39,016 bases of DNA from a virus: IMG/VR virus record IMGVR_UViG_3300010399_000021, positions 1 to 39,016 of that record; one strand, given 5' to 3'. Below are positions 1 through 39,016 of this stretch, piece by piece. The notes under the pieces are model-generated. The model was given only the letters and a program-made list of their open reading frames with translations. It had not been told where the DNA came from and ran no database searches. Made by a program: the position numbers and the translations under genes. The first letter of the stretch is position 1; each line of letters opens with the position of its first letter.

Positions 1-123
1 AGCTGAACGGTAACTTATACATTGGCACGCGGAACAATAAGTACATTTTGTACGGTAGTGAAAACGCCACCTTCAGGTTGGATGAGGCTCCTGGGCAAAA
101 GGGTACATTCACCCAAGAATCAT
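1..123. repeat. Terminal direct repeat, left copy
   Basis: These 123 bases are identical to 38894-39016. The repeat lies inside a single open frame (37801 through 878), so it is best read as the assembly overlap of a circular or circularly permuted genome, not as a biological terminal repeat. The true unit length would be about 38,893 bp. Confidence 0.95.
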
Positions 124-878
124 TTGTATACGACACAAACCGTATTTTCCTAGTAACAGATGATGGGATTTACCAGAACAACGGTGCGGAAGAGAAGAAC
201 ATCACTGAAGAGATACTTGATGAGTGGACTAGTCTTTTGGCTAAAGGGAACACTGTACTCGAGCTTTACGATAACCGTCTATATGTGTGGTACACCCCTA
301 ACGGTCAGTCTTTAAATACAGAATGCTTTGTACGTAACCTCTTATATGGGATTTGGGAATCTAAAGATTTAAACACTTATGTAGGGCGGGCTTACTCACG
401 ATTTGAATACGAGGATAAATTCTTACAGGGTTCTAATAGAGTCGGGATGTTGATGCTGGGAGAGCAAAAGGCTAACGATTACGTGAACATGGGCGAGCCT
501 TTAACCTGGGAACTGAGGACTAACTACAGTACCTTCGATACTCCAGCGCAGTTTAAACGTGTCCCTACCTACCGCCCACACTTCGATACACAGACAGGTG
601 ATTATTCTGTCCAAGTGGGATATGCAAAAGATTATAACGACAGCCCTGTTTATGCGAATGTTTCTTTGCAAGGAGATGGGCCACGCTTTAACACTGGTGA
701 AACATTTAACTCAGGTGTAACCTTTGGTTCCGCCTCACAGGTAAACCCAATGGATAGCGGCCTCACAATCCCAGGTGAGTTTAGACGCTTGCAACTAAGG
801 TACAAACACTACGCCGCAAGAGAGCCTGTTAGTTTTGACGGGCATGTTCTTAACCTTGAAACGCAAAGATTAAACTAG
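1..878 (+). CDS. Tail/virion structural protein, C-terminal part (continues from 37801)
   Basis: This is the 3' part of a gene that starts at 37801 and crosses the circular join. Position 48 corresponds to 38941, and (38941-37801) is a multiple of 3, so the frame is continuous. The joined product is about 656 aa. This half is beta-rich, with repeated blade-like segments such as FVYDTNRIFLVTDDGIYQNN and LELYDNRLYVWY, resembling a beta-propeller of tail-hub or packaged-DNA-stabilisation proteins. It follows an adaptor-like gene (37151) and precedes small tail genes with no gap. A role in the short tail is inferred from position and fold pattern; the exact family was not identified. Confidence 0.8.
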   Translation, partial: LNGNLYIGTRNNKYILYGSENATFRLDEAPGQKGTFTQESFVYDTNRIFLVTDDGIYQNNGAEEKNITEEILDEWTSLLAKGNTVLELYDNRLYVWYTPNGQSLNTECFVRNLLYGIWESKDLNTYVGRAYSRFEYEDKFLQGSNRVGMLMLGEQKANDYVNMGEPLTWELRTNYSTFDTPAQFKRVPTYRPHFDTQTGDYSVQVGYAKDYNDSPVYANVSLQGDGPRFNTGETFNSGVTFGSASQVNPMDSGLTIPGEFRRLQLRYKHYAAREPVSFDGHVLNLETQRLN

Positions 879-1166
879 ATGCCTAACAGATTCATACCAA
901 TCACTGGTGGCACAAGTCAAGAGCAAGTTCTGGCGATGATAAATAAGAACTTCGCAGAACTCGATAATGAAAACGTCACCAAAGTATTCAGAGGACAGAA
1001 TGGGAATATCGCGATCATCGAGGGAAAGCTCCCCTACACTAAAGGTTTCGGAACTTTACAGTATGACACGGCCGGTAATTCACGAATCATCATTGGGATC
1101 GACCCCGATGGGGAAGTGAACATCCACGTTTCAAAGCCTGGGTACGACATTGTGAGTTTGTTCTAA
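879..1166 (+). CDS. Small tail-associated protein (95 aa), unknown
   Basis: The ATG follows the TAG of the upstream tail gene directly, and its TAA overlaps the next ATG (TAATG), so it is translationally coupled within the tail operon. The N-terminal half contains FAELDNENVTKVFRGQNG, a segment style often seen in small phage tail-tip or fibre-linked proteins; the C-terminal half is beta-strand rich. No catalytic motif or membrane segment is visible. Virion association is inferred from its neighbours only. Confidence 0.7.
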   Translation: MPNRFIPITGGTSQEQVLAMINKNFAELDNENVTKVFRGQNGNIAIIEGKLPYTKGFGTLQYDTAGNSRIIIGIDPDGEVNIHVSKPGYDIVSLF

Positions 1167-1522
1167 TGGACACCGCACAGGCTAAAAATCTTCTGTTTTC
1201 TACGAGCTTCCCCCCGGACAAGATCGTAGATATTTTAGAAGGGAGCTTTGTGGCTGGAGCGAGCACCGTCACAAACCATTCGGTTCCGCACACTTTTGGG
1301 CAGACCATGTTTACGCAGCTCTCTTATTCTTTAGATGGGGGGACGACGTGGAATGACCAAGGGGTAATGATTCCCGATTTAACAACTCCCAGTGCCCCTG
1401 TATTCCAGACGCTCAACGTAAATGCCTACACGACCACCACTGACTGTGTGATTAGGGCGCACAACTATCTAGGTAACACACCCACCGTAACTTATAGGGT
1501 TGCCCTGGTTTGGAAGGATTAA
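1166..1522 (+). CDS. Tail-tip paralogue 1 (118 aa)
   Basis: First of three tandem small genes that share an N-terminal signature, here AKNLLFSTSF, followed by a beta-rich body with a jelly-roll or Ig-like feel (VTNHSVPHTFGQTMFTQLSY). The start overlaps the previous stop (TAATG). The next genes carry KILFSTSN and KVIFSTSY at the same distance from the start. The conserved N-terminus may dock each copy on the same virion part while the divergent body faces outward; that is inference. No enzyme motif is seen. Confidence 0.75.
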   Translation: MDTAQAKNLLFSTSFPPDKIVDILEGSFVAGASTVTNHSVPHTFGQTMFTQLSYSLDGGTTWNDQGVMIPDLTTPSAPVFQTLNVNAYTTTTDCVIRAHNYLGNTPTVTYRVALVWKD

Positions 1523-1523
1523 C

Positions 1524-1871
1524 GTGCCGATAACTGACCAGACAAAGATTTTATTTAGCACGAGCAACAACGTGCAGAAGATTTTGTTTAACAGTAGTAC
1601 CGCTGTAACCGTACCTGCCGACAGTGGAGCAACGCCTATTGTGTATACTTCTTTCACTGTACTTGTTCATGGGCTAGGTTATATTCCTACTGGGAGAGTT
1701 TTTGTCGAGTACCCCGCAGGGCAGTTGTGGCCTGTTCAGTCAGATTCCAACGTGAACCCGGTCTTTGGTAGGTATTACTTTACCACGAATACTTTAGTCG
1801 TCGAACTGACCAGTTTTGCTGGCGACCAGAGCGCAACAATTTACCATCGGGTTTACGCAGATGCCAATTAG
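1524..1871 (+). CDS. Tail-tip paralogue 2 (115 aa)
   Basis: Second copy of the FSTS family: it opens with PITDQTKILFSTSNNVQKIL. I choose GTG 1524, one base after the previous TAA, because it puts the shared signature at the same N-terminal distance as in its neighbours; the frame is open further upstream (TTG 1500). The middle segment SFTVLVHGLGYIPTGRVFVE is beta-rich and resembles small phage receptor-binding or spike accessory modules. The 3' end overlaps the start of the third copy by 11 nt. Confidence 0.75.
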   Translation: MPITDQTKILFSTSNNVQKILFNSSTAVTVPADSGATPIVYTSFTVLVHGLGYIPTGRVFVEYPAGQLWPVQSDSNVNPVFGRYYFTTNTLVVELTSFAGDQSATIYHRVYADAN

Positions 1872-2250
1872 CGATCCATCGAAAGTCATATTTTCAACCT
1901 CGTACAACTATTTTCTTAACTATGATTCGGAAACGGGGAGTGTGAGCGTCCCGGCAACATCTTATGCAACTGGCGAAGCCAAAAGCTACACGGTCACTAT
2001 TCCCATCACACGGGTAAAGGACTATGCCCAAACACAGATTAATTTCTCTTTTGATCCGACTAAGTGGTATGTTTTTCCCTTTGGTGACGTGACACTCGAT
2101 ATATCTTTTGGGTCAGTATCAACCGTGGCTTCTTACAATGGCTCGAATCTAACTGTTACCTTTTACGTAGTAAATCAGGTCTTCGGCCCAGTTAACAACC
2201 CAGCATTTTCTGCCACAGTTAAAACTTTACTTTTCGTAACACCTACGTGA
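1861..2250 (+). CDS. Tail-tip paralogue 3 (129 aa)
   Basis: Third copy, starting MPISDPSKVIFSTSYNYFLN. ATG 1861 lies inside the end of the previous gene and aligns the signature with copies 1 and 2; the open frame extends to 1816 but that would add an unmatched N-terminus. The body is beta-rich with no recognisable catalytic residues. It is the last gene of the tail operon; about 165 nt of AT-rich spacer with a new promoter follow. Confidence 0.75.
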   Translation: MPISDPSKVIFSTSYNYFLNYDSETGSVSVPATSYATGEAKSYTVTIPITRVKDYAQTQINFSFDPTKWYVFPFGDVTLDISFGSVSTVASYNGSNLTVTFYVVNQVFGPVNNPAFSATVKTLLFVTPT

Positions 2251-2367
2251 GTCAGTTTGAAATGGCGAAAAAAGTTTTACTTTTAAGCCAATCAAAGTAA
2301 CCACTTTAATGTTTGTTCTTACCACTTAGACGAACAACTGCTATATTATAAATAGTGCTACTGTTCT

Positions 2368-2396
2368 TTGATATATAACTAATAATATGTTAAAAT
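2368..2396 (+). promoter_or_regulatory. Sigma70-type promoter of the toxin-antitoxin pair
   Basis: TTGATA (2368-2373), a 17-bp spacer, and TAAAAT (2391-2396) in an AT-rich gap. Transcription would start near 2403, 15 nt before the HicB-like ATG; the leader has only a weak AGAAAG ribosome site. This gives the two downstream genes their own transcription unit. Confidence 0.7.
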
Positions 2397-2417
2397 ATAA
2401 GTAGTAGAAAGAAAATC

Positions 2418-2768
2418 ATGTCATTATTCCATCGATTAAAACAACTTTTCTCGCCCGAACCAGACTTTGACGAGATCGTAGCTTATCAATATAAGTTACC
2501 TCGTTCTATTATCGTTGAAATTTCAAAGGATGGTGAACACCTTATCGCCATCTTGAAAAAAATTAATGACGAGCCGCTAAGCAACGATACGGTAATGACC
2601 GAGGCAAAAAACATGCTCGGGCTTGTTGCGGAAGTTAACGATATTCTTTTATCCTACCTTGATTTCCCAGAAGACGTTAAATCAAAAATGCCTCAGCTTC
2701 TCCCTCCTGAAATGGAACTGTCGAAAATGATTAGCAACCAACACAAACAGCTCGTGTTTGCTAAGTAG
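2418..2768 (+). CDS. hicB: HicB-like antitoxin (116 aa)
   Basis: The sequence YKLPRSIIVEISKDGEHLIA, then a helix EAKNMLGLVAEVNDILLSYL and a tail FPEDVKSKMPQLLPPEMELS, matches the layout of HicB-type antitoxins: an RNase-H-like partial fold, with the LP(R/S)-start and P-x-x-LPPE end I associate with patescibacterial versions. HicB proteins bind and neutralise the HicA RNase and often repress their own operon. The gene is followed after 7 nt by a HicA-like gene and sits between its own promoter and a strong terminator. Alternative: another small two-gene accessory unit. No separate DNA-binding domain is evident. Confidence 0.65.
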   Translation: MSLFHRLKQLFSPEPDFDEIVAYQYKLPRSIIVEISKDGEHLIAILKKINDEPLSNDTVMTEAKNMLGLVAEVNDILLSYLDFPEDVKSKMPQLLPPEMELSKMISNQHKQLVFAK

Positions 2769-2775
2769 GTGGCCC

Positions 2776-3030
2776 ATGGGTGACAAACCACTTGATAAGT
2801 CATTGTACTACCGGCCACTTGTCACTCATAAGCTAATAGCGCTCATCGTACGCAAAGGCTTCGTTAGCGCTAAAGGCACCAAGCACGGTAAATATAAGCG
2901 CGAAGGTGACGAGCATATCGTGATGGTGCCGCGCCATAGCGAACTATCTTCTGGTCTGTCGCGTGCTATGTGCTTAGAACTTATAGAGAAACACAATTTC
3001 ACTGACGAGGAAGTGCTCGACCTTTTTTGA
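2776..3030 (+). CDS. hicA: HicA-like mRNA interferase toxin (84 aa)
   Basis: HicA toxins are small double-stranded-RNA-binding-fold RNases that cleave mRNA. Here KLIALIVRKGFVSAKGTKHG is followed by KYKREGDEHIVMVPRHSELS and a closing helix, matching the family's K-G-[ST]-x-H ... VP-H-x-E-[LI] pattern; the His of TKHG corresponds to the usual catalytic His. ATG 2776 has AGGTGG just upstream and gives the family-length protein; the frame is open back to 2758. HicB-before-HicA order is common. A phage-borne pair would act in plasmid-like maintenance or exclusion of competitors (inference). Confidence 0.7.
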   Translation: MGDKPLDKSLYYRPLVTHKLIALIVRKGFVSAKGTKHGKYKREGDEHIVMVPRHSELSSGLSRAMCLELIEKHNFTDEEVLDLF

Positions 3031-3032
3031 CA

Positions 3033-3075
3033 AAAAATCTACCCCTTACAGTATGTCGCGGTGGGGTAGATTTTT
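3033..3075 (+). terminator. Rho-independent terminator after hicA
   Basis: Perfect 13-bp inverted repeat AAAAATCTACCCC (3033-3045) and GGGGTAGATTTTT (3063-3075) with a 17-nt loop. The stem ends in T5 on the plus strand and also reads as A5-stem-T5 on the minus strand, so it may work in both directions. Confidence 0.85.
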
Positions 3076-3108
3076 GCTACAACGTTGTCGTCGCTGGTAT
3101 ATCATAAA

Positions 3109-3140
3109 AAGTCACCCCAAGGCTGGATCAGGGGTGACTT
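3109..3140. terminator. Second hairpin, AAGTCACCCC/GGGGTGACTT
   Basis: Perfect 10-bp stem (3109-3118 with 3131-3140) and a 12-nt loop. An A-run precedes it on the plus strand, which gives a T-run after the stem on the minus strand. It may insulate the toxin-antitoxin unit from the next promoter or stop antisense transcription. Confidence 0.5.
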
Positions 3141-3160
3141 ATAGTTTATATTATACCATC

Positions 3161-3190
3161 TTGACGATATGCACACAATTGTGTTATTAT
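3161..3190 (+). promoter_or_regulatory. Promoter with an internal 12-bp palindromic operator
   Basis: TTGACG (3161-3166) and TATTAT (3185-3190) are 18 bp apart. The perfect palindrome ACACAATTGTGT (3173-3184) fills the spacer, a typical place for a repressor to block polymerase. It precedes the gene at 3219 by 28 nt. The regulator is unknown; the HicB-like protein or the ribbon-helix-helix protein at 24492 are candidates. Confidence 0.65.
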
Positions 3191-3218
3191 CCACATTAAT
3201 TAAATAGGCTGGAAACTT

Positions 3219-3749
3219 ATGAAATTACCAAAAGCTAAATTTAGCAAAAAATTGGCGATAATTGTCGCCTCTGTTGCTGTTGTAATGAGTGGTACGGCTG
3301 TATTCGCCTACAACCAGAACAGCAGCTCAAAGCCTACCCCTGTAGCTATTCAGGCCGCTCCTGCCGAGGAAGCTCCTAAAGAGGTTGCTGAAGTAAAAGA
3401 GGAGCCGGTTGCAGCACCTGTGGAGACACCAAAGCCGGTAGCCAAAGCCGTAGTTGTAGAGACTCCTGCCTCTCCGACTCCAGAGGAATTAAAAGCCGCT
3501 GCGAAGAGCGCACTCATTAATTCCGCTCTATCCAATGGCAAGACAGAGGGTAATGGTTGGGGTTCTGCTGAGAGCCAATGGATTTGTATGGAAAAATTCT
3601 TCATTCGTGACTCTGTAGCTCCCGAAAATTACATGGCCTACGTAAACAAAAACTATGTTGTAGGCGACTTTGATTTGGCTCGAGAAGGCAACCAACGCTA
3701 TTACTTTGATGGGCCCGGTACTTGCGGGATATTGGTTTACACAAGGTGA
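3219..3749 (+). CDS. Exported or membrane-anchored protein with a Pro/Ala/Glu linker (176 aa)
   Basis: A basic N-terminus, then a hydrophobic segment at about residues 12-31 (LAIIVASVAVVMSGTAVFAY), act as a signal or anchor. A low-complexity Pro/Ala/Glu/Val stalk spans about residues 38-95, followed by a compact C-terminal domain with two cysteines (QWICMEKFFI ... GPGTCGILVYTR) and many aromatics. The layout suggests a domain held off the cell surface on a stalk. It has its own operator-bearing promoter and could be a lysogenic-conversion or superinfection-exclusion factor (inference). No known family recognised. Confidence 0.75.
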   Translation: MKLPKAKFSKKLAIIVASVAVVMSGTAVFAYNQNSSSKPTPVAIQAAPAEEAPKEVAEVKEEPVAAPVETPKPVAKAVVVETPASPTPEELKAAAKSALINSALSNGKTEGNGWGSAESQWICMEKFFIRDSVAPENYMAYVNKNYVVGDFDLAREGNQRYYFDGPGTCGILVYTR

Positions 3750-4132
3750 TATATTTATTTGTTGCTTGGCTAATCGCCGCTATTATATGGCTTAAATATC
3801 AGGCTTATAAGGCAGCAAAAATTAATGCGATAGTCATTAATTCGCTGTTTGCTGCACATGCCTTTAACGGCACAATAGAGGAGCGTGCTTACCGTTATAT
3901 CGATAACATAGCACACCTAAGTTCAGGCCAAGACTATGAGAAGGTTGTGGGGGCGTTATGTAACGTCTACGGTGTAAGGCTTATGATGGACGATGAAGGG
4001 TACTTGATATCAGAGCGAACACGTCGCGCACTTGCTTTGAACTCTGCACGGGAGATTGAAGAACTTGCCAACCACGTCGCTATCTCTGAGAGCCGCTCGG
4101 AACCCCTGCCTGGCCAACAACCACGGGGTTAG
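3746..4132 (+). CDS. Small membrane protein (128 aa), unknown
   Basis: Start GTG 3746 overlaps the TGA of the previous gene (GTGA), indicating translational coupling; TTG 3722 is also open. It begins with a transmembrane helix (VIYLFVAWLIAAIIWL) followed by a soluble, mostly helical cytoplasmic part (AREIEELANHVAIS). Its last 53 bp overlap the 3' end of the convergent minus-strand gene, with no terminator between them, so the two transcripts are antisense to each other at their ends. Function unknown; probably works with the exported protein upstream. Confidence 0.65.
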   Translation: MIYLFVAWLIAAIIWLKYQAYKAAKINAIVINSLFAAHAFNGTIEERAYRYIDNIAHLSSGQDYEKVVGALCNVYGVRLMMDDEGYLISERTRRALALNSAREIEELANHVAISESRSEPLPGQQPRG

Positions 4133-6083
4133 CCATTCCAGCCAGCTCACGATACGCGCGCTCAAGCTTACTGACTTGTGACTCCCTTGATTCACCGCCG
4201 CGTGGTAGGTAGCCAGCTACAAATGCCCTAATTTCTGATTCGGGGGCTTGCGCGCCCGTGCGTGAACGAAGGATAACGTCACCGATATTGAACAGTGCGG
4301 CTTCAATATCGGTAGTGCCGAGTAAGTTACCACCCAGCGCCGAACCACTGCCAGGTACGGCGGTTTTCACAATGTCGCCTGATTCGATGGCCTGCTCTAA
4401 CACACCTAAGTCTTTAAGTGCGTTTTGCGCTCGGTTCGCCGTCTCAAGCTGCGTAGCGTTAAGGCCGCTATCAGCTGGCGCGTAGATTTCTTGGAGGGCT
4501 TGATACTGACTGATATATTTTTCAGCGTTTTTAGGATCTCGTTGGATGTCGGCCATAAGGTTTTCGCGCGGGTATGGGCTGCCCTGCTGTCTCGGTTGTT
4601 GGGTAGGACTGTTAATCGCAGTCGCTAAATCAGGCGGTTCGGTTGGAGAGGCCAGTTGGTTTTGAACAGCGTTTATGCCTCCCGAGATTAGCGGGGCGGC
4701 TACTCCTACCCTTCCTGCGACCCCTCCAGCAGTGTTAGGCTTTGGCGTTCGAGTGGCACCGGGAAGTAGGCCGTTTGGTGCCTTTGATGCATTATTGCGT
4801 AGTGCTTGTCCACCATAACGTGCGAGTACGGGTTGGGCTAGGTTCGCACCCGCCGATGTCAGGGCGCCTACGAGGCCGCCACCGTTGTTCATACTATTAA
4901 ACATGTTGCCGCCGCGTCCGCCCGCAGTAAGTTCGTTTTGATCGGCCTCATCAATTATCTTGCTCACTCTGACGAATGGGGATTGGGCGCTTCTTAAGTC
5001 CTGTACACTCTTAGCGCCCATGACACGACCATCAACGTACTGTTGCCAGCTCGGATCGCCTGGTTTTAGTGAGACTAGTTGTTCACGCACTTCGGGTGTA
5101 AGAACGCGGGAAAGATTCTTGTCTGCCCCAGCACCACGATATAACCTGTCTTCAACCTCGTCGTGTAGTGCCTGTAAAGCCTTAGCCTGGTCGCTGCGCT
5201 CGGCCGTGGCTAGGCGTGCGTTTCCGCCTCGCCCCGTAAGGTCGGCGATACGTTTTTCAAGGGCTTTTAGGACGTCCAGGGCGTCGTTAGGGTTCGCAGC
5301 GTTAAGGTATGGTGTTGGGCCGCCTTGGAGCCGTCTCAATTGTGCATCGACGATGCTAAGCACGCTTTTAGCGTCTTTTTCAACGACTCCGTTAAGTGCT
5401 AATGCGTCTTCGGCAACACGTCGTAGGCCGTCCGTGTTCACGCCCGCTGCTCCATCCACGCTCTTGGCGACGGCCTTGTTGATAATGCCCCCGGAGCCTG
5501 TAATTGCACGCCCGATGCGTTCTGCATCCTCTGGGCTGGTAATGCCATAGTCGGCAAGCTCACCCACGGTTTTCGCTGGGTTCGTTTGTCGTGCAATTGG
5601 TGCGGGTACGGTTCCGTACTGGGACAGTAAAGCTTTATTACCCAGTGTTTGCATCTTACCTTGTAGGCTCGTCTTTAGTGGTTCCTGGCCGATCTGTGGC
5701 AGCGCGGCCTTGGTAGTATCCCCAGCGATGTTAGTTGCAGCAGCCGCACCACCCTGAGCAGCCGCGCCCCTACCCGCACCAAGTATTGCCTTAGTAAGCC
5801 TAATAGGGCCAGCACCAAATACACCGCCAAGCACTGCTTCTTGGGCCACATTCTTACCAGGGTCATCGCCAGTAATCGAATTTTCGATTGCCTCACCCAA
5901 ACCACTGCCAAGAGCTGAACCGCCGCCCGCGCCGAATATACCAAGTGGAAGGCCGGCGATACCACCTAAAATTCCACCAGCCGTAGAAATCTGGTCAGTC
6001 CAAAAGTCTTTTGGTTTTTTCTGCTGAAAATATGCTCGAGGGTCGCCTACATCGGGCATCGCATCGAATTTTAAACCAGCCAT
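4080..6083 (-). CDS. Large Ala/Gly-rich internal virion (DNA-ejection-type) protein (667 aa)
   Basis: The N-terminus holds a long Gly/Ala/Leu-rich hydrophobic stretch (about residues 30-65, ISTAGGILGGIAGLPLGIFG) and a second near 95-120, followed by a helical middle and a hydrophobic segment near 450-470. Large proteins with membrane-seeking N-terminal glycine-zipper segments and long helices are typical of podovirus ejection proteins that form a conduit through the host envelope. The start ATG overlaps the stop of the upstream gene by one base (TAATG on the minus strand). The assignment rests on composition and the absence of any tape measure in this genome; no family was identified by motif. 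Confidence 0.6.
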   Translation of the reverse strand: MAGLKFDAMPDVGDPRAYFQQKKPKDFWTDQISTAGGILGGIAGLPLGIFGAGGGSALGSGLGEAIENSITGDDPGKNVAQEAVLGGVFGAGPIRLTKAILGAGRGAAAQGGAAAATNIAGDTTKAALPQIGQEPLKTSLQGKMQTLGNKALLSQYGTVPAPIARQTNPAKTVGELADYGITSPEDAERIGRAITGSGGIINKAVAKSVDGAAGVNTDGLRRVAEDALALNGVVEKDAKSVLSIVDAQLRRLQGGPTPYLNAANPNDALDVLKALEKRIADLTGRGGNARLATAERSDQAKALQALHDEVEDRLYRGAGADKNLSRVLTPEVREQLVSLKPGDPSWQQYVDGRVMGAKSVQDLRSAQSPFVRVSKIIDEADQNELTAGGRGGNMFNSMNNGGGLVGALTSAGANLAQPVLARYGGQALRNNASKAPNGLLPGATRTPKPNTAGGVAGRVGVAAPLISGGINAVQNQLASPTEPPDLATAINSPTQQPRQQGSPYPRENLMADIQRDPKNAEKYISQYQALQEIYAPADSGLNATQLETANRAQNALKDLGVLEQAIESGDIVKTAVPGSGSALGGNLLGTTDIEAALFNIGDVILRSRTGAQAPESEIRAFVAGYLPRGGESRESQVSKLERAYRELAGMANPVVVGQAGVPSGSQR

Positions 6084-6901
6084 TACGCGTTCCCCATGTT
6101 TCTTAGATACGGAGTATTTGTTCTCAATAGAGGAATGTTTGGTTGAGCGGCGGGACTTTCAGCCGCAGCGCTTCTTCCTGTTCCCCAGACGAGGGCGTTA
6201 TAGATATCAGCGTCTACTTTGCCTGGGTCATACCCAAAGTCATCACCAACAAAGCCAAGTGCTTGACGGGCACCGGCGTCCCCAGCATTAGCCATTTCTT
6301 GTAACACGGTACGGAATGACTGTCCCTTCGATTGAGCGTAAACCGCTGCACTTATTGGGTTACCGGCAGAATCAAAGAAGTTAAAGCCCTTGTCACCCCG
6401 CTGAACAGATCGTACCCCAGCGACACTACCGGCGGCTGCACCTGCACCCCCAGTTGTGCCTCCGCCGAAGCTTGGCATAGCGGCCGCCGCTTGTGACGCC
6501 CTGAGCTGCTGTTGGAATTGTCGTTCTTGCTGCTCACGGTCTAACTCTGTTTGACGTAGTGTCTGTGCGTACTTATTCTGGTCAAGGTTGATACTATTCA
6601 AAGCATCACTAAGAGAACGTTGGTTTTCATTCTGTGACGTTCGTACACGAGCTACGGCAGGTAAGAACTGACTCGATGTGTATTTAGCCTGCTCACCTAG
6701 AGGAATACCCGAGAATCCCAATCCACGGCTTCGTGCACCTGAAAGGATGTCGTCAAAAGCCTGGGTCTGTTGACCCTTTAATCCTTCAATTTCTGCATCG
6801 GCTTGTGCCGGAAGGGCTGCAATGCGCTCGTTAATGGACTGTTTTTGAGGATTATAACTGGCATCGAGCTCGCGAAGAATCTCGTCCAATCCGCGAGCCA
6901 T
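6083..6901 (-). CDS. Helical Gln/Ala-rich virion protein, probable ejection protein (272 aa)
   Basis: First gene of the two-gene minus-strand operon. The N-terminal half is a long amphipathic helix/coiled coil rich in Gln and Arg (RQTELDREQQERQFQQQLRA), followed by a Gly/Ala hinge (SFGGGTTGGAGAAAGSVAG) and a smaller C-terminal domain. This resembles the partner ejection proteins of short-tailed phages. Transcription comes from a divergent promoter (6951-6980) that shares its sequence with the promoters of other virion genes, supporting late expression. Exact function inferred. Confidence 0.6.
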   Translation of the reverse strand: MARGLDEILRELDASYNPQKQSINERIAALPAQADAEIEGLKGQQTQAFDDILSGARSRGLGFSGIPLGEQAKYTSSQFLPAVARVRTSQNENQRSLSDALNSINLDQNKYAQTLRQTELDREQQERQFQQQLRASQAAAAMPSFGGGTTGGAGAAAGSVAGVRSVQRGDKGFNFFDSAGNPISAAVYAQSKGQSFRTVLQEMANAGDAGARQALGFVGDDFGYDPGKVDADIYNALVWGTGRSAAAESPAAQPNIPLLRTNTPYLRNMGNA

Positions 6902-6950
6902 TATAGAGCCCCAGTTTTAAGAGATAAGTTTGTGCGCACAATTGACTACG

Positions 6951-6980
6951 CACCAACCCCAAGTTACTCATATGATACCA
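6951..6980 (-). promoter_or_regulatory. Late-type promoter, minus strand, with conserved initial transcript
   Basis: Read on the minus strand: extended -10 TGGTATCAT (plus coordinates 6972-6980), 6 bp, then AACTTGGGGTTGGTG (6951-6965). The same element follows the plus-strand promoters at 7001 and 37110 at the identical 6-bp distance. The expected start point is the first A of AACTT. It drives the two ejection-type genes with a leader of about 64 nt. Confidence 0.75.
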
Positions 6981-7000
6981 TAAAACGCTTAGTAGAAGTA

Positions 7001-7031
7001 TGTTATAATGAGCGTAACTTGGGGTTTGGTG
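7001..7031 (+). promoter_or_regulatory. Late-type promoter, plus strand, with conserved initial transcript
   Basis: Extended -10 TGTTATAAT (7001-7009), 6 bp, then AACTTGGGGTTTGGTG (7016-7031). It is back-to-back with the minus-strand promoter, so the two conserved elements form a large inverted repeat (6951-6967 with 7014-7031). It should drive the C1q-like gene and the lysis cassette. Confidence 0.8.
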
Positions 7032-7041
7032 ATGGTTATTC

Positions 7042-7626
7042 GTGGGAACTGTAAACCCCTCACAAAGCTCGCCCGGCGATACTATCGAGGCAGCGGATGT
7101 TAATCTCCCTGTAAACCAGCTTGCGGCTGTTATTAATGGCGGTATCGAAACCGTCAACATCGCCGATAACGCGGTTACCGCGGCAAAGGTTGCCGACGGT
7201 ACTATCACACCATCAAAATGGTCTAATCCTTATAAGTTCAGCGCCTACCGAAACGTTGCACTAAATAGTGCAGTCACCACATTCACAGCGGTTGCGTTTG
7301 ATACCGAACTTTTCGACACAAATAACAATCACGCCACAGGCGTTTATACAGCTCCAGTTAACGGGTTCTACAGCTTCACCTGGAACGTTACTTCAGTGGC
7401 CGCCGCGAGTATCTGGATTGCTGCACTGTTTATCAATGGCTCGGAAAAGGTGCGCGGCATGGATGTGCGTGGTGTAACTTCGCCCAATACATCACCAGGT
7501 TCAGCTTTAGTGCAGCTTACGGCCGGTGATACGGTCGACATTAGGCTGTTTGCGAATGCCGCTTTGGCTATTCAAACGGGCCAGTCGAATACTCACTTTA
7601 CAGGGTTCCTGGAAACACAGACATAA
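7042..7626 (+). CDS. C1q-like jelly-roll virion protein, probable receptor-binding protein (194 aa)
   Basis: The C-terminal two thirds follow the C1q/TNF-like pattern: FSAYRNVALNSAVTTFTAVA, then FDTNNNHATGVYTAPVNGFY with the hallmark YTAPVNGFYSFTW strand pair, an internal INGSEKVRG, LTAGDTVDIRLFA, and the closing HFTGFLE. The N-terminal 50 residues (TIEAADVNLPVNQLAAVING, NIADNAVTAAKVADGTITPS) look like a fibre-type attachment segment. Such domains trimerise and bind receptors in phage tail fibres. It is the first gene after a late-type promoter and starts with GTG; no good ribosome site is visible apart from the G-rich conserved leader. Confidence 0.75.
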   Translation: MGTVNPSQSSPGDTIEAADVNLPVNQLAAVINGGIETVNIADNAVTAAKVADGTITPSKWSNPYKFSAYRNVALNSAVTTFTAVAFDTELFDTNNNHATGVYTAPVNGFYSFTWNVTSVAAASIWIAALFINGSEKVRGMDVRGVTSPNTSPGSALVQLTAGDTVDIRLFANAALAIQTGQSNTHFTGFLETQT

Positions 7627-7629
7627 AAA

Positions 7630-7667
7630 TACCGCCGGGTGAGAGTGAGAGAACCCTGTCGGCGGTA
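7630..7667 (+). terminator. Intercistronic hairpin TACCGCCG/CGGCGGTA
   Basis: An 8-bp perfect stem (7630-7637 with 7660-7667), extendable by GGG/CCC inside, lies directly after the C1q-like stop codon. No T-run follows, so it is more likely an mRNA-stabilising or partial terminator element between fibre and lysis genes than a strong terminator. Confidence 0.45.
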
Positions 7668-7723
7668 CGCAACAATTAAACCACAGTGAAGTTAAATTAA
7701 GGTGAAAATGAGAGAAAAGGGAA

Positions 7724-8008
7724 GTGACTACGGACGCTGAACAAGACCGACTACAAAGGACAGACCACGATACTTTAGTACGGGTAGAAGGGAAGCTCGA
7801 CACATTAAGTACTTCTTTAACGTCCCTCCAAAACGACCACGAGACACGCCTAAGGATCGTAGAGAGGGATGAACCCATGCGTAGTGTCCAGACCAGGCTA
7901 GACACTCAAGACGGGATAATCAGGGGGCTGCGGTGGACGTTGGCTATTTTAGGAACCATTGTGGGGATCGTTGAGCCATTCATATTATTTTATTTAGCAA
8001 GGAGTTGA
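7724..8008 (+). CDS. XhlA-like coiled-coil membrane protein of the lysis cassette (94 aa)
   Basis: GTG start preceded by AAGGGA. The first 65 residues are a polar coiled coil with the phrase TDHDTLVRVEGKLDTLSTSL, followed by one C-terminal transmembrane helix (RWTLAILGTIVGIVEPFILF). This matches haemolysin XhlA-type phage proteins, which assist endolysin release in cassettes of Gram-positive phages. It ends 1 nt before the endolysin gene, supporting a lysis role. Confidence 0.7.
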   Translation: MTTDAEQDRLQRTDHDTLVRVEGKLDTLSTSLTSLQNDHETRLRIVERDEPMRSVQTRLDTQDGIIRGLRWTLAILGTIVGIVEPFILFYLARS

Positions 8009-8009
8009 T

Positions 8010-9242
8010 ATGGTACCAGCACCTAACATTGTCTGGCGAGGAGCGCACCCAAACAACTTTACTGTCGGCCGCCCTGGCGGTGGCCTCGACGGGCGTGAAA
8101 CATTTCATCATGTCGTAGGGTCGGCCGAAAGCGCAGTGGTGGTCTTTAACCAGGGAAGCCGAGGGGCGTCATCTCACTTTGTAGTGACCGACCAACCTGG
8201 GGTTATCTTCCAGTGTGTAAGTGTTAACGACACAGCCTGGTGCGACTCTAACTGGGAATCTAACCTACGCACAATTGCAGTGGAACATCATGGGGATTGG
8301 CGGGGTGGGTACGACAACCCTACAGTCCGGGATAATTCAGCCTGGCTACTTACGTGGTTACGCGAGAACTTTGGAGTAAACCGCGCCATACGCCACCGTG
8401 ACGTGGCATCCACCGGCACTATATGTTCAGCCGATTTACCCGTGGAAGCAATCTGGGCTCGTTCAGACGAGATCATCAGTGAGCACAACCAACCGGCGGA
8501 CACACGCCCGCAGTGGCTTAAAGATCGTGTCATAGTGCCCGAGTATACGGTCTATTCGCAAGTAGAGGGGTTATACCTGCTAAATCTGAATGATGTAAAC
8601 CAAATTACTGACTCGCGCCGCTTCCCACTCAACCAGAACTTCGTAATAAGTAGTTATACGATAATCGGTGGGGTTAAATACCTCATCACCACCAGCAGCA
8701 CAAACGCAAACCTAGCTATTGGTATGCGTGACTCAGAGGTCTCGCCTACGCCGTTCACTCCGCCCATTGTGGAACCTCCAAAGCCAACAACCCCCGATTG
8801 GGCAGACTCTTTGCTCATTGATGAGGAAAACCGCACCATGTACGTACTGCGTGCGACACAGCTAATTGACCTTGAGAACGGCCGGCCTGTCATAAAGGAC
8901 GGCAAAGAGGTATGGTTCCAGGCCGGCGACATTATCAACGATGTCAGCGCCCACACTATCGTGAGTGAAGTTACCTACCAGATGACCGAGTACAGTTTTC
9001 AAAAGACCAAAGAGGGACGTTACGAGCTAGCCAATGGCATTAAAAGTTCAGATCTAACCGTTGACCCTAAGGCTTGCCCTCCTGGTACACCAGCAAACCC
9101 AGAAGTTCCCGGCAATCCAATAGACCCCGCGGAGCCTATGCCTGATGTCCCTACAGTAGAAGATAGGCTTACCTTTTTAGAGACGATGGTTAGAGCTATC
9201 ACAGATTTCTTGGACAAAATATTTAATTCATGGAGGAAATAA
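8010..9242 (+). CDS. Endolysin: N-acetylmuramoyl-L-alanine amidase, Amidase_2 type (410 aa)
   Basis: Cuts the amide bond between muramic acid and the stem peptide to release progeny. The N-terminal 150 residues carry the zinc-amidase signature: HH at 33-34 (FHHVVGS), a VEHHG block at 91-95, and HRDVASTGTICSADLP with His129 and Cys139 as expected metal ligands. Two beta-rich modules follow (about 175-235 and 265-345), joined by Pro-rich linkers and possibly wall-binding; a short helix closes the protein. It lacks a signal peptide, consistent with holin-dependent export. It sits between an XhlA-like gene and small hydrophobic proteins. Confidence 0.9.
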   Translation: MVPAPNIVWRGAHPNNFTVGRPGGGLDGRETFHHVVGSAESAVVVFNQGSRGASSHFVVTDQPGVIFQCVSVNDTAWCDSNWESNLRTIAVEHHGDWRGGYDNPTVRDNSAWLLTWLRENFGVNRAIRHRDVASTGTICSADLPVEAIWARSDEIISEHNQPADTRPQWLKDRVIVPEYTVYSQVEGLYLLNLNDVNQITDSRRFPLNQNFVISSYTIIGGVKYLITTSSTNANLAIGMRDSEVSPTPFTPPIVEPPKPTTPDWADSLLIDEENRTMYVLRATQLIDLENGRPVIKDGKEVWFQAGDIINDVSAHTIVSEVTYQMTEYSFQKTKEGRYELANGIKSSDLTVDPKACPPGTPANPEVPGNPIDPAEPMPDVPTVEDRLTFLETMVRAITDFLDKIFNSWRK

Positions 9243-9244
9243 TA

Positions 9245-9439
9245 ATGGACTTTGATTTTAAAAAGGTAAGTAAGGCACTTGCAGGTGCTGCAGCAGCAGT
9301 TTTTGCAAGCCTACTAGTAAAGTGGGGTGTAAACCTCCCCCCTGAGTTCAGCGCAGCAGTGGAATTAATATTAGACTCAGTAATTACTGGTGCAATCGGC
9401 TACGTTGTGGTCTACTTTGCACCTAAGAATAAGGTATAA
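9245..9439 (+). CDS. Holin-like small membrane protein (64 aa)
   Basis: ATG 9245 is chosen because GGAGG lies 8 nt upstream; an upstream ATG (9230) in the same frame would overlap that ribosome site. A short charged N-terminus is followed by two hydrophobic segments (KALAGAAAAVFASLLVKWGV and LILDSVITGAIGYVVVYFAP) separated by LPPEFSAAVE. This hairpin with a charged C-terminus is typical of small class II holins. Its position right after the endolysin supports the role. Confidence 0.75.
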   Translation: MDFDFKKVSKALAGAAAAVFASLLVKWGVNLPPEFSAAVELILDSVITGAIGYVVVYFAPKNKV

Positions 9440-9440
9440 C

Positions 9441-9590
9441 ATGTTGGTAAATTTACTCATTGCAATAATCGCCGGTGTTATAACTGATTTAGTAGCACAG
9501 CGTATGAGAGTTGATTCACGCCTAGCAATTCTACTTGCCCTTTTAGTGGGTGTGGTAGTGTTCCTTGCTAACCCTGTTGCAGCGTTCTAA
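9441..9590 (+). CDS. Second small hydrophobic protein, holin/antiholin candidate (49 aa)
   Basis: ATG 9441 lies 1 nt after the holin-like stop. Two hydrophobic segments (MLVNLLIAIIAGVITDLVAQ and AILLALLVGVVVFLANPVAA) flank a short basic loop RMRVDSR. As the last gene before a terminator in the lysis cassette it may be an antiholin or a second holin; the sequence alone cannot distinguish these. Confidence 0.65.
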   Translation: MLVNLLIAIIAGVITDLVAQRMRVDSRLAILLALLVGVVVFLANPVAAF

Positions 9591-9628
9591 GTTTTGTAGT
9601 AATATATAGACATTCGACAACCTACTAG

Positions 9629-9650
9629 AACAGCCCTCACGGGTTGTTTT
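9629..9650 (+). terminator. Terminator of the lysis operon
   Basis: Stem AACAGCCC/GGGTTGTT (9629-9636 with 9641-9648, one G-U pair), TCAC loop, followed by TTGGTTTCT. It closes the operon that starts at the 7001 promoter. Confidence 0.7.
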
Positions 9651-9704
9651 GGTTTCTAGCCTCTAACCATAAGTTTTAAACCTTTTTGGAAAGGGGTATT
9701 TTAT

Positions 9705-10097
9705 ATGGGTAGTCAAAACCTTGTTATCTGGGATGAGGAAATCGCAGACTGTTTTAGCTTGTGGGGAGGGAGGAAGATTGCCATCTACTTTGAAGCCCTC
9801 AGGTACCGTCAGCAGCTCTTTAAGCAGGATGAGTATTTCCCATATTCGGCTACAAGCCTCGAGAAGAACATTGGCCTTACATACAAGCAGCAACTCCACG
9901 CTAAGAAGGTCTTAGAAGGCTCAGGATGGCTAGAAACTCGTAGGAAGCAGAATACTAAGAAAGGCAGTGCGCTTTTCTACCGTGTCACTGAGCTTGCGAG
10001 GGAAGCCACAAGTCACATTAAAAGGCCGCGAGACATCACCGAATTGAAGCGAGAAGCTGTCAAGAATATAGGACGATTTCACAACAAGAGAGGGTAG
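9705..10097 (+). CDS. Winged-helix DNA-binding protein, candidate replication initiator (130 aa)
   Basis: AAAGGGG ribosome site 10 nt upstream. The middle contains a helix-turn-helix pattern (SATSLEKNIGLTYKQQLHAK) followed by VLEGSGWLETRRKQNTKKGS and a strand ALFYRVTE, i.e. a winged helix with a basic wing. Such folds occur in phage replication initiators (O/DnaD-like) and in repressors. It is monocistronic and ends exactly where a DnaA box and two direct repeats begin, which suggests it binds those iterons. No catalytic motif. Confidence 0.6.
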   Translation: MGSQNLVIWDEEIADCFSLWGGRKIAIYFEALRYRQQLFKQDEYFPYSATSLEKNIGLTYKQQLHAKKVLEGSGWLETRRKQNTKKGSALFYRVTELAREATSHIKRPRDITELKREAVKNIGRFHNKRG

Positions 10098-10195
10098 TTA
10101 TCCACAGAGGGGAATATTCCAAAATGCAAAGTGAATATTCCAAAACTGCAACATCCTTCCTATATATGTATTATTAAAAAATATTAAAAAGAAAA
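10098..10195. other. Probable replication origin: DnaA box, two iterons, AT-rich region
   Basis: A perfect DnaA box TTATCCACA (10098-10106) begins at the stop of the winged-helix gene. Two 13-bp iterons GAATATTCCAAAA start at 10112 and 10133, exactly 21 bp (two helical turns) apart, each followed by (C)TGCAA. A very AT-rich stretch (about 10155-10205) follows as a likely unwinding element. The rest of the gap to 10350 is A-rich with no gene. Confidence 0.6.
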
Positions 10196-10350
10196 AATAG
10201 AAACTATGCGCTAAAAAAAGTCTGCGAAAAATCCTTCATTAACTTAAGCAGAATAACAAGTCTATTTAAACGTGGGTGTTAAAAATATAATTCAATCAGC
10301 ACTTAAACGGGGGAACGCGGGTGGGAATAAAATGGAGGGTTGGAGAAAAA

Positions 10351-11196
10351 ATGGAACCCAACCAGATTTTTGAAAAATACATAAGTTATATCAAAAACGT
10401 CAAACAATATTCACCCAAAACAATCGCAAACAGAAATTGCTTCTTAAAAAGATTTCTAGACGCCATACAGGTGACTGACATCAGGGAATTAACTATCTAC
10501 CAGGTGGATGACTACCTGATTGAAAGGTCTAAGGTGTTAAAACCAGAATCAATTAACACAGAGAGGAGGATATTAAGATCGTACTTCTGTTTCGTACAAA
10601 CGTACCTGCAGATACCAACAAGGTTTGATTACACCCTTATCAAAGAAGTAAGAGCTGGAGACTACCAGATCGAGGTACTAAGTCCCAAAACAGTGAAGAA
10701 AGCAATTAACGGATGTAGGAGAAAACAAGATAAACTTCTAATCGCTATCACCTACGAAGCCGGTCTACGGCTAAGCGAATTGGTAAACTTAAGAGTAGGG
10801 GATGTAAACGACAACAAGTTACAAATACGCGGGAAGGGGAGTAAAGTCCGGTTGACTTTTGTTACTCCCCATCTCGCGTATCAGCTTAAAACCTTCCTTC
10901 TTAGCCAAGGAATATACACAGGTTATGTGTTCCAGAACCAAGAAGGTAGCAAATACCATACTGACACAATCCGAAGACGAATTAAAGAAGCTTTTAAAAA
11001 AATTGGCGTTGAGATGCACCCACATCAGTTGAGACACTCTTTTGCTACCGACCTTCTGCAGGAAGGCGCAGATTTGCGGAGTGTACAAAAGCTACTAGGC
11101 CATGCTAACCTAAACACAACGATGAGATATCTTCAGGTAACAGATACGTACTTGGAACAAGTCTTTAACAAACACAGGAGCATGAGCGTGGCCTAA
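10351..11196 (+). CDS. int: Tyrosine-type site-specific recombinase/integrase, XerC/D-like (281 aa)
   Basis: Catalyses strand exchange between attP and the chromosomal attB. The N-terminal SAM-like core-binding domain spans about residues 3-90; the catalytic domain has Arg140 (EAGLRLSEL), Lys162 (RGKGSKVR), His225-x-x-Arg228 (HPHQLRHSFA), His251 (LLGHANL) and the nucleophile Tyr260 (TTMRYLQV). ATG 10351 is preferred: GGAG lies 5 nt upstream and the protein then begins like other Xer-type enzymes; the frame is open to a GTG at 10321. The adjacent tRNA-derived core (11327-11371) is its expected substrate. The compact size is typical of Xer-like phage integrases. No excisionase was recognised. 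Confidence 0.9.
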   Translation: MEPNQIFEKYISYIKNVKQYSPKTIANRNCFLKRFLDAIQVTDIRELTIYQVDDYLIERSKVLKPESINTERRILRSYFCFVQTYLQIPTRFDYTLIKEVRAGDYQIEVLSPKTVKKAINGCRRKQDKLLIAITYEAGLRLSELVNLRVGDVNDNKLQIRGKGSKVRLTFVTPHLAYQLKTFLLSQGIYTGYVFQNQEGSKYHTDTIRRRIKEAFKKIGVEMHPHQLRHSFATDLLQEGADLRSVQKLLGHANLNTTMRYLQVTDTYLEQVFNKHRSMSVA

Positions 11197-11210
11197 GCAT
11201 CCGAAGATAA

Positions 11211-11234
11211 GTACCCCCGAACACGCGGGGGTAC
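11211..11234. terminator. Hairpin GTACCCCC/GGGGGTAC after the integrase
   Basis: Perfect 8-bp GC-rich stem (11211-11218 with 11227-11234) 14 nt after the integrase stop. No T-run follows; the stem abuts the -35 box of the next promoter, so it may be a weak terminator or limit readthrough into attP. Confidence 0.5.
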
Positions 11235-11263
11235 TTGACAAAAGGGGTTATGTTTGCTACAAT
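11235..11263 (+). promoter_or_regulatory. Strong sigma70 promoter facing the attP core
   Basis: Consensus TTGACA (11235-11240), 17-bp spacer, TACAAT (11258-11263). Transcription would start near 11270, run through the attP tRNA segment and meet the terminator at 11381-11406, giving an RNA of about 137 nt with no obvious reading frame. Confidence 0.85.
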
Positions 11264-11326
11264 GTACTCAAGTTCATCAGAACATTCACAAACAAACACT
11301 ACTCTCTACAGAGTAAAAACATCTAT

Positions 11327-11371
11327 CTCTGGATGCGGAGATCGAAGGTTCGACCCCTTCCTCGCCAGCCA
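11327..11371 (+). other. attP: attP core: 3' half of a tRNA-Gln(CUG) gene
   Basis: From 11327 the sequence reads as a tRNA 3' half: anticodon loop CTCTGGA (11327-11333, U33, anticodon CUG), 3' anticodon strand TGCGG, variable AGATC, T-arm GAAGG-TTCGACC-CCTTC (11344-11360), acceptor strand CTCGCCA, discriminator G and encoded CCA ending at 11371. The 5' half is absent upstream. A tRNA segment running from anticodon loop to CCA beside an integrase gene is the classic attP arrangement; integration would rebuild the host tRNA. The exact crossover limits are not visible. Confidence 0.85.
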
Positions 11372-11380
11372 AGCATAGAA

Positions 11381-11406
11381 GCTCTGTAGAAATACAGGGC
11401 TTTTTT
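11381..11406 (+). terminator. Rho-independent terminator downstream of attP
   Basis: Stem GCTCTGTA/TACAGGGC (11381-11388 with 11393-11400, one G-U), GAAA tetraloop, then T6. After integration it would terminate the reconstructed tRNA-Gln gene. Confidence 0.85.
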
Positions 11407-11413
11407 GTTTGCC

Positions 11414-11599
11414 CATGAGGCTAGATAGGTTGTCGAAGATCTTGTAGCCTCATGCAGCGGATTAAAAACCGGGTCAGTGAAAGGTCGCCAAAAATCAATT
11501 TAGGGCGTTACCAATTAGCAGATCAAAAATAGCAGGGACTCGTCCCAGCAGCCATGACTAACTGCAAGGTTATGGTGGGCGTAACCGAGGGTAAAGAAT
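11414..11599 (+). other. Structured leader of the wall-hydrolase gene
   Basis: This 186-nt gene-free stretch is rich in pairing: CATGAGGCTA/TAGCCTCATG (11414-11423 with 11445-11454), a GGGA-CTCG-TCCC hairpin near 11538-11549, and CCAT/ATGG pairing around 11553-11577. I do not recognise a known riboswitch; c-di-AMP (ydaO) and T-box consensus motifs were looked for and not found. Confidence 0.4.
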
Positions 11600-12079
11600 A
11601 TTTTAATCCGAGGAACGCTACTGGTAGTTGGGTTAATCCTGTTAATACCAACGTCTAAGGCTGAAACGTCTTTTCCAGAAGCGAACTTTAAAAAACATGA
11701 GGCTCAACAAATCCAACCCGTAAAGGTTGACGAGTCACATCAGCCACAGCAAGAACTAGCAACTGTTGTTGTGGAGCAAAAGATACCATCAGGTTCACAC
11801 CAAGAATGGATGGCAGCTGCAGGGATTAGCCCAAGTGATTATAGCTATGTCGAGTTTATCATCTCGCATGAATCCGGGTTCAACCCTCTAGCTGTTAACA
11901 AGAGTTCAGGAGCCACAGGGCTATGTCAGGCTTTACCCGCGCACAAAATGCAAAGCGCTGGCTCAGACTACATGACAAATCCTGTAACGCAACTGCGCTG
12001 GTGTGATGGTTATGCGAAGAGCCGATATGGAAGTTGGGGGAAAGCTCATGCTTTCTGGCTAGCCAATCGCTGGTGGTAA
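11600..12079 (+). CDS. Secreted lysozyme-like lytic transglycosylase/resuscitation-type wall hydrolase (159 aa)
   Basis: The C-terminal 100 residues match the transglycosylase-like fold of aggregation-promoting-factor/Saccharibacteria-type proteins: YSYVEFIISHESGFNPLAVN with the catalytic-type Glu in HESGF, then KSSGATGLCQALPAHKM, TNPVTQLRWCDGYAKSRYGS and a terminal WW. The open frame reaches back to 11585 and encodes a clear signal peptide (ILIRGTLLVVGLILLIPTSK) ending SKA-ET, but it has no ATG/GTG/TTG before GTG 11771, which would remove the signal. ATT 11600, 9 nt after GAGG, is my choice; CTG 11621 is an alternative. It likely trims host or neighbour cell wall. Confidence 0.7.
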   Translation: MLIRGTLLVVGLILLIPTSKAETSFPEANFKKHEAQQIQPVKVDESHQPQQELATVVVEQKIPSGSHQEWMAAAGISPSDYSYVEFIISHESGFNPLAVNKSSGATGLCQALPAHKMQSAGSDYMTNPVTQLRWCDGYAKSRYGSWGKAHAFWLANRWW

Positions 12080-12118
12080 TAAGCTTGTGTGCTCCTTGTC
12101 AGTAATAAGGAGCAACCA

Positions 12119-12328
12119 ATGGCATCAGAAGACGGCTACCAGCAATTCCGTGAGGAGCTTCAGGAAGTAATAAACGCTCACTCGATGGAAGGCAATAGCG
12201 ACACTCCCGACTTCATCCTCGCGCAGTATTTGACGAGCTGCCTTGCGGCATTCGATCAGGCTTCCCGGGCGAAAGCAGCGTGGGAGAATCGCAGCGTCGA
12301 AAAGACGCCGACCGAGCCAGCAGCCTAG
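12119..12328 (+). CDS. Conserved small phage protein (69 aa), unknown
   Basis: ATG 12119 has AAGGAG 7 nt upstream. The core GNSDTPDFILAQYLTSCLAAFDQASRAK resembles a short helical protein found in many phages (S-[DN]-TPDFILA-x-[FY]-L ... CL-x-AF). No enzymatic motif. It follows the wall hydrolase and precedes the first structured RNA module. Confidence 0.7.
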   Translation: MASEDGYQQFREELQEVINAHSMEGNSDTPDFILAQYLTSCLAAFDQASRAKAAWENRSVEKTPTEPAA

Positions 12329-12375
12329 CGGTCTTTACCGCTGGCAAAGAGCACACAAGCACAGATAGAAATTTA

Positions 12376-12460
12376 GGTAGTAGGCAGTAGCGCTGGTAGC
12401 AACCGTACGTTCACTACCTCATTAGGTTTCGAGTTGCTACCAGCGCTACTGCCTACTACC
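12376..12460 (+). ncRNA. Long perfect hairpin (module 1, element A)
   Basis: A perfect 28-bp inverted repeat (12376-12403 with 12433-12460) with a 29-nt loop. Its arms contain GCTGGTAGCA, a 10-mer also present in the arms of the hairpin at 18418-18486, which likewise precedes a tRNA-like fold. Too long for an ordinary terminator and without a T-run; a structured RNA or RNase III site is more likely. A small AGCGGT-CTTT-ACCGCT hairpin (12327-12342) precedes it. Confidence 0.65.
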
Positions 12461-12478
12461 ATATTGGTGGCTCGTACA

Positions 12479-12515
12479 ACCCACAGATATTTCGCCCACC
12501 CGAGTATCTGTGGGT
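12479..12515 (+). ncRNA. Hairpin ACCCACAGATA/TATCTGTGGGT (module 1)
   Basis: Perfect 11-bp stem (12479-12489 with 12505-12515) and 15-nt loop, between element A and the tRNA-like element. Part of the same structured region; function unknown. Confidence 0.5.
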
Positions 12516-12532
12516 CGCTACGGGTCATCAAG

Positions 12533-12759
12533 ATCGGCTAGGTAACTGGTCGCATGAGTGGCGGAATAGGTAGACGCTTAAGTGCCGTACTTGAAAATTT
12601 ACGGTCAACAAGGTATCGACAGGAATCTGTTGTGATACATGCAGGGTGACTACACGAGGGATAACGACATACCTTAATGGGTGAAGTTATACAAAATTAG
12701 TCACACGACTAATTTTACGCGGCAAATCCCTGCCCCATGCGACCAGTTACCTAGCCGAT
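12533..12759 (+). ncRNA. tRNA-Leu-like RNA with interrupted T-loop, closed by a 24-bp stem (module 1)
   Basis: A 24-bp perfect terminal stem (12533-12556 with 12736-12759) leads into a tRNA-like fold: acceptor GCATGAG/CCCATGC (12552-12558, 12734-12740, one A-C mismatch), D-arm TGGCGGAATAGGTAGACGC exactly as in tRNA-Leu, a long variable hairpin, and T-stem GCAGG/CCTGC (12641-12645, 12729-12733, the latter abutting the acceptor as in a tRNA). The T-loop holds about 80 nt starting TGACTACACGAG and ending CGGCAAAT. The anticodon arm is not canonical. GTGACTA (12646-12652) can pair with TAGTCAC further on. Not a normal tRNA; intron-bearing tRNA, Y-RNA-like mimic or a new class are the options. Confidence 0.6.
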
Positions 12760-12780
12760 ACTAACAACCCAAGGAGATAT

Positions 12781-12948
12781 ATGGAAAAAGATGTAGAATT
12801 AAGCGCTGTTCTCGAAGTCGAGAAGGCTTTGGCTGAATTGAGCTACAACGCAAAACACCGGGTTATCGAATTTGTTAGAGGACGAATTGAGTGGGAACCA
12901 GAAGGCATACAACAAGAGTTAGCGCCTGTAGCCGAAACTCTGGGGTAA
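12781..12948 (+). CDS. Small acidic protein (55 aa), unknown
   Basis: AAGGAGATAT directly precedes the ATG, an excellent ribosome site shared with the gene after the second RNA module (18721). The protein is mostly helical (VLEVEKALAELSYNAKHRVI, EFVRGRIEWE) with no Cys and no membrane segment. Function unknown. Confidence 0.65.
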   Translation: MEKDVELSAVLEVEKALAELSYNAKHRVIEFVRGRIEWEPEGIQQELAPVAETLG

Positions 12949-13022
12949 ACAGACCAACCAGATATATCAACCTCCCCCACTTCTTATCTGGTGGTGGGGG
13001 TTGCTAAAAGGAGAAAACAAAC

Positions 13023-13121
13023 ATGGAACAACTAAAAGTATTTACCAAGAGAGAATTTTGCTTAGTTTTACTATTCGCAGTTGCTTATGTAGCACTACTG
13101 GCGATTAGAGACAGATTGTAA
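13023..13121 (+). CDS. Very small single-helix membrane protein (32 aa)
   Basis: AAGGAG 8-9 nt upstream. A basic N-terminus and one transmembrane helix (FCLVLLFAVAYVALLAI). It lies after a CCCCCAC/GTGGGGG hairpin (about 12972-13000) and before the HNH gene. Role unknown. Confidence 0.55.
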   Translation: MEQLKVFTKREFCLVLLFAVAYVALLAIRDRL

Positions 13122-13135
13122 AGGAGAGGCCCAAG

Positions 13136-13657
13136 ATGATTTGTATGGTTGACGGGTGCGACCGAGCTTCGCGAGCATCGTGTATGTGCGAAAAACACTA
13201 CCGGAGGAATCGTGTACATGGTGACCCTCTGGTAGTCATACAGCCTAAAACTCACGGTATGACTGGCTCGGTCGAGTACCGTACTTGGCGAAACATGAAG
13301 CGCCGTTGTTACAACTTGCGCGACAAGAATTACACAGACTATGGAGGTCGCGGTATTAGGGTGTGTAGCAGGTGGATAAAAAGTTTTACTAACTTCTATG
13401 AAGATATGGGTAAGAGACCTGGGCAAGACTATAGCCTCGATCGCATTGACAACAGCAGCGACTACTCCCCCGATAACTGTCGGTGGGCTACGGCGGAGAT
13501 ACAGGCTAATAATACCCGCCGGAACAGGCTATTAACCCTAGATAAAAAAACAATGACTCTTGCGCAATGGTGCCGTGAACGGGGAGTCAACTACGTCCGG
13601 GCCTGCAAGCGAATTATGAAGGGAGTTACAAATCCCGGAGAGATATTAAAGCGTTAG
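13136..13657 (+). CDS. HNH-family endonuclease with N-terminal zinc finger, homing type (173 aa)
   Basis: N-terminal Cys/His cluster (C3, C8, C16, C18, H21, ending VHGDP) typical of phage free-standing endonucleases. The core then reads YRTWRNMKRRCYN, YTDYGGRGIRVCSRWIKSF, DMGKRP, SLDRIDN, and NCRWATAEIQANNTRRN, a well-known phage HNH-like family. The C-terminal part (TMTLAQWCRERGVNYVRACK) resembles a DNA-binding repeat. Such genes spread by cutting alleles lacking them. It is inserted between tiny membrane-protein genes and followed at once by a 23-bp inverted repeat. GGAGAGG ribosome site upstream. Confidence 0.85.
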   Translation: MICMVDGCDRASRASCMCEKHYRRNRVHGDPLVVIQPKTHGMTGSVEYRTWRNMKRRCYNLRDKNYTDYGGRGIRVCSRWIKSFTNFYEDMGKRPGQDYSLDRIDNSSDYSPDNCRWATAEIQANNTRRNRLLTLDKKTMTLAQWCRERGVNYVRACKRIMKGVTNPGEILKR

Positions 13658-13661
13658 ATGA

Positions 13662-13762
13662 GTTTACCTGTAGCCTAAAGCGGATAAAAGTGAAGGTTTT
13701 GTTGGAGGTTGTTAAGGGAGCACCCTAACTTCTGCCATGTCCGCTTTAGGCTACAGGTAAAC
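13662..13762 (+). ncRNA. Long hairpin downstream of the HNH gene (element C)
   Basis: Perfect 23-bp inverted repeat (13662-13684 with 13740-13762) closing a 55-nt loop that itself pairs GTTA(A)GGG with CCCTAAC. It starts 4 nt after the endonuclease stop. It lacks the tRNA-like core seen at 12533 and 18493. Could be an mRNA-stability element, a leftover target-site feature of the endonuclease, or a structured RNA. Confidence 0.55.
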
Positions 13763-13776
13763 CGTGAAAGGCGATT

Positions 13777-13878
13777 ATGTGGCGAGGTCTACTAGTAATT
13801 TTAATAGCCGGTATTGTTATCTATTGCCTTATGGCATGGATAGCAGCAAGGCATGATAGGAAGAAACATGAAGATTAA
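13777..13878 (+). CDS. Very small single-helix membrane protein (33 aa)
   Basis: ATG 13777 with AAAGGCG upstream. A transmembrane helix (GLLVILIAGIVIYCLMAW) ends in a basic tail (ARHDRKKHED). Its 3' end overlaps the next gene by 11 nt. Function unknown; resembles the other tiny membrane proteins at 13023 and 18264. Confidence 0.55.
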   Translation: MWRGLLVILIAGIVIYCLMAWIAARHDRKKHED

Positions 13879-14086
13879 AGTTTATACACATCCTAGCTCA
13901 GAAAGAGCAGTAAAAATAGCGGTTCGAGATCGCTTTAAAAAACTCGACGAGAAGCCACAACCATTACCTGACCTTAGCGAAGACAGCTACCAAGCGTTTA
14001 GGGATGATCTAGCTTCACATGCTGATTATGAAAAGTTAAAGAACGATGAGATGGAAAATCCATTTTTGGATGATCGGAGTATCTAA
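13868..14086 (+). CDS. Small soluble protein (72 aa), unknown
   Basis: ATG 13868 is chosen for its AGGAAG ribosome site; an upstream ATG at 13853 is in frame. A basic start (KIKVYTHPSS) is followed by an acidic body ending NPFLDDRSI. It is coupled to the recombination gene by TAATG. Probably an accessory of the recombination block; no family recognised. Confidence 0.6.
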   Translation: MKIKVYTHPSSERAVKIAVRDRFKKLDEKPQPLPDLSEDSYQAFRDDLASHADYEKLKNDEMENPFLDDRSI

Positions 14087-14769
14087 TGGCCGAACCAAAA
14101 GAATTGACGATTGGTGAACGTTTACTAGCCGTACAGACGCGTCTAAAGGCTCCAAAAGGCCAGAAGAACACATTTGGTAACTATGCCTATCGTAGCTGTG
14201 AAGACATTCTGGAGGCCGTTAAACCGCTCCTAAGCGAACATGGGTTACTACTTCGTCTTTGGGATGAGATCGAGCTTATTGGCGATCGGTATTACGTGAA
14301 GGCGACAGCCAACGTAGAACTCGCTGAGGACAACGCGAAATTTGAACAAGCCACCGCCTTTGCCCGAGAAGCTGAATCAAAAAAGGGCATGGACGAAGCG
14401 CAAGTAACGGGTTCTGCGAGTTCCTACGCCCGTAAATATGCTCTTAACGGATTGTTTAACATCGACGACACCAAAGACGCTGACACAAACGAACAGCGGG
14501 AACAAAGCAACAACGCACCCGCCGTAGAAAAGCCAGAGCTAGAAGAGCCAAGCCCAAAGCAGCTTCTAATGCTTAAAGGGGTGATTTCACAGTGTCACCA
14601 GTTCTTTGAAACGGAAGAAGAATACACCGCCTTTAAAGAGCAAAAGCTCAAGGAGGCCGACACAAAGGCCAAAGCATCTGCTGTCATCCGGCAGCTTACA
14701 GAAAAGATCGAAGCGAAGAAGGCAAATGCGCAGCACGACGAGTCGGTTAACCAGGCACGGACTATCTAA
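14086..14769 (+). CDS. erf: ERF-family single-strand annealing protein (227 aa)
   Basis: ERF proteins anneal complementary single strands during phage recombination and genome circularisation. The hallmark stretch is complete: FGNYAYRSCEDILEAVKPLL, then GDRYYVKATANVEL and AQVTGSASSYARKYALNGLF followed by NIDDTKDAD (about residues 30-130). The C-terminal third is charged and low-complexity, typical of a flexible protein-interaction tail. Starts within TAATG. With a circularly permuted genome, ERF would circularise entering DNA. Confidence 0.9.
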   Translation: MAEPKELTIGERLLAVQTRLKAPKGQKNTFGNYAYRSCEDILEAVKPLLSEHGLLLRLWDEIELIGDRYYVKATANVELAEDNAKFEQATAFAREAESKKGMDEAQVTGSASSYARKYALNGLFNIDDTKDADTNEQREQSNNAPAVEKPELEEPSPKQLLMLKGVISQCHQFFETEEEYTAFKEQKLKEADTKAKASAVIRQLTEKIEAKKANAQHDESVNQARTI

Positions 14770-14787
14770 TGATTTTGAGGGTATAAG

Positions 14788-15054
14788 ATGGCGTCACCAA
14801 TTACTGAACAAGAATTTAGCGATATAAAAAGCGCCCTCCGCCACGAACCGGTAACGGAAGTGGCGAGGCGCTTTGGTCGTCACTTGGCAACAGTCACAAA
14901 GATTAGCACTTGCCCTAACTACGAACGGTACAGGGCAATAGTAAAAGCAGAACACCCACCTGTTAGGAACTCTTTAGGGGATAGGGTGAGTGACCTTGAA
15001 GAGCGAATGACACGAGTGGAGAATGTTTTGTTTCATGGGGAGGGAAGAGAGTGA
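14788..15054 (+). CDS. Small helix-turn-helix protein with C-terminal coiled coil (88 aa)
   Basis: An N-terminal HTH-like segment (IKSALRHEPVTEVARRFGRH, then LATVTKISTC) resembles resolvase- or transposase-type HTH. A C-terminal amphipathic helix (GDRVSDLEERMTRVENVLFH) suggests dimerisation. The stop overlaps the GTG of the methyltransferase. Could be a local regulator or a recombination accessory. Confidence 0.6.
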   Translation: MASPITEQEFSDIKSALRHEPVTEVARRFGRHLATVTKISTCPNYERYRAIVKAEHPPVRNSLGDRVSDLEERMTRVENVLFHGEGRE

Positions 15055-15638
15055 GGGTTTTAGTTGCTTGCGAGTATAGCGGCCGAGTACGTGAAGCATT
15101 CCGTAAACTCGGTCACGACGCTTGGAGTTGCGATATTCTACCGGCTGAGGATGACAGCCCATATCACATACAAGGTGATGTGCTGAAGCATTTAGCCGAA
15201 GGATGGGATTTAATGATCGCTCACCCTCCCTGCACTTACTTATCAAATGCAGGCGCAAAGCATTTATTTAAAGGCGGTGTCCTCAACCAAGAACGATACC
15301 AAAAAGGACTTGAGGCAAAGGAATTTTTCATGAAATTGGCCAATGCGGATATTGCGCAGATCGCCATAGAAAACCCTATATCAAGCAAAATATTCGAGAT
15401 GCCGCCTGCAACACAATATATCCAGCCTTTTGAGCACGGACACCCGGTACAGAAAAAAACGCGACTGTGGCTTAAAAATTTGCCAAGAATAGTGCCAACT
15501 AGCGAAGTTAAGCCGGAGGTTAATTGCCACAGCGCAGGTACATGGTTCATGAAAGGTGGCAAAGACCGTTGGAAAGAACGTAGCCGCACCTTCCAGGGTA
15601 TAGCCAATGCTATGGCAGAACAATGGGGAACGAAATGA
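15051..15638 (+). CDS. Small DNA cytosine-methyltransferase-like protein (195 aa)
   Basis: The N-terminus RVLVACEYSGRVREAF is an AdoMet-binding start like C5-methyltransferases (F-x-G-x-G replaced by CEYSG). IAHPPCTYLSNAG supplies the PPC motif at residues 59-61 and IENPIS the ENV-like block at 107-109; KKTRLWLKNLP follows as in the phage family. It is far shorter than full m5C enzymes and lacks an obvious target-recognition domain. It may methylate phage DNA to evade restriction, or be a degenerate relative. Start GTG 15051 overlaps the previous TGA. Confidence 0.75.
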   Translation: MRVLVACEYSGRVREAFRKLGHDAWSCDILPAEDDSPYHIQGDVLKHLAEGWDLMIAHPPCTYLSNAGAKHLFKGGVLNQERYQKGLEAKEFFMKLANADIAQIAIENPISSKIFEMPPATQYIQPFEHGHPVQKKTRLWLKNLPRIVPTSEVKPEVNCHSAGTWFMKGGKDRWKERSRTFQGIANAMAEQWGTK

Positions 15639-16033
15639 CAGAAACCTTTAAATGCCCCAGCTGGTATGACGATAACAACACACTTAGGGATTGTACTTGT
15701 GGGAAGTGTGAACGGACTGAGACCGAAAGGGACGATGGTACCATCAGAGCCCTTGTGGAAGCTGCACAGACATACGTTGCCACGAACGGGCGGCAGGGAT
15801 TGTCCCGCAACAAAGTTGTGGCGCGATTGGAAACTATGGTCGTTGCGGCACGGGTTGAGTTGCTGCGCGAACAAAATGGAGTTTTTGAGGGTAGGATTGA
15901 TACGGCCTATCGAACATTGCGTGGTGAACAGCTGAGATCTGTAGTAGATGTGTACGAACATCTTGTTAAGTCAAACGCTATTGAGCTCTCCCACCTCGAT
16001 TCTACTAAGGATAACGGTGAGCCCAAAGCCTAA
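15635..16033 (+). CDS. Unknown protein with N-terminal Cys cluster (132 aa)
   Basis: ATG 15635 overlaps the methyltransferase TGA (ATGA). Cysteines at the start (FKCPSW, DCTCGKCER) could form a small zinc site; the rest is helical (VVARLETMVVAARVELLREQ). The 3' end overlaps the HNH gene by 17 nt. Function unknown. Confidence 0.65.
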   Translation: MTETFKCPSWYDDNNTLRDCTCGKCERTETERDDGTIRALVEAAQTYVATNGRQGLSRNKVVARLETMVVAARVELLREQNGVFEGRIDTAYRTLRGEQLRSVVDVYEHLVKSNAIELSHLDSTKDNGEPKA

Positions 16034-16370
16034 AATCTGTAAACACTGTGGAGGTGAAAACCACCCCAGCTTTAGATGCTTTAAGAACCCTAAAGCCCAA
16101 AAGAAAATAGGGCCGGGTAAAACATCAGTTAAATGGTTACAAACCCGCAGACAGTGGTTTAGAGAGCACAAAGCAGATAGTTACAACTGCTTTTACTGTG
16201 GAAGGTTCCTACTAAGAAATGAAGTGGAGCTAGACCACTACGAGAGTAGAAGCAGACGACCTGATTTGAGGTTTGAGTTAAGTAATTTAGTCCCCGCTTG
16301 CCACTTCTGCAACACAGATAAAGGGTCAAAGAGCGGTAATGAGTATTTGAAGATTAAGGAGGGTAGATGA
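16017..16370 (+). CDS. HNH endonuclease with CCHC zinc knuckle (117 aa)
   Basis: GTG 16017 has AAGG 7 nt upstream; the open frame extends further but overlaps the previous gene. A zinc knuckle (Cys8-x2-Cys11-x4-His16-x4-Cys21) precedes an HNH core: CFYC at 58-61, VELDHYESRS with Asp73-His74, LSNLVPACHFCNTDKGS with the Asn and second Cys pair. Such small HNH proteins can act in phage recombination or packaging, or as nicking enzymes; which one applies here is not clear. Followed by an ATGA overlap. Confidence 0.8.
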   Translation: MSPKPKICKHCGGENHPSFRCFKNPKAQKKIGPGKTSVKWLQTRRQWFREHKADSYNCFYCGRFLLRNEVELDHYESRSRRPDLRFELSNLVPACHFCNTDKGSKSGNEYLKIKEGR

Positions 16371-16543
16371 CGAACGGTGATAGAGCCCATGTTTCGACTG
16401 TCGGAGCATTCGTTATTGCGATACTACACCCAGATGACTTTTGGCGGTGGGTGTGGTTTGTGACGGCGATTGTACTCGCAGTCTTTAAGGAGATTTTAGA
16501 CCACCGAGAAGGTCGGCATCAAAAGAATGAGCCTCCTAAATAA
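16367..16543 (+). CDS. Small membrane protein (58 aa)
   Basis: ATG overlaps the HNH stop (ATGA) with GGAGGG 5-9 nt upstream. One or two hydrophobic segments (VSTVGAFVIAILH and WRWVWFVTAIVLAVF) and a charged tail (DHREGRHQKNEPPK). Common style of small phage inner-membrane protein; function unknown. Confidence 0.6.
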   Translation: MTNGDRAHVSTVGAFVIAILHPDDFWRWVWFVTAIVLAVFKEILDHREGRHQKNEPPK

Positions 16544-16652
16544 AGTAAAGCTCCCCTACCGCCACAAGTTTAAAACCACATGGCAAGGGAAGCCTAAGAA
16601 CAAGAGCTTAGCTTTATTACTAAGAATAATACAGAGATTGAAAGGAAAGTGA
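16527..16652 (+). CDS. Possible very basic peptide (41 aa)
   Basis: Overlaps the upstream gene by 17 nt and fills an otherwise empty 110-nt gap. Rich in Lys/Arg (LPYRHKFKTTWQGKPKNKSL), possibly nucleic-acid binding. The ribosome site is weak, so this is a tentative call. Confidence 0.35.
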   Translation: MSLLNKVKLPYRHKFKTTWQGKPKNKSLALLLRIIQRLKGK

Positions 16653-16659
16653 GGTGTAC

Positions 16660-16920
16660 ATGGCGGGTAACCGTGAAGGTGGCTTAAAGGCTAAACAGAA
16701 ATTAATCGACAGGTTAGGTGAGGATGGATACAAAGAGCACCTGAAAAAAGTGGGTTCTAAAGGCGGTAAGGCTGGCTTCGGTGAGGACTACAAAGGTGGT
16801 TTTGCTAGTAGTCACGAACTTGCCGTAAGAGCTGGAAAAATCGGTGGGCTAGTATCTCGTCGAAAACCGAAGATTGCAAAAGACATTAATGACGTAATGG
16901 AAAGTGGGATTTTAGGATGA
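16660..16920 (+). CDS. KGG-motif (stress-protein-like) small protein (86 aa)
   Basis: Contains several Gly-Gly-Lys/Ala segments (NREGGLKAKQK, GSKGGKAGFGEDYKGGFASS, RAGKIGGLVSRR), as in the KGG repeat proteins related to general stress protein GsiB. ATG 16660 is preferred over GTG 16654. Overlaps the next ATG by ATGA. Role in the phage unknown; could bind nucleic acids. Confidence 0.65.
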   Translation: MAGNREGGLKAKQKLIDRLGEDGYKEHLKKVGSKGGKAGFGEDYKGGFASSHELAVRAGKIGGLVSRRKPKIAKDINDVMESGILG

Positions 16921-17381
16921 ACAAACAAACTGGCGGCGTAGGCGCTGCAATAGGGCTAACAGTTGGAGCCATAGTTCTAGTAGTGGTGGTTTTACCACTA
17001 CTAGGCGCAGCGCTCGGGATTATCAATCTACCGTTCTTGGGTCTAAGTAAAAAGGTTGAACTCAACCAAGGAGTAATCACAAAAACATACGATACGGACA
17101 CCTGTTTGGCGAACTACAGCTGGTTTAAAGATACCTACCAAGATATTCAGCAAACAGAAACTAAGATCGTAAATGCCCAGCAACAGGTAAAAGACTTCGA
17201 AGCTTCGGCTGGTGAGCGTAGTAACTGGACGTTTGAGGATAAGCAGCAGTACAACTCCCTTACCAACGCGGTAACCGGGTTGAAGAATTACAAAGCCGAT
17301 ATTGTTGGCCAGTACAATTCACGCACTCAACAACTTAACAAAGTGGCCTGCAAAGAGCTACCACTATTCGTAAACTCTTAA
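16917..17381 (+). CDS. Membrane-anchored coiled-coil protein (154 aa)
   Basis: An N-terminal Gly-rich transmembrane helix (AAIGLTVGAIVLVVVVLPLL) is followed by a long helical extracytoplasmic part with CLANYSWFKDTYQDIQQTET and RSNWTFEDKQQYNSLTNAVT. The ANY-WFKD ... W-T-F-x-D-x-x-x-YN pattern recurs in phage and bacterial membrane proteins of unknown function. Forms a pair with the secreted protein 9 nt downstream; an exclusion or envelope role is possible. Confidence 0.7.
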   Translation: MNKQTGGVGAAIGLTVGAIVLVVVVLPLLGAALGIINLPFLGLSKKVELNQGVITKTYDTDTCLANYSWFKDTYQDIQQTETKIVNAQQQVKDFEASAGERSNWTFEDKQQYNSLTNAVTGLKNYKADIVGQYNSRTQQLNKVACKELPLFVNS

Positions 17382-17390
17382 GGAGATTCT

Positions 17391-17960
17391 ATGAAGAAAC
17401 TATCCATTTTTGCCCTAGCGTTGGTAATGATTGTCTCGGCTTTCGTAATCTTAACCCCCACAGCAAAGGCGGGTAATCCTACGGATAACGGAACGCAGAG
17501 CCAGGAAGCGAAGAAAACCGAAGATAACCAGAAGCGACTGGCCGCTGCAACCCCTATCCCCGAGCTGCAGCAGTCACTTGAAAGGGAAAACCTAAAACGG
17601 CGTCTCGAGTTCCAGAACGACGCAAACCGCCCCGGTTACGTGTATATGTTGTCCGACACAGGCCAAGTTATTGCCGAATATGTAATTAAGGGCAAACCAA
17701 GCTCGATGAACAGCTTACTAACTACTCCCCAGCAACTAGTTACAAAATGGGGTGGCCAGTGTAGTGCGAGTAATTATAGCGGGGAATGTTATGCCGTGGA
17801 TAGCCCCGACCTTGATGGTTCTTATGGTGCCAACCCAGACGGTATTTTCTTCTTCACCGCTGATAACACATATGTTGAGTGGGCTGGGCGGTACATTTAT
17901 TCGAGCGAGCGTTTGAACATTAAAACTCCAGTGAGCCTCACCCGTCCTGTCGCGCAATGA
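17391..17960 (+). CDS. Secreted protein of a widespread phage family (189 aa), unknown
   Basis: Clear signal peptide: basic start, core IFALALVMIVSAFVIL, cleavage near AKAG. A mature helical segment (PELQQSLERENLKRRLEFQN) precedes a beta-rich domain with YVYMLSDTGQVIAEYVIKGK and the phrases DLDGSYGAN, GIFFFTADNTYVEWAGRYIY. I recognise this pattern from unannotated proteins of many phages, where the protein is exported or lipoprotein-like. AAGGAG ribosome site 6 nt upstream. Confidence 0.75.
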   Translation: MKKLSIFALALVMIVSAFVILTPTAKAGNPTDNGTQSQEAKKTEDNQKRLAAATPIPELQQSLERENLKRRLEFQNDANRPGYVYMLSDTGQVIAEYVIKGKPSSMNSLLTTPQQLVTKWGGQCSASNYSGECYAVDSPDLDGSYGANPDGIFFFTADNTYVEWAGRYIYSSERLNIKTPVSLTRPVAQ

Positions 17961-18352
17961 GCGAGTTCCTTTACATCTTTCACTGGGTAGTAATGATCGC
18001 CTTCGGTATTTGCGGGGTGTGGGTAATCTTCGGGAAACCCCACCCCCTCGCCAGAGTTTACATAGCAGCAATTCTTCTCTCCCAAGTGGTGAGAGACGGG
18101 TGTGTGCTGTTAGACCTACAAAACTACTTCTGGATGGAGAGTGGGTTAATGCCGGTTGAGAACCACATGATTACGGCAGATATTTCAACCGACCCAATGT
18201 GGTTAACGGCTACCAGGATACTTTTTCTCTACATATCTTACGAACTATTAAAGGAGTTTAATAATGAAATTTTGGGCAAACAGCAAAAGAGAATGGTTCT
18301 TGATCGGCGCCCTAGTAGGGATGTCGGTGGTTCTACCGTTCTATCTCGTTAA
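17957..18352 (+). CDS. Multi-pass membrane protein (131 aa)
   Basis: Overlaps the previous stop (ATGA). Hydrophobic segments at about 4-24 (LYIFHWVVMIAFGICGVWVI), 33-50 and near 85-100 (ATRILFLYISYELL), with PVENHMITADISTDPMWL between them. Similar unannotated membrane proteins with a PVENHMI-x-ADISTDPMWL-like loop occur in other phages. Likely works with the two envelope proteins upstream. Confidence 0.65.
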   Translation: MSEFLYIFHWVVMIAFGICGVWVIFGKPHPLARVYIAAILLSQVVRDGCVLLDLQNYFWMESGLMPVENHMITADISTDPMWLTATRILFLYISYELLKEFNNEILGKQQKRMVLDRRPSRDVGGSTVLSR

Positions 18353-18356
18353 ATAA
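18264..18356 (+). CDS. Very small membrane protein (30 aa)
   Basis: A perfect AAGGAG lies 7 nt before ATG 18264, inside the 3' end of the preceding gene in another frame. The peptide has a basic start and one transmembrane helix (WFLIGALVGMSVVLPFYLV). The ribosome site makes it credible despite its length. Immediately followed by the second RNA module. Confidence 0.6.
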   Translation: MKFWANSKREWFLIGALVGMSVVLPFYLVK

Positions 18357-18366
18357 ACTACGGTGC

Positions 18367-18398
18367 CCGTTACTACCGCTAGCGTGTAGGTAGTACGG
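18367..18398 (+). ncRNA. Hairpin CCG-TACTACC/GGTAGTA-CGG (module 2)
   Basis: A 10-bp stem with one bulged T (18367-18377 with 18389-18398), loop GCTAGCGTGTA. It starts 10 nt after the previous stop. The GGTAGTA/TACTACC arm is also found in the arms of element A in module 1. Confidence 0.5.
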
Positions 18399-18417
18399 CC
18401 ATATAAGGCACTGGATG

Positions 18418-18486
18418 AGCTGGTAGCAGAGTAGGTGATTGGTCGGCCAATCATCGAAGGTGGCGTTAGGGTCGCTGCTACCAGCT
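18418..18486 (+). ncRNA. Hairpin with 12-bp closing stem (module 2, element D)
   Basis: AGCTGGTAGCAG/CTGCTACCAGCT (18418-18429 with 18475-18486) encloses a second hairpin of 9 bp (18434-18442 with 18447-18455) capped by TCGG. The arm 10-mer GCTGGTAGCA is shared with element A at 12376. Seven bases separate it from the tRNA-like element. Confidence 0.55.
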
Positions 18487-18492
18487 ACTAAG

Positions 18493-18698
18493 AATCATGT
18501 GTTGAGCGGGCGAGTGGCCAAGATAGTAAGGCAAGGTTACCAAGTCTGATAATCCTTTGGAAGCGGACGGTAGTAAGTTTCGGACACCTTTATGCGTGAG
18601 TGACTATACGAGAAAGCGGGCTTCATGCCCGTTGGGCGTTCAGGGACAGCTCTGTACGCCTCTCGGCAAATCTCACCTCGCCCTCCTAGCACATGATT
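18493..18698 (+). ncRNA. tRNA-like RNA with interrupted T-loop (module 2)
   Basis: Outer stem AATCATGTG/CACATGATT (18493-18501 with 18690-18698); then acceptor GGGCGAG/CTCGCCC (18508-18514, 18677-18683), U8-G9, D-arm GCC-AAGATAGTAA-GGC resembling tRNA-Gln or -Ser, and T-stem GTGAG/CTCAC (18596-18600, 18672-18676) with its 3' strand abutting the acceptor as in tRNA. The T-loop carries about 70 nt beginning TGACTATACGAG and ending CGGCAAAT; the insert folds as CGAGA/TCTCG closing two GC-rich hairpins. The D-loop lacks the conserved GG, there is no CCA end, and the anticodon arm is irregular. Same architecture as 12533-12759. Confidence 0.6.
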
Positions 18699-18720
18699 AA
18701 TAACTAATAAGGAGATATGT

Positions 18721-19041
18721 ATGAGCAATACATCAAATTACGAAGATTTGTACATGCTAAAGAAAGATGTTCCAGGCTTCGAAAAGGGCACTATATTTCA
18801 GCATCGCGAGTATAACGAACAGCGTGACCTTGGCTCACCCTCTGGTGGGTATTTGACTAACATATATATCAACGGTGACTGTCAAGAGTCCGCCAATCAT
18901 GTCGGTTGGTGCGCAGGAACCCATATCTTTCCTGGACAGGTAAAAGACGACACGGAATGGTTTGCACCCGTAAAAATGATGGGGAAGGCGCACGCCAAAG
19001 TCCACCACGTTAAGGGTTTGCTGTTTGAGGAACAGCTATGA
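18721..19041 (+). CDS. Unknown protein (106 aa)
   Basis: AAGGAGATATGT precedes the ATG, nearly the same leader as at 12781. The sequence is aromatic- and Asp/Glu-rich with a central YLTNIYINGDCQES and a His-rich end (GKAHAKVHHVKGLL). It resembles small phage proteins with a beta-rich DUF-like core; no active site visible. First gene of a tightly overlapped series to 23507. Confidence 0.6.
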   Translation: MSNTSNYEDLYMLKKDVPGFEKGTIFQHREYNEQRDLGSPSGGYLTNIYINGDCQESANHVGWCAGTHIFPGQVKDDTEWFAPVKMMGKAHAKVHHVKGLLFEEQL

Positions 19042-19256
19042 TCCCCTCCCTCCTCCAAGAACTAGAAGAAGGTAAGTTTACGCATAAGACTGGTACAGAC
19101 GGATTAGTTACCTTTGACCTCTATAGAACAAGGAGCAACTGGTTTATCGAAGTACATAACGGACTATTCAAGTATGTGTTTGTTAACGGAAAGAAAGTAT
19201 CTGGTCACTTTGGTAGAAAAATAAGAAAAACGATTAAGAGGTGGAGTAATGGCTAA
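19038..19256 (+). CDS. Small basic protein (72 aa), unknown
   Basis: ATG overlaps the previous stop (ATGA). Beta-rich middle (LVTFDLYRTRSNWFIEVHNG) and strongly basic C-terminus (KIRKTIKRWSNG), which suggests nucleic-acid contact. No family recognised. Confidence 0.6.
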   Translation: MIPSLLQELEEGKFTHKTGTDGLVTFDLYRTRSNWFIEVHNGLFKYVFVNGKKVSGHFGRKIRKTIKRWSNG

Positions 19257-19578
19257 TACCCAACAACCACCACAGCAAGACTGGCTCGACGAAGCGCTGT
19301 CGAACATCAGCATCCATATAATCGGGGATTACCCAAAGGGTGTACACCGGATCGAGCTGATCGGCCATGCAGAAGCCAAAGCCGCTATCAACGCCCGCTT
19401 TTATGCTGCCGTTGGTGCTCCAGTTGACGAGACTCTGAGTACTGCCGTACCGATTGGCGGGAGCCCGAACTTTGGCGCCCAGCGAGAAGCGATTGGAAGC
19501 AACAAGCGCCGCCAAGATGCGATAAGGCGCTGGTACTCCCCTAAACAAGACACTAATCCTAATGAGGAGAGTCGGTAA
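19249..19578 (+). CDS. Unknown protein (109 aa)
   Basis: Overlaps its neighbour by 8 nt with GGTGGAG upstream. Opening WLDEALSNI and the segment ELIGHAEAKAAINARFYA suggest a helical protein. No motif identified. Part of the early small-gene cassette. Confidence 0.55.
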   Translation: MANTQQPPQQDWLDEALSNISIHIIGDYPKGVHRIELIGHAEAKAAINARFYAAVGAPVDETLSTAVPIGGSPNFGAQREAIGSNKRRQDAIRRWYSPKQDTNPNEESR

Positions 19579-19580
19579 TC

Positions 19581-19796
19581 ATGAGTGATCCAACCCTAAG
19601 ATTAGCAAAAGCGATGAGCGGCACCTGGACAGCCGTAATGCCAAGGTACACACAACCTCGCTGGTGGCAGTTCCGCAAGAAATCGTATATCAAGTGGATG
19701 CGTCGTCATGGCCTGCCCTTCCAATTGGTAGACCGATCTGGCAAGACAATCGAAGTAAACCAGCTGCGCAAGCCCAAGAACAACGGAGACCAGTAA
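19581..19796 (+). CDS. Small basic Trp/Arg-rich protein (71 aa)
   Basis: GAGG upstream of the ATG. Contains RWWQFRKKSYIKWMRRHGLP, a strongly basic aromatic stretch that could bind nucleic acid. Stop overlaps the next start (TAATG). Confidence 0.55.
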   Translation: MSDPTLRLAKAMSGTWTAVMPRYTQPRWWQFRKKSYIKWMRRHGLPFQLVDRSGKTIEVNQLRKPKNNGDQ

Positions 19797-20044
19797 TGGG
19801 CAACCAAACGCTCTACGCCACCGCGACGAGTCCTACTGGCTCCGGCACGCTAAAAGTCCCTGTGCCAATCGGCGAGATTGAGCCCGACGACGGTGTGACC
19901 TACAGCTTCACGCATAGCACGTCCGACATCGTGGAGTCGTCAAAGCCAAAGCGTAAGCCGCGTGCAATCGACCCCGGCTCCCGCTACCGCCGCAAGCAAC
20001 GTAAACAAGAGCGCCTTAATCGTAAGGCGGGAAGGAGAAAGTGA
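19796..20044 (+). CDS. Small protein with Arg/Lys-rich tail (82 aa)
   Basis: Start chosen at the TAATG overlap; the frame is open upstream to 19664. The N-terminal half is beta-prone (LKVPVPIGEIEPDDGVTYSF); the C-terminus is a basic tail (RYRRKQRKQERLNRKAGRRK) fit for DNA or RNA binding. Function unknown. Confidence 0.6.
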   Translation: MGNQTLYATATSPTGSGTLKVPVPIGEIEPDDGVTYSFTHSTSDIVESSKPKRKPRAIDPGSRYRRKQRKQERLNRKAGRRK

Positions 20045-20046
20045 GT

Positions 20047-20145
20047 ATGAGTGACGGATCAATGACCTATTCGCTCGAATGTGGGGCGTTAGTACACAGT
20101 AGTTGTAAAGGGTGTGGCTGCGATTGCCACACGGAGAGTCTATGA
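20047..20145 (+). CDS. Tiny Cys-rich zinc-type peptide (32 aa)
   Basis: Bridges two overlapping genes (ATGA with the next at 20142). Has a CKGCGCDCH cluster, a plausible metal site. GTG 20041 is an alternative start. Short, so moderate confidence. Confidence 0.45.
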   Translation: MSDGSMTYSLECGALVHSSCKGCGCDCHTESL

Positions 20146-20582
20146 CCCAACCACAACCAGTAGATGAACCATTGACACGGGGCGAGTACCTACGGCAGCT
20201 CAAGGCGATTCTCGACAACAAATCTCTTAGCGATGAAGAAAAGCTGGTACATGCATCGCAACTTACCGTGCGGCAACAGGATCACCATAAAGGCCACGGT
20301 ATGGGGTGGAAGCCGCCAGAGGATATGCGCTCACTTGATACGCAACTAAGGCAAGATTTGGGGTTACAAGAGTGGCAAATCCGTGACCTCATGCCCTTAT
20401 TCCAAGACCACTCAGCCAAACAGGTGGCAATCGAAAGTATTAAATCGCGATTAGTTGAACTCGACCTGCTTGAGCAGGCAATCAACCAAGGTCGCAATAT
20501 CTCTGGCCACAAAATACTACGTCTTAAAGCGTTACTGAGTGGCCTCGCCTCCCTCACCCATACAGAGGAGAAGCCAGAATGA
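20142..20582 (+). CDS. Helical protein (146 aa), unknown
   Basis: Start overlaps the previous TGA. Nearly all helical (TRGEYLRQLKAILDNKSLSD, KRLVELDLLEQAI-like segments) with a central HHKGHGMGWKPPED. No catalytic motif. Ends in ATGA overlap with a membrane protein gene. Confidence 0.6.
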   Translation: MTQPQPVDEPLTRGEYLRQLKAILDNKSLSDEEKLVHASQLTVRQQDHHKGHGMGWKPPEDMRSLDTQLRQDLGLQEWQIRDLMPLFQDHSAKQVAIESIKSRLVELDLLEQAINQGRNISGHKILRLKALLSGLASLTHTEEKPE

Positions 20583-20824
20583 ATTACACATATAACCATG
20601 CATGCAGGGCGTGCCGCAACATTGATGCGTGGAGTCGAGCGGCAGTATGTATTGCTGGAGGTATCTGTATAGGCTACTTCATTAAACCGGGTTGGCCACA
20701 AGTAATCTGCGGACTAATACTTTTAGCGGTATCCCAGCTCGCCTTCTGGATAGTCAACAAAACGCAGCCTATGTTGCACCACATGGTTACAGAACAACCT
20801 AGTAAGGAGGATCGTGATGAGTAA
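20579..20824 (+). CDS. Small two-helix membrane protein (81 aa)
   Basis: N-terminal ACRACRNID Cys pair, then two hydrophobic segments (AAVCIAGGICIGYFI and QVICGLILLAVSQLAFWIV). Overlaps its neighbours on both sides. Function unknown. Confidence 0.6.
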   Translation: MNYTYNHACRACRNIDAWSRAAVCIAGGICIGYFIKPGWPQVICGLILLAVSQLAFWIVNKTQPMLHHMVTEQPSKEDRDE

Positions 20825-21050
20825 ACCCAAATCTTATAGAGAAGCTCCTGAGCCGTACAGCACGACGTGGAATTACGACGTGGTTCTTTATCGCGGCGAG
20901 GACATCGTGATGATGGGAACGCTTAAGCAGGTTGCTGAGTGGCTGGGTGTACAGAAGCGGACGATTCGCTATCACCTTACCCCGGCAGCCTCACGACGCG
21001 CGGCGCGAGCCAAAGACCAATCCAAAGTAATGCGGGTGGTGCGTGTATGA
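20817..21050 (+). CDS. HTH-like DNA-binding protein (77 aa)
   Basis: GGAGG 7 nt upstream of ATG 20817 (GTG 20814 is also in frame). GTLKQVAEWLGVQKRTIRYH is a good helix-turn-helix: Leu-Gly-Val turn with Arg-Thr-Ile-Arg recognition helix, as in MerR/phage small regulators or NUMOD-like modules. C-terminus is basic (SRRAARAKDQSKVMRVVRV). Likely a small regulator. Confidence 0.6.
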   Translation: MSKPKSYREAPEPYSTTWNYDVVLYRGEDIVMMGTLKQVAEWLGVQKRTIRYHLTPAASRRAARAKDQSKVMRVVRV

Positions 21051-21343
21051 ACCCCTCTAACCCCACAGATACCAATAACGAAGAGCTAGAAGCAATCGAG
21101 AAAAAGATTGCACCCTTGTTTGGTTATGATGTTAGGCAAATACCTGGCCGCCACTTCGTAAACCGAACGGTGATTCGTGACCTCGCGAAGTTTATAGCAT
21201 CCCGCGACCAACAAATAGCCTTAGCTGCCCAACTAGAGGAGCTTGACGCTTTGTGCACCACAACAGAAATCAGCAGTGAGTGGCTCGATCAGCGTACTGC
21301 GCACTTACGAGCCCTTCTTAAAGCAGCTCAGGAGAAGTCATGA
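21047..21343 (+). CDS. Helical protein (98 aa), unknown
   Basis: ATGA-coupled start. Acidic helical N-terminus (NNEELEAIEKKIAPLFGYDV), a central VIRDLAKFIASRDQQ and a helical end. No motif recognised. Confidence 0.6.
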   Translation: MNPSNPTDTNNEELEAIEKKIAPLFGYDVRQIPGRHFVNRTVIRDLAKFIASRDQQIALAAQLEELDALCTTTEISSEWLDQRTAHLRALLKAAQEKS

Positions 21344-21759
21344 CAGATACTGATAAGGAATTGTACGAGCTTTGCAGGAAGGCGTATGAGCTTACAGGCT
21401 GGGGTGATGAATACTTTACGATGAATTGGTGGCGTAAGCGAGCCAATAGGCTTATTCCCGACATCCTTACCCCAGGCAAAATACCCAATCAAATGGCACG
21501 CATGAAAGACACTAACGAGTATTGCCCCCTCTACACCTCCGACTACCTATTAGAGAAGTTGCCACGCCGAGACGATAGATATTACCTGGTTATAGAGCAA
21601 ACAAAAGGTGGCCTATGGGTTGCGTACTACCTTACGAACGACTACACACCGGAGCGGCCAATGGAGCTAGCCAACGTGCGAGTGCAAGCCTCAACTCCTC
21701 TTAAAGCCCTCTTAGAACTAACCATCGCCTTACATGAGGCCGGAGAATTGCAGGTATGA
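21340..21759 (+). CDS. Unknown phage protein (139 aa)
   Basis: ATGA-coupled. Contains Trp/Tyr-rich segments (ELTGWGDEYFTMNWWRKRAN and YYLVIEQTKGGLWVAYYLTN) and a C-terminal STPLKALLELTIALHEAGEL, a pattern seen in small phage proteins that describe no known activity. Coupled to the next gene by ATGA. Confidence 0.6.
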   Translation: MTDTDKELYELCRKAYELTGWGDEYFTMNWWRKRANRLIPDILTPGKIPNQMARMKDTNEYCPLYTSDYLLEKLPRRDDRYYLVIEQTKGGLWVAYYLTNDYTPERPMELANVRVQASTPLKALLELTIALHEAGELQV

Positions 21760-22256
21760 CAGCAACCAATAAAACACCCAAGGATTCCTTGGGTCAAGCC
21801 AATAGTGAGAGTGGGTTACGCCAAAGAGTGCGCGATGCCATCGGCCTAAAAGACCCACACTATGTTGAGAGCGTCGGAGTGTTGGGTGTTAACCTGCCGG
21901 CAGACCGGTTTGAGACGATCCTAGATTCCGTGTTGGCGATCCTCCACCAACAACTAGAAGCCAAGACCACCGCCACCCCCTCAGTAGACAGTGGGGAGCT
22001 ACGCCAACTATTGCAGGCATTTAGGCTCGGCGACGATTCGCCTCTAAACGACGACGAAGAATTGCGGCTACAGCAGCTCATCGATGCCCACACTCAGTCA
22101 AAAGTAGAGGAAGCCGAGTACCGAGGGCGTCATGCAGAGGTTGTAAAGGCGCTGTTCCTTCTTGAATCACTGGGTGACGACTACGATGTTAAGAAGTGGC
22201 TTCGTGAGCGCCTGGCTGATCTCAAGGCTTCTAATAAGCAGAGTGAGGCGAAATGA
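21756..22256 (+). CDS. Helical protein (166 aa), unknown
   Basis: Mostly alpha-helical and acidic (LNDDEELRLQQLIDAHTQSK), with two Leu-rich helices that could form a coiled coil. No catalytic motif. ATGA overlap on both ends. Confidence 0.6.
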   Translation: MTATNKTPKDSLGQANSESGLRQRVRDAIGLKDPHYVESVGVLGVNLPADRFETILDSVLAILHQQLEAKTTATPSVDSGELRQLLQAFRLGDDSPLNDDEELRLQQLIDAHTQSKVEEAEYRGRHAEVVKALFLLESLGDDYDVKKWLRERLADLKASNKQSEAK

Positions 22257-22402
22257 TACAACCTCCTCTAGATGCCACTACTACAGCTCCTGTTTGGTTT
22301 GTAGCGGGTCTGCTTGTTTGGTTCCTCTTCACGTTTCCGGGAGTCATAATGCGCGCGTATGTGGCGTGGAAGCGCAGTCGTAAGCAGAGTGAGGGCAAGT
22401 AG
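22253..22402 (+). CDS. Small membrane protein (49 aa)
   Basis: ATGA-coupled start; one transmembrane helix (VWFVAGLLVWFLFTFPGVIM) followed by a basic tail (RAYVAWKRSRKQSEGK), type N-out/C-in by the positive-inside rule. The TAG is directly followed by the next ATG. Confidence 0.6.
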   Translation: MIQPPLDATTTAPVWFVAGLLVWFLFTFPGVIMRAYVAWKRSRKQSEGK

Positions 22403-22687
22403 ATGACCAACCGAGACGTTGCCGAGCGCATTGCCTCTATCGCGGTCAATGGTGGCACGTACAACGAGATTAGGCGCCTAATCGACGACTGCGTGACGGC
22501 CGTGGTTAATAGCGACAATGTTGGCGGTGTAGTTAGTCAGACGTTACCCCTTACCCGCACTTGCGTAGACGACGCTGGTAAGGCCACGTTTATGGCGGGC
22601 AACCTTATGGCAATGGTGAGACGGAACAGAGAGAACCTGGGCCTTGAGGTTAAATTTAAACAGGAGGATGGTAATGCCAAACAATAA
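22403..22687 (+). CDS. Unknown protein (94 aa)
   Basis: Begins right after the previous stop. Helical start (RDVAERIASIAVNGGTYNEI), one Cys in DDCVTAVV and another in TRTCVDD. No known motif. The 3' end overlaps the next gene by 14 nt. Confidence 0.55.
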   Translation: MTNRDVAERIASIAVNGGTYNEIRRLIDDCVTAVVNSDNVGGVVSQTLPLTRTCVDDAGKATFMAGNLMAMVRRNRENLGLEVKFKQEDGNAKQ

Positions 22688-23057
22688 AGAACAGCTAATA
22701 GAACGCATGTTTAAGCTGACAAACGTCTACAGGAACGACGCAGCGCTCGATAATTTTGAGCGTATCGCCTCGGCCTGGTTAGAAGATGTGGAGAAAGCGC
22801 GGGAAGAAGGAGCAATCGAATTTCGGAACAGACTCTCGACGAACGGTCGCCCTCTCGGCGCGGAGCCTCTAATTGAGAAACAGCCTGTGCCTTGTCCAGA
22901 GTGCGGTGCGATAGAATACGCCGCCTTTGCCATGTATCCGCATCAAATATACAACGCGGTTTATCCTGGTGGCGGTGGACATCCGTGCGTGCCGTGCTTT
23001 GCTAAGCGAGTGTTACTGCATACTGAGCTGTTCAAGGAGACCCAACCCAATGAATAA
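22674..23057 (+). CDS. Zinc-ribbon-bearing protein (127 aa)
   Basis: AGGAGG precedes ATG 22674. The helical N-terminal half is followed by a zinc site from VPCPECGAIEYAAF and HPCVPCFAKRVLLH (two CxxC pairs). Small phage proteins with such ribbons can bind DNA or partner proteins; function not assignable. Confidence 0.65.
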   Translation: MPNNKEQLIERMFKLTNVYRNDAALDNFERIASAWLEDVEKAREEGAIEFRNRLSTNGRPLGAEPLIEKQPVPCPECGAIEYAAFAMYPHQIYNAVYPGGGGHPCVPCFAKRVLLHTELFKETQPNE

Positions 23058-23121
23058 CCACATACACGTAATACAGACTGGCCAGTACCGCCACTGCGCT
23101 ATTTGTGGGGCAACCCAATGA
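23050..23121 (+). CDS. Possible tiny CxxC peptide (23 aa)
   Basis: Overlaps neighbours on both sides, ending in ATGA with the gene at 23118. Sequence ends HCAICGATQ. Dense coupling in this region makes it plausible, but length keeps confidence low. Confidence 0.35.
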   Translation: MNNHIHVIQTGQYRHCAICGATQ

Positions 23122-23507
23122 ATGATGAACCCTTACGCGAGAAGATCCGGCAACTGCACCGCAAATATGGTCGAAAAGTCGATACTGACTTTATGAACGA
23201 TTTGCTGCACCTCATAGCTGAGGATAGGGAGAAGCGTAAGCGCAGCTTACGTGACGAACTACGCGATGATATCTCCAAACTGAACTGGGCACGGGTACTC
23301 GATGAGGCAATAAAGAGTCGCCCAACGAGCTGGAAGCAAGACCCCGTTTGGGAGTACCGAAACGCATCAGATGAAGTCAAGTGGGCGATGATGCGAGCAT
23401 GTTATGAGACTGGTGTTTTCGATGACCCGTGGAAACAAGCAGCAGACGCCGTGAAAGCCCAGCTCCCTCCACCAGACCCAGGCGTTACACGGGAGCATGG
23501 GTTATAA
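23118..23507 (+). CDS. Charged helical protein (129 aa), unknown
   Basis: ATGA-coupled start. N-terminal Arg/Lys-rich helix (LREKIRQLHRKYGRKVDTDF, EDREKRKRSLRDELRDD), then an aromatic region (RPTSWKQDPVWEYRNASDEV). No motif. Last gene of the operon; a strong terminator follows 57 nt later. Confidence 0.6.
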   Translation: MNDEPLREKIRQLHRKYGRKVDTDFMNDLLHLIAEDREKRKRSLRDELRDDISKLNWARVLDEAIKSRPTSWKQDPVWEYRNASDEVKWAMMRACYETGVFDDPWKQAADAVKAQLPPPDPGVTREHGL

Positions 23508-23563
23508 TAAAGACGACTCTTTCAACCTTGTTCAGGGGTTACGAAGTCTACCGGTGGCGAACC

Positions 23564-23598
23564 ATTTAAAAGCCCTTCTGCGAGTTGGGCTTTTAAAT
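23564..23598 (+). terminator. Terminator of the small-gene operon
   Basis: Perfect 12-bp repeat ATTTAAAAGCCC (23564-23575) and GGGCTTTTAAAT (23587-23598) with an 11-nt loop. The T4 and A-rich flanks make it usable in both directions. Confidence 0.8.
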
Positions 23599-23608
23599 TT
23601 GGTCGGCA

Positions 23609-23672
23609 TGCTATAGTAAAGGTGCTTAGGAGGCGTTAGCTCCATTAATTTAGGTTATGGAGCTTTTTCTTT
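23609..23672 (+). ncRNA. Candidate short transcript: extended -10 promoter plus terminator
   Basis: Extended -10 TGCTATAGT (23609-23617) is followed within 20 nt by AGCTCCAT/ATGGAGCT (23638-23645 with 23657-23664) and a T-rich tail. A transcript would be only about 45 nt long and non-coding. It lies between the operon terminator and the next main promoter. Confidence 0.45.
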
Positions 23673-23679
23673 AATTCTG

Positions 23680-23758
23680 TGTAATTTACAGGTTATGGTG
23701 ACAAAATGTAACTTTCTTTGAAATAAGTGTTGACATTATGTAATCACTTTGCTACTAT
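23680..23758 (+). promoter_or_regulatory. Strong promoter with upstream operator-like repeats
   Basis: Consensus TTGACA (23730-23735), 17-bp spacer, TACTAT (23753-23758); transcription start near 23765. Upstream lies the palindrome TGTAATTTACA (23680-23690), and TGTAA recurs at about 23708 and inside the spacer (TTATGTAATCAC), suggesting a set of repressor sites. Drives the early gene set at 23797-24856. Confidence 0.75.
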
Positions 23759-23796
23759 GAGGGTACAAAGATAATTCATAGAAAGGCAAAAAAGCT

Positions 23797-23973
23797 ATGA
23801 AAGAAATCACCGTCAAGATCACAAAGAACTATGGAGCAGAGGCAATCTATCCAGTAGACGAAGCAGGCCAGACATTCGCACGGCTTGCAGGTACACGAAC
23901 CCTTACACGTTCTACCCTTGAGCTTATCAAGAAGCTTGGCTACGAAATCAAACTACAGCAGGCTACACTATAA
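23797..23973 (+). CDS. Small conserved phage protein (58 aa)
   Basis: GAAAGGC 10 nt upstream. Sequence VKITKNYGAEAIYPVDEAGQ, then FARLAGTRTLTRSTLELIKK and LGYEIKLQ, a pattern I recognise from short proteins of unknown function in other phages. First gene behind the strong promoter, so likely early. Its stop overlaps the next ATG (TAATG). Confidence 0.65.
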   Translation: MKEITVKITKNYGAEAIYPVDEAGQTFARLAGTRTLTRSTLELIKKLGYEIKLQQATL

Positions 23974-24218
23974 TGAATAAGATCGACATAAATTTACTCC
24001 CCAAAGATGTACAAGACACTGTGCGCGAAACCCTTACTGCCTACCCAGTAGCCTATGTAACGCGCGAGAATGGCGAATATACGTATACTGCTGGCCTCAG
24101 CCTTGACACACGGATAAAAGCCCCTGACTTTAAAACATTTGAGTTTAGGAACACAGACTTTTATACCCAAGAGCAAATCAGTGAGTTCAATAAACTATTA
24201 CCAGACATGAATTGGTAG
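23973..24218 (+). CDS. Unknown protein (81 aa)
   Basis: Coupled by TAATG. Contains VAYVTRENGEYTYTAGLSLD, a beta-hairpin-like centre, and an acidic helical end (TQEQISEFNKLLPDMNW). No motif identified. Confidence 0.6.
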   Translation: MNKIDINLLPKDVQDTVRETLTAYPVAYVTRENGEYTYTAGLSLDTRIKAPDFKTFEFRNTDFYTQEQISEFNKLLPDMNW

Positions 24219-24227
24219 GGGGTGCAG

Positions 24228-24440
24228 ATGAAAACTATTAGACTCACCGATGCAGAAGTCCGCCGCCTTACAACTGTCCTGGGCAAGCGTATCGAATGGA
24301 ACAAGGGCTTTGACCCAAATATTCGTTTGCCCTTCGTGCAGCGCGATCCTGAACTGGTTAAAAAAATGCAGGAGGAGAAAAAGAAGCGGGATGTGATAGT
24401 TAAAGAGTACCAAGGCATACTCGCCAAGCTGGAGAAATAA
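24228..24440 (+). CDS. Small charged helical protein (70 aa)
   Basis: ATG 24228 follows GGGGGT; GTG 24222 is also in frame. N-terminus MKTIRLTDAEVRRLTTVLGK looks like a short HTH or helical hairpin, and the C-terminal half is a Lys/Glu helix (ELVKKMQEEKKKRDVIVKEY). A TAACGAC/GTCGTTA hairpin (24443-24464) follows. Confidence 0.55.
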   Translation: MKTIRLTDAEVRRLTTVLGKRIEWNKGFDPNIRLPFVQRDPELVKKMQEEKKKRDVIVKEYQGILAKLEK

Positions 24441-24491
24441 GCTAACGACCTGGGTAAGTCGTTAAACTGCCCTGCCTAAACAAAGGAAACT

Positions 24492-24764
24492 ATGGAATAC
24501 ACCCAAATCAAGATTAAAAAAGAATACCGCGATAAACTCGCTAAATTAGCGGCGTCCCATAACCGGAGCATGGCTAATATGGTCGAGGTTTTAATCGACG
24601 GTGCTTTAGTTGGTACAGACTTACACCCATCTACAGCAGCAAGAATAGATTACCCAGGCAAAAGGGGTCATGAGAACATACACGGTACGCCATGTGGTGA
24701 CCCCGCTTGTAAACTGCACGTGGGATCTGAGCCAGTTCGTACAGAACCAGAGGAGACAGCTTAA
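24492..24764 (+). CDS. Ribbon-helix-helix DNA-binding protein, candidate repressor (90 aa)
   Basis: The first 40 residues fit the Arc/MetJ/CopG fold: strand YTQIKIKKEY, helix A YRDKLAKLAASHN, turn, helix B MANMVEVLIDGAL. Such dimers bind palindromic operators by the strand. The tail carries a CGDPACKLH Cys pair. AAAGGAA ribosome site. The only clear dedicated regulator fold near the early promoters; its operator could be one of the palindromes at 3173 or 23680 (inference). Confidence 0.7.
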   Translation: MEYTQIKIKKEYRDKLAKLAASHNRSMANMVEVLIDGALVGTDLHPSTAARIDYPGKRGHENIHGTPCGDPACKLHVGSEPVRTEPEETA

Positions 24765-24856
24765 TGGCCTTTAAACGTTATGTAGCGCCTGCACAAGGCT
24801 ATAGAGCACAGGCTGATTCGTGTATTGCAATAGGGTATTCCATTTGTATGATATAA
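24764..24856 (+). CDS. Possible small peptide overlapping a promoter (30 aa)
   Basis: TAATG-coupled to the RHH gene. Its last codons overlap the extended -10 of the next promoter. No features beyond a short hydrophobic end; tentative. Confidence 0.35.
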   Translation: MAFKRYVAPAQGYRAQADSCIAIGYSICMI

Positions 24857-24942
24857 TAACTTCAACACGGGCTCGGAGATTTAAGGATGTTTATCCTTGA
24901 ACAAAGAAGAACAACGCCACCCATCGCGGTGGCCTTCTTTTT
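24849..24942 (+). ncRNA. Candidate small RNA with own promoter and terminator
   Basis: Extended -10 TGATATAAT (24849-24857) implies a start near 24864. The roughly 79-nt product contains AAGGAT/ATCCTT and ends with GCCACC/GGTGGC (24916-24921 with 24928-24933) followed by CTTCT5. No reading frame. It sits just before the packaging operon and could attenuate or act in trans. Confidence 0.55.
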
Positions 24943-24973
24943 GCATTTTAAGTTCGTTTTTTGTTCTGATTAC

Positions 24974-24982
24974 TGCTATAAT
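24974..24982 (+). promoter_or_regulatory. Extended -10 promoter producing a near-leaderless mRNA
   Basis: TGCTATAAT (24974-24982). Using the 6-bp spacing seen at the other promoters here, the start is A24989, one base before ATG 24990. No convincing -35 box or ribosome site. Confidence 0.6.
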
Positions 24983-24989
24983 GCAGACA

Positions 24990-25391
24990 ATGGAACGGGT
25001 AGACATCTCCGAATTTATGACTGACCAATTCTTTGCAGATGCGAAGAAGGGTAAAGTTCTTGGTTTTAAAAAAGATGGTGTGTTAAAGCACTATAGGATC
25101 GTTCGTTTGAATAAGGTTAAAAAGATTTGCGAAGTGGTAGAGACGGCCTTACATGACTTGCAAGAAGCTGATGAAATTATGAAGGCTGACCTTACATTAG
25201 AAGACGTTTTGAAAGAATTCGAAGATATTACGCTTACCACCACTCAAGATGTTATTCGAGTGCTTACTTGGATCGCTCCTCCGGGCAAGAAGCAGGAGTT
25301 AAAGCGTGAAGCTATTGCTAAGTTGTTCCGAGGACAGAACGTCCAAGGGTTTAGTACTGTTGATACTCTAGAGAGTTACGAGGAATATTAA
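24990..25391 (+). CDS. Unknown protein preceding the small terminase (133 aa)
   Basis: Starts at ATG 24990 because an earlier ATG (24981) overlaps the -10 box and the upstream frame contains a terminator. Helical, with VDISEFMTDQFFADAKKGKV, LGFKKDGVLKHYRIVRLNKV and a C-terminal IAPPGKKQELKREAIAKLFR. Coupled to the next gene by TAATG. Position suggests a packaging or early accessory role; no motif. Confidence 0.65.
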   Translation: MERVDISEFMTDQFFADAKKGKVLGFKKDGVLKHYRIVRLNKVKKICEVVETALHDLQEADEIMKADLTLEDVLKEFEDITLTTTQDVIRVLTWIAPPGKKQELKREAIAKLFRGQNVQGFSTVDTLESYEEY

Positions 25392-25777
25392 TGGCTCATG
25401 CTGGTGGTCGTCCCACAATCTTAGACGAAGCAATGCTCGACAAGGCTCGAACCTATGTTGAAGAGGTAGGGGGTTATTCTAATCCACTGCTACCAAGCAT
25501 TGAAAGTTTAGCCTATCACCTTGATGTTGCTCGAGACACGATGTACGCGTGGGAAAAGGATAACGAAAAGTTTTCCTACATTTTAGAGAAGTTACGTCAA
25601 GCCCAAGCCCGAAAGCTTATAGATAAAGGGCTTAATTCTCAATACAACTCAACCATTGCCAAGCTTATTCTTTCCAAGCATGGATACGTTGAAAAACAGG
25701 AAGTAGACAACAACCACTCAGGTGCTGTTAGCTTCGTGAATGATGTACCACGTCCGAATAAATCACAGGACGCATAA
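25391..25777 (+). CDS. terS: Terminase small subunit, DNA-packaging gp3-like (128 aa)
   Basis: Recognises phage DNA for packaging. The N-terminus AHAGGRPTILDEAMLDKART is a typical opening, followed by a helix-turn-helix (SIESLAYHLDVARDTMYAWE), an oligomerisation stretch and NSTIAKLILSKHGYVEKQEV as in the P22 gp3/DNA_Packaging_2 family. Its position before the large subunit agrees. 75 nt of AT-rich spacer separate the two. Confidence 0.8.
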   Translation: MAHAGGRPTILDEAMLDKARTYVEEVGGYSNPLLPSIESLAYHLDVARDTMYAWEKDNEKFSYILEKLRQAQARKLIDKGLNSQYNSTIAKLILSKHGYVEKQEVDNNHSGAVSFVNDVPRPNKSQDA

Positions 25778-25852
25778 TTTAACTTTATCTTTTGAGATTA
25801 GTGCCAGAATACACGGCGTTATATAAACTTTGGGGAAAAAGTAACACCATAC

Positions 25853-27223
25853 ATGATAAGTTCGGTAAAAGTACCCGACTATACAGCATCAGAGCGACAG
25901 CGGTTGTTCCATACGACTGTAGCCGATGAAAAGCTTTACGGGGGTGCAGCAGGCGGTGGGAAGACTGCGGCTATAGTAGCTGAAGCCGTCACAATAGCCT
26001 TAGAATACCCTGGCATTCCAGTAAACCTATTTCGACGTACAATACCTGAACTTAAGGCTACGATCATTCCTGAGATCCACAAACAGTGTGTTGAGTATAT
26101 TAAAGCGGGGCACATGGTTTGGCATGGGCAAGACAGGCGTTTCGACCTGGCAAACGGCTCAAGCCTCATCCTAAACTACCTGGATAACGACAATGACATC
26201 TATCGGTATCAGGGTGCTGAGATGCCCGTTATCGCAGTGGACGAGCTTACACAGTTCCCTCAAGCTTGGATAGAGTACTTACTTACTCGTAACCGTACAA
26301 GTAACCCAAATTGGCCTGTCATGTTCATCGCTGGTACTAACCCTGGTGGTATTGGGCATGGTTGGGTTAAATCCAGGTTTATTGATCCTGTGGCTCCAGA
26401 GAAAGTGAACTATGTACCTTTAGATGGGGGTGAAATAGTCACACGTGTGTTTATCCCAGCTCGAGTTGACGACCACCCGAGTGAGTCCTTTAAGAAGGAC
26501 TACAAACGTAAATTGTCTGCTATCTCCGATGAACAACTTCGTAGGGCATTACGAGATGGGGACTGGGATGTGTTCGCCGGTCAGGTGTTCAAAGAGTTTA
26601 AACGTGACCTGCATGTTATTGACCCATTTGCTATACCTGCTCATTGGCAGAAGTGGCGAGCTATGGACTATGGTAACAAGAACAGTGTGGGTTGGTTTAC
26701 TCAAGACCCAATGACTGATCGTATGTACATGTACCGCGAATACCGTACAGAGGAGTTTGTGGATATTCCGACAAAGGCACGTAACATCCTACAGTTTGAG
26801 GCTGGTGATGGAGTAGCTTATGGTCTCGCTGACCCCTCGATCTGGAACGGAACAGGTAATCATAGTGACAAGGAGGGCAAGTCTATTGCTGTGATGTTCG
26901 AAGATAACAAAGTACGCTGGATGCCTGCTAACAATGATCGTATGGCGGGGCTAGCGTTGGTACATGATTACTTGGGGATCGCTAAAGATGGGTTACCTAA
27001 GCTACAATTCTTTTCTACCTGCGTGAGTATGATCCGCACACTTCCATCTCTGCCTTATGACAAGTTTAAGGTGAACGACGTGGACACAAAGGCCGATGAC
27101 CACGACTACGACATGCTTCGCTATGCTTTGATGGCGTTTAAGCAACCTAATGCTGAAGAGCTGGAGGTGCAAGTGCCTGAGTGGATTCAGCAGCGTACTC
27201 AAACTAGAGGGAACTGGATATGA
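25853..27223 (+). CDS. terL: Terminase large subunit (456 aa)
   Basis: ATP-driven packaging motor and nuclease. Walker A GGAAGGGKT at residues 30-38, Walker B VIAVDEL with Asp130-Glu131, coupling motif AGTNPGG at about 160-166. The RNase-H-like nuclease acidic residues lie in RAMDYGN (Asp272), GLADPS (Asp327) and DDHDYDMLRYAL (Asp420). Length and motif order are normal for a complete TerL. Overlaps the next gene by ATGA. Confidence 0.92.
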   Translation: MISSVKVPDYTASERQRLFHTTVADEKLYGGAAGGGKTAAIVAEAVTIALEYPGIPVNLFRRTIPELKATIIPEIHKQCVEYIKAGHMVWHGQDRRFDLANGSSLILNYLDNDNDIYRYQGAEMPVIAVDELTQFPQAWIEYLLTRNRTSNPNWPVMFIAGTNPGGIGHGWVKSRFIDPVAPEKVNYVPLDGGEIVTRVFIPARVDDHPSESFKKDYKRKLSAISDEQLRRALRDGDWDVFAGQVFKEFKRDLHVIDPFAIPAHWQKWRAMDYGNKNSVGWFTQDPMTDRMYMYREYRTEEFVDIPTKARNILQFEAGDGVAYGLADPSIWNGTGNHSDKEGKSIAVMFEDNKVRWMPANNDRMAGLALVHDYLGIAKDGLPKLQFFSTCVSMIRTLPSLPYDKFKVNDVDTKADDHDYDMLRYALMAFKQPNAEELEVQVPEWIQQRTQTRGNWI

Positions 27224-27465
27224 TCGACTACGGTTCAGTAACCAAAAAGGCACAATATCAAGCTGGTAAGCAAATAAGCTCAATGACAGTGTTTACTCAG
27301 TCTATAACCGTCCATAGTGATGATGAAGTGTTGGAAGTGTTCAAAGATTTGCTGGCCTTAAGAAGCAGTGGGAGTGTACATAACCCTAGCATTTCGTTAG
27401 AGGAGTATACGGATACAGGTAAGCTAAAACGAATAATAAAGAGTTGGAGTGTATATGAAGATTGA
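27220..27465 (+). CDS. Small protein (81 aa), unknown
   Basis: ATGA-coupled to terL. Mixed beta/helical sequence (SMTVFTQSITVHSDDEVLEV, FKDLLALRSSG). No motif; overlaps the next gene by 11 nt. Confidence 0.6.
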   Translation: MIDYGSVTKKAQYQAGKQISSMTVFTQSITVHSDDEVLEVFKDLLALRSSGSVHNPSISLEEYTDTGKLKRIIKSWSVYED

Positions 27466-27649
27466 AGGCCAGACTTCATATATTTTTAATGGCGTGGGCA
27501 AAGTCACAGGAATCTATGGGGTTCTCCCTAATGGTGAGTACGGCGCGGCTTTAGATTTGGCCCATGGGTTTACAAGATTTGAGCTTAATGATGCCGCTGC
27601 TTTTAATAGAAAGCTCGAAGAGATGAATAAGTCTGCTGTAAGTGTATAG
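27455..27649 (+). CDS. Small protein (64 aa), unknown
   Basis: GGAG 6 nt before ATG 27455 (GTG 27449 in frame). Beta-rich with YIFNGVGKVTGIYGVLPNGE. Function unknown; lies within the packaging operon. Confidence 0.55.
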   Translation: MKIEGQTSYIFNGVGKVTGIYGVLPNGEYGAALDLAHGFTRFELNDAAAFNRKLEEMNKSAVSV

Positions 27650-27668
27650 AGGTGCAGGAGCAAGTCTA

Positions 27669-27929
27669 ATGAGCATGTGTGCTTCTAAACATGGGGGTTC
27701 AAAGGTTGGCCATCCTACTCGTCAAGCTGCGGAGGAGCACCGAGTGCGCCACCAGAAGACTACCAATATCCTTGTGCAAACATATAAATGCTATCACTGT
27801 GAATTGTGGCATGTGGGCAGGCAATCGGGTGTTTCAAGGCGCCTAAAAATGCGCGAGAAACACGAGGAAATAATGGTCGGTAAGCTAATACCGCTAATTC
27901 GTAACGCAATTGAGCAAAACAATGACTGA
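27669..27929 (+). CDS. Small zinc-ribbon protein (86 aa)
   Basis: AGGAG 8 nt before ATG 27669. Carries YKCYHCELWHVG, the CxxC...WH pattern of small phage ribbon proteins, preceded by KHGGSKVGHPTRQAAEEHRV. Likely nucleic-acid binding; often near packaging genes. Confidence 0.65.
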   Translation: MSMCASKHGGSKVGHPTRQAAEEHRVRHQKTTNILVQTYKCYHCELWHVGRQSGVSRRLKMREKHEEIMVGKLIPLIRNAIEQNND

Positions 27930-28320
27930 ATGGCATTTTGAAGAGAAAGTATACAGACGTTGGGTTGTTCTAATGATCGGCCCTTTTGATGAGCTAATCA
28001 GTATGTTGAGGCAGGACAACTACGTTTACGTTGATGAGCTGTCAGACATGAAGGCAGCAGGCCTCAACGTGCGTCTCGACAGTGATAATAGCGACCAAAA
28101 TTGTACTATAGTGTGGATGCCGAAGTTCAGTAATAGCGTACTCGTGCACGAGCTTTCCCATTTAGTGATGAATACCTTTGATCGAGCTAATGTCCCCATT
28201 GCTTATGACAATGAAGAAGCCTTCGCGTTCTATTTGGAATATTGGTTTGCGGAGATGGGCCGGGTGTATCGACGTTACCCGAAAGGAAGAACCGCCACGC
28301 AGGCCAAAAAGGGTATGTGA
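27922..28320 (+). CDS. HExxH metallopeptidase-like protein (132 aa)
   Basis: Contains VHELSHLVMN with HELSH at residues 76-80 and a downstream Glu pair in DNEEAFAFYLEYW (98-99) that could be the third zinc ligand, the arrangement of gluzincin/ImmA-like domains. It is shorter than classical proteases. It could process a virion protein or cleave a repressor; position just before the head promoter leaves both open. Confidence 0.65.
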   Translation: MTEWHFEEKVYRRWVVLMIGPFDELISMLRQDNYVYVDELSDMKAAGLNVRLDSDNSDQNCTIVWMPKFSNSVLVHELSHLVMNTFDRANVPIAYDNEEAFAFYLEYWFAEMGRVYRRYPKGRTATQAKKGM

Positions 28321-28333
28321 AACACTAACATTG

Positions 28334-28342
28334 TGTTATAAT
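28334..28342 (+). promoter_or_regulatory. Extended -10 promoter of the head operon
   Basis: TGTTATAAT (28334-28342), no clear -35. A 6-bp spacing gives a start at A28349 (AAGACAGCC). It lacks the AACTTGGGG element of the three late-type promoters. Confidence 0.6.
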
Positions 28343-28353
28343 ACGCGCAAGAC

Positions 28354-28410
28354 AGCCACTGAAAAACAGAGTGTCGAAGTAATCTAACTTCACACCCTTA
28401 AACAGTGGCT
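28354..28410 (+). promoter_or_regulatory. Leader hairpin burying the portal start codon
   Basis: AGCCACTG (28354-28361) pairs perfectly with CAGTGGCT (28403-28410), which contains the GTG start (28405). An inner helix GTGT-C-GAAGT/ACTTC-ACAC (28371-28380 with 28387-28395) stacks within. There is no ribosome site in the open. Suggests translational control of the portal. Confidence 0.6.
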
Positions 28411-30096
28411 ATTTCTAAATCCCGACCTAGTAAGAAGAAGACCGACCAAGAGTCGGACGCTTTGAAATGGTGCCAAGAACGCTTTGACGCTTCTTGGAAT
28501 TATTCCAAAACGCAACATCAACGTTGGGAACGCAACTGGAAGTTGTACAACAACCAACGTACTCATGAATCTTACGTTGGTATTACAGATACCTTTGTTC
28601 CAATGGTTTACTCGACTGTCGAGACGTTAACCGCCGCTCTTGCAGCTGGTAGGCCCTCCACAGACTTCGCCCCACAGGATATATGGCAGTACGCAGCTGT
28701 GTATGCCATGACCGATCAGAAGCCTGACTTAAAGGCTCTGAATGCTTTATACGACTACTACTGGGATTGTGATAACTGGGACATAAAGACGATTAAGTCA
28801 GTTCGTGCCGGGTTTAACACAGGACTTATGGCCGAGTATTACTACTGGGATATCGACAAACCTAGGATTATTAACCTACCTGTGCGTGACCTTATTGTTG
28901 ACCCGAACATTACTGACCCAATGCAGCTTATTACGAACCCTAACGAGCACTTTGGTGGTCGGCGCTTCTTAGCCACAAAAGAACAACTCGAAGCCGTAAC
29001 GATTGTTGACCCTGAAACAGGTGAGCTTGTTAAGCGCTATAAGAACCTGGATAAAGTTAAACCTTTGGGTGATTCAAGTGGTGACACTGAGACAGACAAA
29101 AAGAATAAAGAAATGCTCATCGGTGCGGTGAGTGAGGAAAACAGCAAGCTCTTGGAGTGCGTCGAAATCTTCACTGGCGAACGTCAGGTCACGATGGTCA
29201 ACCGTACCATCGAAATTGAAGACAGAGAAAACATCTTCCTTACTCAGGCCAAGTTTCTAGGCGAGGCTAATCCGAAAGGTTTGATCCCTATTGGGATTGG
29301 CCGGTTTATTCCAGATGAATCACTCCTTTACGGGAAGTCGATCATCGACCCTATCGCCAAACCTCAAGAACTCCTAAACGACATGACCAATCAGTCTGTC
29401 GATGCTGTTACGGATGCTTTGAACCCGCAAAAAGAACTCGATCCTAAATACGCAAGCTGGCTACCTAAGATCACAAACGCCTTTGGGGCGGTGTATCCTT
29501 TTGTCCCTGGGTCACTCGCACCTATTAGAAAAGACACCATCCCAACGAATGCCTTTAGTGAACGCCTGAACATTAAGAACGAAATCAGGGAAACAACTGG
29601 TGCTGATCAGATTACAAAGGGTGTTACTAATGACCAACAGAACACCGCCACTGAGATTAAAGCCCAGCTTAACCAATCTGGCCAGCGCTTTGAAATCTAT
29701 GTACGAATGCTCGAAAAAGAACTGTTATACCAACGCGCAAAGATTGTCTATGGGATGATCCGTCGCTTTGTCACCTCACCCAAGAGCGTTCCGACCCTTA
29801 CACAGGATGGGCCGAAGTTCTACACATTTGACCCCGCACAGTTTAGCGATGACTACGAACCACAGGTGCGTCTAGAAGCATCTATTCAAGATGCACGCCA
29901 AAGGGAGCAGTCACAAGCCACCCGAGCATACGAATTACTCATCGCCGACCCTACTAATGACTTGTATCAGGTTAAGAAGATTCTTCTACCTAAAATTGTT
30001 GATTTAGACGAAACAGAGCTTGACAGAATTATCGGCCAAGAAGGCCAGCAGCCAATGGGTGTGCCTGCTATAGCAGCACCACAGGGGGCTATGTGA
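28405..30096 (+). CDS. Portal protein, P22-like (563 aa)
   Basis: Forms the dodecameric DNA channel and tail-joining vertex. Recognised from size, position between terminase and scaffold/capsid, and features such as YVGITDTFVPMVYSTVETLT, DYYWDCDNW, PVRDLIVDP, a central SLLYGKSIIDPIAKPQELLN, and the helical TATEIKAQLNQSGQRFEIYV followed by a Gln-rich C-terminal tail. GTG start; no ATG fits. The start lies inside a leader helix. Overlaps the next gene by TGATG. Confidence 0.85.
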   Translation: MAISKSRPSKKKTDQESDALKWCQERFDASWNYSKTQHQRWERNWKLYNNQRTHESYVGITDTFVPMVYSTVETLTAALAAGRPSTDFAPQDIWQYAAVYAMTDQKPDLKALNALYDYYWDCDNWDIKTIKSVRAGFNTGLMAEYYYWDIDKPRIINLPVRDLIVDPNITDPMQLITNPNEHFGGRRFLATKEQLEAVTIVDPETGELVKRYKNLDKVKPLGDSSGDTETDKKNKEMLIGAVSEENSKLLECVEIFTGERQVTMVNRTIEIEDRENIFLTQAKFLGEANPKGLIPIGIGRFIPDESLLYGKSIIDPIAKPQELLNDMTNQSVDAVTDALNPQKELDPKYASWLPKITNAFGAVYPFVPGSLAPIRKDTIPTNAFSERLNIKNEIRETTGADQITKGVTNDQQNTATEIKAQLNQSGQRFEIYVRMLEKELLYQRAKIVYGMIRRFVTSPKSVPTLTQDGPKFYTFDPAQFSDDYEPQVRLEASIQDARQREQSQATRAYELLIADPTNDLYQVKKILLPKIVDLDETELDRIIGQEGQQPMGVPAIAAPQGAM

Positions 30097-30353
30097 TGGA
30101 TGAAGTTAAAGAATTCGCAATCCAGAAAAAGGCTTTCCTCGAATCTGAGTTTGGACAGAAGGCCGCTGAAGCGATTAACGCCTTATATAGCCAGCACCAC
30201 CAGAAAGCCGAAGACATCACCTTAGAACCTTGGCGGAAGGCGTCCCACTGCGACCGTGCCGCAGCGATTAACGAAGTTATAAGTTTCTTCACCACTGATG
30301 TTGCCCTACTCGAGGCTGGTTACTTTGACAAAAAGGAGGGGAGCCAGAAGTAA
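30096..30353 (+). CDS. Small helical protein after the portal (85 aa)
   Basis: Coupled to the portal stop (TGATG); GTG 30093 is in frame too. Helical, e.g. LESEFGQKAAEAINALYSQH and SHCDRAAAINEVISFFTTDV. Similar short genes sit between portal and scaffold in other phages. Function unknown. Confidence 0.6.
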   Translation: MDEVKEFAIQKKAFLESEFGQKAAEAINALYSQHHQKAEDITLEPWRKASHCDRAAAINEVISFFTTDVALLEAGYFDKKEGSQK

Positions 30354-30533
30354 TCACTCGCTGTTAGCCGTCAGGGGACATTATTGTCCGCCCGCCTGAC
30401 GGCTCGCAAGGGGTGATTACCCTAAGTCAATCCACACATACAGCGCGCAGGATCTAACTTTAAAAGGTTTATTCCTAGGAAACAGAAAGTTTCCCACCAA
30501 CCCCAAAGGTGTGCGCTGTATATGCGGGCGGAC
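30350..30533 (+). ncRNA. Highly structured leader/intercistronic RNA before the scaffold gene
   Basis: Nested helices: GTAATCAC/GTGATTAC (30350-30357, 30413-30420), AGCCGTCAGG/CCTGACGGCT (30366-30375, 30395-30404) and GGACA/TGTCC. A second domain has ATACAGCGC/GCGCTGTAT (30438-30446, 30513-30521) with GGAAAC/GTTTCC inside. GTCCGCCCGC (30386-30395) is also complementary to GCGGGCGGAC (30524-30533), giving mutually exclusive folds across about 180 nt. Confidence 0.65.
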
Positions 30534-30550
30534 TTAACAAAGGAGTGTTC

Positions 30551-31219
30551 ATGGAAGAACCAACCACAACTCCCCCTGCTGTAGACGAGGGCGCGCAAGC
30601 ACAACCCGACGAACAGGTAACAGAGGTAGCGGAAGATCAACCAGACGCCGCAAAGTCTGAGTTACCTAAGCCGTCACAAGACGACAACTTAGAGTGGCTA
30701 AAAAACAAGGGTATCGACCCAACAAGCCCAGAGGCAATTACAGCAGTAGCTGATAAATGGCGAACGGCGGAAAGGGAGATGCACAAGAAGACTGAGGAAT
30801 CAAAACTTAACAAAACCATCACGGCAGAGAACCAGCAAGTTATCGCGGATGCTTCGGCACAAGGCGCTAACTCAGCAGACATTGCACTGGCACGCATTGC
30901 AGCAATGGAAGTTCAAAGCTCAGTAGATAGGTTTTTCTCAAGTAACCCAGATGCAAAACAGCAAGAAGAAGCGATGGTGAAGATCATCTCTGAACGACCA
31001 GCTGTGGGTCAAATGGTGCGCTCGGGAGCGTTAGGTATTGATGACTTATATGCAATGACAGTCGGAAAGAATATCGACAGCGTCAAAGCACAAGGCGGAC
31101 AACAAGCACTCCAGCAACTTGCTAATAAACAAACAGCAGCAGCAGTTCCTGGAGCCGCAACAACAAGCGCAGTCGCCCCTAAAAAAGGCGATCCAATCCT
31201 CGATCTCTGGGCTGATTAA
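30551..31219 (+). CDS. Scaffolding protein (222 aa)
   Basis: AAGGAG lies 7 nt before ATG 30551. Acidic Pro/Gln/Glu-rich N-terminus, long helical middle (NKTITAENQQVIADASAQGA, DIALARIAAMEVQSSVDRFF) and an Ala/Gln-rich end (AQGGQQALQQLANKQTAAAV). This composition and the slot directly before the capsid gene are typical of assembly scaffolds, which fill the procapsid and leave. No protease fused. Confidence 0.75.
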   Translation: MEEPTTTPPAVDEGAQAQPDEQVTEVAEDQPDAAKSELPKPSQDDNLEWLKNKGIDPTSPEAITAVADKWRTAEREMHKKTEESKLNKTITAENQQVIADASAQGANSADIALARIAAMEVQSSVDRFFSSNPDAKQQEEAMVKIISERPAVGQMVRSGALGIDDLYAMTVGKNIDSVKAQGGQQALQQLANKQTAAAVPGAATTSAVAPKKGDPILDLWAD

Positions 31220-31235
31220 TAAAGGAATCTAACCC

Positions 31236-32072
31236 ATGGCTCAAAACTATGCAGCCTCCCACCTTGCTGTAATCGACGAACGGTTTTACACCGAATCGGT
31301 TACCAAGGAAATCATCAACAACAGCGACGTTCGCGTCGAATTTAATGGTAAGAACTCAGTAACCATCTACTCGGTAGATGTTGTAGCTGAAGTTGACTAC
31401 GTACGCAGCGGTGATAACCGTTTTGGTGCGTTGGTTGAACTTGGCACTGGTGAACAAACATTCACTCTTAGCCAGGACAAATCGTTCACCTTCTCTGTAG
31501 ACCGTGGTAACCTCGAAGACTCAATGATGGTTCAGGAAGCCAACAAAGCTGTCAAACGACAGGTGCGTGAAGTTTCTATTCCTAACACTGACGTATACCG
31601 TCTTGGCGTTCTCGAAGCCTACGCAGTCGCCAACTCACAGACCGCTACAAGCGCGTTAGCCTACACTGACGCCTACGCCAAATTCTTGGTGCAGGTGGCA
31701 GCTTTGGTTGACGCAGAAGTCGGCCGTGAGGACATCGTATGTTACCTCAGTGCAACAAACTATAACTTACTGAAGCGCGACCCTGAGTTCCGCCGCGATT
31801 GTGACACAAGTTACGCAGACGCTAAGAGCGGTGTACTCGGTCGTGTTGACGGCGTGACTCTTAAAGAAGTTCCTAGCTCATACCTTGCGGCCACTACTGG
31901 CTACTTGATGGTCAGCAAAAAGGTTCTTGTTTCGCCTACTAAGTTCAATATGGTTCGTGTTCTTACCGAACAACGCGGTATTGATGGTGCCGTTGCAGAA
32001 GGCCGTCGTTACTACGATGCCTTCATCCCTACTAACAAGGGTGTTGCAATCCGCCTCCACAAGACCTCGTAG
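31236..32072 (+). CDS. Major capsid protein, HK97-fold type (278 aa)
   Basis: Identified from position after scaffold and characteristic segments: FNGKNSVTIYSVDVVAEVDY (E-loop region), QTFTLSQDKSFTFSVDRGNL, then a spine helix/A-domain with YTDAYAKFLVQVAALVDAEV, IVCYLSATNYNLLKRDPEF and GVTLKEVPSSYL, ending in a strand RRYYDAFIPTNKGVAIRLHK. Many small non-cleaved capsid proteins of tailed phages look like this. Good AAGGAA ribosome site. High expression expected. Confidence 0.85.
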   Translation: MAQNYAASHLAVIDERFYTESVTKEIINNSDVRVEFNGKNSVTIYSVDVVAEVDYVRSGDNRFGALVELGTGEQTFTLSQDKSFTFSVDRGNLEDSMMVQEANKAVKRQVREVSIPNTDVYRLGVLEAYAVANSQTATSALAYTDAYAKFLVQVAALVDAEVGREDIVCYLSATNYNLLKRDPEFRRDCDTSYADAKSGVLGRVDGVTLKEVPSSYLAATTGYLMVSKKVLVSPTKFNMVRVLTEQRGIDGAVAEGRRYYDAFIPTNKGVAIRLHKTS

Positions 32073-32086
32073 AAAAGGATTTTCAG

Positions 32087-32545
32087 ATGGAAAACAAACT
32101 ACCTAAAGGCATCTCACAAGAAGTTTCGGACAAGTTCAACAAGCCTGGCCTCTACCGCCATCCAGAAACTGGTGCAGAAATCTCTACCTACCCAGGTAAA
32201 AGGGCTGTGGCCCAGGCCGACGCTTACGTACGACTTGGGTTCAAACGTGTCGGTGATGGATACACTTTGGCCGAGATCAAAGAACGTGCTGACGCACAGC
32301 TTGCTAAGCAAAAGGCCGAAGACGCTCCTGCATTAACAGCTACCGAAGCAAAGCAGCAAGTGTCTGAGAGTGAAGTTGTTGCCGAGCTCAAGAGGCAGTT
32401 GAAACTTGAGCGCACTGCACGTACCCGCGCCGAAAACAAGAACGCTAAGGGCGCTGAACCTGACGAAGCAAAGCCTACGGAAGAAGAAAACAACAAAGAG
32501 GGTGAAGCGCCTGCTGAACCTGTTAACGAGAAAGAAGACAAATAA
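32087..32545 (+). CDS. Head-associated protein with charged tail (152 aa)
   Basis: N-terminal LPKGISQEVSDKFNKPGLYR and LGFKRVGDGYTLAEIKERAD, then a helix and a strongly acidic/Lys-rich C-terminal tail. TAATG-coupled to the next gene. Such genes following the capsid often encode minor head proteins; no motif seen. Confidence 0.6.
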   Translation: MENKLPKGISQEVSDKFNKPGLYRHPETGAEISTYPGKRAVAQADAYVRLGFKRVGDGYTLAEIKERADAQLAKQKAEDAPALTATEAKQQVSESEVVAELKRQLKLERTARTRAENKNAKGAEPDEAKPTEEENNKEGEAPAEPVNEKEDK

Positions 32546-32973
32546 TGGCTAACCCAGCAAACACAACCGCTTACATCGGTAACGACGGCAAACTGTGGGT
32601 GGATGTAACAGAGGCTAAGACCCTTGCCGCCGCCGACAGCGGTTATGTGCAGAACGCAATCGCTGCTGTAACGTTTACCGGCCCAGCAGCCGCAACTACA
32701 GGGTTTTTTGACATCCGCAACGGTGGCGCTGCTATCAGCGCTAATGGCCCAGACGGAGCCCGTGATGACGGTATGGCGATCGCATTTGATCCAGCCAGCG
32801 CTGACACCGTAATCGGTCTTAACGTTGCAGACGGCACAACCGCAGATGGTAAGAAGCTGACTAACACCGCTGCTACGGCGCGGATTGGCGACAGACTCAA
32901 GGTCATGTATACCGCCAACGCTAACGGCCCGGTTGTTGTCGAGACATCAGGCATCTGGGCTCGGGAAGCCTAG
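32545..32973 (+). CDS. Decoration/head-fibre-like protein (142 aa)
   Basis: Ala/Thr/Gly-rich, strongly beta (TTAYIGNDGKLWVDVTEAKT, GFFDIRNGGAAISANGPDGA, IGDRLKVMYTANANGPVVVE). This layout matches capsid decoration or head-fibre proteins placed after the capsid gene. A GC-rich hairpin follows the stop. Confidence 0.65.
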   Translation: MANPANTTAYIGNDGKLWVDVTEAKTLAAADSGYVQNAIAAVTFTGPAAATTGFFDIRNGGAAISANGPDGARDDGMAIAFDPASADTVIGLNVADGTTADGKKLTNTAATARIGDRLKVMYTANANGPVVVETSGIWAREA

Positions 32974-32984
32974 GTAAAACACAT

Positions 32985-33048
32985 TGGGCGGCCAAGCCCA
33001 CATATAGCGTAGTTGAAATACACCAGAACGCTACGGGAAGGCCGCCCA
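32985..33048 (+). other. Intergenic hairpin TGGGCGGCC/GGCCGCCCA
   Basis: 9-bp perfect GC stem (32985-32993 with 33040-33048) enclosing a TAGCGT/ACGCTA helix. No T-run, so probably an mRNA processing or stability element limiting readthrough from the very abundant capsid transcript. Confidence 0.55.
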
Positions 33049-33111
33049 CCAAGCACATTAACAATCTATACCCCTTATTCGCGGCCAAGTTTAGTTTAGA
33101 GGAGTCTAGTC

Positions 33112-33543
33112 ATGAACATAATCAAAACATCTGTGAACCCAGAGAAGTTTGATCGATATTACTTCCCGGTTAACGTTAATCAAGTCGAAGACCTTTTAGG
33201 TAAAACGTTAACCCAGCTCGAAGTAATGAACCTACGCAACGAGAAAGCTACTAAGGACGTGTTCCGCCAGCTCATATGGAGTTGGTACAACAACGTACAA
33301 GAGAACAGTCTCACCTCCTACCAACAGTGCATTGCTCCAATCTTCGATTTCTCAGACCATGGCGAAGTTTTGGAGAAGGGCCCGCAAACAAACCGTTGGG
33401 AGAGAATCTGCCCCAACCGCTGTGACGGCAATACTGACTGCTCAGAATGCCCTCCACGCGGTGAGGACAAGAACATCATTCTAGATAAAGACGAACAGCA
33501 GGTTGCAACACTAGAAGATATGCAACCTAGCAACAATAAGTAA
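33112..33543 (+). CDS. Unknown head/tail-region protein with C-terminal Cys cluster (143 aa)
   Basis: GAGG upstream. N-terminus helical (VEDLLGKTLTQLEVMNLRNE), then IWSWYNNVQENSLTSYQQCI and a compact CPNRCDGNTDCSECPP, a cysteine-rich knot that may bind zinc. A small TAACCGC/GCGGTTA hairpin lies after the stop (about 33544-33563). Role unknown. Confidence 0.6.
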   Translation: MNIIKTSVNPEKFDRYYFPVNVNQVEDLLGKTLTQLEVMNLRNEKATKDVFRQLIWSWYNNVQENSLTSYQQCIAPIFDFSDHGEVLEKGPQTNRWERICPNRCDGNTDCSECPPRGEDKNIILDKDEQQVATLEDMQPSNNK

Positions 33544-33639
33544 TTAACCGCTTGGCCGCGGTTACAGGGGTATAGAAACATGGCCTAGTTCACGGAGACG
33601 ACCAATTCCTTCGTGGGTTAGTCCAAGTAAAGGATAATC

Positions 33640-35301
33640 ATGAGCAGCTACACACGCGGCGAAATAGAAGAAATTGCCGCCGGCATCTACTCTCCAGAAG
33701 TTAAGACGACAACCTTTGACGGTACTGGTAACAACGGTAAGGTTTCTACTGCCGCAGCCCTTACTACCGCCCTTACTGGTACGAACAACGACATTGTTTA
33801 CACAGCTGATACAGCCGGACTTGCTGGTAACAACATTACTATTGAATATAGCTCCACAAACCTACAGCCAGGCCAGTCCGCAGCCGTAGCGCACACCAGT
33901 GGTACTGCTATAGTAGTAGATTTAAAGACGAGTGCAGGGGTTAAGGCCACAGCAACCCTTACTTCATCGGGTGTTTTCCAAAACACTGAAACGGTAACCA
34001 TCGGCACGACTGTTTATACATTTGTTACGGCCCTTTCCACTGGCCCGACTGTGGCTTACGAAGTACTCATTGGTGCTTCTGCCGCCGCTTCACTGGACAA
34101 CCTTAAATCTGCTGTAAACGCAACTGCCGGAGTCGGTACGACTTACTCGACCGGTACGGCAATCCACCCAACGGTAACAGCTACAACAAACGCAGACACA
34201 ACACAGGTTTTTGAAGCTAAAACACTCGGTACTGCTGGTAACTTAATCGCAACAACCGAAACCGCAGCTAATAACGCCTTCGGGGGTCTTACAATGGCTG
34301 GTGGTGAGGATGTTAACCAAGTTTTGTCTACTGGTGATGAAGTGAAGACGGCCATCGAAGCCGACACTGCCACAGCTGCCCTAGTGAATGTGGCTGACGC
34401 TGGAGCCAACGATGGTTCTGGTGTAGTCACTACAATGGCTGCAACCAGTCTTACAGGTGGTTCAGACGGGACAGTAACGCTCTTTACTGCCGAAGACGAC
34501 GGGCTTGTAGCAATCCTAGGTGATTGTACGGTTGACCTCACAGGCGCAACCGCTACGTTAGAAGTCGGTGTCACAGGTAACACAGCCGTCTTAATCCCGC
34601 AGACTACAGCAACCACATTAGACGTTAATGAACGCATCGACCGAAGCGGTGTACTCGCCACTACTGTAGCCCCGAATGTCACGCCGTTCTTCCCAGTACG
34701 TGCGGGTGATGTTATCAAGCTCACCGTGGGTACGGCGACCATTACCGCCGGTACGGTAGACTGGCAGCTGTTCTACAAGGGGTTTGACAACGTATCTGGT
34801 GGAACGGGGTCGAGCGCGGGTCAGGTTCAGGGCACAGCAGCGGACAATGCAGCAGCTGTGGGCAATCCAATAAAGGTTGGTGGGCGATACGAATCCGGAA
34901 CCGACACTTATGCTGACGGTGACATCGGTGACCTTCACATCGACGCGAATGGCAACTTGAAGGTTATTAACGCTGGACTCCAGGCGGGTGAAGACCTAGC
35001 GAATGACGTCCAGAAGGTAGAGCAACGTTTCTCATATTTGCGCTTTACTGGCGATGGCGCGGTTAAGTCGGGCGCCGGCTTCTTACACAACCTTACCTTC
35101 TCGGCTACAGGCTCCGTCACGTCCGGTGTTGTAACCGTGTATGACAACACTGCCGAGAGCGGTACCGTAATTTGGAGCGGTGTAATACAGACCGGGATTA
35201 ACCCATTCACGATCACCTTAGATGCACAATTTACGACCGGTTGCTACGTTGGCTACGACGGCACAATCGCAAACGTGGCAGTAACAGCCAGCTACAGGTA
35301 G
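33640..35301 (+). CDS. Long beta-rich virion fibre/structural protein (553 aa)
   Basis: Ala/Thr/Gly-rich with repeated domains. The block TIGTTVYTFVTALSTGPTVA, then ASLDNLKSAVNATAGVGTTY and ATTNADTTQVFEAKTLGTAG is a recurrent phage structural module; a C-terminal jelly-roll-like part (FLHNLTFSATGSVTSGVVTV, TFTLDAQ-like strands) follows. It could be a head fibre or a tail-sheathing fibre. AAAGGA ribosome site. Not cleaved, no enzyme motif. Confidence 0.7.
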   Translation: MSSYTRGEIEEIAAGIYSPEVKTTTFDGTGNNGKVSTAAALTTALTGTNNDIVYTADTAGLAGNNITIEYSSTNLQPGQSAAVAHTSGTAIVVDLKTSAGVKATATLTSSGVFQNTETVTIGTTVYTFVTALSTGPTVAYEVLIGASAAASLDNLKSAVNATAGVGTTYSTGTAIHPTVTATTNADTTQVFEAKTLGTAGNLIATTETAANNAFGGLTMAGGEDVNQVLSTGDEVKTAIEADTATAALVNVADAGANDGSGVVTTMAATSLTGGSDGTVTLFTAEDDGLVAILGDCTVDLTGATATLEVGVTGNTAVLIPQTTATTLDVNERIDRSGVLATTVAPNVTPFFPVRAGDVIKLTVGTATITAGTVDWQLFYKGFDNVSGGTGSSAGQVQGTAADNAAAVGNPIKVGGRYESGTDTYADGDIGDLHIDANGNLKVINAGLQAGEDLANDVQKVEQRFSYLRFTGDGAVKSGAGFLHNLTFSATGSVTSGVVTVYDNTAESGTVIWSGVIQTGINPFTITLDAQFTTGCYVGYDGTIANVAVTASYR

Positions 35302-35307
35302 GCCGTC

Positions 35308-36042
35308 ATGCCACGTACCATCGCGGGCTCCCGCCGCCTAATACGCAACTTCAATAGCGCGCTTACGTTCACCGCAGGCGCCACATTTGGTCAGATCACG
35401 ACCAACTCGACTCTCAATACTCTTGGGAACGGGACGAACTTTTGGCTGTACGTCGAGTTTAGGGCGCGTCGTAATACTACTGGGGCCAACTTCCGTATTG
35501 TTGGCAAGAATGACTCTGGAGTTGCGAAGTACCCTTTCGCTGTGAGGATTTTAGGCACCGGCCTACTGGAAACGATCATGTACAACGGGAGTGGTGGCGC
35601 TGCCCGCCTCTCTAATAATCGTGTCGATGACGGCAACTGGCATCGTCACTTGGCTCTGTTCACGCAGACGTCGAGCACAATGACGACCTATCTCGATGGT
35701 GTTGTCAACGGTAGCGTCTCAGGCAACAATTCTATACTTGGCACAGATCAGTCAAACACTGGCGACATCTTTATCGGCCGACGCAACGGTGAGTCGCCAT
35801 TAATGCCGGGGTCAGTACAGACGCTTGCCATTGGCCAGGGCTCGCCTAGCGCAGCGGAGATTGCAAACCTGAACTTCAACGGCGTTATGCCTCCAACAAG
35901 CACAATCCTGGTGAACATCAGGCACGATAACGGCAGTGGGAACACGGCCACCGATTTAAGTGGCGATGGTAACAACGCGGCCCTCACCAGCCCTGTGTGG
36001 ACGACAGATTCATTCGGTAAATCTCGGACTCTGCGGCCATGA
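35308..36042 (+). CDS. LamG/concanavalin-A-like receptor-binding protein (244 aa)
   Basis: The central part follows Laminin-G-like order: FWLYVEFRARRN, GTGLLETIMYNG, DDGNWHRHLALFTQTSSTMT, TYLDGVVNGSVSG, IFIGRRNGES and an ending helix SAAEIANLNFNG. Phages use such lectin-like jelly rolls for glycan binding. ATGA-coupled to the SGNH hydrolase, so binding and deacetylation may act together. Confidence 0.75.
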   Translation: MPRTIAGSRRLIRNFNSALTFTAGATFGQITTNSTLNTLGNGTNFWLYVEFRARRNTTGANFRIVGKNDSGVAKYPFAVRILGTGLLETIMYNGSGGAARLSNNRVDDGNWHRHLALFTQTSSTMTTYLDGVVNGSVSGNNSILGTDQSNTGDIFIGRRNGESPLMPGSVQTLAIGQGSPSAAEIANLNFNGVMPPTSTILVNIRHDNGSGNTATDLSGDGNNAALTSPVWTTDSFGKSRTLRP

Positions 36043-37067
36043 CGCGAAAGCTAGTCGATTACACTTCCAACTACTTCAGCTCGCCGGCGCTAGCCACTCT
36101 CAAGGCTGCCGTCGCTAACATTGGTAGCGTACCTATGTGGGTACCGATCATAGGATCATCCACCACCGAAGGCGGCAACGCACTTACGCGCGAAAAGCGG
36201 TACCTATCCCGATTGGAGAAGGAATATCAGCTACGCTTCGCGCCAAACGGCCGCGGTGGGATTTGGGTTAGAGCCTCAGATTGGGGTACCACAGGCACGA
36301 CAAGCATTGTTAGCAAGGGGCTAGGCAATCGGTCTCGGTCGCTCGCGCAGGACGCCACCACTAGTTTCACCTATGGCCCGGCCAGTGGGTACACGATCAG
36401 TTTTGCCGAGGGGAACAACGCTCAACCGTTCACCGTCCAGATTGACGCTCTTACCCCGGTCACCGTCACGCCGGCAACCTCTGGTGCCACACGGTATACA
36501 GGCAAAGTCTACGTCGACGCGTTGACCCGTGCCCGTCACACGATCAAGATCACCGCCGACAACCCTTGCATCATCAACGGTGCTTACATCCACGACGGGG
36601 ACGCCACTGCCGGGATCCACTTCATTAACGGCGGATTGGGCGGCACCTTTGCTAATAGTTTTACCGATGCCAGCATCTACGAGCAAATCGGAGCGTTTCA
36701 AGCACCGATGGTTGGCATAATGATCGGTTCAAACGACTACAACGCAGACGTAGTGCCAGCGACTTATAAGAGCAACGTGGCAGGCATGATTGACCTAATA
36801 GACTCTGTTACAACTGCTTCTATCGTGCTCATCCACTCATACCGTCGCTTCGATACTTCCGACCCAGCATATCCCTGGGCAGATTACGGCAGCAAGTTGG
36901 CCGAACTTGCTGCCGAGCGGTACAATGTTTTTTATCTGGATATCTCAGCCGAATATCCTGCGAACCAGGGGGTAGATAGTCTAAATCTCATTGATACAGA
37001 CGGTATTCATCAGACCGACACAGGCCATGAGTACATGGAGTTGTTGCTGGCAAATGGCGTGAAATAG
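36039..37067 (+). CDS. SGNH/GDSL-type esterase, probable tail-associated deacetylase (342 aa)
   Basis: Hydrolyses ester bonds, often removing acetyl groups from surface polysaccharides. Block I is VPIIGSSTTEGG with nucleophile Ser41 (GSS in place of GDS), block III is MIGSNDYN (Gly230, Asn232, Asp233), and the catalytic pair is DGIHQTDTGH with Asp321/His324. A beta-rich insert at about 110-190 (GYTISFAEGNNAQPFTVQID) may be a carbohydrate-binding module. All catalytic residues are present. Confidence 0.8.
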   Translation: MTRKLVDYTSNYFSSPALATLKAAVANIGSVPMWVPIIGSSTTEGGNALTREKRYLSRLEKEYQLRFAPNGRGGIWVRASDWGTTGTTSIVSKGLGNRSRSLAQDATTSFTYGPASGYTISFAEGNNAQPFTVQIDALTPVTVTPATSGATRYTGKVYVDALTRARHTIKITADNPCIINGAYIHDGDATAGIHFINGGLGGTFANSFTDASIYEQIGAFQAPMVGIMIGSNDYNADVVPATYKSNVAGMIDLIDSVTTASIVLIHSYRRFDTSDPAYPWADYGSKLAELAAERYNVFYLDISAEYPANQGVDSLNLIDTDGIHQTDTGHEYMELLLANGVK

Positions 37068-37109
37068 CTCGTGAATCTAACAGGTTGATTTACCCCGAAC
37101 TAATTAAGG

Positions 37110-37139
37110 TGGTATAATAAGGGCAACTTGGGGTTGGTG
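37110..37139 (+). promoter_or_regulatory. Late-type promoter with conserved initial transcript
   Basis: Extended -10 TGGTATAAT (37110-37118), 6 bp, then AACTTGGGGTTGGTG (37125-37139), identical in layout to the divergent pair at 6951/7001. Drives adaptor and tail genes across the circular join. Confidence 0.8.
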
Positions 37140-37150
37140 TAAGTTGTGTT

Positions 37151-37801
37151 TTGGCTTACAACTTACTTGATCTCACAACAAACGTACAGGATGACCTAAA
37201 AGACACGTCTTTTTCTGCAACCCGAATTAGGCGGTATCTTAATCATGGCCAGAGTATGGTCTTCAATACGCACGACTTTAAGTTTTGCGAGAAGTCCGTT
37301 TCGGGCACCCTAACTGTGGGTGAGTTCACCTACGAACAGCAAGATGACCACCAAGCTACAATAGGCGGGGTATTAATTGACCCAGACAATGGCAACCAGT
37401 TTGTACTAGACGAAGATAGTTACGTACCTCATAGAGACTTCTTTGACGCCAACCCAGACCCTTCTACTTATGACAATGGTATGCCTTCCCAGTGGACTGA
37501 GTTTGGCGACCAACTTTATTTCAACCGACCCGCAGATAAGCTCTACGTTTTCAAACAACATTACTTTAGAAACCCTACAATACTCAGCGCAGATACAGAC
37601 GTCCCAGATGTACCGGAGACTTTCAGAGAGCTCTTAGAACTTTGGGCAGACTACAGAGGCGAGAAGTATCGTGGCAACCACGATATAGCTGCAACATATA
37701 AACAAGAGTTTGAAGACGAACTCGAAAATATGGCGATCAAGTACTCGCCGGTTACGGGTATGGGGCCAACAATCGCCCGGCAAACCCGAAAGAGGGCATA
37801 A
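37151..37801 (+). CDS. Head-tail adaptor protein (216 aa)
   Basis: TTG start (no ATG in frame) 26 nt after the expected transcript start. Sequence LLDLTTNVQDDLKDTSFSAT, then RRYLNHGQSMVFNTHDFKFC, FTYEQQDDHQATIGGVLIDP, and a C-terminal helical part TFRELLELWADYRGEKYRGN. This matches short adaptor/connector proteins (P22 gp4-like or similar) that join portal and tail. Its TAATG overlap with the large tail gene supports this. Confidence 0.7.
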   Translation: MAYNLLDLTTNVQDDLKDTSFSATRIRRYLNHGQSMVFNTHDFKFCEKSVSGTLTVGEFTYEQQDDHQATIGGVLIDPDNGNQFVLDEDSYVPHRDFFDANPDPSTYDNGMPSQWTEFGDQLYFNRPADKLYVFKQHYFRNPTILSADTDVPDVPETFRELLELWADYRGEKYRGNHDIAATYKQEFEDELENMAIKYSPVTGMGPTIARQTRKRA

Positions 37802-39016
37802 TGCGCCGGTCACGAGTCAGACAATCTGTGCCGGTTCCGCAGATTTCAACCCAGAAGGCACAAACTAAAGACTTTGCTTTTAAAAAAGGTTTGTTCACCA
37901 ACGTCTCCAACGACGATATGCAACCAGAATATTGGCGTTACATTACCGACGCCCGCGAGATTTCAATAGGCAAGTGGGAAACACGCAAAGGAAATGATTT
38001 CTTCAGTGTTCCCATTGGTGAGGCGGTAAACGTACAACAAAACTCCACAGCGGGGGCTGGTGACGTGGTGTTCAGTACCACTAAATATGCCGCTATGAAG
38101 CTCACGGCGGCCTCTACGGGGTGTTTGAGCGCAATTGAGGTGAACATCAAGAACGACGCAGACGCTACGGGCACAGTTGTCGTGGCGCTTTATTCTGATG
38201 TCACCAACGCGCCCGGTACAGAGATTGCAAGGGCTACTATTTCGTCTTCTTCCGTTACAAGCTCCTACCAATACCTAAAAGCTCGGTTTATCTCTTGCCC
38301 CGACATAACGAACACTACGGTTTATTGGGTGGTTGTTTTCTCCCAGTCTGGTACTGGTGAGTATAAAATAAGCACCACCACCAACACGACGGCGGCTGCT
38401 ACGTCACTCAACTCAGGTTTGAGCTGGACAACTCAGTCCTACAGTCTGAACGTTAAACTGTCTACAGCCACTGCCGGAGGTGTTAAGGGTAACATTCGTG
38501 TAAAACGCCCCAATGGAACGTTTTACACCTTTTTTGCACATGGCTCTAATCTCTATTCTGTAAACGAAGCCACCGGGGCGACTACAAGTGTTGATAGTGG
38601 GCTGAATGTCTCCGCTACGTACTGTCGGTTCGCATTTGTAAACGATATTCTCTACTACGTCACTGGATTACAGAAACCCCGTAAGTACGACTTCACCTCC
38701 TCGAGCGAGGTAGTAGGGGCACCGGAGATTGCGTCTAGCGTAATCGAGCATAAGGGTATTCTCTTTTATCTCTCTGCGCTCGACCCAACAAAGATGTACT
38801 ACTCGAACTTTGCTGCCTACGATACCTTCACTAGTACTGACTTTATCTACGTACCCGCCCCTAAAACTGGCGACCCTGCTGTGGCTTTTGCGAAGCTGAA
38901 CGGTAACTTATACATTGGCACGCGGAACAATAAGTACATTTTGTACGGTAGTGAAAACGCCACCTTCAGGTTGGATGAGGCTCCTGGGCAAAAGGGTACA
39001 TTCACCCAAGAATCAT
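37801..39016 (+). CDS. Tail/virion structural protein, N-terminal part (continues at 1)
   Basis: Begins MRRSRVRQSVPVPQ at a TAATG overlap with the adaptor gene and runs off the window in frame; joining to base 124 (after removing the repeat) gives about 656 aa ending at 878. The N-terminal 60 residues are basic and polar (FKKGLFTNVSNDDMQPEYWR). A jelly-roll-like insert follows (AMKLTAASTGCLSAIEVNIK ... YWVVVFSQSG), then beta-propeller-like blades (FYTFFAHGSNLYSVNEATGA, FAFVNDILYYVTG). Likely a tail hub or DNA-stabilisation protein. Confidence 0.8.
   Translation, partial: MRRSRVRQSVPVPQISTQKAQTKDFAFKKGLFTNVSNDDMQPEYWRYITDAREISIGKWETRKGNDFFSVPIGEAVNVQQNSTAGAGDVVFSTTKYAAMKLTAASTGCLSAIEVNIKNDADATGTVVVALYSDVTNAPGTEIARATISSSSVTSSYQYLKARFISCPDITNTTVYWVVVFSQSGTGEYKISTTTNTTAAATSLNSGLSWTTQSYSLNVKLSTATAGGVKGNIRVKRPNGTFYTFFAHGSNLYSVNEATGATTSVDSGLNVSATYCRFAFVNDILYYVTGLQKPRKYDFTSSSEVVGAPEIASSVIEHKGILFYLSALDPTKMYYSNFAAYDTFTSTDFIYVPAPKTGDPAVAFAKLNGNLYIGTRNNKYILYGSENATFRLDEAPGQKGTFTQES
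38894..39016. repeat. Terminal direct repeat, right copy
   Basis: Identical to 1-123. Overlaps the coding sequence that continues into 124-878, so it marks the circular join. Confidence 0.95.

Follow-up and report, generated by a model that had tools for sequence, protein, structure and literature searches.

We describe a family of tRNA-shaped RNAs that is almost certainly new, two members of which (elements A and B) lie in a single virus record of 39,016 bases, hereafter the window. The genes of the window include a tyrosine integrase, an endolysin, HNH, Erf, a large terminase, a portal and a major head protein, a set which identifies it as a temperate tailed phage. Most phages carry one element; the window carries two. 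On the minus strand, at 4080-6901, it also has two long open reading frames (ORFs; 667 and 272 aa) that run opposite to most genes and have no PHROGs match.

Element A occupies positions 12533-12759, and all of its features are on the plus strand. The original prediction of a tRNA-Leu-like RNA with a split T-loop is borne out by direct reading of sequence and fold. Positions 12533-12556 are the perfect reverse complement of 12736-12759, which gives the predicted 24-bp closing helix and lengthens the acceptor-like helix outward. The acceptor equivalent is formed by the 5′ strand GCATGAG (12552-12558) and its partner (12734-12740), with a mismatch A12557.C12735. It is followed by U8 (12559, read from the sequence) and by a tRNA-Leu-type D-arm, GGCGGAATAGGTAGACGC (12560-12577), in which relatives show compensatory changes from GCG/CGC to GTG/CAC and others. 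A hypervariable middle (12578-12640) then takes the place of the anticodon and variable arms. It has no conserved sequence among relatives; in element A it contains hairpins at about 12584-12606 and 12613-12637 and ends with AT, the U48 equivalent. The T-stem (GCAGGG, 12641-12646, paired with CCCTGC, 12728-12733) abuts the acceptor as predicted, with 6 bp where 5 had been counted.

The T-loop of element A (12647-12727) is split. T54 (12647) is separated from GCAAAT (12722-12727) by an insert of about 74 nt (12648-12721), a little less than the 80 nt first estimated, at the place where uninterrupted relatives read TGCAAAT. The insert starts with GACTACACGAG (GACTACA) and is closed by a helix between CGAG (12655-12658) and CGCG (12718-12721), which has one A.G mismatch. 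It contains internal hairpins, among them one at 12693-12716. The folding energy of the whole element is -97.5 kcal/mol, compared to -57.9 ± 4.5 for shuffled sequences (z -8.9), and 0/200 shuffles were as low.

Element B (18493-18698, plus strand), to which the original prediction had pointed from its position at 18493, is a genuine member of the same family. Its closing stem is again an inverted repeat (18493-18514/18677-18698). The D-arm (18516-18532, loop AAGATAGTAA) is of a non-Leu type, and the T-stem has 5 bp (GTGAG/CTCAC). The insert, TGACTATACGAG...CTCG, is closed by a CGAG/CTCG helix and followed by GCAAAT. Covariance-model (cmsearch) scores are 99.5 bits for element A and 61.5 bits for element B, both being among the model's training sequences.

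The surroundings of the two elements contain further inverted repeats. A perfect 28-bp hairpin (GGTAGTAGGCAGTAGCGCTGGTAGCAAC, 29-nt loop) lies directly 5′ of element A at 12376-12460, and another hairpin lies directly 5′ of element B at about 18419-18486. Since GCTGGTAGCA/TGCTACCAGC are common to both, each element is preceded by a related hairpin. Between the first of these and element A is a perfect 10-bp hairpin, CCCACAGATA/TATCTGTGGG (12480-12514), and a perfect 23-bp inverted repeat with a 55-nt spacer is found at 13662-13762, in the same early region of the window. A small ORF with a Shine-Dalgarno-like AAGGAGATAT is located 3′ of element A and on the same strand (12781-12948, plus).

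To define the family, we used the search pattern TGACTAYACGAG..CGGCAAAT, made of features common to elements A and B. It matched 32 viral contigs; 32/32 have a T-stem in the matching position, all have an acceptor-like stem in register, and most have the same D-arm. As an internal control, chance matches of a similar pattern in bacterial genomes gave T-stems of 0-1 bp. Besides phage contigs, four bacterial assemblies (Antrihabitans sp. YC2-6, Salipiger bermudensis, Arthrobacter sp. AL12 and one Patescibacteria-labelled MAG) hold members, and the distinct insert-bearing relatives now number about 60. Among Actinomycetota genomes, copies occurred in only 2/396, one of these being a relative with a canonical T-loop, and the strict pattern was found in 0/398 genomes of the phylum of a Selenomonad-like genome; the family is therefore mainly phage-borne. 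The Salipiger bermudensis copy (L286 568-1776) adjoins a Mutator-family transposase and host-like genes, with no obvious prophage.

Covariation in the T-stem and closing stem, the check proposed with the original prediction, is strong. In an alignment of 36 sequences, two-sided changes occur at 15/20 pairs, with 7/7 in the acceptor, 2/3 in the D-stem and 6/6 in the T-stem. Paired cells reach 97.9%, compared to 78.1% in shuffled and 37.8-48% in slid controls, with acceptor positions that were chosen by best pairing but that nearly always adjoin the D-arm all the same; the covariation score is 0.574 versus 0.168 ± 0.012 in controls. The tRNA core is conserved in the family (acceptor helix, U8, A14-A15, G18-G19, U48 equivalent and T-arm). 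These elements could conceivably act at the DNA level, as attachment, replication or packaging sites; the long inverted repeat might suggest this, and so might the closeness of certain uninterrupted copies to terminase or to the ends of the genome. Such a role is highly improbable: strand bias follows the genes, covariation is G-U tolerant and drawn in a cloverleaf pattern, the equivalents of U8, A14, A15, G18G19 and U48 are conserved, and the elements sit in many different modules.

We then compared the RNA with known classes. ARAGORN called 0 tRNAs in the window and none at the element positions in 44 loci. No tRNA, tmRNA, YrlA/Y RNA or intron family of Rfam 15 matched at the elements, and no group I family was found on them up to E 10, a permissive Rfam scan giving chance matches only; thus no standard tRNA or group I model scores them. 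The D-arm has the tertiary-core nucleotides (GGCGGAATAGGTAGACGC and variants), and both window elements show the covarying acceptor, D- and T-stems and an insert between U54 and G55 with a 4-bp clamp. Instead of the canonical 7+5 bp with a free 3′ end, acceptor and T-stem are usually 7+6 bp, the acceptor being further extended in the insert-bearing form. A conserved anticodon arm (5-bp stem, 7-nt loop) is absent. Psi55 is near-universal in tRNA. The missing anticodon arm, UGC in place of UPsiC and an acceptor+T branch of mostly 13 bp argue against decoding.

Among the closest known RNAs is bacterial tRNA-Leu, which shares the D-arm sequence and geometry, U8, A14-A15, G18-G19, the U48 equivalent and a 7-bp acceptor adjoining the T-stem, but not the UGCAAAU or split loop, the usual 6-bp T-stem, the closing stem of up to 28 bp or the loss of the anticodon and variable arms. 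If the elements were simply phage tRNA-Leu genes in decay, or tRNAs with introns, this would account for the D-arm, the acceptor geometry and the copies found in tRNA arrays. However, neither ARAGORN nor the Rfam tRNA model calls them, they have no anticodon arm, and covariation indicates upkeep and not decay; we regard this explanation as barely credible. Two RNAs, L109 2999-3161 (Bacteroides phage) and L268 ~1501-1623 (Actinomycetota contig), are tRNA-Leu-like and have a canonical T-loop, TTCGAGT; their middle is long, and an anticodon arm is not clearly recognisable in it. They are possible intermediates between tRNA-Leu and the present family.

Other non-decoding RNAs share parts of this design. 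Like tmRNA, the phage RNA combines a tRNA-like domain with other RNA in place of the anticodon arm, but it has no pseudoknots, reading frame or Ala acceptor and its T-arm is split. A true tmRNA on one carrier contig (L041) lies elsewhere, separate from the elements. YrlA and bacterial Y RNAs also contain a non-decoding, tRNA-mimicking module with D- and T-like arms. There is, however, no Rfam YrlA or Y RNA match, and the Ro (TROVE) protein is present in 0/32 carrier records. The tRNA-Gly of S. epidermidis has a UGC T-loop. The non-proteinogenic tRNA-Gly of the Staphylococcus cell wall has an altered elbow and T-arm and so escapes EF-Tu (PMC9976931, PMC4052509). In this it resembles the phage RNAs; it retains anticodon arms and has a changed G18G19, whereas in the phage RNAs GG is intact and the anticodon arm is gone. 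The open-access literature that was searched yielded no description of such an RNA. The class, derived from the tRNA fold and without match to any catalogued family tested, is apparently new, in agreement with the option of a tRNA mimic or new RNA class that had been put forward; covariation in homologues supports it.

A sister form of this RNA, equally absent from Rfam, has the same D-arm and T-stem and an intact, non-canonical T-loop, UGCAAAU. As this loop is intact, the insertion point of the window subtype can be placed between U54 and G55, or one base further along. The sister form counts at least 136 distinct copies, extracted with at least 6 of 7 acceptor pairs required, which biases its pair counts upward. 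Its carriers are phages of Leuconostoc, Lactobacillus, Enterococcus, Weissella, Brochothrix and Bacillus, and cultured phages with the TGCAAAT form include those of Weissella, Enterococcus, Latilactobacillus, Lactiplantibacillus, Brochothrix and Bacillus hosts. Lytic Leuconostoc phages carry an unannotated 86-nt copy that is 93% identical to a prophage region otherwise without match. In phage LN34 (L231 1501-1586) this match is confined to the RNA, which suggests that the RNA alone was recently transferred. The LN34 copy lies at the genome end in many lytic Leuconostoc phages.

In less constrained scans, nearly all inserts start with GACTATA, followed by a 4-bp helix that closes on the bases before GCAAAT. 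Their length varies from about 45 to 105 nt, too short for a group I intron, as had been pointed out for element A. The closing clamp is usually CGAG/CTCG, with two-sided changes at 3/4 pairs. Compensatory variants are CGAG/CTCG, CAGG/CCTG, CGAA/TTCG, CTAG/CTAG (twice), CTCG/CGAG and CTCC/GGAG, the CAGG/CCTG case (L242) having been read separately and outside the 3/4-pair count. L065 and L072 have unrelated middles, but their inserts share 79% identity and carry matching changes on the two sides of a stem.

The two forms differ also outside the loop. In the insert-bearing form, pairing continues past the acceptor: over the next eight positions (-1:73 to -8:80) it is 100, 89, 74, 89, 81, 78, 78 and 74%. 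The corresponding values for the uninterrupted form are 66 and 58, then about 37-47%, which is chance level. The insert-bearing acceptor helix is thereby lengthened to 12-26 bp in most RNAs, with a maximum of 28 bp. Judged from these sequences, the long closing stem and the split T-loop occur together. This is the main reason to consider the insert as a permanent structural arm, since a simple intron, added to an RNA that stays the same elsewhere, would give no reason to expect a long stem; we hold a permanent arm to be probable.

The opposite view takes the insert for a tiny intron of novel type whose removal restores UGCAAAU; it is disfavoured and in our opinion unlikely. It would fit the constant position, the conserved ends with variable length, and an excision (GGT joined to GCAAATCC) that produces the exact loop of at least 136 uninterrupted relatives; the boundaries U^GACUAUA...CUCG^G recall the group I U...G rule. 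GACUANA moreover resembles the P7 'R' element of group I introns in tRNA genes, a hint already raised for element A. This hint found no support: a conserved P7 partner is missing for the GACTANA stretch, no Rfam intron family rises above noise, and the downstream TAGTC taken as its complement is part of the local hairpin 12693-12716 and is unconserved in relatives. Fewer than 105 nt cannot hold a ribozyme core, and the insert lies in the T-loop, not the anticodon loop. The insert ends pair with each other as a clamp helix, which, together with the lack of an anticodon arm and the differences elsewhere in insert-less homologues, weakens the intron-bearing tRNA first suggested. Finally, no pair with and without insert shares the same flank (40/40 flank-sharing pairs are within the uninterrupted form), and RNA ligase or RtcB is absent from most carriers.

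Could the RNA be charged? A tRNA-Leu without anticodon and variable arms is still leucylated if A73 and the D/T-loop contacts are kept (PMC9976931). A minimal tRNA-Leu that is charged by LeuRS and kept out of translation would be compatible with the tRNA-Leu-like D-arm and with A73 in 72/136 uninterrupted copies. However, A73 is found in only 9/28 insert-bearing copies, and G55 abolishes the G18:U55 contact. Position 73 is paired within the long stem in 27/27 insert-bearing RNAs, so that this form has no free acceptor end. Leucylation as the main function was rejected, A73 being unconserved, and an aminoacylatable mimic is very unlikely.

We also examined pairing between the parts of the RNA. 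Kissing between the D-loop ATAG(T) and the insert ACTAT fits 20/27 distinct loops, versus 4.9 when shuffled; it is broken in L053, L276, L280, L282 and L284, and GACTATA is near-invariant, so this contact is suggestive only. Pairing of the middle with the insert was discarded, being no better than with mismatched partners (mean rank 0.45). No antisense match of at least 13 nt to the phage's own DNA was found on the opposite strand of the same contig.

The middle behaves as an exchangeable segment. In the sister form, identical 32-nt flanks surround unrelated middles (prophages L133, L135, L185, L203, L122 and others), and identical middles are found in unrelated flanks (100% identity between L158 and L185). 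One sister-form allele family retains its hairpin through compensatory changes. Insert-bearing L020 and L053 have near-identical flanks, closing stem and T-stem, but not the same D-arm, middle or insert. Judging from these alignments, recombination could use the D- and T-arms as handles. Middles exceed shuffles only slightly in stability (mean z about -0.7), no more than flanking DNA does, and arm variability could stem partly from relaxed constraint and ordinary phage recombination, not an arms race.

The elements lie between genes and usually share the strand of the genes around them; for the insert-bearing form, the downstream ORF is on the same strand in 45/52 cases and on the opposite strand in 7. 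This setting is what a cis-acting leader or processing element would show, in which fold and long stem mark a cut site (RNase III or RNase P, as in tRNA punctuation) or stabilise the downstream mRNA with no independent role. An ORF with a Shine-Dalgarno-like site is often close 3′, and many uninterrupted copies, several of them in Firmicutes, lie between the late activator and the terminase small subunit. Such cis processing is the strongest rival and a serious possibility, if not a probable one. It is countered by the insert-bearing loci, which have no conserved downstream gene and lie in very different modules (after the integrase in the window, in tRNA arrays, beside terminase, beside RNA ligase); an exact D-arm and swappable arms would also be needless for a bare processing site. 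No conserved neighbour gene or protein partner of the insert-bearing form was found among the examined loci.

Two insert-bearing loci, L041 and L012, are inside tRNA arrays. L041 237-7524 (Patescibacteria AMOR_Bin_143), which looks like a large-phage contig, packs 23 tRNA genes and a tmRNA into 7.3 kb, and two insert-bearing elements are interspersed among these tRNAs. In L151 (IMGVR_UViG_3300021255_002652), an array of 15 predicted tRNAs, one called tRNA-Pyl (anticodon CTA), is found beside an uninterrupted element. RNA ligase is encoded in 4/40 insert-bearing and 4/39 uninterrupted records. In the 4 insert-bearing records the distance between ligase and element is 19 nt to 3.1 kb, and in two of them the ligase is the next or nearly next gene (post hoc Fisher p 0.0013, versus p 0.59 for the uninterrupted form). 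RtcB is also nearby in one of these carriers (G001), and RlaP in the Antrihabitans prophage. As 36/40 insert-bearing records have no RNA ligase match, a link to repair cannot be general, and RNA ligase, RlaP or RtcB, present in few records only, were dismissed as obligatory partners. The setting points weakly to the arena of tRNA damage and repair. Phage tRNAs are known to evade tRNA-cutting defences such as retron-Eco7 (PMC11555353). The present RNAs resemble them in being tRNA-shaped and, in some carriers, in being encoded within tRNA arrays or close to RNA-repair genes; those tRNAs decode, whereas the phage RNA here has no anticodon and any defence target is hypothetical.

The explanation we favour, though with slightly less than even confidence, is a phage-encoded non-decoding tRNA-shaped RNA in which the insert is a permanent arm and which may act in trans as a tRNA mimic. 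A decoy or mimic function taken by itself, for instance in an arms race over tRNA damage, is possible but doubtful. Comparison shows that the tRNA-Leu-type core is conserved, with an exchangeable cassette in place of the anticodon and variable arms; in the window subtype a second arm, with its GACUAUA start and 4-bp clamp, interrupts UGCAAAU between U54 and G55. In this model the conserved elbow would serve as a scaffold. The RNA would be transcribed together with the surrounding phage genes, and the long stem would fix or release its ends, possibly through RNase III-like cutting. It might then occupy a host or rival factor that handles or cuts tRNA, and the variable arms might change because the partner factor changes; both steps are guesses. 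A more speculative extension, which we think rather unlikely, is a fixed scaffold with one (middle) or two (middle and T-loop) swappable specificity arms, exchanged via the D- and T-arms, that counters or exploits tRNA-handling host factors.

Close to 200 distinct copies occur in unrelated phages; Rfam 15 has no entry for them and a standard tRNA finder overlooks them, which points to an unrecognised class of phage RNA. They indicate that the tRNA elbow tolerates an additional hairpin between U54 and G55. Among cultured phages, those of Leuconostoc, Lactobacillus, Enterococcus and Bacillus are carriers suited to functional work. If the arms are specificity modules, the family would bring a further layer, made of RNA alone, to the conflict of phages with their hosts or with one another.
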